DNA of 64,000 bases from NCBI RefSeq assembly GCF_000739995.1, contig NZ_BBJX01000001.1, positions 186,001 to 250,000 of the forward strand, written 5' to 3'. Shown here piece by piece: positions 1-64,000 of the stretch; the stretch's first letter is position 1; every line of letters starts with the position of its first letter. The stretch is from Comamonas granuli NBRC 101663 (GTDB lineage: Bacteria; Pseudomonadota; Gammaproteobacteria; Burkholderiales; Burkholderiaceae_C). The translations under genes were made by a program, and so were the position numbers. The notes beneath the pieces were generated by a model, which did no database searches, was not told the DNA's origin, and saw nothing but the letters and a program-made list of their open reading frames with translations.

Positions 1-803
1 TTCACGCCCGCCCGGGCCGCGTCGATCGCCCCGGCCAGCTTGGGCAGCATGCCGCCCGAGATCGTGCCGTCCTGCACGAGCGCATCAACCTCGCGCGGCG
101 TCAGCTCGGTGATCAGCTGCCCCTGCTTGTCGAGCACGCCGGGGATGTTGGTGAGCAGCAGCAGCTTTTCCGCCCGCAGCACCTCGGCCAGCTTGCTCGC
201 CACCACGTCGGCATTGATGTTGTAGCTCTCGTTGTTCTCGCCGAAGCCGATGGGGCTGACCACGGGAATGAAGGCGTCGTCCTGCAGCGCCTTGACCACG
301 CTGGGGTCTATGGCCACGATGTCGCCCACCTGGCCCACGTCGTGCTCCAGCGCGGGGTCCTTGTGGTCCAGCAGCTTGAGCTTCTTCGCGCGGATCAGGC
401 CGCCATCGCGCCCCGTCAGGCCCACGGCCTTGCCACCCGCCTGGTTGATCAAACCCACGATGTCCTGCTGCACCTCGCCGGCCAGCACCCATTCGACCAC
501 TTCCATGGTCTCGGCGTCCGTCACGCGCATGCCCTGGATGAACTGGCCCTGCTTGCCCAGGCGCTTCAGGGCCGTCTCGATCTGCGGACCGCCGCCGTGC
601 ACCACCACCGGGTTCATGCCCACGAGCTTGAGCAGCACCACGTCCTCGGCGAAGTCCTGCTGCAGCTCCGGGTCGGTCATGGCGTTGCCGCCGTACTTGA
701 TGACCAGGGTCTTGCCGTGGAACTTGCGGATGTAGGGCAGCGCCTGCGCAAGGATCTCGGCCTTGTCGCGCGGGGCAATGGAGAGAAGGGCTTCAGTGGT
801 CAT
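1..803 (-). CDS. argB: Acetylglutamate kinase, 3' end cut by the window edge
   Basis: Phosphorylates N-acetyl-L-glutamate, the second step of arginine synthesis, in the cytoplasm. About 267 residues are visible. The N-terminal half has the family's VIKYGGNAM phosphate-binding strand and the [10 protein letters not shown] glycine-rich loop. The later part has [14 protein letters not shown] and the [10 protein letters not shown] and [11 protein letters not shown] segments typical of the sugar-kinase-like fold. The ATG at 801-803 begins [15 protein letters not shown], the usual NAGK start. The reading frame runs off the left edge just after DAARAGV, so the last roughly 30 residues are missing from view. 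The 64-base gap upstream holds a 7-base inverted repeat GGCACAA/TTGTGCC (811-817 and 845-851) that could be an operator. Identification is secure. Confidence 0.96.
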
Positions 804-867
804 GGAACGGGGCACAAAGGCGCGAAAACTCAGGAATCCGCAAATTGTGCCGCATTCCACCGCGGGC

Positions 868-1968
868 TCAGCGCCGCAGCCAGGCCGGCACCTTGAAGCG
901 CACAATGGCCAGGTAAGCCGCCACGTAGGTCACCACGAACAGGGCACAAAAGGCCATGAGCACCCAGGTGTTGTTCCAGAACAGCACCGCCGGCACCACT
1001 GTGAGCAGCGTGAACCCCCACAGATAGGGCGAGGTGCGGTTGTTGCGCATCAGCATGCGGCGCGAGGCATCGTCATGGAACACGCTGCGCACGATGCGCC
1101 GGTAGATGAGCTGGTGGAAATGCAGCGCATCGGCCACCCCCGGCGAGACGCCGCGCACCCATTTGCGGTACATGGAGAACACCGTCTCCCACACCGGGTA
1201 GATGAGCAGCAGCATCGGGAACCAGGGCGAGACCTGCGCATTGCGCTGCACCAGCGACACGCTGGCCAGCGCAATCACCACGCCCCACACATAGGCCCCA
1301 CCATCGCCGGCGAACAGCATGCCGCGCGGGTAGTTCCAGAGCAGAAAGCCCCCCGTGGCCGCCGCCGTGGACACCAGCAGCGCCGCCAGCGCCCGGTCCC
1401 CCACCTGCAGCGCCACATGCGCCAGCGCCAGGCACACGATGACGGCCACCATGCCCGCCAGGCCGTTGTAGCCGTCGATGATGTTGAAGGCATGGGGCAG
1501 GCCGGCGATGGCGAGCAGCGCCAGGGCCATGCCGATCCAGGGCGCGCCCGCCCACAGCCAGTCCAGCCAGGGCAGGTCCAGGCGCGGCACCGCCAGGCCC
1601 AGCAACAGCACGGCCAGCAGGCCCGAGACCGCCGTCAGGCCCAGGCGGTAGCGCACGGTGAGCCGCTGGGTCAAATCCTCCGCGATACCACCGGCCGCTG
1701 CCGGCAGCAGGGTCAGCAGCCACAGGGCCACCCAGCCGCCCAGCCGCAGCGAGCCCACATCTCCCAGCCAGGACTGCGCCATGCCCAGCCCCCAGGCGGC
1801 CATGGTCCCCAGCAGCACCGCCAGGCCGCCCAGGCGCGGAACATCGCCATGGTGAAAGCGCTGCGGCATGCCCTCGCTGTAGTTGGCGGCGTGGCTGCGC
1901 ATCCAGCGCACGATGAAGCCCGCAGCCAGTGCTGCGACGACAAAAGCCACCACGGACAGGAGAATCAT
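868..1968 (-). CDS. WecA/MraY-family polyprenyl-phosphate sugar-1-phosphate transferase
   Basis: A 366-residue multi-pass inner-membrane protein with about ten hydrophobic segments. It would transfer a sugar-1-phosphate from a UDP-sugar to undecaprenyl phosphate, the first step of building a lipid-linked glycan. Family motifs are present: the cytoplasmic acidic loop reads GGIAEDLT, followed by [11 protein letters not shown] and [11 protein letters not shown], and a late HFHQLIYRR loop corresponds to the substrate loop. The acidic loop has ED where MraY/WecA usually have DD. Its ATG overlaps the stop of the upstream glycosyltransferase (ATGA at 1965-1968), so the two are translationally coupled. 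Placement downstream of the tolC-like gene suggests a glycan made for the secreted proteins rather than for the O-antigen cluster 27 kb away, but that is inference. Confidence 0.85.
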
Positions 1969-2747
1969 GGAGCGCCGATGTTACCCGTGCCGGTACCACG
2001 CGCCGGTAACGCTTTGCACGCCCAGCGGTAGGCCGGCGACCGCCACAGGCGCAGCAGGCTGGACACGTGCCAATACAAGTGATCCCAGCGCCGGTGGCTG
2101 GCGCGCTGCCCGGCATGCACCACGCGCACCGCTGCGCGCGCCAGCACCCATCCCGCGCGGCGCAGGCGCAGGCACAGGTCCACGTCTTCGCAATACATGA
2201 AGTACGCCTCGTCAAAGCCCCGCAGGTCTTGCCACACCCGCTGCGGCAGCACCATGCAGGCCGCGTTGACCCAATCCACGCGCGCCTCGCGCCGCCCCAG
2301 CACACGGCGCCGCCAGAGCGCCGCAGGCGTTGGCAATTCCCGCTCGCTGTCCTGCACCTGCCCTTGCGCATCCACCTGCTCCGGGTAGGCGCAGCCCACC
2401 CCGGGCCGGCGCGCCTGCTCCAGCAGGGCCGGGAATGGGTCCGCAGCCGCCAGCGCCACATCGGGGTTGAGCACACAGACGAAGGCCTCGGCGGCGCCGG
2501 CCAAGGCCCGGTTGTGGTTCGCGCCGAAGCCCAGCGGTGCCGCATTGCGGCGCACCTCGAGGGCGAAGGGCCAGCCCCCCGCAGGGGCAGCCGGCTCGGG
2601 TTCAGGCAGGTTCAGCGTCAGCACCACCCGGGTGACGGCCCCGGCGCTGTGCGCTGCCATGCCGTGCAGCAATGCCTGCACGCTCGCGCCGTGCCCATGG
2701 CTCACGATGGAGACGGCCAAGCCATGGCCTGCGTCCGCCGATCCCAT
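1965..2747 (-). CDS. Family 2 glycosyltransferase, rhamnosyltransferase-like
   Basis: A 260-residue GT-A fold enzyme. It begins with VSIVSHGHG, the usual first strand of GT2 enzymes. It continues with LGFGANHNRAL, then the DxD-like metal site in VCVLNPDVAL, then FDEAYFMYCEDVDLCLRLR, the ED.DL acceptor-side motif characteristic of WbbL/RfbF-like rhamnosyltransferases. The ATG at 2745-2747 lies 6 bases after the tolC-like stop, and its own stop overlaps the next start, so it is part of the secretion operon. It would add a sugar (possibly rhamnose, given the rfbBDAC genes in this window) to a lipid-linked or protein-bound glycan. The exact donor cannot be read from sequence. Confidence 0.85.
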   Translation of the reverse strand: MGSADAGHGLAVSIVSHGHGASVQALLHGMAAHSAGAVTRVVLTLNLPEPEPAAPAGGWPFALEVRRNAAPLGFGANHNRALAGAAEAFVCVLNPDVALAAADPFPALLEQARRPGVGCAYPEQVDAQGQVQDSERELPTPAALWRRRVLGRREARVDWVNAACMVLPQRVWQDLRGFDEAYFMYCEDVDLCLRLRRAGWVLARAAVRVVHAGQRASHRRWDHLYWHVSSLLRLWRSPAYRWACKALPARGTGTGNIGAP

Positions 2748-2753
2748 GTGCGC

Positions 2754-4130
2754 TCAGGGCTGCAGCCAGCCGTTCACTTCCACCACACTGGCCAGCCGGT
2801 CATCACCCGCCAGCGACTGCAGGCGCAAACGCGAGACCAGGTACACATACCGTGCCTGCGCCAGGTCGCGCAGCGCGGCGATGCGCTGCTGCTCGGCGTT
2901 GAGCACGTCCAGCGAGGTGCGCGACCCCGCCTCATAAGACTTGCGGCTCGACAGCACGGCCTGCTCGGCCGAGCGCACCGCCTGCTCCAGCGCCTTGATG
3001 CGCAGCACGCCCTCGGTCACGCCGCGGAATTCGCGGTACACGCGCACGCCCAGGTCGCGCCGCGTGGCTTCGAGCATCTCCTGCACGCGCGTCTGCGTGG
3101 CGACGGCCTGGCGCACGGTGGAGCTCACATACCCGCCGGAATAGAGCGGGATCGACAGCTGCAGGCCGAGGGTCTTGTTGTCGTAGCGTGAATTCACGCT
3201 GGTCACGGTATCGCTATTGGTCCTGGCCCACTGCGCCACCGCATCCAGGGTGGGCCGATGGCCTGCCTTGGCTTTCTCGATCTCCTGGCGTGCCGCTTCA
3301 AGCTGCGCTTGCAGGGATTGCAGTTCCGGACTGTGCTCTTCAGCGCGCGCGATCCACTCCTGCACCGAGGCAGGCACAGGCTCCTGGGGCACGAAGCGCG
3401 CGGCATCGACCCCGGCCAGCGCCTCCACCGGCTGGCCCGTCAAGGTCTCAAGGCGGTGGCGGGTATAGCTTTCGTTCTGGCGCGCCTCCAGCTCCTGGGC
3501 GACGGTCATGTCCAGCCGCGCCTGGGCGTCATCCACGTCGGTGCGCGTGCCCGATCCGGCAGCGAAGCCCTTGCGCGCCGCGTCGAGCTGCGTGGTGTAC
3601 GTGGCCTTTTGCGCCTGCACCAGCGCCACCTGCTCACGCGCCAGCAAGGCGTCGAAGTAGCTCTCCCCGACGCGCACCACCAGGCTCTGCTCGTCGCGCT
3701 CCAAGGTCGCATCGGCGTCCTGCACCTGTGCCTCGGCCTGCTTGAGCTGTGCCGTGAGATAGGGGCGGTACAGGGGCTGGCGCACCGACAGCACCTGGCT
3801 GCCCGACCAGTACTGTGTCTGGCTGGTGGTCGGCTGGCCGAGGAAGTTACGCCCCTCGCTGGTCAGGTCGTTGTAGTTGCGCCCGGCATTGAACGAGACA
3901 TTGGGGAGCAATTGAGAACGTGCCTGGGGCAGGCGCTCGCGCCCCGCCTCGGCGGCGGCGCGCGATGCACGGATGCTGGCATCGTTCTCCAGCGCAGCCT
4001 CGTAGGCCTGGCGCAAGTCCATGCCCCATGCGGAAGCTGCCAGCCCGGCCGCCAGCGCCGCCCCCACCAAGGCGCCCCGCAGGCGGCGGCCCGCCCCAGG
4101 CGCTGCATCACCATCGACGAAGAACACCAT
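2754..4130 (-). CDS. TolC-family outer membrane channel of the type I secretion system
   Basis: A 458-residue outer-membrane efflux protein that would form the trimeric exit duct for the ABC exporter and adaptor encoded immediately upstream. After a short charged start a hydrophobic signal region (ALVGAALAAGLAASAWG) leads to MDLRQAYEAALENDASIRAS, the classic start of a mature TolC/PrtF protein. The two repeated helical halves follow, with ALLAREQVALVQAQ and SYEAGSRTSLDVLNAEQQ, the latter being the hallmark G.RT..DVLNA motif. A strong ribosome-binding site (GGAGGAG) precedes the ATG at 4128-4130. It sits 3 bases after the stop of the HlyD-like gene, giving the order ABC-ABC-HlyD-TolC. Confidence 0.93.
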   Translation of the reverse strand: MVFFVDGDAAPGAGRRLRGALVGAALAAGLAASAWGMDLRQAYEAALENDASIRASRAAAEAGRERLPQARSQLLPNVSFNAGRNYNDLTSEGRNFLGQPTTSQTQYWSGSQVLSVRQPLYRPYLTAQLKQAEAQVQDADATLERDEQSLVVRVGESYFDALLAREQVALVQAQKATYTTQLDAARKGFAAGSGTRTDVDDAQARLDMTVAQELEARQNESYTRHRLETLTGQPVEALAGVDAARFVPQEPVPASVQEWIARAEEHSPELQSLQAQLEAARQEIEKAKAGHRPTLDAVAQWARTNSDTVTSVNSRYDNKTLGLQLSIPLYSGGYVSSTVRQAVATQTRVQEMLEATRRDLGVRVYREFRGVTEGVLRIKALEQAVRSAEQAVLSSRKSYEAGSRTSLDVLNAEQQRIAALRDLAQARYVYLVSRLRLQSLAGDDRLASVVEVNGWLQP

Positions 4131-4133
4131 GGT

Positions 4134-5504
4134 TCACTCCTCCTTCATCGAGGCCGACACGCGCTTGATCAGCGGATGCAGCAGATACGTCAGCATGGAA
4201 CGCTCGCCCGTCTTGAACACCACTTCCACCGGCATGCCCGGCTGCATGCGGCGCTTGCCCAGACCCTGGATGCCCTCGGGCGTGAGCTGCACGCGCGCCA
4301 GGTAGTAGCTGATGCCGGAGTGCGGGTCGGTGAGCAGGTCGCCCGATACCGACACCACCTGGCCCGCGACCACCAGTTGCGGCGAATGCGCGAAGGAGTT
4401 GAAACGCACGTCCACCGGCAGGTCGGCGTGCACGCGGTCGATCAGGTGCGGCGCCACCTGCACCTCCAGCAGCAAGGCCTCGTTGCCGGGCACGATGTCC
4501 ATGAGCTTCTGTCCCGGCGCAACGACGCCACCCACCGTCTGCACCGCCAGCCCCACGACCTGGCCAGCCGCCGGGGCCTTGATCTCGGTGCGCCCCAGAT
4601 CGTCGGACAAGGCCTTGAACTTCTGCTCCTCGGAGAGCACCTCGCGGCTCACGTCGGCCAGTTGCGTGTCCACCTCACGCCGGTAGTCCTGCTGGCGCGA
4701 GATGGCCCGCTGGCGCAGCTCGCCGATGGCGCGCTGGGCACGCACCGTATTGCCCTGGATGTCGGCGATCGCCGATCGCACGTCCGCCACCATGCGCTCG
4801 AGTTCCAGTTGCCGGTTGCGCGGCGCATAGCCTTCCTTGACCAGGCCGCGCAGATTGCCCAGCTCCTCGTCCACCAGCGCCAACTGGCTCTTGCGGTTGG
4901 TCAGCATGCCGGCATATGCCTCCAGCAGGCCCTGCTGCCCCTGGATGCTTTCCTCGATGGACTGCAGGTCCGAGCGCAGCAGGCTGCGCCGCGTCATGAA
5001 CAACTGCTCCTGGTTGAACATCTGCTGGCGGATCAGCGGATCCGCCGCCGCCTTCTCCAGGTCCGGGTGGAAACTGACCTTCGCCGCGCCGGTCTGCTCG
5101 GCCTGCAGGCGCCCCTGCATGGCGCGCAGCCCCAGGTAGCGCTGGCGCGCCGACTCGTAATTGGCGCGCGCCATGGCCTCGTCCAGGCGGATGAGCAACT
5201 GCCCCTCCTTCACCTCGGCGCCCTCGTGCACGAGCACTTCCTTCACGATGCCGCCGCTCAGGTGCTGGACCGCCTTGCGCTTGGTGTCCAGCGCGACGAG
5301 GCCCTGCCCCGGCACCCCTTCGTCCAGGGGCGCCAGGCCGGCCCACAGCAGAAAACCGCCAAAACCCACGGCCAGCGCCCACAGGCCGATGCGCCCCGCG
5401 CGCCGTGCCTCGCGCGCTCCGGAGGTATCCGCCGCGGCTGCACGCTCCGCGCCCTGGGCCAGACTGGCCTCGATGTTCTGAGAATTCATGAGTGGTGTAG
5501 CCAT
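4134..5504 (-). CDS. HlyD-family periplasmic adaptor of the type I secretion system
   Basis: A membrane-fusion protein of about 456 residues bridging the inner-membrane ABC exporter and the TolC-like channel. A roughly 35-residue cytoplasmic tail is followed by one membrane segment (IGLWALAVGFGGFLLWAGL). Next comes the biotinyl-lipoyl half motif around QHLSGGIVKEVLVHEGAEVK, then long coiled-coil helices (about residues 120-290). The second lipoyl half is APAAGQVVGLAVQTVGGVV, followed by the beta-barrel domain and the C-terminal GMPVEVVFKTGERS signature of PrtE/HlyD proteins. The ATG at 5502-5504 is preferred over an in-frame TTG 15 bases upstream; another ATG lies at 5487-5489. It lies 48 bases after the second ABC gene. 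Confidence 0.93.
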   Translation of the reverse strand: MATPLMNSQNIEASLAQGAERAAAADTSGAREARRAGRIGLWALAVGFGGFLLWAGLAPLDEGVPGQGLVALDTKRKAVQHLSGGIVKEVLVHEGAEVKEGQLLIRLDEAMARANYESARQRYLGLRAMQGRLQAEQTGAAKVSFHPDLEKAAADPLIRQQMFNQEQLFMTRRSLLRSDLQSIEESIQGQQGLLEAYAGMLTNRKSQLALVDEELGNLRGLVKEGYAPRNRQLELERMVADVRSAIADIQGNTVRAQRAIGELRQRAISRQQDYRREVDTQLADVSREVLSEEQKFKALSDDLGRTEIKAPAAGQVVGLAVQTVGGVVAPGQKLMDIVPGNEALLLEVQVAPHLIDRVHADLPVDVRFNSFAHSPQLVVAGQVVSVSGDLLTDPHSGISYYLARVQLTPEGIQGLGKRRMQPGMPVEVVFKTGERSMLTYLLHPLIKRVSASMKEE

Positions 5505-5552
5505 GATCCAACTCGGCAATCAAAAAATGTCAAAAAAGTCCAGTGGCGCAGC

Positions 5553-7292
5553 CTATGCAGGCTGGGCGGCTCCCAGCGCCCCGCCAGGCTGTGCCGGTGT
5601 CGGTGCCTGTGCCGTGCGCAGCGCCGCCAGCACCGCATCGCGCGGGCCGTCGGCCTGCACGCGCCCGTCGCGCAGGATCAGCAAGCGGTCGGCCACCGCC
5701 AGAATGCCCGGGCGGTGGGTGATCAGCACCACCGTCCTGCCTGCCGCCTTCAGGCCCTGCACCGAGCGCACCAGCGCCAGTTCGCCCACATCGTCCAGGT
5801 TGGCGTTGGGCTCGTCGAGCACCACCAGCACCGGATCGCCGTACACCGCCCGCGCCAGCCCGATGCGCTGGCGCTGCCCGCCCGACAGCAGGCCGCCCGC
5901 TTCGCCGATCGGCGTGTCGTAGCCCTTGGGAAAGCGCAGAATCATCTCGTGCAGACCGGCACTGCGTGCCGCGGCGATCACCTTCTCGGACTGGACCTCG
6001 CCAAAACGGGCGATGTTTTCGGCGATCGTGCCCTCGAACAGCTCGACGTCCTGCGGCAGATAGCCCAGGTAAGGCCCCAGCTCGGTACGGTCCCAGCCCT
6101 CGATGGGCAAGCCGTCGAGCAGCACCTCACCCGCCACATCGGGCCAGATGCCCACCATGGTGCGCGCCAGCGTGGATTTGCCCGACCCCGAAGGCCCGAG
6201 CACCACCGTCACCGTCCCGGGCTGCACGGCCAGGCTCACGCCTTGCAGGATGGGCGCCTTGCGCCCGGGCGCGGTGGCCACTACGTCGCGCAGCGTCAAT
6301 GCGCCCTGGGGCGCCACGCGCTTGAGCGCCGGATCGCGCGCCGGGTGCTCGCTCAGCAGGGCCTCCAGGCGCTCGAAGGCCGAACGGGCGCCAATGAAGG
6401 CACGCCACGTGCTCACCACCATGTCGATGGGCGCGAGTGCGCGCGACATCAGGATGTTGGAAGCAATCATGCCCCCGGGGGACAACTGCCCGTCGATCAC
6501 CAGCAGCGCCCCCGCGCCCAGCGCCAGGGACTGCTGCGAATAACGGATGAACTTGCTCCACGCCGTGATGCGGTGCGCCAGCGACTGGGAGGCCGACTGC
6601 AGCGCCAGCGCGCCCTCGTGGCGCTCCTGCCAGTGCGGACGCAGGTTGTGCACCATGCCCATGGACTCCAGCACCTCGGCATTGCGCAGCTTGCTCTGCA
6701 GATAGCCGCCCGCCTCGGACGCCGCCTTGCTCGCTGCCTCGGCAGGCGCCACGGTGCGGCGGTGGCCGAACCAGGCCAGCGCGAGCTGCACCAGTGCAAA
6801 GAATATCGAGAGCCAGCCCAGGAACGGGTGCATGAAGAACAGCACCGCAATGTAGATGGGCGCCCAGGGAACGTCAAAGAACGCAAAAATGCCGTTGCCC
6901 GTGAGGAACTGGCGGATCTGGATCAGGTCGCCAAAGGCGCGCGCCGGCCCGGTGCTCGACTGGCTCAGGTAGGCCTCGAAGCTGGCGTTGAACACGCGCG
7001 TGCCCAGCGCCTCGTCCAGGCGCACACCGGAGCGCACCAGCACGCGCGAGCGCATCCACTCGGAAAACGCCATCACGGCAAACAGGAACAGCGTGATCAG
7101 CGACATGGCCAGCAGGGTCAGCTCGCTGCGGCTCATGAGCACGCGGTCGTACACCTGCAGCATGTACAGCGTGGGCGTGAGCATGAGCACGTTGGCCACC
7201 ATGCTGAACGCGCCCACCATGATGAATTCGCGCCGGAAGGCCCACAGCACCTGCGTGAGCTCGCTGCGCTCGAAAAAGGAAGGATTTTTCAT
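5553..7292 (-). CDS. Type I secretion permease/ATPase (PrtD family), second of a tandem pair
   Basis: A 579-residue half-transporter. Six membrane helices occupy about residues 20-320, and the C-terminal nucleotide-binding domain is complete: Walker A GPSGSGKST, signature LLSGGQRQRIGLARA, Walker B VLVVLDEPNANLDD and a switch histidine in VVLITHRPGIL. It would power export of C-terminal-signal substrates directly from cytoplasm to outside. It starts 21 bases after the stop of the neighbouring ABC gene, with which it shares the family architecture but is clearly not identical. Both have intact ATPase sites, so either can be catalytic and together they could form a heterodimer. No N-terminal C39 peptidase or C39-like domain is seen, as expected for the PrtD type. 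Confidence 0.93.
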   Translation of the reverse strand: MKNPSFFERSELTQVLWAFRREFIMVGAFSMVANVLMLTPTLYMLQVYDRVLMSRSELTLLAMSLITLFLFAVMAFSEWMRSRVLVRSGVRLDEALGTRVFNASFEAYLSQSSTGPARAFGDLIQIRQFLTGNGIFAFFDVPWAPIYIAVLFFMHPFLGWLSIFFALVQLALAWFGHRRTVAPAEAASKAASEAGGYLQSKLRNAEVLESMGMVHNLRPHWQERHEGALALQSASQSLAHRITAWSKFIRYSQQSLALGAGALLVIDGQLSPGGMIASNILMSRALAPIDMVVSTWRAFIGARSAFERLEALLSEHPARDPALKRVAPQGALTLRDVVATAPGRKAPILQGVSLAVQPGTVTVVLGPSGSGKSTLARTMVGIWPDVAGEVLLDGLPIEGWDRTELGPYLGYLPQDVELFEGTIAENIARFGEVQSEKVIAAARSAGLHEMILRFPKGYDTPIGEAGGLLSGGQRQRIGLARAVYGDPVLVVLDEPNANLDDVGELALVRSVQGLKAAGRTVVLITHRPGILAVADRLLILRDGRVQADGPRDAVLAALRTAQAPTPAQPGGALGAAQPA

Positions 7293-7313
7293 GTTCTGAT
7301 TCCCGTGCCTGCC

Positions 7314-9077
7314 TCAGGCCGTGCCCAGCGCCTGCTGCGCCACCTGCTGCTGCGCCTGTTGCTGGGCTTGCTGCTGCGCTGCTTTCTGCAGGGCCGCCAG
7401 CACCTCGTCGCGCGGGCCGAAGGCCTGCGTCTGGCCGTCGCGCAGCACCAGCATCTTGTCCGCCACGGCCAGCACGCTGGTGCGGTGCGTCATCACGACG
7501 AAGGTCGTGCCGCGCGACTTCATGAGCCGGATGGCGTTGGCCAGTGCGGCATCGCCCTCCTCGTCCAGGCTGGAGTTGGGCTCGTCGAGCACCACGAACA
7601 CCGGGTCGCCATAAATGGCGCGCGCCAGGCCCACGCGCTGGCGCTGGCCGCCCGAGAGCATGGCGCCGTCGCGCCCCACCGGGCTGTCATAGCCCTGCGG
7701 CAGAGCCATGATGAACTCGTGCAGCCCCACGGCGCGCGCCGCTGCTTCCACCTTGGACTGATCCACCTCGCCGAAGCGCGCGATGTTCTCAGCCACCGTG
7801 CCATCGAAAAGTTCCACGCCCTGGGGCAGGTAGCCCACGTGCGCGCCCAGCTCCGATTTGTCCCAGGTGAACACGTCTGCGCCATCCAGGCGCACCTTGC
7901 CCACCATGGAAGGCCACAGCCCCATGAGCAGCCGCGCCAGCGTGGTCTTGCCCGAAGCCGAAGGTCCGACCACGGCCAGCACCTCGCCCGGGTTGAGCGC
8001 AAACGTCACGCCGCGCAGAATCTGCGCCGTGCCGCCCGGCGCGCCGGCCATCAGCGGTTCGACCTGGAGCGCGCCGCGCGGCGCGGGCAGCGGCATGCCC
8101 TCGCCGCGCTCGGGCACGGCGCGCAGCAACTGGTCCAGCCGCGCCCAGGCATCGCGCACATTCACCACCGACTGCCACTGCGATACCGCCTGCACCAGCG
8201 GGGCCACCACGCGCCCGCCGAACACCGAGGCCATGATCATCATCACATCACCGCCATTGAGCGTGCCGTGCAGCAGCAGCCAGCAGCCCAGCCCCAGCAG
8301 GCCCGAGCTCAGCGTGGTCTGCAGGAACTTCGATACCGCCTGGTAGCCGCCCGCCGCCTCGGAGGCCCGCGCCTGCAGGTTCAGGAACTCGCGCTGCTTG
8401 GCCATCCAGCGCGCATGGATGTCGCGCAGCATGCCCATGGACTCGATCACCTGCGCATTGCGCAGCGAACCATCGGCATATTGCTGCGCGGCAATGGCGC
8501 TGCGGTTGGCCTGCATCAGCGGCGGCTTGGTGGCGCGCTCGTTGAGCCAGGCCACCAGCGTGATCACGCAGGCAAACGCGATCGAGGTCCAGCCCAGCAC
8601 TGGATTGATGAGGAACAGCAGCACCAGCATGATCACCGACACCGGCGACTCCATCAGCCCCAGCAGCACCGGCGAATAGAGGAATTCGCGGATTTGCCGG
8701 AAGTCGTTCAGCGGCTGCTGCGTCCCGCCCGGAATGCGCCGCAGGTTGGCGTCGAAAATGGCATGGAAGACGCGCGAGCGCATGCGCTCGTCGAGCTCCA
8801 CGCTGGCGGCGCGCATGACCTCGCTGCGCGCCCATTCCAGCAGCTCCATGACCACGTACACGCCCAGGATCAGCAGCGTCAGCATGGCCAGCGTCGTGTG
8901 GCTGCGGCTGTTGACCACGCGGCCATACACCTCCAGCATGTAACCCGAGGGCGCGAGCACCAGCAGGCTGGACAGCAGGCTGAACCAGCCCACACGCACG
9001 AAATAAGGCCGCAGCGCGGCCACGGCCGCACGCAACTCGGACGGAGCCTGGTTCACGGCAGGGTTGGGAGCATTCAT
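7314..9077 (-). CDS. Type I secretion permease/ATPase (PrtD family), first of a tandem pair
   Basis: A 587-residue ABC exporter half with an N-terminal six-helix membrane domain (about residues 25-320) and an intact nucleotide-binding domain: Walker A GPSASGKTT, signature MLSGGQRQRVGLARA, Walker B VFVVLDEPNSSLDE and switch H in VVMTHRTS. The C-terminal tail, absent from its partner at 5553-7292, is unusually glutamine- and alanine-rich (QQQAQQQAQQQ, last 25 residues). Its ATG overlaps the stop of the small TnpB-like gene upstream (ATGA at 9074-9077), so that protein and the exporter are translationally coupled. It presumably pairs with the second ABC protein. Substrate is unknown, but the DUF4214 proteins nearby are the obvious candidates. 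Confidence 0.93.
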   Translation of the reverse strand: MNAPNPAVNQAPSELRAAVAALRPYFVRVGWFSLLSSLLVLAPSGYMLEVYGRVVNSRSHTTLAMLTLLILGVYVVMELLEWARSEVMRAASVELDERMRSRVFHAIFDANLRRIPGGTQQPLNDFRQIREFLYSPVLLGLMESPVSVIMLVLLFLINPVLGWTSIAFACVITLVAWLNERATKPPLMQANRSAIAAQQYADGSLRNAQVIESMGMLRDIHARWMAKQREFLNLQARASEAAGGYQAVSKFLQTTLSSGLLGLGCWLLLHGTLNGGDVMMIMASVFGGRVVAPLVQAVSQWQSVVNVRDAWARLDQLLRAVPERGEGMPLPAPRGALQVEPLMAGAPGGTAQILRGVTFALNPGEVLAVVGPSASGKTTLARLLMGLWPSMVGKVRLDGADVFTWDKSELGAHVGYLPQGVELFDGTVAENIARFGEVDQSKVEAAARAVGLHEFIMALPQGYDSPVGRDGAMLSGGQRQRVGLARAIYGDPVFVVLDEPNSSLDEEGDAALANAIRLMKSRGTTFVVMTHRTSVLAVADKMLVLRDGQTQAFGPRDEVLAALQKAAQQQAQQQAQQQVAQQALGTA

Positions 9078-9682
9078 ACGGTTTCTTCCACCATCACATA
9101 TTCAGGAATCTCGGCATCCCGGCCCTCCGCGGGGGCCGCGCCCTCCGGCGGCGCATCGGGATCCGCCAGGAAAAATGACAAGCCATACACGCCATCGGCA
9201 CCCCGCGCCAGCACGATCTCGCGCAGTTTGCGCTCGTGGAACAGCGCTTCGTCCTGGGCCTGCAGCGCCAACTGGAAGCGCATGCGCCCATCGAGGGTGA
9301 ACATGGACAACTGCCCCGCCTTCAGGCTCAGCGTATGGCGGTCGAAATACACCGGACAACTGTCCGCAAAGCGCAGCAGCGGCAGGGGCTTGTCCCCCAG
9401 CCGCGACAAATGAAAAGGGCTGGCCGGATGCTGGAACACCATGCGGCAGGTGCGCGAGACCGAATAGATGGCGTTGCACACCATCTGCGAGCCCATTTCG
9501 GGGAACTGCTCGCGCAACTGCCGGTAGGCCAGATGGTGCAAGGCCACCCGGTTCCACACCCGCGTCTGCTGCACCAGCGGCGCCAGGGCATTGCACACCC
9601 GGGCAAATCCTTGCTGCAAGGCCTGCAGGCGCGCCGCCTGCTCAGGCGATGCGTTCAAGGGGATGCGCAGCACGGAATTCAT
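9074..9682 (-). CDS. Unknown protein resembling the N-terminal part of IS605 OrfB/TnpB, no nuclease domain
   Basis: A protein of about 202 residues. From the ATG at 9680-9682 it begins MNSVLRIPLNASPEQAARL and continues with FARVCNALAPL and MGSQMVCNAIYSVSR. This order and spacing recall the helix-turn-helix start of IS605-type OrfB/TnpB transposon proteins (P....Q...L, then a CN core, then Q....A). The middle, from CPVYFDRHTLSLKAGQLSMF to GADGVYGLSFFL, resembles the beta-strand region that follows in TnpB. The RuvC nuclease and zinc finger that should come next are missing; the protein ends in an acidic tail. It is coupled to the exporter gene by ATGA and lies in the secretion operon, so a domesticated regulatory or RNA/DNA-binding role is possible. 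The family resemblance is my reading by eye and could be wrong. An in-frame start 75 bases upstream exists but lacks support. Confidence 0.6.
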   Translation of the reverse strand: MNSVLRIPLNASPEQAARLQALQQGFARVCNALAPLVQQTRVWNRVALHHLAYRQLREQFPEMGSQMVCNAIYSVSRTCRMVFQHPASPFHLSRLGDKPLPLLRFADSCPVYFDRHTLSLKAGQLSMFTLDGRMRFQLALQAQDEALFHERKLREIVLARGADGVYGLSFFLADPDAPPEGAAPAEGRDAEIPEYVMVEETV

Positions 9683-9714
9683 ATAGGACGCGCAGTGTAT
9701 CAAACTCCTATATG
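9678..9714. promoter_or_regulatory. Inverted repeat over the start of the TnpB-like gene
   Basis: The arms CATATAGGA (9680-9688) and TCCTATATG (9706-9714) are perfect 9-base inverted repeats separated by 17 bases. The left arm contains the start codon of the TnpB-like gene. Similarity continues outward (GAATT against AAATTC) with a one-base shift. It could be an operator for the secretion operon, an RNA hairpin hiding the start codon, or the relic of a mobile-element end. The sequence alone cannot separate these. Confidence 0.4.
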
Positions 9715-9763
9715 AAATTCCTGCGAGATTTGGCTGCGTGACAAATAAACCACACACGCCTGG

Positions 9764-11005
9764 TCAGCCACCCCCCAAAGCCTCCACCCACGCCAATTGC
9801 TGCGGCAGGCATACGCGGCGCAAGTCGTACTGCGCCTGCGCAAAGGCACGCGCCCTGGCTCCCAGTACGGCGCGGGCGCCCGCATCGTCCAGCAAGCCGC
9901 ACACCGTGCCGGCCAGCGCCTGTACATCGAAGAAGTCCACCAATCGGCCGGTATCACCGTCGATGATGGCCTCCCGCACAGGGGCGGTATCGCTGGCCAC
10001 AATGGCGCAGCCGGCGCTCATGGCCTCCAGCAGGCTCCAGCCCAGCACGAAAGGGTATGTCAGGTACACATGGACCGCGGACACCTGCAGCAGCGCAACA
10101 TACTGTGCATACGGCAACTGCCCCAGAAAATGCACCCGCTCCCAATCGGCATCCGCCACCTGGCCGCGCACCTCGTCGATAAAGATCTGCTTCCAGGTAC
10201 TGCCCTGCGGAGCGGGGGCGCCATAGCTCACGCCGTCGCCCCCCACGATCAGCACGCGAGCGCGCGGGCGCTGTCGCAGGATCTCGGGCAAGGCCCGCAT
10301 GAACACGTGGTAACCCCGGTATGGCTCCAGGTTGCGGTTCACAAAGGTGACCACCTCGTCGCCATGCGCCAGCTCCAGGCCCGCGCCCAGTCTGATCCGC
10401 ACCTGGGGATTGGGCGCCACGGCCTGCGTATCGATGCCGTCATGGATCACGGCGATGCGCTCGCGCAGGCGTGCCGGAAACGTGCGGGCCTGCCATTGCG
10501 TGGGCGCCAAAGCGGCGTCTGCCACCTCCATGTGCAGCAGATGGTTCACGTTTTTCATGTGCAGCCGCGCCGCCTCGCCCGGCCCCTGCGAGGGGAACTC
10601 CGGGTCGAACCCCACATCCGCACCGCGGGCGTGGTAGTAGAACTCGCAGTAAATACCCAGCCGCGCTTGCGGCCACACCTCTTTGAGGAACAGGCTCTCG
10701 CCCCATCCGGGGTGGGCAATGATCACGTCCGGCGCAAACCCCTCGGCAGCCAGGCGCACGGCTTTTGCCAAGGCCGCCTCGCCGCGAATCACCTTGCTCT
10801 CCAGGTCCAGCAACCAGGGGTGGACACCCGGGGCATTGCCCTGCTGCGGCATGTAGCGCTCCACGCGCACTCCCTGCCATGGCGCAGGCGCATCCGCTCG
10901 CCCCATGGCCAGGGCCCGTACCTCATGCCCCGCAGTGGCGGCCAGGGCGGGCGCCAGGTGCTTGAACTGGCCAGGGAAATTCTGGTGAACGAACAGTATC
11001 TTCAT
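9764..11005 (-). CDS. Family 4 glycosyltransferase (GT-B fold)
   Basis: A 413-residue retaining glycosyltransferase. The N-terminal Rossmann half starts at MKILFVHQNFPGQFKHLAP; the C-terminal half has FVNRNLEPYRGYHVFMRALPEI, a strand ARVLIVGGDGVSYG, and the donor-binding PFVLGWSLLEAMSAGCAIVASDTAPVRE stretch with the E.(7)E pattern of GT4 enzymes. The ATG at 11003-11005 is chosen because the conserved strand begins there; a start 12 bases upstream is also open. It lies 59 bases after the DUF4214 protein gene and 81 bases before the TnpB-like gene, all on the same strand, which suggests glycosylation of the exported protein or a co-made glycan. Cytoplasmic, donor sugar unknown. Confidence 0.88.
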   Translation of the reverse strand: MKILFVHQNFPGQFKHLAPALAATAGHEVRALAMGRADAPAPWQGVRVERYMPQQGNAPGVHPWLLDLESKVIRGEAALAKAVRLAAEGFAPDVIIAHPGWGESLFLKEVWPQARLGIYCEFYYHARGADVGFDPEFPSQGPGEAARLHMKNVNHLLHMEVADAALAPTQWQARTFPARLRERIAVIHDGIDTQAVAPNPQVRIRLGAGLELAHGDEVVTFVNRNLEPYRGYHVFMRALPEILRQRPRARVLIVGGDGVSYGAPAPQGSTWKQIFIDEVRGQVADADWERVHFLGQLPYAQYVALLQVSAVHVYLTYPFVLGWSLLEAMSAGCAIVASDTAPVREAIIDGDTGRLVDFFDVQALAGTVCGLLDDAGARAVLGARARAFAQAQYDLRRVCLPQQLAWVEALGGG

Positions 11006-11064
11006 GGAGCGGCGCACAGCAGGCAGAACGCCGGACTGTACACGCGCCCTCGTGCGCTGGCCGC

Positions 11065-12627
11065 TCAGCCGCCCAGGACCGGGTCCAGCGGCACGGGCAG
11101 GGTGCCCACCAGCGAAGCATTCCAGGAGCCATCCAGGTGCGCCACATGGAAAATCTCCTGCGGGCCCGCCACCCCATCGGTCACCTGCGTCACATCAGTG
11201 TTGTTCAGGATCAGCCACACGTCGGCGCTGTTGCGCGTATCGGCCGTGATGACCACCGACTTGTTCACCTGCGCAGGCTGGCGGAACAGCTTGCCCGGAC
11301 CGAACAGCGCCAGCACATCGGCCGCGGTGGCCGCGCGCGACACCAAGGATGCGCCCGAGCCGCTCACCCAGGCGCCATTGTTCTCCACCAGCACCACCGC
11401 GCCATTGGCCAGGACCAAGCCCGGTGCATCGGTGGCCAGCCGTGCCGTCAGAGCAGAAATATCCACCGACTTGTTGAGCAGCCGCGAAAAATCCAACTGG
11501 TCCTTGCCCTCACCAAAATCCGTGATGGTGACCGGCGCACCGCCCGCCTGGTACACCGTGCTGTCCGGCAGAACGAAGCGGTCGTCCCCCAGCCCGCCGG
11601 TCGCCGTATCCCGCCCGCCCGTGAAGAAGATCGTGTCCGCACCGGCAGAGCCCAGCCAGCGATCAGCCTGCGCCGTCCCCAGCAAGGTCGACCCGCCCAC
11701 CGGCGCCGTCACCGACACGGCCTGCGACGGCCCGGCGGTGAACACCAGCTTGCCCTTGCCTACGGCATCGCCAGCATCGATGCTGGTAACCCCGCGCGCC
11801 ATCTCGGCATTGAAATCCACCACCGAGCCTGACAGCCCTCCATCCAGGCTGTAGAACACCTTGAAGGCCGCCTTGCCCGCGAGCGTGTACCGGCCCAGTG
11901 CGGCATTCCACACCAGATCGCCCGCCAGGTCGCCATACAGCCTGACGGCGTTGCCCTGGCGGTAGAACGCCAGCTCCCCGCCCGTGGCAGACAGCCCCCC
12001 GGCCGCCAGTGCGGCGATGATGCGGCCATCCGTCGTTGCAGGTTGCGTCGCCAGCTCTGCCACTGACGCTTCGCGGCCCGCGCCCGCCAGGTACAGCAGC
12101 GCCGTCTCCACCCGGTCGGGCGGCGCCGTGGCCAGCGACGGCAGGCCGGAGACCACCGCCAGCATCTGCGCGCGGGACAGCCCGGCGTCGAGCAAATCCG
12201 TCAATTGCTGCGCCAGCACGGGGCTGAAGGCCCCCAGCGCACGCCCGAGCAGGGCCGAAACAAAATCACCATGGCGCGGATAACCGGCGTCGCTCAAGGC
12301 AAACCCCGGCACCCCCAGCACAATGCCGGCCAGATCCGCCAGCGTGCTCCCGCCGCGCAGCATGTCCATCATGGTGCCAAACAGCGGCGCATCCGGCGCA
12401 CGGTTGAACGCCAGGAAAAACATGCGCACCAGCTCGTCCGCCGGGCTTTCCTGCATCACCGTGGCCGAGGTGTACAGCGTCTTGAGCACCTCGCCATACG
12501 TTGCGGTGCCGCTATCGACCCGCTGCGCCAGGACGGAGAGCATGACGGGTGACGGCTGCTGCAGCGACAGCGCCTTGTAGAACCGCGTGACCGTATCGAG
12601 CGATGAGGGGGTAGTGGACTTGACCAT
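11065..12627 (-). CDS. DUF4214/RTX-like protein, probable substrate of the type I secretion system
   Basis: A 520-residue protein with no N-terminal signal peptide, as expected for a type I substrate. Residues about 30-150 carry the helical DUF4214-like unit (MFFLAFNRAPDAPLFGTMMD, then GVPGFALSDAG). The middle is beta-rich. The segment DRWLGSAGADTIFFTGG to GGLGDDRFVLPDSTVYQ resembles degenerate RTX calcium-binding nonapeptides, followed by ITDFGEGKDQLDFSRL, the post-RTX strand seen in haemolysin-type proteins. It is Asp/Gly/Ala-rich and poor in Cys. The genes on either side encode a glycosyltransferase and two small unknown proteins, with the exporter operon just downstream. Its role after export (adhesin, matrix or surface-layer protein) cannot be told. 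Confidence 0.8.
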   Translation of the reverse strand: MVKSTTPSSLDTVTRFYKALSLQQPSPVMLSVLAQRVDSGTATYGEVLKTLYTSATVMQESPADELVRMFFLAFNRAPDAPLFGTMMDMLRGGSTLADLAGIVLGVPGFALSDAGYPRHGDFVSALLGRALGAFSPVLAQQLTDLLDAGLSRAQMLAVVSGLPSLATAPPDRVETALLYLAGAGREASVAELATQPATTDGRIIAALAAGGLSATGGELAFYRQGNAVRLYGDLAGDLVWNAALGRYTLAGKAAFKVFYSLDGGLSGSVVDFNAEMARGVTSIDAGDAVGKGKLVFTAGPSQAVSVTAPVGGSTLLGTAQADRWLGSAGADTIFFTGGRDTATGGLGDDRFVLPDSTVYQAGGAPVTITDFGEGKDQLDFSRLLNKSVDISALTARLATDAPGLVLANGAVVLVENNGAWVSGSGASLVSRAATAADVLALFGPGKLFRQPAQVNKSVVITADTRNSADVWLILNNTDVTQVTDGVAGPQEIFHVAHLDGSWNASLVGTLPVPLDPVLGG

Positions 12628-12734
12628 GCGGCCCAGTATAGGCAGCGCCCTCGCCCGCCATGGGCCGAATAGCCGCGTCTACGCGCCGCAATTGCACCCA
12701 TCCCGCCAGGGACAGACGCCATCGCCCCCCATCA

Positions 12735-13271
12735 TCAGTGGAGGGCGCCCGCCTGCGGCGCCCCCGCGCCGCCGCCCGCCTCCGCCAGCCAGGCGGGCCA
12801 GGGCTCCATGGGCCAGGGCGCCTGGCGCCAGGCATGGCAAACAATGCCCAGCCACTGGCGCAAGGCCTGCGCTGGCATGGCCATGGCCGCCACCGGCCCC
12901 TGGTTGCCCAGGAATACCAGCCGCACCCCGGCAGGCCCGTGGGCCAGGTCAATCGATTCCACCAGCCACTCGGGGCTGGCAGCCTGCGCCGCCACGGGGG
13001 CCTGCGGCTCCAGGCCCGCACAAGCAGCCTGCTGGGCGAACCCCTGCAGCGTGCCGGCGTACAGATGCTGCAGCGGCTCGTGCTGTTGCGGCGCATCGTG
13101 CTCCTGCAGCCAGGCCAGCAAGGGCGGCAACAGGCGCAGCAGCAGGCGCTGTGTCAGCCACAGCACCACCGGCAGGCCCTGTGGCAGCTCGCCCGCCAGC
13201 GAGAAACGGTCCTGCACCCTGTCGTAGCGGGTGGTGACACGCGCCATCTCCGGCACCATGCCACCGCCCAT
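12735..13271 (-). CDS. Hypothetical protein of the secretion locus
   Basis: A 178-residue protein that I do not recognise. It starts MGGGMVPEMARVTTRYDRVQD and has a leucine-rich amphipathic stretch (VVLWLTQRLLLRLLPPLLAWL, about residues 38-58) that looks more like a helix packing surface than a membrane anchor because of its arginines. It ends in a Gly/Ala-rich tail. No signal peptide, cysteine pattern or enzyme motif is visible. It follows the small protein at 13274-13483 with only 2 bases between, so the two are certainly co-transcribed and may act together, for example as a chaperone or assembly factor for the secreted proteins. Start could also be one of two nearby in-frame ATGs. Confidence 0.65.
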   Translation of the reverse strand: MGGGMVPEMARVTTRYDRVQDRFSLAGELPQGLPVVLWLTQRLLLRLLPPLLAWLQEHDAPQQHEPLQHLYAGTLQGFAQQAACAGLEPQAPVAAQAASPEWLVESIDLAHGPAGVRLVFLGNQGPVAAMAMPAQALRQWLGIVCHAWRQAPWPMEPWPAWLAEAGGGAGAPQAGALH

Positions 13272-13273
13272 GG

Positions 13274-13483
13274 TCAGGCTGCGGGCAACTGCGCGCGCAG
13301 TGCCTGCAGGTATGCCGCCCGTGCCGTCTGGGCCATACCCAACTGCACTCGCAGGCGGGCGATCTCCTGGTCGGCCACCTGGATGTTGCCGATCTGCACG
13401 CGTGCCTGCTCGCTCAGGCTGGCAATGGGGTACTGCTTGCCATCAAAGTCGAGCGTGGGGGTTTGAGCGGAGGTCGTGGTCAT
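13274..13483 (-). CDS. Small coiled protein resembling DUF6447
   Basis: A 69-residue protein starting at the ATG 13481-13483, with a ribosome-binding site AAGGGA eight bases upstream. It has a short strand-like segment LDFDGKQYPIASLSEQARVQ and then one long heptad-like helix (ADQEIARLRVQLGMAQTARA) ending in YLQALRAQL. This 'DGKxY..sLs..a..q...l..aD.eI.rL..qla..qtAR..Y...L' layout matches small proteins that I recall as DUF6447; function unknown. It is first in a minus-strand run leading into the secreted-protein gene, and its leader contains a terminator-like hairpin. A longer in-frame reading from 13585 exists but would translate through that hairpin. Confidence 0.7.
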   Translation of the reverse strand: MTTTSAQTPTLDFDGKQYPIASLSEQARVQIGNIQVADQEIARLRVQLGMAQTARAAYLQALRAQLPAA

Positions 13484-13536
13484 GTGGGCTATCCCTTGGG
13501 GTCGGTTGTACACCGGCAGGCGAATGTGCCACCGGC

Positions 13537-13562
13537 AAAAAAATCGCCGCTGGGCAGCGGCG
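13537..13562 (-). terminator. Terminator-like hairpin in the leader of the small-protein/secreted-protein operon
   Basis: On the minus strand an 8-base perfect stem CGCCGCTG/CAGCGGCG with a two-base loop (13545-13562) is followed, after one A, by seven T (13537-13543). This is a textbook intrinsic terminator, but it points into the gene starting at 13483, and no minus-strand gene lies upstream of it; the next gene in that direction (13703) is on the plus strand. A promoter beyond 13562 would therefore be read through this hairpin, making it a candidate attenuator. Confidence 0.65.
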
Positions 13563-13702
13563 CCCGCCATTTTAGTCGCACGCATGCGCCCAGAGCCGTG
13601 CCCCGGGAACAGCCCGCCTTTTGTGCTGTTTATCAGGCCACTGCGCAGCAGCGGCGGCGGGCATAGTCGGACCGTCGTTCTTCAGCCTACCCAGCGCCTG
13701 CC

Positions 13703-14821
13703 ATGACCACCGTTACCAGCACCCAGGCCGCCAGCCCCACCGGCAGCACCACCACCGCGCAGGCCGCCCGCCTGCAGGACACCGTTCAAGCCCTTGCACA
13801 GACCTTTGCCACGGCCCTGCTGGAATCCCTGGGCGGCAGCACCCGCACTGCGGCGCCGGCGGCCACCAGTCCCCCCCAAGCTACCGCCTCCACCGGTACG
13901 GCCAGTGGGGCCGCCGGCACACCGGCCGCCACCGCCGAGCGCTCCAGCTCCGCCACCCCCTGGCGCGCCCCCTGGCTGGCGGGAGCAGAAAACGCCGGCA
14001 GCTACCTGCACGCCCCCGACGCCGACGCCGCAACGCGCCAAAGCGGCAAGCCCGACACCGCCACCTTCATGAAAGCCACGGGCGCGGATTTTTCGACCGC
14101 AAGTTCGCTGCTATATGGTGTGATGGGCAGCAACGAGGACTTCCGCGACTGGAACGCCATCATGGCCGCGCCCGACCCCGTGCTGGCCGCCCGCCAGGCC
14201 GCGGGGGCGCAGTACCAGAGCAGCCTGCCCTACGCCAGCCAGGGCGGCGGCTTCAACCCCGGGGCCGAGCAGATTCTGGCGCAGTCCGGCCCCTATGCCT
14301 GGCTGCGCGTGGAAGACCGCGAAGGCCTGTGGCTGCTCGACGGCCAGGGCCAGGCGCTGCGGCAGATGCCGCTTTCGGCACCGGACATATTGCGCGCCTC
14401 GCGCGACTTCGGCATGGACGTGGGCCAGCTTACGGACCTGGCCGACCAGATGGATGCGCTGGGCGTGCGCTACCAGCCCGGCCAAATGCATGCCGGCTCC
14501 AACCACGGCGTGGACTTGCGCAGCCTGGCCAGTGGTGGCATGGGCGCTGCCTACGACTGGACCAGTGACCCGCTGGCCCACCTCAAGGGCCCGGGCGCCC
14601 AGGATGCCGTGGCCGCCAACGCACGGCTCGCCCAGGAGCTCGGACTGACGCCGTCCCGCGGCACCGGCGCCACCACCGGCGGCAATGCCGGCCATGCGGT
14701 CGGCCCGGCGCGCCCCAGTGCGGAAGCCGCGAACACTGCGGGCACGGGCGGCGCGGGCAGCAATGCGCTGTTGGAGCAATTGCTTGCCCAGCTTCAAGCG
14801 GCGCTGACGAACGCCAAGTGA
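13703..14821 (+). CDS. Hypothetical protein of the secretion locus, divergent from the main operon
   Basis: A 372-residue protein with no recognised family. Residues 1-95 are low-complexity, rich in Thr, Ala, Ser and Pro, with one helical segment (LQDTVQALAQTFATALLESL). A folded-looking core runs from about residue 96 to 300 and contains FMKATGADFSTASSLLYGV, DWNAIMAAPDPVLAARQ and GPYAWLRVEDREGLWLLD. The last 70 residues are again Gly/Ala/Thr-rich and end with a helix LLEQLLAQLQAALTNA. It lacks a signal peptide. The disordered ends and the position opposite the secretion operon suggest an exported or surface-associated protein, or a spacer protein for the apparatus, but there is no RTX repeat. 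Start is the ATG 13703; the stop lies 27 bases from the convergent protease gene. Confidence 0.7.
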   Translation: MTTVTSTQAASPTGSTTTAQAARLQDTVQALAQTFATALLESLGGSTRTAAPAATSPPQATASTGTASGAAGTPAATAERSSSATPWRAPWLAGAENAGSYLHAPDADAATRQSGKPDTATFMKATGADFSTASSLLYGVMGSNEDFRDWNAIMAAPDPVLAARQAAGAQYQSSLPYASQGGGFNPGAEQILAQSGPYAWLRVEDREGLWLLDGQGQALRQMPLSAPDILRASRDFGMDVGQLTDLADQMDALGVRYQPGQMHAGSNHGVDLRSLASGGMGAAYDWTSDPLAHLKGPGAQDAVAANARLAQELGLTPSRGTGATTGGNAGHAVGPARPSAEAANTAGTGGAGSNALLEQLLAQLQAALTNAK

Positions 14822-14848
14822 CCCAGCGGCGGCCCAGCCGCTGCGGGG

Positions 14849-16552
14849 TTAAAGCGGGGTGTATTCCAGCCCTCTGGTCTGCAGCCCCACCAAATCGATA
14901 TGTTGCTGGTGCACCGGTGATTCTGCGACGATCCGGAACATCTCGGCCCGGGAGAGCAAACCGCCATCCAGGTAGCCCGCCAGCGCCGCTTGCGTGGCCT
15001 CCGAGGGCGGCGTGCCGACGGCATTTTGGTAGATATAGTGCACGAAGGACGCATTGTCGGCACCCCCCGCCCACTGCGCCAGCACCCCGCTGTCCACCAG
15101 CAGTTGCGCCGCTTGCACCAGTGACGGGCCGCCGTCGAAATAAGCCACCAGCGCGCCCACCAGCGCCATATTGCCCAAGGCCTGCGGCCCCAGTGCCACG
15201 CCGAGCAAGAGACTGGCCCGGCCTGCTGGCTCGTCCTTCTGCAAGTCCAGGGCCAGTACCCGGTCGGTGAACACCAGGCGCTCGACATCGGCCAGCGTGT
15301 CCTGCCCGTCGCGGCCTGGCACGGAGTCGGTGAGCGACCACCGCCCTCCAGCGAGCGCTGTCACGGCATAGTGGCTGCGCGGGCCATGCAGAATCCACCG
15401 GTCCGTTCCGGCGCCTGCCTCGAACCATTCGTTGGCTGCGCTGCTGGCGGCGGTATCGCCCTGGGCCGTCCCCGCCACCAGCGTTTCCGCCACGGGGGAC
15501 AGCCGCACGGCATAGGTCCCTGCGGTGCCTGCCGGGCTGGTGGACGGCGCGCTCACCGCCACGTAGTAGCTGCCGGGGCGCACTACGGCGCATTCCAGCA
15601 AGGCATTGAAGCCGGCGCCCGAATCGTCGTCCTGCGCGAGCAGCGAACCATCGGCGGCATAGAGGGACACCATGGGATCGCCCAGCGTGCCCTGCTGCGT
15701 GCTCGCACCCTGCACGTCGAAAGCATAGACCCCCGTGGTCAGATCCACCCGGAACCAGTCCACATCGCCCACCCGCTCCAGCCTGGCCGCCAGCGTGGTG
15801 TTCAGCGAAAGCGCCCCGGACGCCTGCGCGCTGGCCCCATGGTCGTCGGGCCATTGCGCGGTGCCGGACACCAGATCGTCATTGCCGACCAGGGCACGCA
15901 AAAACCACTCCCAGGTGCCATTGCCATGCAGCCCGGCATACGTGGAGTGGTTGTTTGCGGTACTGCCTGAAGAGAGCACGCCCACCACATCGACACCGCC
16001 CTGGGGGAACCATTGCAGCAAGGGGCCGCCGGATGCTCCCGCCCCCAGCAGGGACGGGATCTCGAAAACGCCGTAGCTGGATGAAGGCACGGCATAGACC
16101 TGTTCCGCCATCATGCCGGTACCCCTGGCGGGGTAGCCCACCATCAGCCCGCTGGCGCCGGCCACCGCCGGGGCAGCGTGCACCCACCCCGTGGCATCTC
16201 CGATGCGCGACTGCAGGCCGATGAGCGCCAGGTCCCATTGGGCCTCGGCCGTGGTGACCAGGCCGTCGCCATCGCGGTCCCAATCCTGGGTGCGAGCGTC
16301 GATTTCTCCCCAATCGGCGTAGGCGCCCAGGGGCTGCTGCAGCGTGGGCCAGGTGTCTGCGGCGGGGCTGATGAGAATATCGCTTGCCCAGCCGCCCCGG
16401 CTGGCGTCGTAGACGACGTGCATGGCCGTGAGCACGTCGTTGACTCCCACCACCACCCCCGAGGCAGAGGTGCGCGAGCCATCCACCCAGGTGCATTCGA
16501 TATAGCAAATGGCCCGGTAGGGTGCTTCTGTGCGTTGGGTGATTTCGTACAT
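14849..16552 (-). CDS. Trypsin-like serine protease with pre-peptidase and DUF4214 domains, probable type I secretion substrate
   Basis: A 567-residue protein without an N-terminal signal peptide. Residues about 10-225 form a chymotrypsin-fold protease with a full triad: His45 in LTAMHVVY, Asp107 in WDLALIGL and Ser174 in GAGASGGPLL. An EF-hand-like loop DWDRDGDGLVTTAE (about 90-103) sits inside the protease domain. Residues about 245-355 form a pre-peptidase C-terminal (PPC) domain (GDVDWFRVDL, GSYYVAVSA). A beta-rich segment follows, then a C-terminal DUF4214 unit (LAQWAGGADNASFVHYIYQNA, GYLDGGLLSRAEMFRIVAES). Absence of a Sec signal, the DUF4214 end and the neighbouring exporter support secretion by that exporter. 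It could process the S-layer-like protein or host proteins. Confidence 0.85.
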   Translation of the reverse strand: MYEITQRTEAPYRAICYIECTWVDGSRTSASGVVVGVNDVLTAMHVVYDASRGGWASDILISPAADTWPTLQQPLGAYADWGEIDARTQDWDRDGDGLVTTAEAQWDLALIGLQSRIGDATGWVHAAPAVAGASGLMVGYPARGTGMMAEQVYAVPSSSYGVFEIPSLLGAGASGGPLLQWFPQGGVDVVGVLSSGSTANNHSTYAGLHGNGTWEWFLRALVGNDDLVSGTAQWPDDHGASAQASGALSLNTTLAARLERVGDVDWFRVDLTTGVYAFDVQGASTQQGTLGDPMVSLYAADGSLLAQDDDSGAGFNALLECAVVRPGSYYVAVSAPSTSPAGTAGTYAVRLSPVAETLVAGTAQGDTAASSAANEWFEAGAGTDRWILHGPRSHYAVTALAGGRWSLTDSVPGRDGQDTLADVERLVFTDRVLALDLQKDEPAGRASLLLGVALGPQALGNMALVGALVAYFDGGPSLVQAAQLLVDSGVLAQWAGGADNASFVHYIYQNAVGTPPSEATQAALAGYLDGGLLSRAEMFRIVAESPVHQQHIDLVGLQTRGLEYTPL

Positions 16553-16588
16553 TGGGACTGCCGGGCGTCAGTTCGGATGCAAGGCCAT

Positions 16589-16697
16589 GCGATAGCTGCT
16601 TGCGTTTACTGTACCTGCAGTGAAATCAAGCGCTTCAGTCTACTCCTGATTTAATAGCTGCCAGCGCTTGCCAGACAAGCGCTACAGGCATTTTTCA
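16589..16697. repeat. Interspersed palindromic element, two adjacent copies
   Basis: The better copy (16646-16697) reads CTGATTTAATAGCTGC, then AGCGCTTG-CCAGA-CAAGCGCT (16663-16683, a perfect 8-base stem with a 5-base loop), then ACAGGCATTTTT. A second, more decayed copy just before it has GATAGCTGCTTGCG (16591-16604) and AAGCGCTTC (16628-16636). The same core recurs at 45234, 53644 and 54457. It lies in the otherwise empty 192 bases between the protease gene and the toxin gene, and might also act as a weak terminator. Confidence 0.6.
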
Positions 16698-16744
16698 TCA
16701 GTACACTTTCCACCCTCATGCTCCTGAGGTCATCGACGGCCTGC

Positions 16745-17074
16745 TCACTCAAAGAGCTCGGCATGGGTTCCGGTACGGACAAAAATCACCAGGCCGTATT
16801 TGCCCATGTCCTCTAGACGGTAGAGCAGCAAAAAATCGCCACCAATGTGGCATTCACGATGGCCCTCCCAATTGCCGCCCAGCGGGTGGTCAAGCCACTC
16901 TGGCCCCAAGGGGGCATCGTTCGCCATCAGGAGCAGCATGGCCTCTTTCAGGCGCTTCATGTCATAGCGCCCCGATTGCGTCAGCCGCTGCCAATCCTTA
17001 TAGAAACTCTTTGCATAGTCTGCGGCGCGGGGAAAGACCGCACGCTTACTGGCTGCCGTTTTTTTCGAGCTCAT
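16745..17074 (-). CDS. yafQ: YafQ-family mRNA interferase toxin
   Basis: A 109-residue RelE-superfamily toxin, a ribosome-dependent endoribonuclease in the cytoplasm. The YafQ pattern is clear: LKEAMLLLMANDAPLGPEW, then DHPLGGNWEGHRECHIGGDFLLLYR in pieces, and the C-terminal RTGTHAELF that contains the catalytic histidine. The ATG at 17072-17074 lies inside the end of the antitoxin gene (29-base overlap), the usual arrangement for coupled translation of the pair. The N-terminus is Lys/Arg-rich and slightly longer than in E. coli YafQ (92 residues). Located in an accessory patch with a transposase, so probably acquired. All expected catalytic features are present, so it looks functional. Confidence 0.9.
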   Translation of the reverse strand: MSSKKTAASKRAVFPRAADYAKSFYKDWQRLTQSGRYDMKRLKEAMLLLMANDAPLGPEWLDHPLGGNWEGHRECHIGGDFLLLYRLEDMGKYGLVIFVRTGTHAELFE

Positions 17075-17318
17075 CAAACAACTCGGCGGCAGAGCTGAAG
17101 CGCGCCCGATGTGCCGCAGCCATTGTGTCGGCCTCCTGCATCGCCGTTTGCGTTTGGGCGTTGGGCACCTTGAGGGCAAAGGGCAGTTGTTGCTCGGCAA
17201 CCACCCGCGTCAAAAATACGCGCACCGCATCAGAAACGGACAGCCCCATGGCCGCCAATGTCTCGGTCGCCTGCGCTTTCAGCCTATCGTCCAAGCGGAC
17301 ATGCACCATGGAAGTCAT
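17046..17318 (-). CDS. dinJ: RelB/DinJ-family antitoxin
   Basis: A 90-residue antitoxin that would neutralise the toxin encoded downstream and repress its own promoter. The N-terminal ribbon-helix-helix reads MVHVRLDDRLKAQATETLAAMG followed by LSVSDAVRVFLTRVVAE, the standard DinJ DNA-binding fold when split at the turn. The C-terminal region (about residues 55-90) is the extended toxin-binding part, ending FDELEKNGSQ. The ATG at 17316-17318 is preferred to an upstream in-frame start because the family begins there (MTSMVHVRL). It is upstream of and overlaps the toxin gene. Confidence 0.9.
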   Translation of the reverse strand: MTSMVHVRLDDRLKAQATETLAAMGLSVSDAVRVFLTRVVAEQQLPFALKVPNAQTQTAMQEADTMAAAHRARFSSAAELFDELEKNGSQ

Positions 17319-17405
17319 TCGTCTCACCCTTTTTGTCAGTGAGATACATTGTATAGCGCCAACTGAAAATACCAACCGCGCAGGCACCTTGCCAGCACCG
17401 CAGTC

Positions 17406-18527
17406 TCAAGCAGCGCGGCGCTCAAACACCTGGCGCGCTGCGGCCATGCCGCGCATGGCGCGTTGCTGGCGGTGGGCGGCCCACTGCAGGAGTTGCGCAG
17501 GCGTGCCAACGGCCGAAGCGAAGCTGCGAAAGAAGGTATCGGCAGCGTTGATGAATGCTTCGGCGTCCATGCCCAGGCGCTGCAGCACGGCGGGCGTTGG
17601 CGCAGCAATGCTGCCGCGCTTGTGCGGGTGCACCGCGCGGCCTGTGACGTCCACGAGCTCCAGGTACTCTTGCAGCCCAAAGGGCACGGCCTGTGCGAAC
17701 CGGCCCGTGGGGTCGAAGGGCATGAGCGGCGCCTCGGGCAGCGCTGCCAGCTCCTGCTCGGGCTGCAGGCTGGGCAGGCGCAGCGCACCTGGCTGTGCGC
17801 CTTGCACCCCGGGCTCGCCGCCTGCCACTGCCGCATTTTGCGTGGCGTGAGGCGCAGTCACCGGTACAAATGACCGCCCCCGCAACTCGGCCAGACGGGC
17901 GGCGATGGAGGAGTGGGCACTGTCCTCCAGGGTTTGCGCCATACCTGCGCGAATGGGGTTCAGATCCACATAGGCCATGGCCGCCAGCAGGGCCTGTTCG
18001 TCCAGCAGGGCCTGGCTCTTGAAACGCCCCTCCCAGAAGTGGCCCTTCACGCCATCCTCGGCATTGGCCTGGCGCGCTATGGATTCATTGAGTACACGCA
18101 TGAACCACGACAGGTCGCACAGCCGCTGGCGGTAGGTGTGGGCCATCTCCTGCACCTTGGCGTGCTCGGCATCGCCCATGGCAGCGCGGACGGCCGGCTG
18201 CAGATAGCGCTGTACCAGCATGGGGCCGGTGAAGAGCCGCGTCCACCGTGCGAGCACCTCGTCGTCCGTCAAGACTGCGGCGCGCTCGGCGTCCACACGC
18301 AGCACCACATGGTAGTGGTTGCTCATCACCGCATAGGCCGCCACGTCGATGGTGAACACCGAGGCCAGCTCACGGATGCGGGTTTCGATCCAGCCGCGGC
18401 GGTGCTCGAAGCTCTGCCCGCTGACGGCATCGCGCCCGCAAAGAAAGGCACGGCGCACACACCGGTTGACCACGTGGTACCACGGCGTTTCGGCCAGCGA
18501 GATAAGGGAAGAGCGGGGACGGGTCAT
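17406..18527 (-). CDS. REP-associated tyrosine transposase (RAYT, IS200-like Y1 family)
   Basis: A 373-residue single-copy-type transposase related to IS200 TnpA, thought to bind and move short palindromic repeats. The HUH metal site is SNHYHVVLR (His71 and His73); an earlier typical WYHVVNRCVRRAFL segment starts the catalytic domain, and the helix MAYVDLNPIRAGM carries the conserved Tyr/Asn-Pro region. Residues about 245-373 are an extra C-terminal domain common in longer betaproteobacterial members. The gene has no IS200-type ends, but directly upstream are four copies of a TTAAAGTGGGTGTCC-like sequence and a duplication of its own first 90 bases (separate entries), which are its likely substrates or traces of its activity. 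Confidence 0.9.
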   Translation of the reverse strand: MTRPRSSLISLAETPWYHVVNRCVRRAFLCGRDAVSGQSFEHRRGWIETRIRELASVFTIDVAAYAVMSNHYHVVLRVDAERAAVLTDDEVLARWTRLFTGPMLVQRYLQPAVRAAMGDAEHAKVQEMAHTYRQRLCDLSWFMRVLNESIARQANAEDGVKGHFWEGRFKSQALLDEQALLAAMAYVDLNPIRAGMAQTLEDSAHSSIAARLAELRGRSFVPVTAPHATQNAAVAGGEPGVQGAQPGALRLPSLQPEQELAALPEAPLMPFDPTGRFAQAVPFGLQEYLELVDVTGRAVHPHKRGSIAAPTPAVLQRLGMDAEAFINAADTFFRSFASAVGTPAQLLQWAAHRQQRAMRGMAAARQVFERRAA

Positions 18528-18582
18528 GGGCGGAATCTAGAAAAGTAAGGTTAGTGTGTCAATTAAAGTGGATGTCCTTTTA
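18437..18582. repeat. Direct repeat, copy 1: 5' end and upstream region of the RAYT gene
   Basis: This 146-base stretch covers the first 91 bases of the transposase gene (start codon at 18525-18527) and about 55 bases upstream, including the first TTAAAGTGGATGTCC motif. A copy occurs at 18655-18800, offset by 218 bases, with about four substitutions (for example TTTCGG against TGTCGG, and GAATCTAG against GAGTCTAG). The near identity means a recent local duplication. Confidence 0.9.
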
Positions 18583-18795
18583 GTTACTATACAATTCATG
18601 CAATTAAAGTGGGTGTCCTGTATTTATCTTTAAAGTGGGTGTCCCTTTTATTCACGCAAAGGAAGGCACGGCGCACACACCGGTTGACCACGTGGTACCA
18701 CGGCGTGTCGGCCAGCGAGATAAGGGAAGAGCGGGGACGGGTCATGGGCGGAGTCTAGAAAAGTAAGGTTAGTGTGTCAATTAAAGTGGGTGTCC
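18561..18795. repeat. Four short repeats AATTAAAGTGGGTGTCC upstream of the RAYT gene
   Basis: Copies lie at 18561-18577 (GGATGTCC variant), 18602-18618, 18630-18644 (shorter, TAAAGTGGGTGTCC) and 18779-18795, all in the same orientation. Spacing is irregular (about 41, 28 and 149 bases), and unlike CRISPR there are no uniform spacers. They are the plausible recognition sequence of the adjacent transposase, equivalent to REP elements in enterobacteria. Confidence 0.8.
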
Positions 18796-18800
18796 TTTTA
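18655..18800. pseudogene. Direct repeat, copy 2: truncated duplicate of the RAYT gene start
   Basis: A second copy of 18437-18582, in the same orientation. It contains the first 91 bases of the transposase reading frame with the start codon at 18743-18745, then stops being homologous, so it is a 5' gene fragment and not a working gene. It ends 28 bases before the terminator of the S-layer-like gene. The fragment plus the repeats fill the 391-base gap between the transposase gene and the S-layer-like gene. Confidence 0.85.
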
Positions 18801-18827
18801 TTTAGGGTACGACGGCGGCCAGTGCGC

Positions 18828-18863
18828 AAAAAAGAACCCCCACTGCCTTGTAGGCAGCGGGGG
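18828..18863 (-). terminator. Intrinsic terminator of the S-layer-like gene
   Basis: On the minus strand the stem CCCCCGCTGCC/GGCAGTGGGGG (18837-18863, 11 pairs with one G-T, 5-base loop) is followed by TTCTTTTTT. It lies 55 bases beyond the stop codon of the 1177-residue gene. Strong stem and T-run make this the best terminator in the window. Confidence 0.9.
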
Positions 18864-18880
18864 CTTCGAGGTTCTCACCT

Positions 18881-18906
18881 ACACCGCCTACCGAGGTAGG
18901 CGGTGT
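18881..18906. other. Perfect 12-base hairpin just after the S-layer-like stop codon
   Basis: ACACCGCCTACC and GGTAGGCGGTGT are fully complementary with a two-base loop. It starts 12 bases past the stop codon and precedes the true terminator. It has no T-run of its own; it may protect the 3' end of an abundant mRNA from exonucleases. Confidence 0.7.
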
Positions 18907-18918
18907 CTCCGGGGGAGA

Positions 18919-21900
18919 TTAATACACTGCGAAGTTGGCAGCAACCAGCGCACCAACACCACCCAAGGTAGTAATACCGGTCAGCGAAGCCAACTGTACG
19001 CCGGCGCCAACGACAGCCGAGTCGGCATCAGCCCAAACTTCTGCCACACCAGTTGTGGTATTCAAGAACACCAGAACATAGTCGTCAGTAGCTGCATTCA
19101 GACCATTGACAGCAAGCTCCGCAGCCGCAAAGTTGGCATATCCAACACCATTCAGAACGATGATGTTATTGTCTGCTGCTGCGTTGAACGAGAAAGCGCC
19201 TGTGTTTGCAGCAATGATGCCGGCTGCAACATCCGATACATCAAAGGCCAGCACGTCGCCACCAACACCAGCCGCGAAGTCAACAATGACATCACGATCA
19301 GTGGCTGTTGCATTTGCAGCCGTAAATTGGATGCGATCAGAGCCCAAACCAGTCGTGATCGTATCGATACCAGCACCACCGGTGATGACGTCAGCACCAG
19401 CGCTACCAACGATCGTATCGTTACCAGTTGCGCCAGACGCATCAATGTTCAAGTTGTGCAAACCACCAGTCATGCCAGATGCATTGATGTTCAACACGGA
19501 GACGGACGCCGTGGCAACCGAATCAAACGAACGGATGTTCAAGGTTTCCAACTGCGTTGCAGTAGCCGTGTGGTTGGAGTCCACCAGGTTACCCACCACG
19601 GTGTCGTTCAGCGTCAGAGTCAGGGTCTGGGAAGCAGCCGAAGATTCGTTCGTGAAGTCGATGGTCTGGAAGTTGCGAACTTGTGCCAAGTCGTTGATCG
19701 ACACGTTGGCAGTGTTTACCACTTCATAGACGTTGTTGTTACCGATTGCAGCAACTGCAGTATCGGCATCACCACCGTTGAGACTCATGTTCTGGTTGGC
19801 GCTGGTGTCATCCAGAATAATGCGGTTGGAGGATACCAAACCGCTACCGGTGCTACTGTTAGCACCCACGAAGGTGACCCACTTGTTCTGTGCCAAACCA
19901 CGCAGATCGATCACTGCGTCATTTTCGGAATCAGTTGCCAGGTCTCCATCGTTATTGATGATAGTCAGACGGTTACCCGCGTCGGTCTGGCTGATGAAGT
20001 CGTTGTCGATAGCCAGATAGTAAGCGCCAGCATTTTGAGCAACGCGAACACCGCCGTTAGCAACCAGTGTGTTGGTGCCCAGACGAACCACATCAACGCC
20101 AGACAGGTTATCCCACTCGGAAGTTTGGACATCAATACGACCTGCGAATTCGCCGTCGATCACGATCGTGTCAGTACCCGTACCGGCCTTCACGGTGTCA
20201 CCTGAAGTAAAACCAGCGGTTGCAACACCTTGCGCGTCGAAAATCAGCGTATCGTTGCCAGACCCGGTGGTGATGTCCATAGAAGACACACCGTCAGCAC
20301 GAGTCAAGTCACCAAGACGCAGTTCAACGTTACCCACGTAGCTGCCTGCAGCCACATTCTCAACCGCCAGACGGTCTGCACCAGCAACGCCGTTGGACAT
20401 CGCACGAGCGACAGCCGTATCACGAGTAAGAGCAACGAAGGAGGTGAGGTCACCAGCGGCACCGTTGGTGGCGTTACCGTAACCGCTCACACCACCAGCA
20501 CCGGCGGAAGTGCCGCCATCGCTGTCGTTGCTGAAGTACTGACCCGCACGGCCTCCGTTCAGGGTCAGAGTACTGCCAGCTTGCGTGAAGGAACCAGCGT
20601 TGTTCAGGAACACGGTGTTGGATTCCGTGTCGTTGTCGGTAATAGTGGTCAGTTCGGCGTCTGCAGCGTTCAATTGGAAGTTAAACACTGGGTCACTATT
20701 AACGCCGTCAACAATAGTCACACCGGCCGTGTTGGTGGTCGTGTCGGTGCGATATGTAACATTGATGACATTGTTGGCAATGTCGCTGTTGCCCGTGGTA
20801 CCGTGAGCCAGTGTGATGGCGTTGGCCTGCGCATCGGTGTATTGGTTAAGGTTAACGGTCATGCCTTCAGCAGCGGACACGTTAACAGCACCAACACCAT
20901 TGTCTTGACCTTCGTTACGAATGAACGTAGTGGCCAAAGCATCGAAAGCGCGCGCATCAATCGTTGCAGTGTCTGCAGTCACAACACCGCCTTCGCTATC
21001 ATGACCGGACAGCACTTGCAGGGCTTGCACATTGGTCACAGTGGCAGTTCGCGTCGCACCAGTGCCCAGAGCGGAAATGATGTTGTTGCCACCGATCACC
21101 AGGGTGTTGGTGCCTGCGCCACCAGCGATGCGATCAGCGTCAGTTGCAGTCGCATCCAGATTCACGCCGTTGAGCAGCACGAAGGTGTCATTTCCAGCGC
21201 CACCGGTCACGGTCATCTGAACTGGCAGACCAGAGGTATCGTCCAGTCCAGCATTCAGTTCGGCGCCCAAGTGGATGCGCAAGTTACCCGTCAGGCTGCT
21301 AGCGTCGATGGCGGTCAACGAACCAGCCACGTTGACCAGGCCACCAGCGAAGTTGCTAGCTTCCTGCTGCTGTCTGCCCATCACAGCATTTACTGTGCCA
21401 AGGGTCACGTTCTGTGTGCCGCTGATGTTCAGGGTCTGCAGGTCTTCAGCAAAGAGGGTGCCGATGGCATTGGAGGCACCAGAAGACACCAGATTGATCG
21501 TCTCAAAACCCTGAGCTGGAGTACCCGCGTTTTCCTGCACCACCACGGAGCCCACCACCGCATTGTTCAGGGTCAGGGTAGTGCTGTCATTGTTGGCAGA
21601 AACTGCACTGCCCAGGTAGGTGAACGAAATGTTACCAGTCGGAGCGTTGGAGTTATTGATCGAGAGATTCGCGGTTGCAGAAGTAATGTTCTGAGCCGTG
21701 AATTGGCCACTGGTGTTAACACGAGACACATTGATGGCGTTCACACCAGCAGCGTCTTGCATATCCAGAATCTTACCGTCCGTACCTTGAACGCTAACGT
21801 TGATGGTTTCGACGCCGCGCAGGGTCGGGGTGATCGTTGGGGTCACGCCAAAATCGCGATCGTCAACAAACGAGAAGTTCAGGGTAGGGTTGGTGCCCGT

Positions 21901-22452
21901 ACCCGTCAACACATCGTCATCATCGAGAGTATTGACCTGGTCTGTACCACCGGGGGTGAAGCCACGCGGAGCGTTGAAAATGTTACCCACCAGGGTATCG
22001 GCGCCAGCGGTGAGGGTTTGCACCGAAGCGTCGACAACCGCGTCAGCCACGTTGGTGGGGTTGTTGCTGTAGGCGTTGTTGCTGGCAACCAGCTTGTTCC
22101 AGGCCGTGGCAGCGGCGCCGTAGGTGGCGTCGGCTTCCAGGTTGCTCAGCAGGTTGATCAGGTTCAGCACGATCTGACCGCGCGCCTGCACGGGGTAGGC
22201 TGTGAAGATCTGCACCAGGGCGTCTTCCAGCACTGCGTTGTCGATGCCTACGTTCTTGAGCACCGAGTCTGCCAGCGTGGCCGCGGGCACGGTGTAGAAG
22301 CCCTTGCCGATTTCAGCAGCGTAGGCGGCAGGGCCGTTCTGGGCTGCGAAGGCCAGGTTGTTGGTGTAGGTGTTGTAGCCTGCGGCCTTGCCGTTGAAGG
22401 CCTGGTACAGGCCCGTGACGACTGCCGGATTGCCAATGATGCTAGCGGGCAT
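18919..22452 (-). CDS. S-layer/RTX-like surface protein with beta-strand repeats
   Basis: A 1177-residue acidic, Asn/Thr/Ala/Gly-rich protein almost without Cys, Lys or Trp, typical of surface-layer proteins and giant adhesins exported by type I systems. It has no Sec signal. Residues about 1-120 are helical (GNPAVVTGLYQAFNGKAAG, QIVLNLINLLSNLEAD) and may anchor the protein to polysaccharide as in Caulobacter RsaA. The middle is a long run of beta-strand repeats (units such as LTLNNAVVGSVVV, ETINLVSSG, NVTLGTVNA). Near the C-terminus are RTX nonapeptides (GSAGADVITGGAGIDTITTG) followed by DVIVDFAAGVGGDVLAFDVSD, the export-signal region. RBS GAGGAAAT precedes the ATG. GC is clearly lower than in neighbours and codon use differs, which fits very high expression or acquisition. 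Confidence 0.82.
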   Translation of the reverse strand: MPASIIGNPAVVTGLYQAFNGKAAGYNTYTNNLAFAAQNGPAAYAAEIGKGFYTVPAATLADSVLKNVGIDNAVLEDALVQIFTAYPVQARGQIVLNLINLLSNLEADATYGAAATAWNKLVASNNAYSNNPTNVADAVVDASVQTLTAGADTLVGNIFNAPRGFTPGGTDQVNTLDDDDVLTGTGTNPTLNFSFVDDRDFGVTPTITPTLRGVETINVSVQGTDGKILDMQDAAGVNAINVSRVNTSGQFTAQNITSATANLSINNSNAPTGNISFTYLGSAVSANNDSTTLTLNNAVVGSVVVQENAGTPAQGFETINLVSSGASNAIGTLFAEDLQTLNISGTQNVTLGTVNAVMGRQQQEASNFAGGLVNVAGSLTAIDASSLTGNLRIHLGAELNAGLDDTSGLPVQMTVTGGAGNDTFVLLNGVNLDATATDADRIAGGAGTNTLVIGGNNIISALGTGATRTATVTNVQALQVLSGHDSEGGVVTADTATIDARAFDALATTFIRNEGQDNGVGAVNVSAAEGMTVNLNQYTDAQANAITLAHGTTGNSDIANNVINVTYRTDTTTNTAGVTIVDGVNSDPVFNFQLNAADAELTTITDNDTESNTVFLNNAGSFTQAGSTLTLNGGRAGQYFSNDSDGGTSAGAGGVSGYGNATNGAAGDLTSFVALTRDTAVARAMSNGVAGADRLAVENVAAGSYVGNVELRLGDLTRADGVSSMDITTGSGNDTLIFDAQGVATAGFTSGDTVKAGTGTDTIVIDGEFAGRIDVQTSEWDNLSGVDVVRLGTNTLVANGGVRVAQNAGAYYLAIDNDFISQTDAGNRLTIINNDGDLATDSENDAVIDLRGLAQNKWVTFVGANSSTGSGLVSSNRIILDDTSANQNMSLNGGDADTAVAAIGNNNVYEVVNTANVSINDLAQVRNFQTIDFTNESSAASQTLTLTLNDTVVGNLVDSNHTATATQLETLNIRSFDSVATASVSVLNINASGMTGGLHNLNIDASGATGNDTIVGSAGADVITGGAGIDTITTGLGSDRIQFTAANATATDRDVIVDFAAGVGGDVLAFDVSDVAAGIIAANTGAFSFNAAADNNIIVLNGVGYANFAAAELAVNGLNAATDDYVLVFLNTTTGVAEVWADADSAVVGAGVQLASLTGITTLGGVGALVAANFAVY

Positions 22453-22787
22453 TTGATTTCCTCAAAAAAGTGGATGAAAGCTCAAACCAGTGATGGGCTG
22501 GCAGGCGGCTGCGCACCTTTTGGCGCGCGCACCACCCCACCCTCCATGACAAGTCAGCTCCGGCATTATCACACGCACCTCCATCAAATGATGCTGTGCG
22601 CGCGCAACGCTTTTAGCAAACTTGGATCGGACTGTACGTGACCATGTGCCGTGCCTCAAGTGATGGCGGTCACACGTTTCTTGCGATGCCTGGGCGATGG
22701 AGCGGTTTGTTGCCGTTACACAACAGAACAGCTTCAAGTGGCACATGAAGTGTGCGCCGCAAACTGCAAGCGCCACAGCGGCGCCGC
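22453..22787 (-). promoter_or_regulatory. Long leader and probable promoter of the S-layer-like gene
   Basis: This 335-base gap lies between the S-layer-like gene and the TPR barrel gene. On the minus strand an extended -10 box TGTGATAAT (-10 hexamer about 22565-22570) suggests a start near 22557 and a leader of about 105 bases. No convincing -35 hexamer at 17 bases is seen, as is common for extended -10 promoters. No open reading frame with coding character was found here. Long leaders are typical of S-layer mRNAs. Confidence 0.45.
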
Positions 22788-24200
22788 TTACCACTGCGTG
22801 CGCAGCGCTATGTAGGGACCGTGGCTTTGCAGGCGGAACAGCTCCAGGCTGGAGCGCTGGTGCACCCATTCCGCCCCTACAGACCATTGCCAGGCCTGGC
22901 GCAGGGTGAACTGGTATTCCAGCCGCGCGGTCTGGCGCTGCAGCGTGCGCACCGCGCCCTGGGCCAGCAGGGGGCTGTAGCCGGTGGCGTCGCGGTAGTG
23001 GCTGGCCTCGGCGTCCAGCAGCAGGCCGCTGGCGGCGGCACTGCGCCACCAGGGCGCCAGGGGCAGGTAGGCCGCCAGGCGCACACTGTACTGGTGCTGG
23101 TTGCCGCCGGGGCGGTCGGCGTGCTGCGCGGCGTCGAGCCCCGCGCGGACGCTGGCCAGCCACTGGGCGCCGTTGTCGCGTTCGCACGCCAGGCTGGCGG
23201 CAGCACCCAGGTAGTGGCCGGTGAGTACGGCATTGGTCTGGTGCTGGCGCTGCTGCAGCTCGCCGCCCACGCGGCCCTGGCACTGGCGCAGGGGACCGGT
23301 ATGCCACTGCTGGGCCAGGCCGACCGTGGCTCCCAGCGATACATAGCGCGCACCCGCCTGCGCCTGCAGCAGCCCCAGGGCCGCCCCGGCGTAAGGGACG
23401 GCGGCACCCAGGCCGGTAGCCGGGGGGCGGTATTCGGCCTGGATTTCAGCCATGTGCGTGCCCGTGCCGTTGGCCGAGGGGCTGCGGCGTGCACGTACGC
23501 TGGCGAGCACGTCCCAGCGGCTGCCGTCGGCGCGCTGGCGGCGCATTTCCAGTTGCCAGTCGGCACGGGCGTAGATGCCGGCGCGCGCCTGGTAGCTTTC
23601 GTCGAGCGGCAGAATGACGGGCTGCCCGCCGATGGTGACGGAAAGCGCGCCGAGGTTGGGCGCGCCGCCCAGGTTGCTGTCGTACCCCAGGCGGGCAGCG
23701 ACGCTCATGCGCCGCTGCCAGCCCGCATCGGGCGGGGCGGCCAGGGCCTGGCGCTGGGTTTGCAGGGCCAGGCGCAGGTGCGGGGGCAGGCTGGTCTCGG
23801 CGAGCAGTGCGTCGAGCATGGCCTGGGCAGAGGCCGTGTCGCCCACCCCGGCCAGGGCAACGGCGTAGTCCACGCGCGCCTCCTGGAGGGCGGGGTCGAA
23901 CATCAGGGCGCGCTCCAGGTGGTCGCTGGCTTCGCTGTAGCGGCCTGCCTGGATCAGCATGCGCCCGAGCGCCGCCAGGTAGGCGGGGTTGCGCTGGCAG
24001 GCGCCGTGCACGGCCATCCAGGCGGCAAGGGCCGCGTCACCCGTGCCCGCGGGGAGTTCGGCCAGTGCGGGGCACGCTGCCGTGCCCTGGGGCTGCGGCT
24101 CTGCCTGGGCATGCGCTGCGGCCTGCATGCCCAGCAGGGCGGCCAGCGCAAGAAACACCCGGGTATCAGTACGGCGTGTCTGCGCTGAGCGGATAGGCAT
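22788..24200 (-). CDS. TPR-containing outer membrane beta-barrel protein
   Basis: About 470 residues. A signal peptide (RVFLALAALLGMQAAAHAQ) is followed by two or three tetratricopeptide repeats (about residues 50-140: AYLAALGRMLIQAGRYSEASDHLERALMF in part, then LQEARVDYAVALAGVGDTASA). Next comes VAARLGYDSNLGGAPN and a barrel of alternating strands ending YIALRTQW; the aromatic last residue fits outer-membrane insertion. This TPR-plus-barrel layout resembles Slam/DUF560-like and similar outer-membrane proteins, but no specific substrate can be named. The ATG at 24198-24200 lies inside the end of the cyclase-like gene (35-base overlap), so the FecR, cyclase-like and barrel genes form one operon. 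It may display or sense the neighbouring surface layer. Confidence 0.75.
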   Translation of the reverse strand: MPIRSAQTRRTDTRVFLALAALLGMQAAAHAQAEPQPQGTAACPALAELPAGTGDAALAAWMAVHGACQRNPAYLAALGRMLIQAGRYSEASDHLERALMFDPALQEARVDYAVALAGVGDTASAQAMLDALLAETSLPPHLRLALQTQRQALAAPPDAGWQRRMSVAARLGYDSNLGGAPNLGALSVTIGGQPVILPLDESYQARAGIYARADWQLEMRRQRADGSRWDVLASVRARRSPSANGTGTHMAEIQAEYRPPATGLGAAVPYAGAALGLLQAQAGARYVSLGATVGLAQQWHTGPLRQCQGRVGGELQQRQHQTNAVLTGHYLGAAASLACERDNGAQWLASVRAGLDAAQHADRPGGNQHQYSVRLAAYLPLAPWWRSAAASGLLLDAEASHYRDATGYSPLLAQGAVRTLQRQTARLEYQFTLRQAWQWSVGAEWVHQRSSLELFRLQSHGPYIALRTQW

Positions 24201-26133
24201 AGATATGGTGGGGCACCCGCATGCCGTCCAGCAGGAAGGTGCCCATGGATTCAAGGTCTACGCCCCCAACCTGCCCGGCCAGGCCTTCGCCCACAAGGAT
24301 GGGGTGCGCGAGTTCGGCCGTCATGCCCACGAGGCGGCTGGCAATGGTGACTGTGCGCCCCATGACCATGTGCGTGCGCCGGCTGGCCAGGCCGAAGGAG
24401 CCGGCCATGGCCAGGCCGGTTTCCACACCGATGCCGAGCGACAGCGGCTCGAGCCCGGCGGGGGCGGGGTCGGGCAGTACGCCCTTCATGGCGGCCAGCA
24501 GATCCACCGCGGCCTGCAGGGCCTGTTGCGCGTGGCTGGATGCCGGGGGGCTGCTGGCGGCGCGGGCGGGGGTGTCCTGGGGGGTGCCATTCCAGACGGC
24601 GATGATGGCGTCGCCCTGGAAGGCCTCGATGACGCCGCCGTGGCGCTCGATCACCTGGGTGGCCGTGGAGAAGAACGCATGCAGCACGGCGGCAGCCTCT
24701 TCGGGCGGGCGGTTTTCGCAGTAAGCGGAGAAGTTGCGGATGTCGGCAAACAGTACCGAGACCTGCTGGGTGCTGGCGCGGATGGCGCTGGACGGGCTCT
24801 GGTACACCAGGGCCGCTGCCACCGGGGCGGGCAGGTAGCTGGAGAGGTGGGTGTAGAGCTGGTCGCGGTCGATGCGGCTGCGGGCATGCTCCAGGATGCC
24901 TATGGCCGAACCCGCCAGCACCGTAAAGAGCGCGGGCGAGACCCAGCCGACCCAGAGCGAGAAATGCGTGAGCAGCACCGCATGGATCGCCCAGAGCAGC
25001 AGGGCCCAGCCGCTGGCCACCAGGGGCAGCAGGTAAATGGGAAAGCGATGTGCCACGGTCTGCTTGCCTGCGGTCCGCGGGCGGTAGCGCAGCAAGAGGA
25101 TGACGCCCACCCCGGCCAGGGCCGCCAGCGCTTGGCCCAGGGCCTGGGCCCGGGGGGTGTAAGGGGTACGCCCGTCGATGAGCGCGGTCATGATCTGCAG
25201 GTGGGCCTGCAGCCCGGAGCTGAAGCCACCATAGGGGGTGGCGATGGAGTCGTTCAGGCCGAAGGCACTGCTGCCTACCAGCACCCAGGCGTTGCGCAGC
25301 AGCCCTTCGGGGGTGCGCCCGGCCAGCACGTCGGCAGCAGAGAGGCTGACGAAGCTATCGGGGTGCTGGAGCCAGGAGACGCGCAGGTCACCCCGCTCAT
25401 CGAGGGGAATGGGCGCCGTGAGCTGCGGCGCCTGCAGGCTCCAGGCGGGCTCCAGCCAGCCGGTGCCGCGCTGCAGCGCCACAGAGCCCGCCCCCGTGGC
25501 CTGCATGAGCGCAGCGATGCCCAGCGCGGGGTAGGCCTTGCCGCCATAGCAGATGACGGCGGGCTGGTGGCGCACCACGCCATCGCTCGCAACGCGGGGG
25601 GTGATGTGCCCGGTGAAAGGGGTCTGCAGGGCTGCGATGTTGCCCAGGTAGCCCGTGGCTTCGGCAAACGGTGCCGGGCACCCGGCCCAGGCCAGGGCGC
25701 CGGCAAGCTGGCCGGCCGACGTCGGCGCGCCCTGCTCCAGAGCAAACACCTGGGCCAGTACGGGCTGGTGCTGCTGCACGGCACGGGCCAGGATTTCGTC
25801 GCCCGGGCGGCTTTCAGAGAAGACGACGTCGAGGACCTGCTCGCGCACACCGGCCCGCGCCAGCTGCTCCAGCAGCCGGGCCTGGGTGGCGCGCGGCCAG
25901 GGCCATGGGCCGATTTCACGCAGGCTGCGTTCGTCGATGTCCACCACGATGACGCGGTGCTCGGCCGCATGCTGGGCCGCACTGCGCCAGACGAAGTCAC
26001 CCGCACGCTCCTCGGCCTGCCGCAGCACTCCTGGGGCCAGCCACTGCAGCAGCCCCCAGACGAGGGCCGCTCCCACCAGGCCGAACAGTGCTGCGCCGTG
26101 CCGCGTGAGCCAGCGCGCTTGCGAGGAGGCCAA
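24166..26133 (-). CDS. CHASE2-domain class III nucleotide cyclase-like protein
   Basis: 655 residues: an N-terminal membrane segment (about 12-32), a large periplasmic CHASE2 sensor domain (about 40-330, starting VIVVDIDERSLREIGPWPWPR), three membrane helices (about 335-420), and a C-terminal class III cyclase domain (about 445-640). The first metal site is intact (VLFADIRNFS) and so is the second Asp (FQGD). However, the position four residues before that Asp is Ala where adenylyl cyclases have Lys, and the VN..AR motif reads VTIASR, so the catalytic Asn is Thr. It may be a weak or non-canonical cyclase. The start is TTG, directly abutting the stop of the FecR gene (TGATTG). Confidence 0.85.
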   Translation of the reverse strand: MASSQARWLTRHGAALFGLVGAALVWGLLQWLAPGVLRQAEERAGDFVWRSAAQHAAEHRVIVVDIDERSLREIGPWPWPRATQARLLEQLARAGVREQVLDVVFSESRPGDEILARAVQQHQPVLAQVFALEQGAPTSAGQLAGALAWAGCPAPFAEATGYLGNIAALQTPFTGHITPRVASDGVVRHQPAVICYGGKAYPALGIAALMQATGAGSVALQRGTGWLEPAWSLQAPQLTAPIPLDERGDLRVSWLQHPDSFVSLSAADVLAGRTPEGLLRNAWVLVGSSAFGLNDSIATPYGGFSSGLQAHLQIMTALIDGRTPYTPRAQALGQALAALAGVGVILLLRYRPRTAGKQTVAHRFPIYLLPLVASGWALLLWAIHAVLLTHFSLWVGWVSPALFTVLAGSAIGILEHARSRIDRDQLYTHLSSYLPAPVAAALVYQSPSSAIRASTQQVSVLFADIRNFSAYCENRPPEEAAAVLHAFFSTATQVIERHGGVIEAFQGDAIIAVWNGTPQDTPARAASSPPASSHAQQALQAAVDLLAAMKGVLPDPAPAGLEPLSLGIGVETGLAMAGSFGLASRRTHMVMGRTVTIASRLVGMTAELAHPILVGEGLAGQVGGVDLESMGTFLLDGMRVPHHIYAYPLSADTPY

Positions 26134-27480
26134 TCAGCGTCCCCAGAGCGTGACGCCCGTCAGGCCGCCTGCGGGAAGGGTTTTCTCGAAGAAGTACCCG
26201 GCTTCCCGGCGGTCGTTGGACAAGGCTCCGGCAACAAAGGCGTCGCCCCCGCGGGACTGGAAGATGCCACCGGGCAGCACGGCACCCTGGGCACCGACCG
26301 ATTGCGCGCCAAGCGGCGCGCTGGACAGGCGCAGGGTGGTGGCAAAGGTGGCGCGGGAGAAGTCCACGCTCAGCGTACCCCCGTCCACCTGCACGGCCTG
26401 CGCCATGGATGGCGGCAGGCCTTCAGGCCGCAGGCTGGCAACGCCCGCCGTGAGCCGGAAGCTGGCGCTGCCTTCGGCCTGTGCGGCGGATGCCGAAGCC
26501 AGAGAAGCGGGCTCGCGGAACAGGCCATAGACGCCGTTGCCCACGGTGCTTTCGCGGTTCAAGCGCGCTTCTTCGAAGGATTTGCTGAACTGATCACCCT
26601 CCCAGGGCTGGGCAAAACGCCCCCAGACGAGCTGGCCAGGATGGGGCTGGGCCAGCGCGGCCACGGTGGCACCACGTGATTCGCTCATGGCTGCCTTGTC
26701 GGCCGCAGTGTCGCCATGCGCGTCGGAAGCCAGGGTCTTGCCGCGCTGCAGGTCGGCTGACGCGAGCACGGTAGAGCGCGTGCGGCCCGCGGCCAGCGCC
26801 TCGGTGGGCACGAGCTGGGCGCTGGCGTGCTGACGGCTCATTTCGAGCATCTGGCCCTTCATGTCCTCGGAGAGCATTTTCTCGCCGCCATTGAGGCAGG
26901 GGCCCAGCGTGGCCTGGCAGCCGCCCGCCAGCGGAGCCATGAGCACGGCGCCGGAATACACGGACACCAAGGTGCTTTCAGGGCCGGACTGAACGATGAA
27001 GTCGGTGCCCTTGACGCCAATGGCGGCCATGGGGGTGTTGAGCCGGAAGCGGTCGCGTGCCGCCTCGCCCCAGGAGCCGGTGATGGAGCGCACCACGCCT
27101 TCGTCAAGCCGGAATTTGATAGCGCTCAGGGCGGGTTTGTCGCTGGAGTGGGCATAGCTTTCAATATGCAGTCGGCTGACGGGGCGCACGCTCACGCGGG
27201 CGCCATCGACGAAGCGCAGGTGCACATGGCCGCCAGCGCCGGTTTCAATACGGTCACCCACGCGGATGGCAACGCCCTTGTCTGCGGGCGCAGCCTGACC
27301 CGTGGCACTGATGATGCGCGCCGAGCCAATCACCAGGGTGGCCTCGCCCACGACGGGGGCCTGGCCATCGCCAGAGAGGGCACGCACTGGCGTGGAGAAA
27401 GCGAAGGCGCTGATCGCAAGCATGACCGCCGCCCGGATGGAGAGGGAGGAACGATGATGGTTGGTGGACTTCGGGTTCAT
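26134..27480 (-). CDS. FecR-domain periplasmic protein
   Basis: 448 residues with an N-terminal signal (SIRAAVMLAISAFAFSTPVRAL). The FecR-like domain occupies about residues 45-170: IGSARIISATGQA, AIRVGDRIETGAGGHVHLRFVDG, ARVSVRPVSRLHIESY and TPMAAIGVKGTDFIVQSG, the last being the typical 'ATPxAAIGVRGTxF' strand. The remaining 280 residues are low-complexity and unassigned. No TonB-type sigma-factor partner is nearby, so it is one of the stand-alone FecR proteins that often accompany CHASE2 cyclases, presumably a periplasmic partner of the neighbouring cyclase-like sensor. First gene of the minus-strand operon and divergent from the Crp-like regulator. Confidence 0.82.
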   Translation of the reverse strand: MNPKSTNHHRSSLSIRAAVMLAISAFAFSTPVRALSGDGQAPVVGEATLVIGSARIISATGQAAPADKGVAIRVGDRIETGAGGHVHLRFVDGARVSVRPVSRLHIESYAHSSDKPALSAIKFRLDEGVVRSITGSWGEAARDRFRLNTPMAAIGVKGTDFIVQSGPESTLVSVYSGAVLMAPLAGGCQATLGPCLNGGEKMLSEDMKGQMLEMSRQHASAQLVPTEALAAGRTRSTVLASADLQRGKTLASDAHGDTAADKAAMSESRGATVAALAQPHPGQLVWGRFAQPWEGDQFSKSFEEARLNRESTVGNGVYGLFREPASLASASAAQAEGSASFRLTAGVASLRPEGLPPSMAQAVQVDGGTLSVDFSRATFATTLRLSSAPLGAQSVGAQGAVLPGGIFQSRGGDAFVAGALSNDRREAGYFFEKTLPAGGLTGVTLWGR

Positions 27481-27537
27481 GGCTGTACCTGTAACTCAAA
27501 GAATTGTCGCACTTCCCGCTGCTGCGGCATGTGCGCC

Positions 27538-27567
27538 CCGTCACACGCGGTTGGCACGGGGTGACGG
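27538..27567. promoter_or_regulatory. Inverted repeat between the FecR and Crp-like genes
   Basis: CCGTCAC (27538-27544) and GTGACGG (27561-27567) are perfect 7-base arms separated by 16 bases, 15 bases before the crp-like start codon. The arms contain GTGAC but in the opposite arrangement to a normal TGTGA-N6-TCACA CRP site, so this may be a site for autoregulation or another repressor. Confidence 0.35.
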
Positions 27568-27582
27568 ATACACTCGGACCGA

Positions 27583-28281
27583 ATGCCGGTATCGCTTCAT
27601 TTACTGAGCCAGTTTCCTTTGCTGCAGCCTTTGCCCCAGGAGGTACTGGAGCCCCTCTCCGCACAGATGTCGCTGCGCTCGTTCGAGCGCCGGGCGGTGG
27701 TCATGTCCAAAAACGATACACAGCCAGAGCTGGGTTTTTTGGTGGATGGGCGGCTGCAGGGGGTGGACTTCACGGTGGACGGGCGCAGTGTAGGGCTGTA
27801 CTTCGTGGATCCAGGCGATTATTTCGGCGAGCTGTCGGTGGTCGATGGCCAGGCCGCCGCGGAGCACGTGGTGGCGGCCACCAAGTCCACCGTGGCGCTC
27901 CTGGGCGCGCAGGCCGCCCGGGCGCTGATCTCCCAGCACCCGGATCTGGCCTGGACGGTGATGATGCGGATGGCCCAGCGTGTGCGCTCGGTGATTGCGC
28001 AGCGCACGCTGCTGGGGCTGCCCAACCCGTTCCAGCGCCTTTGCGTGCTGCTTTTACAATTGGCGCAGTCCAACGCGCCTCATGGCCAGGCGGTCGATCA
28101 GGTGCCCACCCACCAGGAGCTGGCCATCATGATCAACGCCAGCCGCGAGACCGTGACGCGCGCCTTTCACGTGCTGTTCCTGCACAAGGTGCTAGAGCGC
28201 GAGGGCAATACCCTGAAGCTGGTGCAACCCGACTTCTTGAAGGATGTTGCCGAAGGGCGCGCCGCCCCACCCAAGGCCTGA
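27583..28281 (+). CDS. Crp/Fnr-family transcriptional regulator
   Basis: 232 residues with an N-terminal cyclic-nucleotide-binding-like barrel (about 15-120), a dimer helix and a C-terminal winged helix. The HTH reads THQELAIMINASRETVTRAF, the normal Crp recognition region. The phosphate-binding cassette reads FGELSVVDGQAAAEHVVA; the Arg that grips the cAMP phosphate in Crp (as in GTPRAATV) is replaced by Ala, and no Fnr-type N-terminal cysteines are present. It may therefore bind another ligand or none. It is divergent from the FecR/cyclase-like operon and 54 bases upstream of the polysaccharide exporter genes on the same strand, so it could control both. Confidence 0.88.
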   Translation: MPVSLHLLSQFPLLQPLPQEVLEPLSAQMSLRSFERRAVVMSKNDTQPELGFLVDGRLQGVDFTVDGRSVGLYFVDPGDYFGELSVVDGQAAAEHVVAATKSTVALLGAQAARALISQHPDLAWTVMMRMAQRVRSVIAQRTLLGLPNPFQRLCVLLLQLAQSNAPHGQAVDQVPTHQELAIMINASRETVTRAFHVLFLHKVLEREGNTLKLVQPDFLKDVAEGRAAPPKA

Positions 28282-28335
28282 GAGGCTGCGAGGCTGAATC
28301 CCTGGCCTGAGTATCCGAAGGCCAGACTGACACTC

Positions 28336-29142
28336 ATGGAGCATTCCATTCTTTCCTACCTCGTGCCCTGGCGCCATGCGGGCCTGATCCGGCAGTTTGC
28401 CGCGCGCGAGATCGCAGCCCGCTACCGCCAGTCTTGGCTCGGCACGCTCTGGGTGGTGCTGACGCCCTTGCTGCTGCTGTGCGTGTACACCGTGGTGTTT
28501 CGGCATGTCTTCAAGCTGCGCTGGGGAGGCGCCGACGAGTCAAACCTGGCATTCGCCCTGCGCCTGTATGCGGGGCTGGCGGTGTTCAACTTCTTCTCGG
28601 AGTGCGTGGTACGCGCGCCGCGCCTGGTGCTGGACCAGCCGCATCTGGTCAAGAAAGTGCTGTTCCCCTTGGAGATCCTGCCCTGGGTGAATGCCCTGGC
28701 GCAACTGGTGCATCTGGGCATCGCAGCGCTGCTTCTGGTGCTGTTGACCGCAGCCAGCACGGCCAGCGTGCCCGCCAGCGCACTGGCCCTGCCGCTGGTC
28801 TGGCTGCCGCTATTGCCGCTGTGCGTAGGGCTGGGCTGGATACTGGCTGCCGTGGGCACCTACGTGCGGGATGTGGGGCAGGTGATCGGGCTGGTGCTGA
28901 GCCTGCTGCTTTTTGTCAGCCCGGTGTTCTTCCCCGTCGAGGCGCTGCCGCCCAGCGTGCGCGGCTGGGCCCTGCTCAACCCCCTGGCGCTGACCATGAC
29001 GCAGACGCGCGAAGTGCTGCTCGCAGGCCATTGGCCCGACTGGTCCGCCCTGTGCCTACAGGCGACGGGTTGCGTGCTGCTGGCAGTAGCAGGGGCGGTC
29101 TTCTTCCGCACGACGCGCAAGGGGTTCGCCGATGTCGTCTGA
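28336..29142 (+). CDS. wzm: ABC-2 type polysaccharide exporter permease (Wzm-like)
   Basis: 268 residues with six predicted membrane segments. It begins with the family's cytoplasmic amphipathic stretch LIRQFAAREIAARYRQSWLGTLW, which leads into the first helix; the SWLG.LW signature is typical of Wzm/KpsM/TagG permeases. Together with the ATPase it would flip or export an undecaprenyl-linked O-antigen or capsule chain across the inner membrane. The last 11 bases overlap the ATPase gene. This is the first gene of a long plus-strand run with many overlapping starts and stops. Confidence 0.92.
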   Translation: MEHSILSYLVPWRHAGLIRQFAAREIAARYRQSWLGTLWVVLTPLLLLCVYTVVFRHVFKLRWGGADESNLAFALRLYAGLAVFNFFSECVVRAPRLVLDQPHLVKKVLFPLEILPWVNALAQLVHLGIAALLLVLLTAASTASVPASALALPLVWLPLLPLCVGLGWILAAVGTYVRDVGQVIGLVLSLLLFVSPVFFPVEALPPSVRGWALLNPLALTMTQTREVLLAGHWPDWSALCLQATGCVLLAVAGAVFFRTTRKGFADVV

Positions 29143-30343
29143 GCTGGCCATTGCACTGCAGCAGGTGGGCAAACGCTACGCCCTGTACGACAAGCCGAGC
29201 GACCGCCTCAAGCAGTTGCTGTGGGGACGTTGGCGGCCCTACCAGCGGGAGTTCTGGGCACTGCAGGATGTGAGCTTCGAGGTGCGGCGCGGGGAGGTGG
29301 TGGGCATCGTGGGCCGCAATGGGGCCGGCAAGTCCACCCTGCTGCAATTGGTATGCGGAACGCTGGAGGCCACGAGCGGCAGCCTGCAGGTCCACGGCCG
29401 GGTGGCGGCCCTGCTGGAGCTGGGCGCCGGCTTCAGCCCGGATTTCTCCGGGCTGGAGAACATCTATATCAATGCGGCCATCCTGGGCCTGTCACGCGCG
29501 CAGGTGGATGCCCACCTGGACGGCATCCTGGCTTTCGCGGACATCGGGGAGTTCATCCACCAGCCGGTGAAAACCTACTCCAGCGGCATGTTCATGCGGC
29601 TGGCATTTGCCGTGGCCACGAGCGTGGAGCCGGACATCCTGGTGATCGACGAGGCGCTGTCGGTGGGCGATGGCGCATTTGCACGCAAGTCGTTCGACCG
29701 CATCATGCGTCTGAAGGATGCCGGCAAGACGATCCTGTTCTGCTCGCATTCCATGTACCAGGTGGAAGCCCTGTGCTCGCGTGCGCTGTGGATCGATGCC
29801 GGCCGCTTGCGTATGGATGGCAGTGCGGCCGATGTGACCAGCGCCTACGGCGCCAGCCTGAATGCCGGGGTGGCGGCAGAGGATGGGCAGGCCCTGCCCT
29901 TGGCTGCAGCGGGCACGGGATGCGGCCGCATCACGCGGGTTGTTGCCGAGGTTGATGGCCAGCCGGTAGCGCCGGGGGCGCCGGCCTGCGTGGAGTCGGG
30001 TGTATCGGAGCTGCGCCTTACGCTGGAGTTCCAGATGGATCCGGCACTGCCCGCGCCAGCGCTGGCCCTGGGCATTTCCGACAGCAATACGCTCACGGTA
30101 GCCAGCGCCACGACGCACAATGACGGCGTGGCAGTGCATATGGATGGACAAGGCCTGGGCCAGGGAACCATTGTTTTCGAGCGCTTTCCCTTGCTCAAGG
30201 GACGCTACAGCGTCACGTGCTTTCTGGTCAGCGAGGATGCGATCCATGTGTACGACCAGGTGGAACGCAGCATCCTGATCGAGGTACGCCAGCAGGGCTT
30301 GGAACAGGGACTGGTGCGTTTGCCGCACCACTGGGTGGTATGA
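29132..30343 (+). CDS. wzt: ABC polysaccharide exporter ATPase with carbohydrate-binding tail (Wzt-like)
   Basis: 403 residues. The N-terminal 240 form a nucleotide-binding domain: Walker A GRNGAGKST, an ELGAGF loop seen in polysaccharide exporters, signature YSSGMFMRLAFA and Walker B DILVIDEALSVGD. Residues about 260-403 form the extra C-terminal beta-sandwich domain (SELRLTLEFQM, FPLLKGRYSVTCFL, HVYDQVERSILIEV) that in Wzt recognises the non-reducing end modification of the chain. Presence of this tail suggests a capped or modified O-antigen, consistent with the methyl- and acyltransferase genes downstream. Confidence 0.92.
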   Translation: MSSELAIALQQVGKRYALYDKPSDRLKQLLWGRWRPYQREFWALQDVSFEVRRGEVVGIVGRNGAGKSTLLQLVCGTLEATSGSLQVHGRVAALLELGAGFSPDFSGLENIYINAAILGLSRAQVDAHLDGILAFADIGEFIHQPVKTYSSGMFMRLAFAVATSVEPDILVIDEALSVGDGAFARKSFDRIMRLKDAGKTILFCSHSMYQVEALCSRALWIDAGRLRMDGSAADVTSAYGASLNAGVAAEDGQALPLAAAGTGCGRITRVVAEVDGQPVAPGAPACVESGVSELRLTLEFQMDPALPAPALALGISDSNTLTVASATTHNDGVAVHMDGQGLGQGTIVFERFPLLKGRYSVTCFLVSEDAIHVYDQVERSILIEVRQQGLEQGLVRLPHHWVV

Positions 30344-31350
30344 CGGCGCCCACGAACGCTGCGGCACCAGCCGCCAGTATGCACGGCCTGCAGGTGCGTG
30401 CCTTGCAGCCCGCGGACCGCGATGCGCTGCTGGCGCTGCACCGCGCGGTGTTTGCGTCGGAGGTGGATACGCGCTGGTATGACTGGAAGTATGACGCAGG
30501 GCACGGCTGCGGCTCGGGCGCCTGGGCAGATGGCGCCCTGGTGGCGCATTGCGGCGGCATTGCACGCACACTGTGGCTTGCCGGCCAGCCTACCGCGGGC
30601 CTGCAGATCGGGGACGTGATGGTGGAGCCGCGCTGGCGGGGCATCCTGACACGGCGCGGGCCGTTCTTCCATGCCTCCAGCCATTTCTACAGCTCGCAGA
30701 TCGGCACCGGCAAGCCTTTTGCGCTGGGGTTCGGCTTTCCCGGCGAGCGGCATTTGCGCCTGGCCACCAAGGTAGGACTGCTGCGCGACGGCGGCGGCAT
30801 GCAGGCGCTGCACTGGCATACGCAAGGCGTGGATGCGCTACCGCGCTGGGCCTGGCGCTGGGAGCCTCTGGAGCCGCAGTCTGCAGGTTTTGCGGCGGCC
30901 GTGGACCATGCCTGGCTCAGCATGCAGCGCGCAACGGCGGCACTGGCGCTCGGCGCACGCGGTGTGGACTATGTGCGCTGGCGCTTTGTTGAACGCCCAG
31001 GCCGAAAGCACGGCTTCTTTGCCTTGCGCAGGCCCTGGTCCCGCGAGCCAGCGGGAATTGCCGTGCTGGATGTGGATTCCAGCGATGCCGCGCTGTGGCT
31101 GGACTGGATCGGCCCGCCCAGCTTGATGGCGCTGGCCAGCCGCGCCTGCCGCCACGAGGCCGCCAGGCACGGTCGCCAGCGGCTGGAGCTGTGGTGCACC
31201 GACGCCGTGGCGCAGGTGCTCGCGCCATCGGGCCTGGCCCACCGTGCAGAGGTACTGCGCCTGGGGATTGTGAATACATCGGTGCTTGATGCAGATACCA
31301 CGGCGGGCTTGCACTGGTGGCTGACAGGCGGGGATACGGACTTTTTATGA
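30340..31350 (+). CDS. GNAT-family acyltransferase, probable sugar N-acyltransferase
   Basis: 336 residues. A GNAT-like N-terminal half (about 15-150: LQVRALQPADRDALLALHRAVF, then GLQIGDVMVEPRWRGILTRRGPF with an R/GxxG-like loop for the acyl-CoA pyrophosphate) is followed by a second related half with LAVLDVDSS-like strands. Two-domain GNATs of this size are found in polysaccharide clusters, where they acylate amino sugars. The ATG at 30340 overlaps the ATPase stop (ATGA), and the stop overlaps the next gene in the same way, so it is tightly coupled. Substrate is not deducible. Confidence 0.72.
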   Translation: MTAPTNAAAPAASMHGLQVRALQPADRDALLALHRAVFASEVDTRWYDWKYDAGHGCGSGAWADGALVAHCGGIARTLWLAGQPTAGLQIGDVMVEPRWRGILTRRGPFFHASSHFYSSQIGTGKPFALGFGFPGERHLRLATKVGLLRDGGGMQALHWHTQGVDALPRWAWRWEPLEPQSAGFAAAVDHAWLSMQRATAALALGARGVDYVRWRFVERPGRKHGFFALRRPWSREPAGIAVLDVDSSDAALWLDWIGPPSLMALASRACRHEAARHGRQRLELWCTDAVAQVLAPSGLAHRAEVLRLGIVNTSVLDADTTAGLHWWLTGGDTDFL

Positions 31351-32087
31351 GCAAGGTTTTGGCTGCCACGGAGAAGCTGGCTTTCGTCGCCTGTGTGAGC
31401 GACGTGGAGGTATTGCAACGCTGCCTGCTGGCCTCACCCTGCATCGCGCAGGGCCGTTGGTCGCTGCAGGCGTTCTTCAATGCCCGGGATGCAGCCGGTG
31501 CATTCAACAGTGCGCTGGCCGCCACGCCCCCAGGCACCTGGCTGGTATGGGTGCACCAGGATGTGCTACTGCCCGAGGGCTGGGACACCCGGTTCCTGCA
31601 GGCGCTGGCGCAGGGAGTGCAGCAGTTCCCTCAGGCCGTGGTGGCGGGCGTCTATGGCATCAGTGGCCGGGGCGCCGTGGCACGTCGCGCAGGCCATGTG
31701 CTGGACCGCGGCACCCTGCTGCGCGAGCCGTGCCCCCTGCCCTGCCTGGCCGACAGCCTGGACGAGCTGCTCTTTGCGGTGCAGGCAGGCCACGGACTGA
31801 CGCTGGACCCGGCGCTGGGTTTCGACTTCTACGGGACCGATGTGGTTCTGCAGGCGCAGTCGCGAGGGCTGCAGGCGCTGGTGGTGGATGCCTACTGCGA
31901 GCATTGGTCGAACACGCCGACGGGGCGGGTGATTCCCGCTTCGCTGGCACGCCGCATCCAGGCCAGCGGGACGGCATTCGAGCGCAAGTGGGCCCACCGG
32001 CTGCCGGTGCAGACCTCCTGGCTCGCGGTGGAGCGCCCCGGCGACGTGGACCGGTTTCTCGCCCAATTCGAGCTTCGCCAGCCATGA
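31347..32087 (+). CDS. GT2-like glycosyltransferase of unusual type
   Basis: 246 residues. It begins KLAFVACVSDVEVLQRCLLASP, a strand-helix unit like that of GT-A enzymes, and has a metal-site-like WLVWVHQDVLLPEGWD (H-Q-D in place of DxD), followed by DFYGTDVVLQAQSRGLQALVV and EHWSNTP. This matches short cytoplasmic 'glycosyltransferase-like' proteins in polysaccharide clusters. Shorter than ordinary GT2 enzymes and without a membrane segment. Its ATG at 31347 overlaps the previous stop, and its stop overlaps the next start. Confidence 0.68.
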   Translation: MSKVLAATEKLAFVACVSDVEVLQRCLLASPCIAQGRWSLQAFFNARDAAGAFNSALAATPPGTWLVWVHQDVLLPEGWDTRFLQALAQGVQQFPQAVVAGVYGISGRGAVARRAGHVLDRGTLLREPCPLPCLADSLDELLFAVQAGHGLTLDPALGFDFYGTDVVLQAQSRGLQALVVDAYCEHWSNTPTGRVIPASLARRIQASGTAFERKWAHRLPVQTSWLAVERPGDVDRFLAQFELRQP

Positions 32088-34249
32088 CGGTGCTACGCCG
32101 CATTTTTCAGCGTTGGCGCCCTGGGGTGTGGCGCTGGGTGCAGGCTTTGCACCATATCGATTTCGCCTGGGTGCTTCCTGCCATGGCACGCCTGCCGCTG
32201 GCCTGGGGATACCGGCTCGCAGAGTGGCGCGGGCGGTTGAATGCGCGCACAGGCCGTGATTGGCGCTCGATGGCGCTGGGTATGCGCCATGTCCAGCGCC
32301 AAGCCCTGGCGGGCTACCACCTGCTGCCGGTGCAGGCCAGCGATGCGCAGCGCCTGCTCTGGAGCCGGGAACGCTTCGTCGTGGAAGCGCGCGATGAATT
32401 CGAGGCACGGCTCACCGCGGCAGGCCGGCTGGCCGCATTGCGCTGCCGGCATGTCTTCCCCCCTGGGGGGAGCTTTGCCGGCGTGGCACCGGAACGCAGA
32501 CGTGGCCTGCTGTTGCTGACGCCGCATTTCGACAGCTTTTTCCTGGGCGTGGCGTTTGCCGCGCGCGGCGGCGCCAAGGTGAACCTGATGTCTTCCGCGG
32601 TAACGCACGATGCGCGTGTGGACCGTGCGGTGCAGCAGCATTTTTCGGCCAAGTACCGCGGCCTGGAACCTTATCTGAATGGCGGCCGTGTGCTGGACAT
32701 GGAGGCCGGCATCCGCCCCTTTTACCGCATGCTGGAGCAGGGCGAGGCATTGGTGGTGCTGGGCGATGCGCCGGTGCTGCCGCAGGGCGTTGCCACGCAG
32801 GTGGATTTTCTCGGCGCGTCCCGGCTGTTGGCAGGCGGGGCCTTGCGCATGGCGCAAAAGGCGGACTGCGACCTGGGGGGCTACATCTGCCGCATGGAGC
32901 GCCCCGGGGAGTACGTGATGGAATGGTGCGAGCCCGGCCCGGCCAACGACCCGGAGACGGTGCGCCGTGTCTATGCACTGTTCACACGCGCGATCGAGCA
33001 ATCGCCCGGCCATTGGTGGGCCTCCGATTTGCTGCCAGCGATGCCGCCCTGCCCACCCCGAGCGCCCGCATACCATGTGCTGGCATTCACCGATAGCCCC
33101 CTGGAGGGCTCGGCCGAGCTGAACTTCGGCCTGCGTGCGCTGCAGCGCCAATGGCCTGGAGCGATGGACGGCGGCAGCACGCGCTGGCACATGGCCCGCC
33201 ATGACACGGCCCCGCCACTGGCAGCCTTCCTGGAGGATGCGGACACAAGCCACCTGCTGGTCGTGCTGGACCCGGCGGTGCTGGGCACCGCCGACTTGCC
33301 GCTCCTGCTGGCGCAGTGCCTGGATGCCTGCGGCGAAGCCGTATGCGCCGTTGCCGAGGACGCGCGTTTTGCCGTTAACGAGTGGGCGCCGGACTACATC
33401 ACGCAGGCGGATTTCGAACGCTATGTGGCACGCCGCGGCCACCTGCCAACACACGCCCCGACACGCCCGCCGGAGCCGCCCAGAAGGCCTTTGGTCTACA
33501 TGCTGCGGCTCGACCGGCTGCGCGCCCGCGACCCGCGGCCCGCCGCCTGGGACGAGCTGCCACAGGCGCTGGGCAGCGCCACGGTGCTGGCTCCGCGTGC
33601 TTTCGTGCACGGGTATGCCGCCTACCAACAAGGCAGCCGGTCCGAGATGCTGGACATGCTGCCCGAGGGCGTGCAACGCCTGCTGGATGTGGGGGGTGGC
33701 GAGGGAGGCTTTGTCCAGGCATTTCTCCGGCAGCGCGCAGGGGCGGCCCTGCTGGTGGAGCCCGGCACCCAGGCCGCACGCAGGGCCCGGGAGCGTGGCC
33801 TGGAGGTGTTCGCCGGCCCGATCGAGCAGCTCGATCCGGAAAGCGTGGGTCGGTTCGATGCCATCAGCTTTCTCGACGTTCTGGAGCACCTGGAGGAACC
33901 CTTGCCGGCGTTGCGACAGGCGCGCGCACTGCTGGCGCCAGGCGGCGTGGTCCTGGTCTCCGTGCCCAATCTGGGTTACTGGTCCGTGGTGCGGGACTTG
34001 GCGGGCGGCCGGTTCGATTACCTGCCGGTCGGCATTTTGTGCCGTACGCACCTGCGCTTCTTCACGCTGCGCAGCCTGGAGGAATTGCTGGCCGATGCGG
34101 GGCTCGAGATCGTCCGCTTGCGCCGCCACACGCCCGCCCCCTCGGTAGAACAACGGCAGTTCGTGCAGGCGCTGGAGGCTGCGGGCCTGCCTTGTGACCA
34201 CGATAGTCTTGCCACGGAATCCTTGCATGCACTGGCCCGCGCGCGTTGA
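32084..34249 (+). CDS. Fusion of an LpxL-like acyltransferase domain with a SAM methyltransferase
   Basis: 721 residues with at least two enzymes in one chain. Residues about 1-300 resemble lipid A lauroyl/myristoyl-type acyltransferases: LLLLTPHFDSFFLGVAFAARG, ALVVLGDAPVLPQGV and FLGASRLLAGGALRMAQK. The usual HX4(D/E) site is HFDSFF, so the acidic residue is not at its normal place. Residues about 320-470 are a linker with a possible degenerate glycosyltransferase-like unit (HLLVVLDPAVLGTADLPLL). Residues about 515-700 form a class I methyltransferase (RLLDVGGGEGGFVQAFL motif I, DAISFLDVLEHLEEPL). It probably modifies the exported polysaccharide or its lipid. Coupled by ATGA to the preceding gene; the next gene overlaps its end. 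Confidence 0.75.
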   Translation: MTVLRRIFQRWRPGVWRWVQALHHIDFAWVLPAMARLPLAWGYRLAEWRGRLNARTGRDWRSMALGMRHVQRQALAGYHLLPVQASDAQRLLWSRERFVVEARDEFEARLTAAGRLAALRCRHVFPPGGSFAGVAPERRRGLLLLTPHFDSFFLGVAFAARGGAKVNLMSSAVTHDARVDRAVQQHFSAKYRGLEPYLNGGRVLDMEAGIRPFYRMLEQGEALVVLGDAPVLPQGVATQVDFLGASRLLAGGALRMAQKADCDLGGYICRMERPGEYVMEWCEPGPANDPETVRRVYALFTRAIEQSPGHWWASDLLPAMPPCPPRAPAYHVLAFTDSPLEGSAELNFGLRALQRQWPGAMDGGSTRWHMARHDTAPPLAAFLEDADTSHLLVVLDPAVLGTADLPLLLAQCLDACGEAVCAVAEDARFAVNEWAPDYITQADFERYVARRGHLPTHAPTRPPEPPRRPLVYMLRLDRLRARDPRPAAWDELPQALGSATVLAPRAFVHGYAAYQQGSRSEMLDMLPEGVQRLLDVGGGEGGFVQAFLRQRAGAALLVEPGTQAARRARERGLEVFAGPIEQLDPESVGRFDAISFLDVLEHLEEPLPALRQARALLAPGGVVLVSVPNLGYWSVVRDLAGGRFDYLPVGILCRTHLRFFTLRSLEELLADAGLEIVRLRRHTPAPSVEQRQFVQALEAAGLPCDHDSLATESLHALARAR

Positions 34250-35345
34250 CATCGTGGTGGTGAACTACCACAGCGCCGATGATGTCTGCACCGGCCTGGA
34301 AGCGCTGGGCACCTGGCCGCACGGCGCCATCTGGGTGGTGGACAACAGCGGCGACGCGAGCGAAGCGCAGGCGCTGCGGGCCATGGCGAGCCGGCGCGCC
34401 GAGTGCACGGTGATCGACGCGGGCGCCAACCTGGGTTTCGCTCGCGCCTGCAATCTGGCGCTGTCGCGCTCGTCGGCGGAATATGTGCTGCTGCTCAATC
34501 CGGATGCACGGATCACGCAGGCGCACCTGGAGGTGATGCTGCAGACCATGGTGCGCTCGCCCCGCCTGGCCGCGGTTTCGCCCGCCACGTACTGGAATGC
34601 CGAGATGAGTTTTGTGCTGCCCCGCCCCAGCGCGCAAACACCACTCGCCCACCTGGGCCACGTGGCGGCCACCTGGTGGCCGCGCGCAACACGCATGCTG
34701 GCCGAGCACGGCGTACGGCGCACCCAGAAGGAAATGGCTGGGGGTACCGCCGTGCCGGTGGATTTCCTGGCAGGGGCCGTGCTGCTATTGCGGCGCAGTG
34801 CAGTGGAGGCAGCCGGCGGCTTGTTCGACCCCGGGTACTTCATGTTTTTCGAGGATGCGGATTTATCGCTGCGTCTGCGACGCGCGGGCTACGCGCTGGC
34901 TTTGGTCCCGGCCGCCCAGGCCATGCACCACTACCGCCACAAGCCATTCAAGGCGGCATTGATGGCACAAAGCCAAATGCACTATTTCAGCCTGCGCCAC
35001 CGCTGGTACCTGCGGCTGAGCGGCGGACTGCGCGGTGTGGAACGGTGTGCGCGGCCCGTGGCCGCGCCCGCCTGGTATCCGACCCTGGGCACCCTGGCAA
35101 GTGCGCAGGCATTTGCCGCCGCCACCGGGGGCGCCCGGGTGGAGGCGTTCAGCCCTTCGCCATTGATGATGCCGGCCATCGCGCGGCCCAGCCATCATGC
35201 AGGGCACGGTTTCACACCCGAGGAATGGGCCTTGCTGGAGCCCGGCGCCTATGTGGCATGGCTGACGGAGGGGCGGCGCGGGCGCTGGGTACACTTCGTG
35301 CGGAGCAGCCCTGAGGAGCCGCTTCCCACGCCCCCGACCCGCTGA
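34227..35345 (+). CDS. Family 2 glycosyltransferase, rhamnosyltransferase-like
   Basis: 372 residues. RVDIVVVNYHSADDVCTGL is the first strand of a GT2 domain; LGFARACNLAL and LLLNPDARIT hold the donor and metal-binding positions, and FDPGYFMFFEDADLSLRLRR is the ED.DL motif of WbbL-like rhamnosyltransferases. About 110 extra residues follow. The ATG at 34227, inside the end of the fusion gene, is chosen because the conserved domain begins seven residues later; an upstream in-frame start at 34194 would add 11 residues. Likely builds the repeat unit or capping sugar of the exported polysaccharide. Confidence 0.85.
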   Translation: MHWPARVDIVVVNYHSADDVCTGLEALGTWPHGAIWVVDNSGDASEAQALRAMASRRAECTVIDAGANLGFARACNLALSRSSAEYVLLLNPDARITQAHLEVMLQTMVRSPRLAAVSPATYWNAEMSFVLPRPSAQTPLAHLGHVAATWWPRATRMLAEHGVRRTQKEMAGGTAVPVDFLAGAVLLLRRSAVEAAGGLFDPGYFMFFEDADLSLRLRRAGYALALVPAAQAMHHYRHKPFKAALMAQSQMHYFSLRHRWYLRLSGGLRGVERCARPVAAPAWYPTLGTLASAQAFAAATGGARVEAFSPSPLMMPAIARPSHHAGHGFTPEEWALLEPGAYVAWLTEGRRGRWVHFVRSSPEEPLPTPPTR

Positions 35346-35346
35346 C

Positions 35347-36438
35347 ATGTCCCCTGAAAATCTACCCAGCCAGCGCGAGGATCCTGTCATCGAAATGCTG
35401 CGCGGGCTTGCCGCATGCATGGTCGTGGGGACGCACTACGCGTCCATGGTGGCTGCGCACCCGGGCCTATGGGGTTTCGCGAGTACCGGGGTCGATCTGT
35501 TCTTCGTGCTCAGCGGCTATGTGTTCGCGCCCTACCTGCATGGCCGCCCTCTGGCAACCCTGCCGCACCTGGTGCGCCGTTTCTTCCGCCTCGTACCGCT
35601 GTACTGGACCGCCCTGGCCTGCTACCTGCTGCTCAGCACCTTGCAGGGGCGAGATCTCCTCTACGTAGCTGAGCACTTCTTTTTCCTGCACACGGCACGT
35701 TCTCTGGAAATCGCCACGTACTACAACTCCGCCTTCTGGAGCCTGCCCCCCGAAGTCGAGTTCTACCTTGTCCTGCCCATACTGGCCTGGGCGGCCACGC
35801 GCTGGCGCCTGGCCTGGGGGGCGACGCTGGCGGTGGCCATGCACCTGGCTCTTGTGGCGGCCGCTGACCCCGCCAGCCAGGCGGTGACCGCCCGTGCCAT
35901 CGCCACCATCCATCTGCCAGGACTCTTGTGCGAATTCGCGCTCGGCGCCATGGCCTGGCATCTGGTGCAAACCGCTCCGGGGGCGGGGCAGCGGGCGTTG
36001 CGCCTGGCGCTGGGCCTGTTGGCCCTCGCAGCAGCCATGGCGCTGTTCCATGTCTTCGTCGCAGATACGGGAGCCCAGCGCGACCCGGCCCCCCTCTGGA
36101 TTGGCGGCAATATGGGCCTGCTGGCTGCCACAGCCTACGCTTTGCTGGTCAGCGCCGTGGCTGGCGCGCCGGGCGCTGCCGGGCGGGTTCCGCTGGCGGC
36201 GTTCTGGTTCTGGCTGGGGCAGTGCAGCTATGGTGTCTACCTGCTGCACAACGCCAGCCCCCAGGCACTTCAGCTTCTGGGCTGGAAGCCACAGGGGTGG
36301 GCAGGCATTCTTGCCTGCATTGTGCTCACGCTCGGCGCGGCGTGGACGGCACACAAGGCGATCGAGCGCCCCATGCGCGCCTGGGGCCGGCGGATCAGCC
36401 TGCGCTGGCACGCGCGGCCCCGGCCTGCACAAGGTTGA
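35347..36438 (+). CDS. Acyltransferase-3 family O-acyltransferase (OafA/YrhL-like)
   Basis: 363 residues with about ten membrane helices. The family pattern is present: EMLRGLAACMVVGTHYAS with the probable catalytic His, STGVDLFFVLSGYVF, a FYLVLPILAW helix after SLPPEVE, and CSYGVYLLHN near the end. Such proteins add acetyl groups to sugars of the O-antigen or capsule in the inner membrane or periplasm. No SGNH domain is attached. It starts one base after the previous stop. Confidence 0.88.
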   Translation: MSPENLPSQREDPVIEMLRGLAACMVVGTHYASMVAAHPGLWGFASTGVDLFFVLSGYVFAPYLHGRPLATLPHLVRRFFRLVPLYWTALACYLLLSTLQGRDLLYVAEHFFFLHTARSLEIATYYNSAFWSLPPEVEFYLVLPILAWAATRWRLAWGATLAVAMHLALVAAADPASQAVTARAIATIHLPGLLCEFALGAMAWHLVQTAPGAGQRALRLALGLLALAAAMALFHVFVADTGAQRDPAPLWIGGNMGLLAATAYALLVSAVAGAPGAAGRVPLAAFWFWLGQCSYGVYLLHNASPQALQLLGWKPQGWAGILACIVLTLGAAWTAHKAIERPMRAWGRRISLRWHARPRPAQG

Positions 36439-36552
36439 GTGCGCCTCCGCCTGGGCCGCCGCCAGCGCAATGGGACAATACCGGCTTCATCCCATGGGTT
36501 GCCTGGCCGCAGCCCTGATTTCTCACCGCCACCAGAGTACCGAAGACCCGCT

Positions 36553-37545
36553 GTGGACCCTCAGCCAAACCCTGTTGCCGTTGTCATTCCCTGCTACCGC
36601 GTGCGCGAGCAGGTGCTCGGCGTCATCGCACGCATCGGGCCGGAAGTCTCACGCATCTATGTGGTGGACGATGCTTGCCCGGACGGCTCCGGTGCGCTGG
36701 TTCAGGCGCAGTGCCAAGATCCGCGCGTGACGGTATTGCGCCATGCGGCAAACCGCGGCGTGGGCGGTGCCGTGATGACAGGGTACCGGGCGGCCCTCGG
36801 TGATGGCGCCTGCATCATCGTCAAGGTCGACGGTGATGGGCAAATGGACCCGACCCTGATTCCGCATTTCGTGGCTCCCATCGCGCGCGGTCAGGCCGAC
36901 TATGCCAAGGGCAACCGCTTCTACAACCTGACCCATATCCGCCAAATGCCTGCCGCGCGGCTGTTTGGCAATGCCGTTCTGTCCTTCATGGCGAAGCTCA
37001 CGACGGGCTACTGGAGCCTGTTCGACCCGACGAACGGGTACACGGCCATCCACGCGAAGGCTGCGCGCTGCCTGGATTTCAGCCAGATCAGCGAACGCTA
37101 TTTCTTTGAAACCGACATGCTTTTCCGCCTGAATACGGTGCGTGCCGTGGTGGTCGATATCCCCATGGACGCCCGCTATGGGGACGAGAAAAGCAATCTG
37201 CGCATCCGCCGGATCCTGGGGGAATTCCTGTTCAAGCATGGCAAGAACCTGTGCAAGCGCATTTTCTACAACTATTTCCTGCGCGACATGACGGTGGCCT
37301 CGCTGGAGCTGGTATTCGGCATATTGCTGTTGGCATTCGGCGTGGCGTTCGGCAGCTACCATTGGTGGACCGGTCTGGCCCATGAGACGGCGACGCCCCC
37401 CGGCACGGTGATGCTGGCTGCACTGCCCACGCTCGCCGGCCTGCAGTTGCTGCTGGCATTCGTGGGCTACGACGTCGCCAACCAGCCACGCCGCCCCATC
37501 CACCCCGACCTGCCCGACCCAGCGCCCGGAGACACTGCGCCGTGA
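36553..37545 (+). CDS. Polyprenyl-phosphate glycosyltransferase (GtrB/DPM1-like) with two C-terminal membrane helices
   Basis: About 330 residues. The GT2 domain begins AVVIPCYRVREQVLGVI and has RIYVVDDACPDGSG, VKVDGDGQMDPTLIP (the DxD site) and FDPTNGYTAI, typical of dolichol- or undecaprenyl-phosphate sugar transferases such as GtrB and ArnC. Two membrane segments follow (ASLELVFGILLLAFGVAFG and TVMLAALPTLAGLQLLLAF). The start is taken as GTG 36553; the open frame reaches 36439, but the extra residues look non-coding. It would load a sugar on undecaprenyl phosphate for transfer in the periplasm by the next two proteins. Confidence 0.82.
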   Translation: MDPQPNPVAVVIPCYRVREQVLGVIARIGPEVSRIYVVDDACPDGSGALVQAQCQDPRVTVLRHAANRGVGGAVMTGYRAALGDGACIIVKVDGDGQMDPTLIPHFVAPIARGQADYAKGNRFYNLTHIRQMPAARLFGNAVLSFMAKLTTGYWSLFDPTNGYTAIHAKAARCLDFSQISERYFFETDMLFRLNTVRAVVVDIPMDARYGDEKSNLRIRRILGEFLFKHGKNLCKRIFYNYFLRDMTVASLELVFGILLLAFGVAFGSYHWWTGLAHETATPPGTVMLAALPTLAGLQLLLAFVGYDVANQPRRPIHPDLPDPAPGDTAP

Positions 37546-37901
37546 CCGTACGCCAACTTTGCTTCGTCGTTTTCACCGTATTGGCTCTGTCCGTGGGGCA
37601 AATCCTGTTCAAGCTGGCTGCCCGCGACATGCGTCCCGGCGATCCATGGCTGGAGCAGGTGGCGCTGAATGCATGGCTGTACGTGGCCTTGGCGGTGTAC
37701 GGGGTGGCCACCATCGTCTGGGTGCTGCTGTTGCGCCATGTGGCCTTGCAATTGGCCTATCCGTTTGTGGCGCTCGCGTTTTTCTTCGTCCCGCTGCTGG
37801 CGCATTGGATTCTGGGTGAAACGCTGCGCTGGCAGACCTTCGCCGGGGCCGGATTGATATTGTTGGGTGTATGGATCTCCGTTGGTTGGCCAGCCCGATG
37901 A
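37542..37901 (+). CDS. Small EamA/SMR-type membrane protein, probable lipid-sugar flippase (ArnE/GtrA-like)
   Basis: 119 residues with four membrane helices: FVVFTVLALSVGQILFKLA, LYVALAVYGVATIVWVLLL, LAYPFVALAFFFVPLLAHWIL and FAGAGLILLGVWISVG. Layout and the GE.LRW loop resemble ArnE-type half transporters that flip undecaprenyl-phosphate-linked sugars. It overlaps both neighbours by ATGA-type junctions (37542-37545 and 37898-37901), so the three form a coupled unit analogous to the GtrA-GtrB-Gtr(type) systems that glucosylate O-antigens. The role is inferred from this context. Confidence 0.8.
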   Translation: MTVRQLCFVVFTVLALSVGQILFKLAARDMRPGDPWLEQVALNAWLYVALAVYGVATIVWVLLLRHVALQLAYPFVALAFFFVPLLAHWILGETLRWQTFAGAGLILLGVWISVGWPAR

Positions 37902-39289
37902 GCAGGAGCCACGGAGCCTCATTCTGGCCCGCCAGCATTTGGGCGCTGGGCGCTTTCGCGCTCCTCAGCGTTCTGTCCTTGCTGGTTCCGCCCATGCAAT
38001 CGCCCGATGAGAACGCCCATCTCATGCGCGCCGAAATGCTCTCCCACGGGCAGTGGCTTCTGCAGCCCCCGCCTGTGGGCACGCCGGTCGAGCTCGCCAG
38101 CCCAGGCGGCGAGGTGGACGCAGGCCTGGCGCAGTACAGCCATGCCTTCATGGAGACCATAGCGCCCCCCGGAGGGCCAGCACCCGCGGCAGTGCGGGAA
38201 AAAACCGCGCACTGGAACTGGGCGCATGCCACGGTCTTCTACCCCGCACCAGGCACGGGCTACTACTTCCCGCTGATTTATGCGCCGCAGGCACTGGCCC
38301 TGTGGCTGGGTCGCACCCTGGGGTGGAGCGTGCCGGACAGCTACCAATTGGCACGCTCCTGCGCTTTGCTGGTGGTATGCCTGCTGACCACCATGGCGTG
38401 GCGGCACATACCCCCCAATCCCGCTGTCATTGCTGTGGCGACCTTGCCCATGGGCCTTTTCCAGGCCGTATCGCCCACCCTGGATGGAATCACAACGGCG
38501 CTGGCCTTGCTGGCCATCAGCCAGTTCATCGCCCATGCCCGGACTCCTTCATCCCAGCCGGGACAGTCCCTGCCGTGGGGGTTTCTGGCCTGCATTTTTC
38601 TGCTGGTGACGAGCCGCACCCATCTGCTGCCGCTGCTGCTGCTGCCGGTGTTCCTGGCCTGGAAACGCCAGTCTGCGGCCGCCTGGGCAGCCACCGCTCT
38701 GCTGGTGGCCGCGTGCCTGGCATGGTTGGGCTTTGCCATGGCCTCGACGACGGATGGACGTGTGGTGCGCGAGCACTCCACCACAGAGATCGTGCTGCTG
38801 TACGCAGGACATCCCGCTGAATTCCTCGCACTGCTGGGGCGCACCTTGGGGAACCACGAACTGGTGCGGTTCTATGGGCAATCGTTCATCGGCATTCTGG
38901 GGTGGCTGGACACGCCGCTGAAAAGCGCGCGCTACGAAATTCTCAGCGCAGGGCTGCTGCTTGCAGCCAGCCTATCGTTTCTCTGGCGGCGCCCGGCAGA
39001 CGCCGCCGCGCGGTGGCTGCTGTGCGCCGTGGCGCTGGCGTCCTGCCTGCTGGTGTTCGTGGCACTGGCCGTGACCTGGACGCCCTATGCTGCACCGGCC
39101 ATCGCTGGCGTGCAAGGCCGCTATTTCGTGGTCCCTGCGCTCCTGCTGGGCTATGCTTTGGGAGACACCGCGCCCCATCGGCCGGCTTGGCAGCGATGGG
39201 GCCTGCGCGGACTGGGGGCCGGCATGGTGCTGGTGTCGCTCGCAGTTCTCGTGGAAACCCTGGTGCAGCGCTACGCGTTCTGGCCCTGA
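37898..39289 (+). CDS. DUF2142-like GT-C membrane glycosyltransferase
   Basis: 463 residues with about ten to twelve membrane helices and a first periplasmic loop containing MQSPDENAHLMRAE; the acidic DE in this loop is typical of GT-C glycosyltransferases that take polyprenyl-phosphate sugars. A long first loop (about residues 35-110) is followed by regularly spaced helices. DUF2142 members accompany GtrB-like enzymes and flippases in O-antigen modification. The ATG at 37898 overlaps the flippase stop; the alternative at 37871 lies within that gene. Confidence 0.78.
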   Translation: MSRSHGASFWPASIWALGAFALLSVLSLLVPPMQSPDENAHLMRAEMLSHGQWLLQPPPVGTPVELASPGGEVDAGLAQYSHAFMETIAPPGGPAPAAVREKTAHWNWAHATVFYPAPGTGYYFPLIYAPQALALWLGRTLGWSVPDSYQLARSCALLVVCLLTTMAWRHIPPNPAVIAVATLPMGLFQAVSPTLDGITTALALLAISQFIAHARTPSSQPGQSLPWGFLACIFLLVTSRTHLLPLLLLPVFLAWKRQSAAAWAATALLVAACLAWLGFAMASTTDGRVVREHSTTEIVLLYAGHPAEFLALLGRTLGNHELVRFYGQSFIGILGWLDTPLKSARYEILSAGLLLAASLSFLWRRPADAAARWLLCAVALASCLLVFVALAVTWTPYAAPAIAGVQGRYFVVPALLLGYALGDTAPHRPAWQRWGLRGLGAGMVLVSLAVLVETLVQRYAFWP

Positions 39290-39328
39290 GGCCGCACCTG
39301 CGCACCTTTTGCTGTTTGCTCTCTTTCT

Positions 39329-42300
39329 GTGGAACCGGACCTCATACCCTACAGCGCCGCCGAAACCATCGCCGCGCATTCCGTCGTCGTCCTGGCGCCG
39401 CACCCTGATGACGAGGTGTTCGGCTGTGGCGGCGCCATCGCGGCACACGCGCATCGGGGAGTGCCGGTGCATGTGGCCATTCTGACCGATGGGGCCGGAG
39501 CCGGCGACCCGGCACTGCGCGCACAGGAATCCTGCAAGGCAGCCGCCATACTGGGCTACGCCGCCCCGGAGTTCTGGGGCGTCGCGGACAGAACCTTGCT
39601 TAGCAGCGAGCCGCTACAGCAGCGCCTGCTCGAGACACTGCAGCAGCACGGTGCAGACCTGCTGTATGCGCCCTCCCCCTGGGAGGTGCACCCTGATCAC
39701 CGGCAGGCATGCGCCATGGCCATGCAGGTGGTCCAGCGCCTGGGGGGACGGGTGCGCCTGGCGTTCTACGAAGTCGGCGTTCCGCTGCGGCCCAATGTCC
39801 TGCTGGACATCACCGCCCACCTGCCAGCCAAGCAGGCCGCCATGCAGTGTTTCGCCTCACAGTTGCTGCGTCAGGACTATGCCCGGCAGATCGAGGCGCT
39901 GAACACCTACCGCACCTACACGCTGCCCAGGCACGTGCTGGCCGCCGAGGCCTACCGGGTGGTTTCTGCCGACCAATTGGTCTCGGGAGAGATGGCTGGG
40001 GAACTGCGCATGGCTTCGGCCACAGTGGACCGTTCCGCGCAGGTCCCGTCCGCCAGCGGCCCCCTGGTGTCGATACTGATACGCAGCGTGGGACGGCATC
40101 ATCTGGCCCGCGCCCTGGATTCCGTGGCCACGCAAACCTACGCGCGCATCGAGGTCACGGTCGTGGCTGCCAGCAGCGAACACCCGCCACTGCCCGGATT
40201 CTGCGGTCCGTTCCCCGTCCACCTGCACCAGACGCAGGAACCTTTGCCACGCAGCAAGGCCGCCAACAAGGCGCTGGACGTGGCACGTGGAGACCTTCTG
40301 CTTTTTCTGGATGACGACGATTGGCTGATGCCGGACCACGTGGCCCGGCTGGTGAGTGCCCTGCAGGCGCATCCCGCAGCACTGGCCGCCTATGCCGGCG
40401 TGGCATTGGTGGACGATGGCGGCAAACCGCTGGGCCAGGTGTTTGATCTGCCCTTCGACCGCACGCAGATGCAGGCCGGCAACCTGATGCCCATCCATGC
40501 CGTGCTGTTCGACCGTGCCCTGCTGTCCAAGGGATGCCGCTTCGATGAGGCCCTGGACCGCTATGAGGACTGGGATTTCTGGCTGCAGGTCGCACAACAC
40601 ACCGCCATGGTGCATGTCCCCGGGATCAGCGCAGCATATGTGGTGCACGCCAGTTCCGGCGTGCACGAGGATGCCGGCCCGCGCAGTGCCCATACCCAGC
40701 GCATCTACGCAAAGCACAGTCCGCGTTGGAGTGAGGATGACTGGGCAGCACTCATGGAGCGCAATTGGGCCTACCCTGAACTGGCGCGGCAGCACAATGC
40801 AGACCAGCAGGCCCAGCGGGCACTGGGGGCTCTGCAAATGACCAACGCCGAGTTGAACAGGCAGCTCGCAGCCATGACCGAGAGCAGGAGCTGGCGCATC
40901 ACGGCCCCCCTGCGCAGGGCGTCCGCCCGGTGGTCGGCAGCGCAGCGGCTGGCCAAGCGCGCCCGGGAGATCGTGTCCACCGAGGGATTTGCCGGTGTCC
41001 GCTACCGGGTAATGCAAAAGCTGCACGCCCCGGTACGCTACGACGCCTGGATGCGCCGCGCCAGACAGGCGACGCTGGCGTCCAGCGCCGCCATGCGCGC
41101 CGAATCGCACGATTGGCACGCCCGGCCGCTGCTGTCCATCGTGATGCCGGTCTACAACCCCCCCCTGAATCTGCTGCGAGAAGCCGTCGAATCAATCCAG
41201 GCACAGGTCTATGAGCATTGGGAGCTTTGCATAGCCGACGATGCTTCGCCAGACCCGGGCGTCTGGGAATGCCTGCAGCAATTCTGTCGTGCAGACGCAC
41301 GGGTACGCGCAGTGCGCCGCACCCGCAACGGGCACATTTCGCAAGCGTCGAACAGCGCCCTGGAACTGGTCACCGGGGAATTCATCGTCCTGATGGACAA
41401 CGACGACCTGCTGCCTCCCGATGCGCTTTATTGGGTGGCAGATGCCATTCGGCGCCACCCTACAGCCCAGATCCTGTATTCAGACGAAGACAAGATCGAT
41501 TCCAGCGGCACACATTTCGGGCCGTATTTCAAATCGGACTGGAACCACGCCCTGTTTCTCGGGCATAACATGATCAGCCACCTGGGGGTGTACCGCACGG
41601 ACCTGGTTCGCCGCATGGGGGGCTTCCGGCAGGGATACGAAGGGTCGCAGGATTACGACCTCGCGCTGCGCTGCATCGAGCACATAGCGCACAGCGACAT
41701 CATTCACATTCCCAAAGTCTTGTACCACTGGCGTGCGATCGAAGGCAGTACGGCCTTGGCCACGGGAGAAAAACCCTATGCCGTGGACGCTGCACAACGC
41801 GCGCTGACAGACCACCTGGCGCGCACCGGCCTGCCTGGGCACATCACGGTATCGAGCCTGTCGAACTATGTCTGCGAGCGCCCGTTTCCTCAGGCACATG
41901 CCTTGAGTCTTATCGTCGTGGGAGCGCACGATGGCAATGCCCCATGGATAGACCGGCTGCGCAGCAGCCTTCCCCTGGTGGAAGTGCAATGCTGCCGCGA
42001 CATCACCACGGCATTCGGCCACGCACGTGAGGCCAAGGGAAGCCTCGTGGCCATCGTGCGGTCGGGGCTGGTGCCGGACACCGATACCAGCCTCTCATCG
42101 ATGGCTGGATGGGCTGCGGACGACGATGTGGGCATCGTCGCTGGATCAGTACGAACCCACGAAGGTGCCTTGGCTGCGGGTGGACTGGTATTGCACCCGG
42201 CGCTCGGCTGCACCCCTCTGCTGCCCGGCCTGCCCAAAGGGAACCCGGGGTACATGGGGCGAGGGACATTGACCCAGGAACTATCGGCCGTGGCATGGGA

Positions 42301-42607
42301 TTGCATCGTGCTGCGCCGATCGGTGCTGGAGGCTTGCGGGAGCCCGGACGCCGCGCTTGGCGGCGGCGATCTTGCCGCCACGGCCTTTTGCCTCCGGTTG
42401 CGTGCGGCGGGCCTGAAAGTCCTCTGGAGCCCAGAAGCGTCCTGGAGCGCTCCTGCGGCCTATCACAGAGAGAAAACAACACGCGCGCAGCGCGCCCGCT
42501 TCGACCAGCATGTCAGACCCATGCACCATGCCCTGCTTGCGCGAGACCCGGCATACCACCCTGCCTTGCGCAGTCTCCCGGCCGATTTCACACTGAAAGC
42601 AAACTGA
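39329..42607 (+). CDS. Three-part protein: PIG-L deacetylase fused to two glycosyltransferase domains
   Basis: 1092 residues. Residues about 15-215 form a PIG-L/LmbE-type zinc deacetylase (VVVLAPHPDDEVFGCGGAIA, then PWEVHPDHRQ with the third ligand). Residues about 245-470 are a GT2 domain (LVSILIRSVGRHHLARALDS, LLLFLDDDDWLMPDHVA). A helical linker (about 490-600) leads to a second GT2 domain (about 608-850: LSIVMPVYNPPLNLLREAVES, FIVLMDNDDLLPPDAL, QDYDLALRCIE). A last 230 residues look like a degenerate third GT unit. The start is GTG 39329. Such deacetylase-transferase chains probably de-N-acetylate and extend one sugar of the surface glycan. Last plus-strand gene of the cluster. Confidence 0.85.
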   Translation: MEPDLIPYSAAETIAAHSVVVLAPHPDDEVFGCGGAIAAHAHRGVPVHVAILTDGAGAGDPALRAQESCKAAAILGYAAPEFWGVADRTLLSSEPLQQRLLETLQQHGADLLYAPSPWEVHPDHRQACAMAMQVVQRLGGRVRLAFYEVGVPLRPNVLLDITAHLPAKQAAMQCFASQLLRQDYARQIEALNTYRTYTLPRHVLAAEAYRVVSADQLVSGEMAGELRMASATVDRSAQVPSASGPLVSILIRSVGRHHLARALDSVATQTYARIEVTVVAASSEHPPLPGFCGPFPVHLHQTQEPLPRSKAANKALDVARGDLLLFLDDDDWLMPDHVARLVSALQAHPAALAAYAGVALVDDGGKPLGQVFDLPFDRTQMQAGNLMPIHAVLFDRALLSKGCRFDEALDRYEDWDFWLQVAQHTAMVHVPGISAAYVVHASSGVHEDAGPRSAHTQRIYAKHSPRWSEDDWAALMERNWAYPELARQHNADQQAQRALGALQMTNAELNRQLAAMTESRSWRITAPLRRASARWSAAQRLAKRAREIVSTEGFAGVRYRVMQKLHAPVRYDAWMRRARQATLASSAAMRAESHDWHARPLLSIVMPVYNPPLNLLREAVESIQAQVYEHWELCIADDASPDPGVWECLQQFCRADARVRAVRRTRNGHISQASNSALELVTGEFIVLMDNDDLLPPDALYWVADAIRRHPTAQILYSDEDKIDSSGTHFGPYFKSDWNHALFLGHNMISHLGVYRTDLVRRMGGFRQGYEGSQDYDLALRCIEHIAHSDIIHIPKVLYHWRAIEGSTALATGEKPYAVDAAQRALTDHLARTGLPGHITVSSLSNYVCERPFPQAHALSLIVVGAHDGNAPWIDRLRSSLPLVEVQCCRDITTAFGHAREAKGSLVAIVRSGLVPDTDTSLSSMAGWAADDDVGIVAGSVRTHEGALAAGGLVLHPALGCTPLLPGLPKGNPGYMGRGTLTQELSAVAWDCIVLRRSVLEACGSPDAALGGGDLAATAFCLRLRAAGLKVLWSPEASWSAPAAYHREKTTRAQRARFDQHVRPMHHALLARDPAYHPALRSLPADFTLKAN

Positions 42608-42628
42608 CCGGCTGCCCGGCCGGTCAGT
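42603..42628. terminator. Bidirectional terminator-like hairpin containing both stop codons
   Basis: ACTGACCGGC (42603-42612) and GCCGGTCAGT (42619-42628) pair perfectly with a 6-base loop. The TGA of the plus-strand gene and the TGA of the convergent minus-strand gene are both inside the stem. There is no clear T-run, so efficiency is uncertain. Confidence 0.6.
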
Positions 42629-43538
42629 CGCGCGCCGGCAGCACCAAAGGCCCGGTGCGTCCCTGCCAGCCATGGACGCCCCCCTTCACCCACATGCGGA
42701 AATACGCCAACCGGCCTGGCACCAGCGTGGAAAACACGAGAAAGCGCTTGAGCTGGCGCAGAGCCATGTGGATCTTGGCCATGCGACCCACGCGGCAGGA
42801 GCGCAGTACCAGCACCAGATTGCGGGCCTGGTAGTAGTGCCGCCATGGCGCATGCAGCGAAATCTCTTTCCCCAGCACACGGATCACCTTGTCACCCAGG
42901 GTGTGCTCCAACAGCGCGGCGCATGATCCGAAGACCCGATAGCCCAGAGCGCGAGCCCGCAGGCACCACTCGATGTCCACCCAGTCGATGAAGAAGTCCT
43001 CACGCATCAGTCCTACGGTGCGCAGCACGGGGGCAGGAATCAGGCAGCCCGAGGCAATCAGGTCGTCCACCTCCCACACCCGCTGTGCGTCGGAACACTC
43101 GAGCGTGCGCAGGCGCCCGCGCTGGAACCGCCGAAAGGGCGTGCGCGCCACCCCCCGCCGGGGATCGAAATGGCGCGGCCCGGCTGCAGCCGCCTGAGGG
43201 TGAGCGTCCAGCGCCTCGAGCAAGCGCCGGACCATGTCAGGCGCAGGAAGACTGTCGTCGTCCATGAGGAGCACATGCGAGGCTCCATGCTCCAGCGCCC
43301 AGGCGATGCCTTTGTTCTGCGCGGCACCTATGCCCAGATTGCCATCAAGCCAGATGGCCTGCAGCCGTTGCGCCGGCCACCGGGACTGCAATTGCCGCAA
43401 CGATGCCGGCGAAGCGTTGTCCACCCATACGATGGTCGCAACCTGCGGAAGCAGACGTTCGAATTGCGCGGCAAGACGCTCTGGATCGCTGCCGTAGGAC
43501 ACCACCACGGCATGCACTTGGCAGGTGGACGGACTCAT
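42624..43538 (-). CDS. Family 2 glycosyltransferase, probable rhamnosyltransferase
   Basis: 304 residues. AVVVSYGSDPERLAAQFERLL and TIVWVDNASP start the GT-A domain; LGIGAAQNKGIAWALEHGA and VLLMDDDSLPAPDMV hold the donor and metal-binding motifs, and FFIDWVDIEWCLRARALGY replaces the usual ED.DL motif with the WVD.EWC form typical of RfbF/RfbN-like rhamnosyltransferases. It lies downstream of rfbBDAC on the same strand, so it probably uses the dTDP-L-rhamnose made by those enzymes. Convergent with the preceding large gene. Confidence 0.87.
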   Translation of the reverse strand: MSPSTCQVHAVVVSYGSDPERLAAQFERLLPQVATIVWVDNASPASLRQLQSRWPAQRLQAIWLDGNLGIGAAQNKGIAWALEHGASHVLLMDDDSLPAPDMVRRLLEALDAHPQAAAAGPRHFDPRRGVARTPFRRFQRGRLRTLECSDAQRVWEVDDLIASGCLIPAPVLRTVGLMREDFFIDWVDIEWCLRARALGYRVFGSCAALLEHTLGDKVIRVLGKEISLHAPWRHYYQARNLVLVLRSCRVGRMAKIHMALRQLKRFLVFSTLVPGRLAYFRMWVKGGVHGWQGRTGPLVLPARD

Positions 43539-43608
43539 CCGCGCCGCACCAGCAGCACGCTATCCGCCGTGCACGGCTGCCCTGGTGCCGCAGCGCAGCG
43601 GATCGCTT

Positions 43609-44151
43609 TCACAAGTCGGCCTCGGCCAGTGACTTGCCCGCCCGGTCCTTGGCGGACAACTGCACGGGCACATCCACATGGGGCCAATCGATGCCGATGG
43701 CAGCATCGTCCCACGCAATGCACCGCTCATGCTGCGGCGCATAGTAGTCGGTAGTCTTGTAAAGGAAGTCCGCGGTTTCGCTGAGCACGATGAAACCATG
43801 CGCGAAGCCCGGCGGCACCCACAACTGGCGGTGGTTGTCCTCGCTCAGCTCCGCGCCCACCCATTGCCCGAAGGTGGGTGAACTCTTGCGGATGTCCACG
43901 GCCACGTCGAACACGGCTCCGCGCACCACGCGCACCAGCTTGCCCTGGGGCTGCTGGATCTGGTAGTGCAGGCCGCGCAGCACGCCCCGGCTGGAACGGC
44001 TGTGGTTGTCCTGCACGAACTGGTAGTGGGTGCCGGTGGCGTCGTTGAAGGCTTGCTGGTTGAAGCTCTCGAAGAAAAAGCCCCGGGCATCGCCGAAGAC
44101 CTTGGGTTCAAGCAGAACAACGTCAGGAATGGCCAGGCGGGTGGCTTGCAT
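43609..44151 (-). CDS. rfbC: dTDP-4-dehydrorhamnose 3,5-epimerase
   Basis: 180 residues, the normal RmlC length. It catalyses the third step of dTDP-L-rhamnose synthesis in the cytoplasm. Motifs: FFFESFNQQAFNDATG, QDNHSRSSRGVLRGLHYQ with the catalytic His in RGLHYQ, VRGAVFDVAVDIRKSSPTFG, and VPPGFAHGFIVLSE with the conserved GFAHGF. Last of four rhamnose genes in the order rfbB-rfbD-rfbA-rfbC, 20 bases after rfbA. Confidence 0.97.
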   Translation of the reverse strand: MQATRLAIPDVVLLEPKVFGDARGFFFESFNQQAFNDATGTHYQFVQDNHSRSSRGVLRGLHYQIQQPQGKLVRVVRGAVFDVAVDIRKSSPTFGQWVGAELSEDNHRQLWVPPGFAHGFIVLSETADFLYKTTDYYAPQHERCIAWDDAAIGIDWPHVDVPVQLSAKDRAGKSLAEADL

Positions 44152-44171
44152 GGGCGGGTCTCTCGCAGGGG

Positions 44172-45056
44172 TCAGTAGACTTTTTCGTTCAGCAGGCGCA
44201 GCAGGTACTGGCCATAGCCATTCTTGGCCAGGGGGCGCGCCAGTTGTTCCAGGGCCAGGCTGTCTATCCAGCCGCTGCGCCAGGCGATTTCCTCGGGGCA
44301 GGCGATCTTCAGGCCCTGGCGGTGCTCCAGCGTGGCGATGAACTGGCTGGCTTCGAGCAGGCTCTCGTGCGTGCCGGTGTCCAGCCAGGCGTAGCCGCGG
44401 CCCATGATTTCCACGTTGAGCTGGCCCTGCTGCAGGTACAGGCGGTTGAGGTCGGTGATCTCCAGTTCGCCGCGCGGCGAGGGCTTGAGGCTTTTGGCGA
44501 GTTCGACGACCTGCGGATCGTAGAAGTACAGGCCGGTGACCGCGTAGTGGCTCTTGGGGGCCTGGGGCTTTTCCTCGATGGAGAGCACCTTGCCCTGGGC
44601 GTCGAACTCGGCCACGCCGTAGCGCTCGGGGTCGTGCACATGGTAGGCGAACACGCTGGCGCCGGTGCTGCGGGCATGGGCACTGCCCAGCAGCTCATGG
44701 AAGTCGTGGCCGTAGAAAATGTTGTCGCCCAGCACCAGGGCACTGGGGCTGCCGGCCAGGAACTGCTCGCCGATCAGGAAGGCCTGGGCCAGGCCGTCCG
44801 GGCTGGGCTGCACGGCGTATTGCAAGCTGAGGCCCCACTGGCTGCCATCACCCAGCAATTGCTCAAAGCGCGGCGTGTCCTGCGGCGTGCTGATGATGAG
44901 GATGTCGCGTATGCCCGCCAGCATGAGGGTGGACAGCGGGTAGTAGACCATGGGCTTGTCGTACACCGGCAGCAGTTGCTTGCTGATGGCCAGCGTGGCG
45001 GGGTGCAGGCGGGTGCCGGAGCCGCCGGCGAGGATGATGCCTTTGCGTTGTGTCAT
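44172..45056 (-). CDS. rfbA: Glucose-1-phosphate thymidylyltransferase
   Basis: About 294 residues. It makes dTDP-glucose from dTTP and glucose-1-phosphate, the first step of the rhamnose pathway. [24 protein letters not shown] in two pieces is the nucleotide-binding signature, followed by [31 protein letters not shown] and the C-terminal [10 protein letters not shown]-like stretch [13 protein letters not shown]. The ATG at 45054-45056 fits the family start better than the in-frame ATG 18 bases upstream, which would add MEPPPP. It begins 18 bases after the stop of rfbD. Confidence 0.97.
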
Positions 45057-45074
45057 GGGCGGGGGCGGTTCCAT

Positions 45075-45965
45075 TCAGAGGATTTCGGTGAGCATGCGCG
45101 CGACGCCCTGCTGCCAGTGCGGGAGCGTGAGGCCGAAGGTGGCCTGGAGCTTGCGGGTGTCCAGGCGCGAGTTGTGCGGGCGCCGGGCCGGCGTGGGGAA
45201 GGCGCTGGTGGGCACGGGCGCAATCTCGGTTGCTTTTATTTTGATAGCTGCTGACGCTTGCCCTGCCTGCGCCAGCACGTATTTTGCATAGGAATGCCAG
45301 TTCGTCTCGCCGCCGGCCACGCAGTGGTACAGGCCGCCGTCCTGGGGCCGGTGCTGCAGGTGACGGATGGCGTGGGCGGTGACGTCGGCGAGCAGGTCGG
45401 CACCCGTAGGCGCTCCCCATTGGTCGTCGATGACGGTGAGGCGTTCGCGCTCCTGCCCCAAGCGCAGCATGGTCTTGGCGAAGTTGCCGCCGCGTGCGGC
45501 GTAGACCCAGCTCGTGCGCAGGATGAGGTGGCGGCAGCCCGATTGCTGGATGTGCTGCTCGCCCTCCCACTTGGTGGCGCCGTAGATGGACAGCGGCGCC
45601 GGCGTGTCGGTCTCCACCCAGGGGCGGGTGCCGCTGCCGTCGAACACATAGTCGGTGCTGTAGTGCACCAGCAGCGCGCCCAGGCGCGCGGCTTCCTGGG
45701 CGATCAGCCCCGGCGTGGTGGCGTTGAGCAGGCGGGCGAACTCGGGCTCGCTCTCGGCCTTGTCGACAGCGGTATGGGCGGCGGCGTTGACGATGACGTC
45801 CGGCTGGAGTGCACGCACCGTGGCGGCCACGCCCTCGGGGTTGGCAAAGTCGCCGCAGTGCTCCGGGCTGTCGAAGTCCAGCGCCGTGACCTGGCCCAGC
45901 ACGGCGAGGCTGCGCTGCAGCTCCCAGCCGACCTGGCCGCCCTTGCCCAGCAGCAGGATGTTCAT
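45075..45965 (-). CDS. rfbD: dTDP-4-dehydrorhamnose reductase
   Basis: 296 residues, NADPH-dependent last step of dTDP-L-rhamnose synthesis. [20 protein letters not shown] is the Rossmann motif; [19 protein letters not shown] and the YSTDYVFDG and GATKWEGE segments (the catalytic Tyr-x3-Lys is YGATK) are typical of RmlD. The start at 45963-45965 overlaps the end of rfbB. Near residues 235-245 the run [12 protein letters not shown] is encoded by a copy of the interspersed element at 45234, an in-frame insertion in a loop that should be tolerated. Confidence 0.96.
45234..45262. repeat. Copy of the interspersed element inside rfbD
   Basis: TTTTATTTTGATAGCTGCT (45234-45252) followed by GACGCTTGCC matches the core of the element at 16646 and 54457. 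It keeps the rfbD frame open and encodes an Ala/Ile/Lys-rich loop (SAAIKIKA) that ordinary RmlD proteins lack at this point as far as I recall. The right half of the element is decayed. Confidence 0.6.
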
Positions 45966-47029
45966 ACCGCCGCGCCTTCGTACTGCTTGGCCACCCAGTC
46001 GCGGTAGGCGCCGCTTTGCACCTGGGCCACCCATGCCGGATGGTCCAGATACCACTGCACGGTCTTGCGGATGCCGGTCTCGAAGGTCTCGGCGGGGCGC
46101 CAGGCGAGTTCGCGCTCGATCTTGCGCGCGTCGATGGCGTAGCGGCGGTCGTGGCCGGGGCGGTCCTTGACGTAGGTGATCTGCGCCTTGTAGCTCTGAC
46201 CGTCGGCCCGCGGGCGCAGTTCGTCCAGCAGGGCGCAGACGGTGTGCACGATCTCGATGTTCGGTTTTTCGTTCCAGCCGCCGATGTTGTAGGTCTCGCC
46301 CAGGCGCCCGGCTTCGAGCACGCGGCGGATGGCGCTGCAGTGGTCCTTGACGTAGAGCCAGTCGCGGATCTGCATGCCGTCGCCGTACACGGGCAGGCTC
46401 TTGCCGGCCAGGGCGTTGACGATCATCAGCGGGATGAGCTTTTCCGGGAAGTGCAGCGGGCCGTAGTTGTTGCTGCAGTTGGTGGTGAGCACCGGCAGGC
46501 CGTAGGTGTGGTGCCAGGCGCGCACCAGGTGGTCGCTGGCGGCCTTGCTGGCCGAGTACGGGCTGTTGGGTTCGATCTGGTGCTCTTCGGTGAAGGCGGG
46601 GGCGTCGGGCGCGAGCGTGCCGTAGACCTCGTCGGTACTCACGTGCAGAAAGCGGAACGCTCCTTTTTCAGTAGCATCCAGCGCTTGCCAGTAGTGCCTT
46701 GCAGCCTCCAGAAGCCTGAAAGTGCCGACCACGTTGGTCTGGATGAAGTCCTCGGGGCCGTGGATGGAGCGGTCCACGTGCGACTCGGCCGCGAAGTTGA
46801 CAATGGCGCGCGGCCGGTGCTCGGCCAGCAGGCGCTCGACCAGGGCGCGATCGGCGATGTCGCCCTGCACGAAAACGTGGCGCGCATCGCCCTGCAGGCT
46901 GGCCAGGTTGTGCAGGTTGCCCGCGTAGGTCAGTTTGTCGAGGTTGACGACGGGCTCGCCACTGTGGGCGAGCCAGTCGAGCACGAAGTTGGCGCCGATG
47001 AAGCCGGCGCCGCCGGTGACGAGGATCAT
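45962..47029 (-). CDS. rfbB: dTDP-glucose 4,6-dehydratase
   Basis: 355 residues, second step of dTDP-L-rhamnose synthesis. [20 protein letters not shown] binds [36 protein letters not shown] (catalytic Tyr-x3-Lys in YSASK) and [17 protein letters not shown] are all normal for RmlB. First gene of the rfbBDAC operon. A 10-base inverted repeat flanks a GATAAT box in the 74 bases upstream. Around 46666-46692 the DNA matches the interspersed element core (TGGCAAGCGCTGG on the coding strand) without changing protein length, which may be coincidence. Confidence 0.97.
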
Positions 47030-47035
47030 GGGAAG

Positions 47036-47089
47036 GGCTTGCGCAAAGGCGGAGAAAACGCAGGATTATCCCAGCCTCCTGCGCAAGCC
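47036..47089 (-). promoter_or_regulatory. Inverted repeat around a putative -10 box upstream of rfbB
   Basis: GGCTTGCGCA (47036-47045) and TGCGCAAGCC (47080-47089) are perfect 10-base inverted repeats. On the minus strand GATAAT (about 47065-47070) lies between them, 36 bases before the rfbB start. This could be an operator around the rfbB promoter, or a weak terminator for the upstream gene. No good -35 box is seen at normal spacing. Confidence 0.4.
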
Positions 47090-47103
47090 TGCTTCCACAT
47101 GTT

Positions 47104-49089
47104 TCAGAAGTGGATGCCCCGCATCATCTGCTGCATGGCAATGGCCTCGGCCGAGAGCTGCGGCTTGCTGCCCTTCTCGCCCTTGGCCGCCGAGGAGTCG
47201 GGGAACATGCGGAAGCTCGCGTTCATGCCGATCTGCGCCACGCGCGGCAGCAGGGCATGCAGCACCTGGCCGGTGATGCCCAGGCGCGTGGCGATGCGCA
47301 CGGGCTTGAAGATGCAGGCCTGGGCGATCATGTCGGCGGCCTCCTCGGGGCTCAAGGTGGGCACGTTGTTGTAGATCTGCGTGGGCGCGATCATGGGCGT
47401 GCGCACCAGGGGCATGTTGATGGTGGTGAAGGTGATGCCCTGATCGGCGAACTCGCTGGACGCGCAGCGCGTCCAGGCGTCCAGCGCCGCCTTGCTCGCC
47501 ACGTAGGCGGAGAAGCGCGGCGCGTTCGTCAGCACACCGATGGAGCTGATGTTCACCACATGGCCCTTGCGCTTTTCCACCATCTTGGGCAGCAGGCCCA
47601 TGGTCACGCGCAGGCAGCCGAAGTAGTTGAGCTGCATGGTGCGCTCGTAGTCGTGGAAGCGGTCATAGCTCGACTCGATGGCGCGTCGGATGGAGCGGCC
47701 CGCGTTGTTGATGAGGAAGTCCACGCCGCCATGGTCGGCGATGAGCTGCTGCACGAAGCGGTCGCAGTCCTGCATGTCGGCGATGTCGGCCGCATAGGCG
47801 ATGAAGCGGTAGCCCTTGTCCCGGGCCTCCTGGCAGGCGGCATCGAGCTTGTCCTGGTCGCGCCCGCAGATGATGGTGGTGGCCCCCGCCTCGGCGAACT
47901 TGTGCGCCGCCGCCAGGCCGATACCCGAGGAGCCGCCGGTCACCAGCACCACCTTGCCCGCCACCGTGCCCTTGAGCGAGCGGTCGATGAACAGCTCGGG
48001 GTCGAGGTGGCGCTCCCAGTAGTCCCAGATGCGCCAGGCGTAGTCCTTGAGGTTGGGGCAGGCCACGCCCGTGCCCTTGAGCGCGGCCGCGGTTTCGCGG
48101 CAGTCAAAGCGCGTGGGGTAGTTCACGAAGGTGAGCATGTCCTCGGGCAGACCCAGGTCCTTGAGCACGGCATTGCGCACGCGGCGCACCGGGGCGATGG
48201 CCATCAGCGTCTTCTTCACGCCCTTGGGGATGAAGCCCAGCAGCGCGGCGTTGACGAAGAGGTTCATGCGCGGCGCATGCGCGGCGCGCGAGAAGATGTC
48301 GAGCACGTCGCCCACGCGGTAGCCCACCGGATCAACGAGGTGGTAGCACTTCTTGGCTATGCCCTCCTGGTGGCTGATGGCGTGGATGGCATTGACCACG
48401 AAGTCCACGGGCACGATGTTCACGCGCCCGCCCTCCAGACCGATGGCTGGCATCCAGGGCGGCAGCAACTGGCGCATGCGCTGGATGAGCTTGAAGAAGT
48501 AGTACGGGCCGTCGATCTTGTCCATCTCGCCCGTCTGGCTGTCGCCCACCACCATGGCGGGGCGGTACACCGTCCAGGGCTGCTTGCACTCCTGGCGCAC
48601 GATTTTTTCGCTCTCGTGCTTGGTCATGAAGTAGGGATGGTCCAGGCCCTCGGCTTCCTCGAACATGTCTTCGCGGAACACCCCCTCGTACAGACCGGCC
48701 GCGGCGATGGAGGAGACATGGTGGAAATGCCCGGCATCGATCGCCTTGGCGAACTCCACCGTGTTGCGCGTGCCCTCGATGTTCACGGCCACCTGGCTCT
48801 CGGTGTCGGCCGAGAGGTCATACACCGCGGCCAGATGGTGGAAATGGTCGATCTGGCCCTTGAGCTTCTTCACGTCCTCCGCCGCCACGCCCAGCTTCTT
48901 CGCCGTGAGGTCGCCGAACACGGGGATGGCGCGCGCGGCGCTCACGCCCCAGTAGCTGCGCAGCTCGGCCACCTTGCCCGCGCTTTCCTTGCGCAGCAGA
49001 AAGTACACCACGCTGCCCTTGCGTTCCAGGAGTTTCTTGACCAAACGCTTGCCGATGAAGCCCGTGGCTCCTGTCACGAAATACTGCAT
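47104..49089 (-). CDS. Bifunctional fatty acyl-CoA reductase (Marinobacter FAR type)
   Basis: 661 residues from the ATG at 49087-49089, the same length that I recall for Marinobacter Maqu_2220. Such enzymes reduce acyl-CoA or acyl-ACP to the fatty alcohol with NADPH, feeding wax ester synthesis. The N-terminal half is an extended SDR (MQYFVTGATGFIGKRLVKKL; active-site Tyr-x3-Lys in YFMTK). The C-terminal half is a classical SDR (VLVTGGSSGIGLAAA, INNAGRS, SAYVASKAAL with Tyr-x3-Lys). Both cofactor sites look intact. No wax ester synthase is seen in the window. The next gene is a polyhydroxyalkanoate-granule-type protein, so both concern carbon storage. Confidence 0.88.
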   Translation of the reverse strand: MQYFVTGATGFIGKRLVKKLLERKGSVVYFLLRKESAGKVAELRSYWGVSAARAIPVFGDLTAKKLGVAAEDVKKLKGQIDHFHHLAAVYDLSADTESQVAVNIEGTRNTVEFAKAIDAGHFHHVSSIAAAGLYEGVFREDMFEEAEGLDHPYFMTKHESEKIVRQECKQPWTVYRPAMVVGDSQTGEMDKIDGPYYFFKLIQRMRQLLPPWMPAIGLEGGRVNIVPVDFVVNAIHAISHQEGIAKKCYHLVDPVGYRVGDVLDIFSRAAHAPRMNLFVNAALLGFIPKGVKKTLMAIAPVRRVRNAVLKDLGLPEDMLTFVNYPTRFDCRETAAALKGTGVACPNLKDYAWRIWDYWERHLDPELFIDRSLKGTVAGKVVLVTGGSSGIGLAAAHKFAEAGATTIICGRDQDKLDAACQEARDKGYRFIAYAADIADMQDCDRFVQQLIADHGGVDFLINNAGRSIRRAIESSYDRFHDYERTMQLNYFGCLRVTMGLLPKMVEKRKGHVVNISSIGVLTNAPRFSAYVASKAALDAWTRCASSEFADQGITFTTINMPLVRTPMIAPTQIYNNVPTLSPEEAADMIAQACIFKPVRIATRLGITGQVLHALLPRVAQIGMNASFRMFPDSSAAKGEKGSKPQLSAEAIAMQQMMRGIHF

Positions 49090-49322
49090 GTTGAAAACTC
49101 CGGTTGAAATTGCCCGTTCATTCTTGCGCAAGCCCGCTGCCGGCGACTTCAGCAAAAACCCGTGGCGATCCTAGCGGAGACCGGCACCGCCAGCGCTAGA
49201 CGGCACCCTCTACGTTTTTAGGAGCGCCAGCCTACACGCGGCGCACCGCGCGGCGTACAGTCCGGGACATGCCACAAGCAGCCTGCCTGGCGGCACCCCA
49301 TCAACCCATCCACGGAGGCCAT

Positions 49323-49979
49323 ATGGTCAAGAAACTGCAGAAACTCAGCAACGACAAGAAGAAGACGGGCGCTCAGCTCTCGAGCACCGTCAAGGACTCG
49401 GCCCAGCAGATCTGGCTCGCCGGCCTGGGTGCATTTGCCAAGGCCCAGGAAGAAGGCGGCAAGGTGTTCGAAGCCCTGGTCAAGGAAGGCCTGTCCATCC
49501 AGCGCAAGACCCAGGCCGTTGCCGAGGAAAAAATCTCGCAGGCCTCCAGCCGCGTGACCAGCATGGCCAGCGACATCGGCTCGCGCGCCGCCGGCCAGTG
49601 GGACAAGCTCGAATCCATTTTTGAAGACCGCGTGGCCACCGCCCTGTCCAAGCTGGGCGTGCCCACCGCACGCGACCTGGACGTGCTCAACGCCCGCATC
49701 GACGCCCTGGCCAAGAGCCTGGGCAAGACCCCGCCGCCCGCCAAGGACGCGGCCCCCAAGAAGGCCGCGGCCAAGCCCGCCGCCAAGCCCGCTGCCAAGA
49801 AGGCACCCGCCAAGGCTGCAGCCAAGGCCGCTGCCAAGCCGGCCGCGAAGCCTGCCGCCAAGAAGGCCGCGGCCAAGCCCGCCGCCAAGAAGGCACCCGC
49901 CAAGCGCGCCCCCTTTCCCAAGGTGACGCCGCGCGCCGCCGAGCCCACCGCCGCTGCCGACACGGCCGCCAGCGCCTGA
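49323..49979 (+). CDS. Phasin with histone-like tail (PhaF-like granule-associated protein)
   Basis: 218 residues after a strong GGAGG site. Residues about 1-125 are the phasin helix (QQIWLAGLGAFAKAQEEGGKVFEALV is the signature, divided here by helix position; SIQRKTQAVAEEKI). The C-terminal 80 residues are repeats of AAKPAAKK/AAKKAPAK, a lysine-rich histone H1-like tail that in PhaF binds DNA and links polyhydroxyalkanoate granules to the nucleoid. Divergent from the acyl-CoA reductase gene and followed by a hairpin at 49995. Confidence 0.9.
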   Translation: MVKKLQKLSNDKKKTGAQLSSTVKDSAQQIWLAGLGAFAKAQEEGGKVFEALVKEGLSIQRKTQAVAEEKISQASSRVTSMASDIGSRAAGQWDKLESIFEDRVATALSKLGVPTARDLDVLNARIDALAKSLGKTPPPAKDAAPKKAAAKPAAKPAAKKAPAKAAAKAAAKPAAKPAAKKAAAKPAAKKAPAKRAPFPKVTPRAAEPTAAADTAASA

Positions 49980-49994
49980 CGCATCGCGCCCCCG

Positions 49995-50021
49995 GGCAGC
50001 GGGCCCTATCGGGCCGCTGCC
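49995..50021 (+). terminator. Hairpin after the phasin gene
   Basis: GGCAGCGGGCCC and GGGCCGCTGCC pair with one bulged G and a 4-base loop, 16 bases after the phasin stop. A T-run is missing, so it is only a possible terminator. Confidence 0.5.
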
Positions 50022-50168
50022 GCCAGGCGGCTGCCGCGCTCCGGGCGTGGCAGCCGCTTTGCTTTGCGGCAGCGCAAGATGCCGCAGTGCAACATGCGAG
50101 AAACGCCGCATCGTCGGTTAGAGTAGCTCCAGGGAACCTTTCGATCCGCTGCATGAGGACCAGCACCC

Positions 50169-50828
50169 ATGGTGAAAAAAGCGCCGCGCCGCACCGCTGA
50201 ACGCATACTGGAAGTCACGCTCGAACTGTTCAACCGTTTTGGCGAGCCCAACGTCTCGACCACCCTCATCTCGGCCGAGCTGCGCATCAGCCCCGGCAAC
50301 CTGTACTACCACTACCCGGCCAAGGACGAGCTCATCAACGCGCTCTTCGATCGCTACGAGCGCGCCCTCACCGAGCTGCTGCACGCCAGCGGCGGCGTGC
50401 GCAACGTGGAAGACGCCTGGTTCTTCATGCACACGCTGTTCGAGCTGATCTGGCAGTACCGCTTTCTCTACCGCGACCTCAACGACCTGCTGTCCAAGAA
50501 CCGCCGCCTGGAGACGCACTTCCAGAAGGTGCTGGAGCACAAGACCGCCTCGGTGCGCGCCCTGCTCGATGGCATGCGCCGCGCCGGCAGCCTGGAGATG
50601 GACACGCACGGCACCGAACCCACCGCCACCAGCATGGTGGTGGTGCTGACCTACTGGCTGAGCTTTGAGTACGTGCGCGACCCGCGCCGCGCGCTGGAGC
50701 CCGAATGCGCCCAGGCCGCACTGCTGCGCGGCGCACACCACGTGCTCAACCTGCTCATGCCCTACCTCGAACCCGGGCAGCGCGCCCACCTGCTGCAACT
50801 GGCCAGCGCCTACCGCAGCGCTGCCTGA
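50169..50828 (+). CDS. TetR/AcrR-family transcriptional regulator
   Basis: 219 residues. The HTH lies at about residues 15-60: ERILEVTLELFNRFGEPNVSTT and ISPGNLYYHYPAKDELINALF, the latter almost invariant in TetR proteins. The rest is the all-helical ligand domain with aromatic-rich segments (FEQRYRFLYRDLNDLLSKN-like: LIWQYRFLYRDLNDLLS). Members of this type are found next to phasin and fatty-acid genes. Ligand is unknown; the divergent promoter between the acyl-CoA reductase and phasin genes is a plausible target. The gene after it is 38 bases away on the same strand. Confidence 0.88.
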   Translation: MVKKAPRRTAERILEVTLELFNRFGEPNVSTTLISAELRISPGNLYYHYPAKDELINALFDRYERALTELLHASGGVRNVEDAWFFMHTLFELIWQYRFLYRDLNDLLSKNRRLETHFQKVLEHKTASVRALLDGMRRAGSLEMDTHGTEPTATSMVVVLTYWLSFEYVRDPRRALEPECAQAALLRGAHHVLNLLMPYLEPGQRAHLLQLASAYRSAA

Positions 50829-50866
50829 GCCCCGCACACACAACACCACCAACGACGGAGACACCC

Positions 50867-51640
50867 ATGGCCCACTGGACCCCCTTCCCCCACGCCGGCG
50901 AATTCGACTACGACGCGGCCAGCCTCAAGAAGCACTGGGCCCGTCTGCACGCCGGCGACGCCGAACCCCTGCCCAAGAACGCCGCCCTGCTGCAGGCCTG
51001 GGCCCACTACCACAACGGCGAGTTCCAGCAGGCGGCCGAACAAGGCCTGGCCCTGGGCGGCGATGGCATCACGGTGGCCAACAAGGCCACGGCGATCTAC
51101 GCCACCTACCTGGAGAAGAAGGAAAAGACGCGGCTGGACCTGTTCATGCAAGTGGCCGAGCGCGCCCAGGCCCAGGCCCAGGAGCAGCCCCAGAACGCCA
51201 ACGCCTGGTACTGGAACGCCTACGCCCTGGGCCGCTACAGCCAGGGCATCAGCGTGGCCAAGGCCCTGGCGCAGGGCCTGGGCGGCAAGATCAAGGAGTC
51301 GCTGGAAAAGGCCATCGCCCTCGCCCCCAAGCACGCGGACGCGCGCATCGCCCTGGGCGCCTTCCATGCCGAGGTCATCGACAAGGTCGGCGCGCTCATC
51401 GGCGGCATGACCTACGGTGCCAAGAAGGACGCCGGGCTCAAGCTCTTCCAGGAGGCGCTCAAGCTCAACCCGGGCTCGGCCATCGCCATGGTCGAATACG
51501 CCAACGCGCTGGTCATGCTCGAAGGCGACAAGAAGATGAAGGAAGCCACCGCCCTCTACGAAAAGGCCGCCGCCACCACGCCCATGGACGCCATGGAGCG
51601 CCTGGACGTGGAGATGGCCCAGGCGGAACTGGAGGACTAA
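50867..51640 (+). CDS. Soluble tetratricopeptide-repeat-like protein
   Basis: 257 residues, start ATG after CGGAG. No signal peptide or membrane segment. It is built of helix pairs: [99 protein letters not shown]. These fit TPR spacing. It is a conserved betaproteobacterial protein of unknown role, possibly an adaptor for the preceding regulator. Convergent with coaX; the stop codons overlap by two bases. Confidence 0.8.
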
Positions 51641-52416
51641 GCGCTCTGCGGCGGCCCGAACCGTCGGGCCGCAATCTCCAGCAGACCGTCGAAGATCAGG
51701 TTTTCCACCAGCTCGAAGGGGCGCGTCATGCTGGGCGCCATCTTCCAGCCTGCGCCGCCGGTCATCATGCACTGGGGCTCCTGGCCGCAGCGCTGCAGCA
51801 GGTGCTGGTAGACGCGCTCGACCGCGCCGGCAATGGCGTAGGTGCCGCCGCTGGTGAGCGCATCGCTGGTATTGGTGGGGAAGGGGCGCACCTCGCCCGT
51901 GGGCACGTGCAGGCCGGCCGTACCCGACTCCAGGGCACGCAGCATGATGCCGTGGCCGGGCAGGATGAGCCCGCCCAGGAAATGCCCCTCGGCGTCTATG
52001 GCCTCCACGGTCACGGCTGTGCCCACCATCACCACCACCAGCGGGCGCGCCGGGCCGCGTGCGAGCATGCGCTGGCGCGCGCCGATCATGGCCACCCAGC
52101 GGTCGCAGCCCAGGCGCGCGGGGTGGTCGTAGCCGTTGGTCAGCCCGGCCTCCTGCGCACCGGGCACGACCCAGTGCGGGTCCACGCTCCACAGCTCCAT
52201 CTGCTCCTCGACGCGGCGGCGCACGGCATCGCCCGCCACCACGCAGCCGAGCATGCGCTGGGGCGCCGCCAGGTGGGCCCAGGCCGTCTCCGACAGGCGG
52301 TCGATGTGGTCCAGGAATTCGGCGCCCTGGGCCAGCAGGGCCGCGCCCGGACGCGGCGCCTCGTACAGCGCCCACTTCAGGCGCGTGTTGCCAACGTCGA
52401 TGGCCAGAAAAGTCAT
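51637..52416 (-). CDS. coaX: Type III pantothenate kinase
   Basis: 259 residues, first step of coenzyme A synthesis. [17 protein letters not shown] is the ATP-binding DvGNT motif; [26 protein letters not shown] (catalytic Asp region) and [10 protein letters not shown] are standard CoaX motifs, and the late MMTGGAGWK is the ATPase-fold adenosine loop. Start is the ATG at 52414-52416; an in-frame start 42 bases upstream adds a poor sequence. Confidence 0.95.
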
Positions 52417-52485
52417 GGCGGGCATTATGAAACCAATTGCCGGGGGCGCGCCTGTCACCTGCGCGGCAGGCTGGGCGCCGGCGGG

Positions 52486-53601
52486 TCAGCTCTGCCGCCA
52501 GGGCAGGCCATGGTGGCGCCAGCCGCCGCGCTGGCCGCGGTGCGCGTGCTCGTCGGGGTCACCCTCGAAGCCTTCGAGCACGTTCCAGGCCTCCAGGCCC
52601 AGCCGCGTCGCCTGCTGCGCCGCGGCGATGGAGCGCACGCCGCTGCGGCACAGCAGCAGCGCCTTGCGCCCCGGGGGCACGGCAGCGCGGATCTGCGCGT
52701 CGAAGTCCGGGTTCAGGGCCATGCCGGGCCACTGCTTCCAGGCCACGGCCACGGCGCCGGGCACCTCGCCCACCCAGGCGCGCTCGGCATCGCTGCGCAC
52801 GTCGACGAGCACCGCCTCGCCCGCCTGCACCCATTGCCAGGCCAGGAGCGGCGACACATCGCCCGCATAGCCCTGGGCGCGGCGCTCCGCACACTGGCCG
52901 CGCATGGCGGCGGCGTCGTGGCGCAGGCCCGATTGCCGGTTGGCCGGCAGGGCCTCGTGCATGCGCTCGGGCGGCGGCAGGTGCAGGCCCTGCATGAGGG
53001 CGACGAACTCCTGCTCGCTGCGCCCGGCCACGCGCGCGTTGCCCGTGCGCTCGGCGGCGATGCTCGAGTGGCTGCGCCCCGCATAGTCGTGCCCGGGCCA
53101 GACCAGGGTCTCGGGCGGCAGCGCGAACAGCACCTGCGTGATGCTGCGCCAGAGCGCGTGCGCATCGCCCGACTGGAAGTCGGTGCGCCCGCAGCCGCCC
53201 ACGAGCAGGGTATCGCCCGTGAACACATGGCCGCGCCACAGGTAGCACATGCTGCCCGCCGTGTGCCCGGGCGTATGCAGCGCGCGCAGACGCTCGCCGC
53301 CAAAGTCCAGGGTGTCGCCGTCGGCCAGTTGGCGCTGGGCCGTGCCTATGCCGCAGCCGGCGGGCGCCGCGGTGTGCGCGCCCGTGTGCTCGGCCAGCAG
53401 ACCGGCGCTGGTGATGTGGTCGGCGTGGTTGTGCGTCTCCACCGCCCAGCACAGGCGCAGGCCGCGCGCCTGCAGCACGGCCAGGTCGCGCTCGATCTGC
53501 GCATCAACGGGGTCGATGATCAGCGCATCGCGCGTGTGCGGGTCGTGCAGGAGGTAGGTGCAGGTGCCCGAGGCGGGGTCCAGAAGTTGCAGGGGGTGCA
53601 T
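52486..53601 (-). CDS. Persulfide dioxygenase-rhodanese fusion (ETHE1-type)
   Basis: 371 residues, a one-chain sulfide-oxidising protein of the PRF type. Residues about 1-240 are a metallo-beta-lactamase-fold dioxygenase: WAVETHNHADHITSAGLL gives the first iron ligands, LHTPGHTAGSM, FTGDTLLVGGCGRTDFQ, and VWPGHDYAG. It oxidises glutathione persulfide to sulfite and glutathione. Residues about 265-365 are a rhodanese domain whose active loop is LLLCRSGVRS with the catalytic Cys. The two domains together would convert persulfide sulfur to thiosulfate. Located between coaX and the YgjP-like gene, with no sulfide:quinone reductase in view. Confidence 0.9.
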   Translation of the reverse strand: MHPLQLLDPASGTCTYLLHDPHTRDALIIDPVDAQIERDLAVLQARGLRLCWAVETHNHADHITSAGLLAEHTGAHTAAPAGCGIGTAQRQLADGDTLDFGGERLRALHTPGHTAGSMCYLWRGHVFTGDTLLVGGCGRTDFQSGDAHALWRSITQVLFALPPETLVWPGHDYAGRSHSSIAAERTGNARVAGRSEQEFVALMQGLHLPPPERMHEALPANRQSGLRHDAAAMRGQCAERRAQGYAGDVSPLLAWQWVQAGEAVLVDVRSDAERAWVGEVPGAVAVAWKQWPGMALNPDFDAQIRAAVPPGRKALLLCRSGVRSIAAAQQATRLGLEAWNVLEGFEGDPDEHAHRGQRGGWRHHGLPWRQS

Positions 53602-53639
53602 GGCGTTTTGGAGTCAAATGGCGTCGTAAGGCGCGTATT

Positions 53640-53661
53640 CACTGCGCAAGCAGCTATTCAA
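53640..53661 (-). repeat. Copy of the interspersed element at the end of the YgjP-like gene
   Basis: On the minus strand ATTGAATAGCTGCTTGCGC (53644-53662) carries the AATAGCTGCTTGCGC core, and the TAG stop of the YgjP-like gene (53654-53656) falls inside it. The rest of the element is not obvious. With the copy at 54457 it brackets this gene. Confidence 0.45.
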
Positions 53662-54574
53662 TGCAGAGCACGCCGTCCCAGTCCGGCACGGGTTCCTCGC
53701 GCAGGTGGCGGCGCAGGCGGGCATGGTCGGGCAGCACGCTGGCCACGGTGTTCCAGAACTGCGGGCTGTGGTCCATGACGCGCAGGTGCGCCAGCTCGTG
53801 CACGACCACGTAGTCGATGACGGCCTGCGGGTGGTGCAGCAGGCGCCAGTTCAGGCTGATGGAGCCGTCGGCGCGCGCGCTGCCCCAGCGCGTCTGGGCG
53901 CTGGACAGGCGCAGGCGCGTCCAGCGCACACCCAGCAGCGGCGCAAAGTGGTCCAGGCGCGCGCTCAAGTGCAGGCGCGCATGGCGCATGAGCCAGGCCT
54001 GCACGGCGTCGCGCACCTGCGCGGGTTGCGCCGCCGCCGGCAGGCCGATGCGCAATTGCCGCTCGGCGTGCGCACCGTCCTCCTGCAGCACGCCCAGCAG
54101 GCTGTGGCGCGCATCGAGCACCACGCGCAGCGGCTGGCCCAGGAAGGGCAGCACGGCGCCGTCGCCCCAGGCGATGCGCGCATGCACCTGGCGCTGCTGG
54201 CGCAGCCGGGCCTTGGCGAGCTTGCGCAGAATCCAGCCCGACTTGGCGCGCAGGGCGGCCTCCACCGCCGCCAGCGTCACCCAGGCGGGGGCGCGCACGG
54301 CCAGGCCCTCGGGGCCCACGGTAAAGCCTATGCTGCGGCGGCGCGCGCGCTCGAAGCGGTAGGCCACGGCCGCGCCCTCCAGGCGCAGCTCCCGGTTGGC
54401 CTGCGGATGGGCGTAGCGCGCCGGGGTGAGGATGTCGGGGAGCGCCGCAATCGCTTCATTTTTGATAGCTGCTTGCGCTTGTATTTCGGGCGCCGCAGGC
54501 CTTTTTTCCTCTATTTTTTGCCCCTGGGGCGCTGGCACGCACCAGTCCAGCGCCAGTTGCACGAAATGCGGCAT
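53654..54574 (-). CDS. YgjP/SprT-like zinc metalloprotease (DUF45 family)
   Basis: 306 residues. The C-terminal half contains the zinc-binding YVVVHELAHLRVMDHSPQFW (HExxH plus a later His), with upstream TRWGSARADGSISLNWRL, the family signature. The YgjP family is conserved next to gmhB or plsC in betaproteobacteria; its substrate is not known. Residues about 25-50 (ending IKNEAIAALPDIL) are partly encoded by a copy of the interspersed element at 54457 and are absent from typical family members, as far as I recall; the first ten residues MPHFVQLALDW are normal. Start ATG at 54572-54574 lies 2 bases after gmhB. Confidence 0.88.
   Translation of the reverse strand: MPHFVQLALDWCVPAPQGQKIEEKRPAAPEIQAQAAIKNEAIAALPDILTPARYAHPQANRELRLEGAAVAYRFERARRRSIGFTVGPEGLAVRAPAWVTLAAVEAALRAKSGWILRKLAKARLRQQRQVHARIAWGDGAVLPFLGQPLRVVLDARHSLLGVLQEDGAHAERQLRIGLPAAAQPAQVRDAVQAWLMRHARLHLSARLDHFAPLLGVRWTRLRLSSAQTRWGSARADGSISLNWRLLHHPQAVIDYVVVHELAHLRVMDHSPQFWNTVASVLPDHARLRRHLREEPVPDWDGVLCIE
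54457..54515. repeat. Copy of the interspersed element inside the YgjP-like gene
   Basis: CATTTTTGATAGCTGCTTGC (54457-54476) continues as GCTTGTATTTCGGGCGC, then AGGCCTTTTTTCC (54497-54509), giving both the left core and the AGGC-plus-T-run right end of the element seen at 16646. The stem half that should read AAGCGCT is decayed. The insert stays in frame and encodes EIQAQAAIKNEA. Confidence 0.65.
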
Positions 54575-54576
54575 GC

Positions 54577-55101
54577 TCAGGCGCGCAGCACGTGGTCGGC
54601 AAACGCGGCCAGGTCGGCGTGGACCTGGGCGGACGCGGTCCAGGCCGGCTCGGCCGGCGCAGGGCCCAGCCAGTGCAGTTGCGCCCCCAGGGCGGCGCCC
54701 GCCTGCAGGTGTTCGGGGCAACTGCCGGCCACGAGCACCGCGTCGGCATCGACGTTGTAGCGCTCGCAGATCTGCTCGAGCAGGCCGGGGGCGGGCTCGC
54801 GGCAGTGGCAGCCGTCCTCGGTGGTGTGCGGGCAGAAGAACACGGCGTCGATGCGCCCGCCCGCGGCGGCCAGTTGGCGGTGCATGCGCGCATGGATGGC
54901 GATCAGCGTGGCCATGTCGAACAGGCCGCGGCCCAGGCCCGGCTGGTTGGTCGCCAGCACCACGTGCCAGCCGGCGTGGTTCAGGCGCGCGATCGCGTCC
55001 AGCGCACCGGGCAGGGGTGTCCAGTCGTCGGGCGCGGCCACATACCCTTCGGCCCCCAGGGCATTGATGGTGCCGTCGCGGTCGAGGATGACGAGTTTCA
55101 T
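54577..55101 (-). CDS. gmhB: D-glycero-beta-D-manno-heptose 1,7-bisphosphate 7-phosphatase
   Basis: 174 residues, HAD-superfamily phosphatase that dephosphorylates heptose bisphosphate for ADP-heptose and the LPS core. MKLVILDRDGTIN carries the two catalytic Asp; VVLATNQPGLGRGLFD is the second motif, and CPHTTEDGCHCREP has the four zinc ligands typical of GmhB. The start ATG overlaps the stop of the small membrane protein upstream (ATGA, 55098-55101). Slightly shorter than E. coli GmhB (191). Confidence 0.94.
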   Translation of the reverse strand: MKLVILDRDGTINALGAEGYVAAPDDWTPLPGALDAIARLNHAGWHVVLATNQPGLGRGLFDMATLIAIHARMHRQLAAAGGRIDAVFFCPHTTEDGCHCREPAPGLLEQICERYNVDADAVLVAGSCPEHLQAGAALGAQLHWLGPAPAEPAWTASAQVHADLAAFADHVLRA

Positions 55102-55688
55102 GGCGCCATTATCAATCGCCAGCCCGTGGCGTAGTGCCCGTACCAGCGCCCCTGCGCGCGCTGCAGCTCCAGGCGCTGGCCATTGGCCCAGGCGGCGGCC
55201 TCGGGGGCGTCGATGAGCACCTGCTGCGGCGCCGGCACGCCCTCGATGCGCAGCACCAGCTCCGTGCCGCCCGTGCTGTGCAGGTGGGGCGCGCGCGCGC
55301 GGCTGCCCAGCACCTGGGCCTGCGCGGGGGGCTGCGCCTGCAGGCCTTGCAGGTTGGCCGCGTGCAGCCCCAGGGCCGCGCAGCCCGCCAGGCAGGCCAG
55401 CACCCAGGCGCCCAGGAGCACGCGGCGCACCGCGGCGGCCCCGCGGCGGCGCGCCAGCAGCGCCAGCAGGGCGGCCGCCACGAGCACGGCGGCGAGCGCC
55501 GCCAGCCAGGGCAGGAACAGGTCCAGCGCCGTGGCCTGGGGCGGCGGCAGGGGGGACAGGCGCCACGCGGGCGGGCCCGGATGGCGCTCGGCCTGCCACT
55601 GCAGCCCCCAGCGCAGCGCCGCCAGCAGCGCAGGCGGGGCAAACAGCCACCAGGCCGTGCGCTGGGTGCGGGCGGCGTCAGTGGTCAT
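55098..55688 (-). CDS. Membrane protein of unknown function
   Basis: 196 residues. Two hydrophobic N-terminal stretches (WWLFAPPALLAALRWGL and ALDLFLPWLAALAAVLVAAALLALLA), a third (VLLGAWVLACLAGCAALGL) and a roughly 75-residue C-terminal soluble part with a repeated valine strand (ELVLRIEGVPAPQQVLID). High Ala/Leu/Arg content is typical of GC-rich genomes and makes homology hard to judge. It is coupled to gmhB by ATGA; nothing links it to heptose chemistry. The ATG at 55686-55688 was preferred to one 33 bases upstream that adds a proline/alanine run. The 163 bases before it, back to glyS, show nothing else. Confidence 0.7.
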   Translation of the reverse strand: MTTDAARTQRTAWWLFAPPALLAALRWGLQWQAERHPGPPAWRLSPLPPPQATALDLFLPWLAALAAVLVAAALLALLARRRGAAAVRRVLLGAWVLACLAGCAALGLHAANLQGLQAQPPAQAQVLGSRARAPHLHSTGGTELVLRIEGVPAPQQVLIDAPEAAAWANGQRLELQRAQGRWYGHYATGWRLIMAP

Positions 55689-55851
55689 GGCCACAGGACC
55701 GGCGGCGGCTGTGCAATCCACGGCCCCTGCAAAGGGCGGCCACCGCGCACGGGCCGCACTGCGGTGCGGGAAGCGTCCCCCGGCCCGCAGCGCGCCGTGC
55801 TGCGGGAGTGGTGGGAAGGCGCCGAAGGCGACACTGGGGGCGGCCCCTTGC

Positions 55852-57990
55852 TCAAGCCAGGCGCGCGAGGTCGGCGACGCGGTTCATGGCCGTGTGCAGC
55901 GTCTTGAGCAGGCCCTGGCGGTTCAGGCGCAGATCGAGCTGCTCGGCGTTGACCATGACGTCGTCGAAGAAGGCATCGACCGGCGCGCGCAGCACGGCCA
56001 GGGTCTGCAGGCTGGCGGTGTAGTCGCCCGCGGCGAACTGCGCATCGGCCTCGGGCACGAAGCGCTGCAGCGCGGCGTACAAGTCCTGTTCCGCCTGCTC
56101 CTGCAGCAGGGCGGGGTTGACGTGCGGGTCCACCGGCCCCTCGACCTCGGCCTTCTTCAGGATGTTGCCCACGCGCTTGTTCGCCGCCGCCAGGGCCGGG
56201 GCCTCGGGCAAGGCGGCAAAGGCGCGCACGGCGGCGAGCTGCTGCCCCACCTGCGCCAGGCGCTGCGGGCGCAGGGCGAGCACGGCATCGACCTCCTGGG
56301 CGCTGTAGCCCTGCTCGCGCAGCACGCCGGCGAGGCGTTCGTAGATGAACGCGGCCAGCGGTGCGCTGGCGTCCTGGATGCGCTCGCCAAAGCAGGGCAC
56401 GGCGCTGGCGAGCAGCGCGTCGAGGTCCAGCGGCAGGTGCTTCTCGACCAGCATGCGGATCACGCCCAGCGCATGGCGGCGCAGCGCAAACGGGTCGCGG
56501 TCGCCCGTGGGCAGGTTGCCGATGCCGAACATGCCCACCAGGGTTTCGAGCTTGTCGGCCAGCGCGACCACCACGCCCGCCATGTTGCGCGGCAGCTCGT
56601 CACCGGCGAAGCGCGGCTTGTAGTGGTCCTCGATGGCGTCGGCGATGACCGCGCCCAGACCGTCGTTGAGCGCGTAGTAGCGGCCCATGGTGCCCTGCAG
56701 CTCGGGGAACTCGCCCACCATGTCGGTCACGAGGTCGGTCTTGGCGAGCAGCGCGGCCTGGTCGGCCTGCTGCACGAGCTGCGCATCGCCCAGGCGCGCG
56801 GCAATGGCCTGGGCGATGGCGCGCACGCGCTCCACGCGCTCGCCCTGCGTGCCCAGCTTGTTGTGGTAGACCACCTTGGAGAGGCTGTCCACGCGCGAGG
56901 CCAGGGTCTTCTTGCGGTCCTGGTCGAAGAAGAACTTGGCGTCGGCCAGGCGCGGGCGCACCACGCGCTCATTGCCGCCGATGACGAAGCTCGCGTCCTC
57001 GGGACGGATGTTGCTCACCACCAGGAACTGGTTCGTGAGCTTGCCCGTGGCGTCGAGCAGCGGGAAGTACTTCTGGTTGGCCTTCATCGTGAGGATGAGG
57101 CATTCCTGCGGCACGCCAAGGAACTGCGCCTCGAACTGGCAGACGAGCACATTCGGGCGCTCGACCAGTGCGGTCACTTCGTCGAGCAGGGCCTCGTCCT
57201 CGATGGGGCGCACGCCGCCACCCACGCGCGCCGCAGCCTGCGCGAGCTGGCGCACGATCTCGGCCTTGCGCTGGTCGAAACTGGCGATCACGGCGCCATC
57301 GCGCTCCAGGGTCTCGGCGTACTGGTCGGCGTGGGCCATCTCCACCACCGGCTGCGCCGCCTCGAAGCGGTGGCCGTGCGTCGTGCGGCCCGCGCTCAGG
57401 CCCAGCGCCTTGACGGGCACGACGGTGCTGCCGTGCAGGGCCACCAGGCCGTGCGCGGGGCGCACGAAATGCACGCTGCTCCAGCCGGGCAGCTCGCAGT
57501 CGGTCTCGAGCTGGTAGCTCATCACCTTGGGGATGGGCAGCAGGCGAATCGCTTCGTCCAGGGCCTTTTGCAGGCCCGTGTCCAGCGTGGCGCCGCTGGC
57601 CAGGCTGTCGTAGAACAAGGCCTCGGCCTTGCCGTCGCTCGCGCGCTGCAGCCGGGCCACGGCGGCAGCCGGGTCGGACAGGTCGGCGCCCAGCGCCTGC
57701 AGCTTCTTGAGCAGCGCGGGCGTGGCCTGGCCGTCGGCCGTCAGGCCCACGCTCACGGGCATGAGCTTTTGCCGCACGGCCTTGTCCTCGGCCTTGAGCC
57801 AGACATGGCGGATGTGCGCCGCCAGGCGGCGCGGCGAGGCGTAGGCGGTGACGCCCGAGTCCTCGCCCACCAGGCCCTGGGCCCGGAGCTGATCGAACAG
57901 CACGCCGGCGAAGGCATCGCCCAGCTTCTTGAGCGCCTTGGGGGGCAGCTCTTCCACAAACAGTTCGACGAGAAGGTTTTGCGTGGTCAT
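55852..57990 (-). CDS. glyS: Glycyl-tRNA synthetase beta subunit
   Basis: 712 residues, close to the family length of about 690-720. It binds tRNA-Gly and completes the alpha2-beta2 synthetase with glyQ, encoded 23 bases upstream. It starts MTTQNLLVELFVEELPPKALKKLG, the usual N-terminus. VELPPKAL-type and later YYALNDGLGAVIADAIEDHY, LPRNMAGVVVALADKLETLVGMFG in pieces, and the C-terminal DALRP anticodon-binding region (AFFDDVMVNAEQLDLRLNRQGLL) are typical. The start codon is at 57988-57990; the frame is open far upstream, but that part does not resemble a protein. Confidence 0.96.
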   Translation of the reverse strand: MTTQNLLVELFVEELPPKALKKLGDAFAGVLFDQLRAQGLVGEDSGVTAYASPRRLAAHIRHVWLKAEDKAVRQKLMPVSVGLTADGQATPALLKKLQALGADLSDPAAAVARLQRASDGKAEALFYDSLASGATLDTGLQKALDEAIRLLPIPKVMSYQLETDCELPGWSSVHFVRPAHGLVALHGSTVVPVKALGLSAGRTTHGHRFEAAQPVVEMAHADQYAETLERDGAVIASFDQRKAEIVRQLAQAAARVGGGVRPIEDEALLDEVTALVERPNVLVCQFEAQFLGVPQECLILTMKANQKYFPLLDATGKLTNQFLVVSNIRPEDASFVIGGNERVVRPRLADAKFFFDQDRKKTLASRVDSLSKVVYHNKLGTQGERVERVRAIAQAIAARLGDAQLVQQADQAALLAKTDLVTDMVGEFPELQGTMGRYYALNDGLGAVIADAIEDHYKPRFAGDELPRNMAGVVVALADKLETLVGMFGIGNLPTGDRDPFALRRHALGVIRMLVEKHLPLDLDALLASAVPCFGERIQDASAPLAAFIYERLAGVLREQGYSAQEVDAVLALRPQRLAQVGQQLAAVRAFAALPEAPALAAANKRVGNILKKAEVEGPVDPHVNPALLQEQAEQDLYAALQRFVPEADAQFAAGDYTASLQTLAVLRAPVDAFFDDVMVNAEQLDLRLNRQGLLKTLHTAMNRVADLARLA

Positions 57991-58013
57991 GGTGGTGGTG
58001 CTTCCTGCTGCGC

Positions 58014-58919
58014 TCAGGCGGCCTTCTTGGGCATCTGTGCGACCCACTCGCGCGGCGCCATGGGAAAGCCCAGGCGCTCGCGGCTGTCGTAGTAGGCCTG
58101 CGCCACGGCGCGCGCCAGATTGCGGATGCGGCCGATGTAGGCGGCGCGTTCGGTCACGCTGATCGCGCCGCGCGCGTCCAGCAGGTTGAAGGTGTGCGCG
58201 GCCTTGAGCACCTGCTCGTAGGCGGGCAGCGCGAGCTGCTGCTCCATCAGGTACTGGGCCTGCTTTTCGTGCGCCGCAAAGGCCTGGAACAGGAAGTCGG
58301 CGTCGCTGTGCTCGAAGTTGTAGGTGGACTGCTCGACCTCGTTCTGGTGGAACACGTCGCCGTACTTCAGGCCCGGCGCATAGACCAGGTCGTACACGTT
58401 TTCCACGCCCTGCAGGTACATGGCCAGGCGCTCCAGGCCGTAGGTGATCTCGCCCGTGATGGGCCGGCAGTCGATGCCGCCGACCTGCTGGAAGTAGGTG
58501 AACTGCGTCACCTCCATGCCGTTGAGCCACACCTCCCAGCCCAGGCCCCAGGCGCCCAGCGTGGGGTTCTCCCAGTCGTCCTCGACGAAGCGGATGTCGT
58601 TCTTCCTGAGGTCGAAGCCCAGGGCTTCGAGCGAGCCCAGGTAGAGCTCCAGGATGTTGCTGGGTGCGGGCTTCAGGACCACCTGGTACTGGTAGTAATG
58701 CTGCAGGCGGTTGGGGTTCTCGCCGTAGCGGCCGTCCTTGGGGCGGCGGCTGGGCTGCACGTAGGCGGCCTTCCAGGGCTCGGGGCCGATGGCGCGCAGG
58801 AAGGTGGCGGTGTGCGAGGTGCCCGCGCCCACTTCCATGTCGTAGGGCTGCAGAAGGGCGCAGCCCTGGGCGTCCCAGTAGGACTGCAGCTTCAGAATGA
58901 TTTGCTGGAAGGTCAACAT
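58014..58919 (-). CDS. glyQ: Glycyl-tRNA synthetase alpha subunit
   Basis: 301 residues. [20 protein letters not shown] and [22 protein letters not shown] are the standard start and the class II motif 2 region; [19 protein letters not shown] and [21 protein letters not shown] in parts follow, and [22 protein letters not shown] is invariant in GlyQ. ATG at 58917-58919 was chosen at the family start; in-frame starts upstream add only an Ala/Arg-rich sequence. Transcribed with glyS. Confidence 0.96.
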
Positions 58920-59154
58920 GAGGTCTTGGGCGCTGGCAGGGCCAGGGCCGGCAATGGGCAAAGAGGTATCGGCAACGGAAACCGCTGGCATGGCCCATTC
59001 CGCAGGAATCAGGCCATTGCGGCACGGAACCCGTGATTTTACGGCGCACTGCCACGCACAAAGGCCGGGGCCCCTGGGGGAGCCCCGGCCTGGGCCAGCG
59101 GCAGGGCGTGCGCTGCGCTGCGGGGCACGGCGGGCGCACACCCAGCGGATCGGA

Positions 59155-60356
<1,202 letters not shown>

Positions 60357-60387
60357 ACCCTATGAATCAAATTCACACCCCGGCACG

Positions 60388-61296
60388 ATGAACCTGCGCC
60401 AGATCGAAGTCTTCCAGGCGGTGCTGCAGACCGGCAGCATGAGCGCCGCCGGGCGCTTGCTGTGCATCACCCCATCGGCGGTCAGCAAGGCCATCGCGCA
60501 CACCGAGCTGCAACTGGGCTACCGGCTGTTCGAGCGCACCCCTGCGGGCCTCACCCCCACGCCGGAGGCACAGGTGCTGGCGGTGGAGTCCGGCAACATC
60601 CACCGCCAGCTCGACGCCCTGCAACGCACGGCACGCAACCTGGCCACGGCAGAACTGGGGGAGGTGCGGCTGGCGGCGATCCCGTCCGTCAGCCACGAGT
60701 TCCTGCCCGCCCTGCTGTGGCGGCACGCCCAGCTTCACCCCCAGGTGGGCGTGGAGGTGCGCACCATCCACCAGGACCAGATGACCCAGGCGCTGCTCAC
60801 GCGTGGCGTGGACTTCGGGCTGGGCTTTTTTGAACACCCGCACCCGCAGATTCACAGCGACCTGCTGGTCAGCGGCCGCCTCTGCATGGCCGTGGCGCGG
60901 GCCGTGTGGGAGCGCGCGCCCCGCGCTGCCAGCATGGCCGCCCGGCTGGCCCGGGTGCCCGCCATCCGCCTGGTGGGCGAGGACCCGATGCGCCACGCGA
61001 TAGACGCCACGGCCCAGCGCCTGGGCACGCCGGGCAACCCCGCCATCCAGGTACAGACCTCGCGTCTGGCGCTGGAGCTGGTGCGTCTGGGCATGGGCTG
61101 GACGGTGGTGGACTTCCTCACCGCCATGCGGCTGGACCAGGCCCACACCGTGGCCCTGGAACTGCCCGATGTGCCGCCCGTGTCGCTCTACAGCTACCGC
61201 GCCAGCGCCCACCCGCCCGGGCTGCATGCCACACGCATGCTGGCCATGCTGCCCGGGCTGCTGCACACGGCACTGTCGCCGCGCCCGCAGCGATGA
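60388..61296 (+). CDS. LysR-family transcriptional regulator
   Basis: 302 residues, normal LysR length. The HTH at the N-terminus reads MNLRQIEVFQAVLQTGSMSAAG, then TPSAVSKAIAHTELQLGYRLFER, the usual winged-helix sequence. The effector domain starts near GEVRLAAIPSVSHEFLPALL. A possible amino-acid sensor judging by its divergence from the asparaginase gene. ATG at 60388 fits the family start (MNLRQ); 39 bases further upstream is also open. Confidence 0.93.
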   Translation: MNLRQIEVFQAVLQTGSMSAAGRLLCITPSAVSKAIAHTELQLGYRLFERTPAGLTPTPEAQVLAVESGNIHRQLDALQRTARNLATAELGEVRLAAIPSVSHEFLPALLWRHAQLHPQVGVEVRTIHQDQMTQALLTRGVDFGLGFFEHPHPQIHSDLLVSGRLCMAVARAVWERAPRAASMAARLARVPAIRLVGEDPMRHAIDATAQRLGTPGNPAIQVQTSRLALELVRLGMGWTVVDFLTAMRLDQAHTVALELPDVPPVSLYSYRASAHPPGLHATRMLAMLPGLLHTALSPRPQR

Positions 61297-61303
61297 CGGC
61301 ATG

Positions 61304-61337
61304 AAAAAGCCCGCCGCCGCAAGCGCGGGGGCGGGCC
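61304..61337 (-). terminator. Intrinsic terminator after fabB
   Basis: On the minus strand the stem GCCCGCC/GGCGGGC (61330-61336 with 61309-61315), extended by an inner CCGC/GCGG, is followed by TTTTT (61304-61308). It lies 28 bases after the fabB stop and 8 bases past the end of the convergent LysR gene. Confidence 0.8.
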
Positions 61338-61364
61338 TTCAGGCCAAGCGCGCGTGCTGCGCGC

Positions 61365-62588
61365 TCAGGCGCCCTGCCAGCGGCGCAGGACCAGGCTGGC
61401 GTTGGTGCCGCCAAAACCGAAGCTGTTGGACAGCACGGTGGTGAGCAGCGCATCGCGCGTCTTGGTGACCAGGGGCATGCCGCCGAGCAGCGGGTCGGGC
61501 GTCTCGACGTTGATGGAGCCGGCGATGAACTGCTTGCCCAGCATGATGAGGCAGTAGATCGCCTCCTGCACGCCCGTGGCGCCCAGCGAGTGGCCGGTGA
61601 GCGACTTGGTGCTGGAAAACGGCGGCACGGTGTCGCCAAACACGGCCTGCATGGCACGCACTTCCTGCATGTCGCCCACGGGCGTGGAGGTGCCGTGGGT
61701 GTTGATGTAGTCGATGGGACCGTCCAGCCCTTCCAGGGCCTGGCGCATGCAGGCAATGGCGCCGTCGCCCGAGGGGGCGACCATGTCCTCGCCGTCGCTG
61801 GTGGCACCGAAGCCCACGACCTCGGCCAGGATGGTGGCGCCGCGCTGTTCGGCATGCTCCAGGCTCTCGAGCACCACGGCGCCGCCGCCGCCGGCGATCA
61901 CAAAGCCGTCGCGGTTCGCGTCGTAGGCACGCGATGCCTTCTCGGGGGTGGCGTTGTACTTGCTCGACATGGCGCCCATGCCGTCGAACAGCAGCGACAT
62001 GCCCCAGCTCAACTCCTCACCGCCGCCGGCAAACATCACGTCCTGCATGCCCCAGGCGATCTGCTGCGCCGCAGCGCCTATGCAGTGCGCCGAGGTGGAA
62101 CAGGCCGAGGTGATGGAGTAATTGATGCCCTTGACCTTGAAGTTGGTCGCCAGGCAGGCCGAGACGGTGGAGCTCATGCAGCGCGTGACCTGGTAGGGCC
62201 CCACGCGGCGGATGCCTTTGTCGCGCAGGGTGTCCGCGGCCTCGATCTGGTGGGCCGGCGAACCGCCGCCCGAGCCCATGATGAGGCCGGTGCGCGGGTG
62301 GCTGACCTGCTCGGGGGTGAGGCCGGCCTGGGCGATCGCGTCTTCGAGGGCGATCTGCGCGTAGGCGGCCGCATCGCCCATGAAGCGCAATTGCTTGCGG
62401 TCGATGCGCGCCTCGACGTCGATATGGGGCACACCGGCGACCTGGCTGCGCAGGCCCATCTCGGTGAACTTCTCCACCGCCTGGATGCCGCTCCGGCCCT
62501 CGCGCAGGGCGGCCTCGACGGTGGCCAGGTCGTTGCCAATGCACGAGACGATGCCCGCGCCCGTGATGACTACGCGCTTCTTGGTCAT
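61365..62588 (-). CDS. fabB: Beta-ketoacyl-ACP synthase I
   Basis: 407 residues, condensing enzyme of fatty acid elongation that is needed for unsaturated fatty acids. The catalytic Cys is in [11 protein letters not shown]; the two His are in [10 protein letters not shown] and the [14 protein letters not shown] region. Pairing with fabA by an ATGA overlap (62585-62588) is the usual unsaturated fatty acid operon of proteobacteria. Family length is about 406. Confidence 0.96.
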
Positions 62589-63106
62589 GCCGCTTCCTTG
62601 CTGTCGCCCTCGCGCAGGAACAGACCCACGCGCAGGTCATTGGCCACGTAGATTTCCTTGCCGTCGGCGAGCAGGCGCGCGTCGCCGATGGCCATGTTGA
62701 GCTTGCGCTTGATGACGCGCTTGATGTCGATTTCGTACCGCACGAGCTTGACATCCGGGCCCACCTCGCCGGTGAACTTGACCTCGCCCGCGCCCAGCGC
62801 GCGGCCCCGGCCCGGCAGGCGCAGCCAGGTGAGGTAAAAGCCGATGAGCTGCCACATGGCGTCGAGCCCCAGGCAGCCGGGCATGACCGGGTCGCCCTGG
62901 AAATGGCAGGCGAAGAACCACAGGTCGGGCCGCACGTCCAGTTCGGCCTCGATGCGGCCCAGGCCGTGGGCGCCGCCATCGCTGTCGATGTGCGTGATGC
63001 GGTCGAACATCAGCATGGGCGGCAGCGGCAGGCGCCCGCTGTCGGGACCGAAAAGCCGGCCCTCGCCCGAGGCGATCAGTTGGTCATAGGAAAAGGATTC
63101 GGCCAT
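62585..63106 (-). CDS. fabA: 3-hydroxydecanoyl-ACP dehydratase/isomerase
   Basis: 173 residues, the normal FabA length. Introduces the cis double bond in fatty acid synthesis. Catalytic residues: the His in [18 protein letters not shown] and the following Asp in LGLDAMWQ. The start at 63104-63106 ([16 protein letters not shown]) is the usual one. Upstream of fabB in the same transcript. Confidence 0.96.
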
Positions 63107-63191
63107 CGTCAGTCGTGCTCCGCGCTGGCGGCTGGGGCCGCCGCCGTTGGTTTCATCGAGGGTCCCGCAAGGGATGTGCAACAAACGCCCA

Positions 63192-64000
63192 TTATCCCGT
63201 ATGCCCCGGCACAGCCCGGCGCCGCCCGCGCGCGGCCCAGGCCGCCAGCAGCGCCAGGGTGCCCAGCCCCCACAGGGGCCACAGCCCCCAGCGCCCCGCC
63301 CACCGGGCGTAAGGCGTGGGTGGGCCGTCGCGCCCCTGGACCTGTCCGGTGAGCATGCCGCGCTCGTGGCGCGCGAACTGCTGCACGACCACGCCGCGGT
63401 GGTCGATGATGGCCGTGGCGCCCGTGTTCGTGGCGCGCACCATGGGGCGCTCGAACTCCAGCGCGCGCATGCGGCTGATCGCCAGGTGCTGGTCTATGGC
63501 CAGCGTGTTGCCGAACCAGCCGATATTGCTCAGGTTCACGAACACCGTGGGGGCCGCCGCCGCGCCCTGTGCGAACTGCGCGGCCAGCTCTTCGCCGAAC
63601 AGGTCCTCGTAGCAGATGTTGGGCGCCAGGCGCTCGCCGCGCCAGGCGAAGGACGGCTGTACCAGTGCGCCACGGCGGAAGTCCCCCAGCGGGATGTGCA
63701 GCAGGTCGGTGAACCAGCGGAAGAAGGGCGGGATGAACTCCCCGAAGGGCACGAGATGGTGCTTGTCGTAGCGGTAGGGCCGCTCCTGCCCCGGGCGCAG
63801 GCCGAGCACGGAATTGGTGTAGCCCTGCTCCATGCTGCCCAGCGGCATGCCCAGCAGCGCGGCCCGGCCCTCCGCGCCGTAGTGGCTGGCGAGGTCTGCC
63901 AGGTAGCCTTCGGGCAGTTGCGCAGGCAGCAGAGGCAAGGCGGTCTCCGGGGCCACCACCAGGGCCTGGTGCGGCTGCAGCAGGCGCTCGCGGTACCACT
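63192..64000 (-). CDS. lnt: Apolipoprotein N-acyltransferase, C-terminal part; 5' end cut by the window edge
   Basis: About 269 residues of the C-terminal nitrilase-like domain are visible, entering from the right edge at [19 protein letters not shown]. It transfers an acyl chain to the N-terminal Cys of lipoproteins in the inner membrane. The nitrilase triad is present: Glu in VVAPETALP, Lys in [14 protein letters not shown], Cys in [13 protein letters not shown]. The last membrane helix ([20 protein letters not shown]) is near the C-terminus. The N-terminal membrane part is outside the window. Confidence 0.95.

What the first reader, a model, noticed from the sequence alone, without database searches (positions are those of the whole stretch)
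9074..9682. Nuclease-less TnpB/OrfB-like protein translationally coupled to a type I exporter
The protein's first 85 residues look like the IS605 OrfB/TnpB helix-turn-helix and the next 85 like its beta region, but RuvC and zinc finger are absent. It is not next to any IS605 remains. It shares an ATGA junction with the exporter's first ATPase. A transposon guide-RNA-binding module captured into a secretion operon, perhaps as a regulator or mRNA-binding factor, is not something I know to be described. The resemblance is by eye.
Basis: partly seen in the sequence, partly recalled or inferred. Interest (0 to 1): 0.72.

Follow-up and report, generated by a model that had tools for sequence, protein, structure and literature searches.

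The report
RuvC-less TnpB relative guarding exporter operon
A bacterial secretion operon carries a small protein that is the front half of a transposon's RNA-guided DNA cutter, and the operon's promoter carries a matching DNA tag, suggesting that the cutter's DNA-reading part was turned into an ordinary switch for the exporter.

Summary
The 202-aa ORF (minus strand, 9682-9074) is homologous to the REC/WED half of TnpB. Its family profile finds full-length TnpBs (best E 8e-39), direct identity is 41% over 162 aa, and the model matches Cas12f/TnpB structures. RuvC and zinc finger are absent. The family forms one group in the tree and sits directly before type I exporter genes in 48 of 50 loci; the other two contigs end at or just after the gene.

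New here: the promoter region carries an 11-bp box, TTCATATAGGA, in convergent, divergent or direct copies. It is the only 11-mer shared by all 31 long loci and occurs exactly twice in this genome, both here. Exact convergent or direct pairs occur in 6 of 9 sampled genomes with the gene, 0 of 390 without. Related TnpB elements begin next to TTCAT, presumably their TAM. Their guide-RNA scaffold was not detected in 10 of 10 carrier genomes searched.

Best reading: a TnpB-derived, probably guide-free autoregulator reading a TAM-like operator. DNA binding is inferred, not shown.

The parts
9074..9682 (-). RuvC-less TnpB-derived protein (REC + WED only), 202 aa
9706..9716 (-). operator box 1, TTCATATAGGA, upstream of the -10 element
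9678..9688 (+). operator box 2, TTCATATAGGA on the + strand (reads TCCTATATGAA in gene sense), overlapping the start codon
9694..9699 (-). -10-like hexamer TACACT between the two boxes (preceded by TGA, extended -10 type)
   Evidence: sequence, position by counting from the ATG; TAnnnT at -24 to -4 in 49 of 49 loci scored, 14 expected from mononucleotide shuffles
7314..9077 (-). type I exporter ATPase/permease 1; its start overlaps the ORF's stop (ATGA)
   Evidence: PF00005, PF00664
5553..7292 (-). type I exporter ATPase/permease 2
4134..5519 (-). HlyD-type membrane fusion protein (start codon uncertain)
   Evidence: PF13437

Best explanation
The protein is a domesticated TnpB that lost RuvC and zinc finger and kept REC and WED, the domains that bind the TAM duplex in TnpB. 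It most likely binds the 11-bp box TTCATATAGGA directly, without a guide RNA, and represses the promoter of its own operon: in this window one box lies just upstream of the -10-like element and the other spans the likely transcription start. Translational coupling (ATGA) to the exporter would make it a negative-feedback gauge of exporter synthesis. SHOWN: homology, loss of RuvC, one group in the tree, linkage to exporter genes, the box and its co-occurrence with the gene, TTCAT at the start of related TnpB elements, no guide scaffold of that type detected. INFERRED: that this protein binds the box, that it does so without RNA, repression rather than activation, the transcription start, and the inducing signal (unknown).
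For: Profile hits to TnpBs with E 8e-39, 4e-24, 2e-16 and 1e-6 per genome (sequences); four of these relatives carry PF07282, three pass the PF01385 cut-off. The top 30 Foldseek hits are all Cas12f, TnpB, Fanzor or other Cas12 relatives, best TMq 0.61. In ISDra2 TnpB the TAM duplex is bound by WED and REC, the RNA scaffold by WED and RuvC (PMC10097598, passages). The box is the only 11-mer in 31 of 31 long loci and occurs exactly twice in the 3.5-Mb genome, both here. Exact convergent or direct pairs in 6 of 9 gene-bearing and 0 of 390 gene-lacking genomes of the order sample, Fisher 1.6e-11. Among the 30 ATPase-1 loci returned, exact box in 14 of 16 evaluable loci with the gene, 0 of 13 without. 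In L110 and L112 the boxes stand before the tolC-like gene, about 1.5-2.2 kb upstream of this gene, so they do not simply follow the start codon. In L123 the gene is reduced to its two ends and the boxes have 3 and 2 mismatches. Related TnpB elements begin TTCAT|AGAA in 11 of 13 copies from three genomes. Guide scaffold model R1: found in 4 of 4 TnpB genomes (one not used to build it), 0 of 10 carrier genomes.
Against: No binding data. Of 59 loci scanned, L109 has no exact box anywhere in its 14.9 kb and several loci have a single box or variants. Only 3 of the 13 gene-less exporters compared are 55% or more identical to ATPase 1, the rest are 46-51% and may be paralogues. The copy start of the closest single TnpB (L063/L097) could not be determined and may read GTCAT instead of TTCAT. 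An 11-bp asymmetric box is long for a cleft that contacts a 5-bp TAM, and its last six bases equal a TldR seed in length. The TTCAT match alone could be chance (about 1% by my estimate over all pentamers of the box). Lysine/arginine content is only modestly lower than in the TnpBs (11.9% against 13.9-16.8%), so RNA binding is not excluded. The scaffold search scored at most 150 candidates a genome.
Confidence: 0.68

Rival explanations
1. A separate transcription factor encoded elsewhere binds the box, and the TnpB-derived protein does something else in the exporter system (accessory or RNA-binding protein).
For: Nothing here shows the protein binding DNA. An operator shared by orthologous operons would look the same.
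Against: The exact box is missing where an exporter is present but the gene is not: 0 of 13, though most of those exporters are distant. A general factor would usually have other sites, but the exact box occurs nowhere else in this genome and only one site has one mismatch. TTCAT at its end matches the start of related TnpB elements.
Confidence: 0.16
2. An RNA-guided repressor like TldR: the protein reads TTCAT as TAM and a short guide (AUAGGA seed) encoded in trans pairs with the next six bases.
For: Box = 5-bp TAM-like part plus 6 bp; the TldR seed is nucleotides 1-6 (PMC13418256, passages). The box is used in all orientations, as single TAM+seed units would be.
Against: RuvC, which together with WED binds the RNA scaffold in TnpB, is gone. 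No scaffold of the related TnpB type was detected in 10 of 10 carrier genomes and no other 11-mer is shared by all 31 long loci. The six bases stay nearly the same across families where guides would be free to drift. A guide of another form or one encoded far away is not excluded.
Confidence: 0.11
3. A translational autoregulator binding a hairpin formed by the inverted repeat in the mRNA.
For: The convergent pair could fold, with the start codon in one arm.
Against: A -10-like hexamer lies at -24 to -4 in 49 of 49 loci scored, between the arms of convergent pairs, so the left arm should not be transcribed; direct and divergent pairs cannot form this hairpin.
Confidence: 0.03

Closest known systems
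TnpB of IS200/IS605 elements (e.g. ISDra2 TnpB)
   Same: REC and WED fold and sequence; TTCAT next to the related elements
   Different: no RuvC, no zinc finger/TNB, no guide scaffold detected, no sign of a mobile element; fixed before exporter genes
TldR (TnpB-like nuclease-dead repressors)
   Same: domesticated nuclease-inactive TnpB linked to host genes; proposed promoter repression
   Different: TldRs carry an inactivated RuvC domain and a neighbouring guide RNA (PMC13418256, passages); here the whole domain is missing and no guide scaffold is found
Cas12f / dCas12f
   Same: best structural matches of the model
   Different: RuvC present, guide RNA; no PDB chain matches the family's own sequence profile
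Classical autoregulatory repressors (general knowledge)
   Same: gene in the operon behind the operator, operator over the promoter, single-site regulon
   Different: DNA-reading module derived from TnpB instead of a helix-turn-helix family; asymmetric box used in convergent, divergent and direct arrangement

Membership tests
TnpB/Cas12 superfamily (homology) | significant similarity to TnpB REC/WED | tested here: met
   fold
TnpB (active RNA-guided nuclease) | RuvC domain with its acidic residues | tested here: not met
   alignment ends before RuvC; no Pfam hit
TnpB (active RNA-guided nuclease) | zinc-finger/TNB domain | tested here: not met
   present in four relatives
TldR | TnpB homologue linked to non-transposon genes | tested here: met
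   48 of 50 loci, the other two ending at or just after the gene; 9 of 9 further loci
TldR | RuvC domain retained but inactivated | tested here: not met
   domain absent
TldR | guide RNA encoded beside the gene | tested here: not met
   only scaffolds like those of the related TnpBs, or strictly conserved 11-mers, would have been seen
TldR | RNA-guided DNA binding and repression | not testable with these tools
   needs RIP/ChIP-seq
Autoregulatory DNA-binding repressor | conserved operator at own promoter, co-occurring with gene | tested here: met
Autoregulatory DNA-binding repressor | protein binds operator and represses | not testable with these tools
   no binding assay

The most novel reading that the evidence does not exclude
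A new class of transcription factor in which the TAM-reading REC/WED module of TnpB/Cas12, freed of nuclease and guide RNA, became a protein-only sequence-specific DNA reader whose operator still begins with the target motif (TTCAT) of related TnpB transposons.
Probability: 0.55. Interest if true: 0.92.

Novelty: new variant of a known kind. Interest (0 to 1): 0.85.

Why it matters
Known domesticated TnpBs (TldR, Cas12 types) keep the RNA-guided principle. Here the nuclease half is gone and no guide RNA is found, while a TAM-like element is kept at the promoter region across Comamonadaceae, Thauera and other Burkholderiales. If binding is confirmed, it would show that Cas12-type TAM recognition can stand alone as a DNA-binding domain, give a roughly 200-aa, RNA-free DNA reader to study, and add a second route, besides TldR, by which transposon nucleases turn into regulators. 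It also gives a candidate regulator for this type I exporter.

Tried and rejected
Unrelated family: no Pfam hit for the window protein, only chance-level NCBIfam, Pfam-member and PHROGs hits; rejected after the profile found TnpBs. Sequence searches of the PDB with the protein or its family profile found nothing at E <= 10; only the fold comparison and a joint profile with TnpBs did. Regulon elsewhere in the genome: exact box only here, one one-mismatch site; all sites with up to two mismatches number 123 against 86 for the reversed-pattern control, taken as noise. RuvC partner in trans: a 329-aa TnpB query (lacking the last 67 residues of that ORF) hit only this gene. Guide RNA: scaffold model and k-mer search negative. 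TAM residues of ISDra2 were not mapped one by one onto this family; no call gave that alignment. Literature: searches and 71 of an open-access library listed no RuvC-less TnpB regulator and no relevant TnpB/type I secretion link (listings only, apart from passages of PMC10097598, PMC13418256 and PMC8987985). The two papers I wanted most (TldR 2024, TnpB classification 2023, both recalled) are not held, so novelty is not established beyond that library.

Counting caveats: L039 and L105 (and L055, L130) are one locus; L004/L005 and L009/L010 have identical cores, L013/L049 and L040/L044 nearly so; counts are of loci, not independent events. Site statistics are conditional on at most two mismatches. 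In one search, 46 of 200 genomes had ATPase-1 hits and only the 30 loci returned were examined, the window's own among them; one of the 17 with the gene is cut at the contig end and left out of the 14-of-16 count. L050 (gene cut at contig start) was left out, L047 of the -10 count. The divergent pair was not searched in the order sample; 0 of 390 refers to exact convergent pairs (spacer 8-30) and direct pairs (spacer 2-32). The 9 gene-bearing genomes are my sorting of the 17 hits (G000, G599, G369, G461, G501, G506, G605, G635, G672; exporter genes directly downstream for the eight others checked); the other 8 are TnpB-like, fragments or short ORFs in other contexts. One search covered 42 sources, 36 of them window and exporter loci, a selection of those held.

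Full report
1. The gene. The ORF at 9074-9682 is on the minus strand and codes for 202 residues; its stop overlaps the ATG of a type I ATPase as ATGA. A genome scan gave 50 loci, 55-85% identical in the best segment, from records mostly named as Comamonadaceae genera, with Thauera and others. In 48 of 50 the same ATPase gene follows directly, with the second ATPase and HlyD where the contig is long enough; the other two contigs (L021, L033) end at or just after the gene. Nine further loci from other genomes also have exporter genes directly downstream; in two of them (L104, L111) one adjacent ATPase was found instead of two. Five pairs give dN/dS of about 0.07-0.21, so it is under purifying selection.

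2. What it is. No Pfam family matches. A profile of 38 members (A1) run over 399 genomes of the order found 17 with a match. Among these are TnpB proteins with RuvC motifs (GVDIGE, EDLTH and HADVN in L063) and zinc-finger cysteines: L063 at E 8e-39, L065 at 4e-24, L066 at 2e-16, L068 at 1e-6 per genome (sequences). The same four, re-fetched as L097, L087, L094 and L102, all pass the PF07282 cut-off and three pass that of PF01385. A 329-aa TnpB query hits this genome once, at this gene, with 41% identity over 162 residues, E 4e-31. In the joint alignment the family stops just before RuvC. The AlphaFold2 model has mean pLDDT 88.9: a strand, three long helices and further strands. The first 30 Foldseek hits in the PDB are all Cas12f, TnpB, Fanzor or other Cas12 relatives, led by AsCas12f at E 4.3e-6, TMq 0.61; ISDra2 TnpB is 11th at 1.4e-4. 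In a tree of 54 rows the 46 exporter-linked proteins form one group (99/97) next to the L063/L064-type TnpBs. The root is the midpoint, the bootstrap had not settled and some branches are long.

3. The operator. Upstream of the gene is TTCATATAGGA, a -10-like TACACT, and TCCTATATGAA, the last overlapping the ATG. Of 59 loci scanned, 51 have at least one exact copy within 150 bp and 56 have one with at most one mismatch; L109, L110 and L112 have none there. In L110 and L112 two direct copies 16 bp apart stand 1.5-2.2 kb upstream, before a tolC-like gene that precedes this gene. Apart from those four there is no exact copy elsewhere in 978 kb of these loci. Among 104 sites picked with at most two mismatches in 51 loci, positions 2-6 and 8 never vary, 1 and 7 rarely; most variation is at position 9. 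Arrangements are convergent, divergent and direct. A blind count of all 11-mers in 31 loci of 15 kb or more found only this one in all 31; the next reaches 24. A TAnnnT hexamer lies between -24 and -4 in 49 of 49 loci, against 14 in shuffles; the extended form TGnTAnnnT in 19, against 0.9.

4. Box and gene go together. In this genome the exact box occurs twice, both here. In 399 genomes of the order the exact convergent pair is found in 3 and the exact direct pair in 3, all six carrying the gene, against none of 390 without it (Fisher 1.6e-11). Three carriers lack an exact pair: G605 has one exact and one one-mismatch copy, G635 a single palindromic one-mismatch copy, G506 none. Of 30 loci with ATPase-1 relatives in the family, 17 have the gene; exact boxes in 14 of 16 evaluable, none in the 13 without (Fisher 1.8e-6). 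The two exceptions, L125 and L128, have TTCATATATG-type variants. Only three gene-less exporters (L121, L123, L131) are 55% or more identical to ATPase 1, so the control is partly with distant relatives. In L123 only the two ends of the gene remain before the exporter, and the boxes have 3 and 2 mismatches while a TAGAAT hexamer stays (read from the DNA).

5. Link to the TnpB target motif. Copies of related TnpB elements show where the element starts: TTCAT|AGAA after variable flanks in 6 of 7 copies in G386 and 2 of 3 in G514 and 3 of 3 in G459. One G386 copy lacks this end and one G514 copy reads N there. For the closest single TnpB (L063/L097, one copy) the start cannot be fixed and may read GTCAT. 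That the motif at this end is the TAM is recalled for IS200/IS605 elements; ISDra2's TTGAT TAM is in PMC10097598 (passages). The box starts with the same five bases; I estimate about 1% for a pentamer match anywhere in the box by chance. In ISDra2 TnpB the TAM duplex is held by WED and REC, the parts kept here, and the RNA scaffold by WED and RuvC.

6. No guide RNA found. The end of the related TnpB elements carries a conserved GTAAAC...GTTTAC scaffold. A covariance model (R1) finds it in 4 of 4 TnpB genomes, including G459, which was not used to build it, in 0 of 9 other carrier genomes and not in this genome; each search scored at most 150 candidates a genome. It finds none in the 36 window and exporter loci given, while L087, L094, L096 and L097 match and L098 and L102 do not. 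A guide of another form is not excluded.

7. Mechanism and place among known systems. The simplest reading is an autoregulator that binds the box itself and blocks its own promoter, in step with exporter synthesis. TldRs are the nearest known kind: TnpBs with an inactivated RuvC, a neighbouring guide RNA and a seed of nucleotides 1-6 (PMC13418256, passages). This protein fails two of their defining features (RuvC domain kept; guide RNA beside the gene), so I do not file it as a TldR. Direct binding, repression and the signal remain to be tested.

One search was added to recount section 3 and to confirm exporter genes in nine further loci. E-values were moved to the per-genome ones, and caveats on distant controls, the GTCAT reading and capped candidate lists were added.

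Noticed in passing
window 3258-9413 (+): A 2051-aa open frame runs on the strand opposite the exporter operon; probably a by-product of high G+C coding sequence.
   Followed up: no
window 12735-13271 (-); L110 9649-10119: A 178-aa protein without a Pfam hit has relatives upstream of several exporter loci, among them the ORF between the tolC-like gene and the TnpB-like gene in L110 (30%, E 4e-15).
   Followed up: partly
window 11065-12627 and 14849-16552 (-): Two proteins that by eye look like type I secretion substrates; the second has a weak PPC-domain match below the cut-off, the first no Pfam hit.
   Followed up: no
L069 1477-1734 (+), L070 340-1722 frame (-): Short ORFs in two other genomes match only the REC part of the profile (E 2e-8 and 6e-6); possibly REC-only remnants or a small related family.
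   Followed up: partly
G386 genome: 35 matches to the TnpB scaffold model but only 7 profile hits to TnpB, suggesting many short non-coding copies of the element.
   Followed up: no
L123 1300-1530: Natural loss of most of the gene before an exporter ATPase gene, with decayed boxes; a ready comparison for reporter assays.
   Followed up: yes
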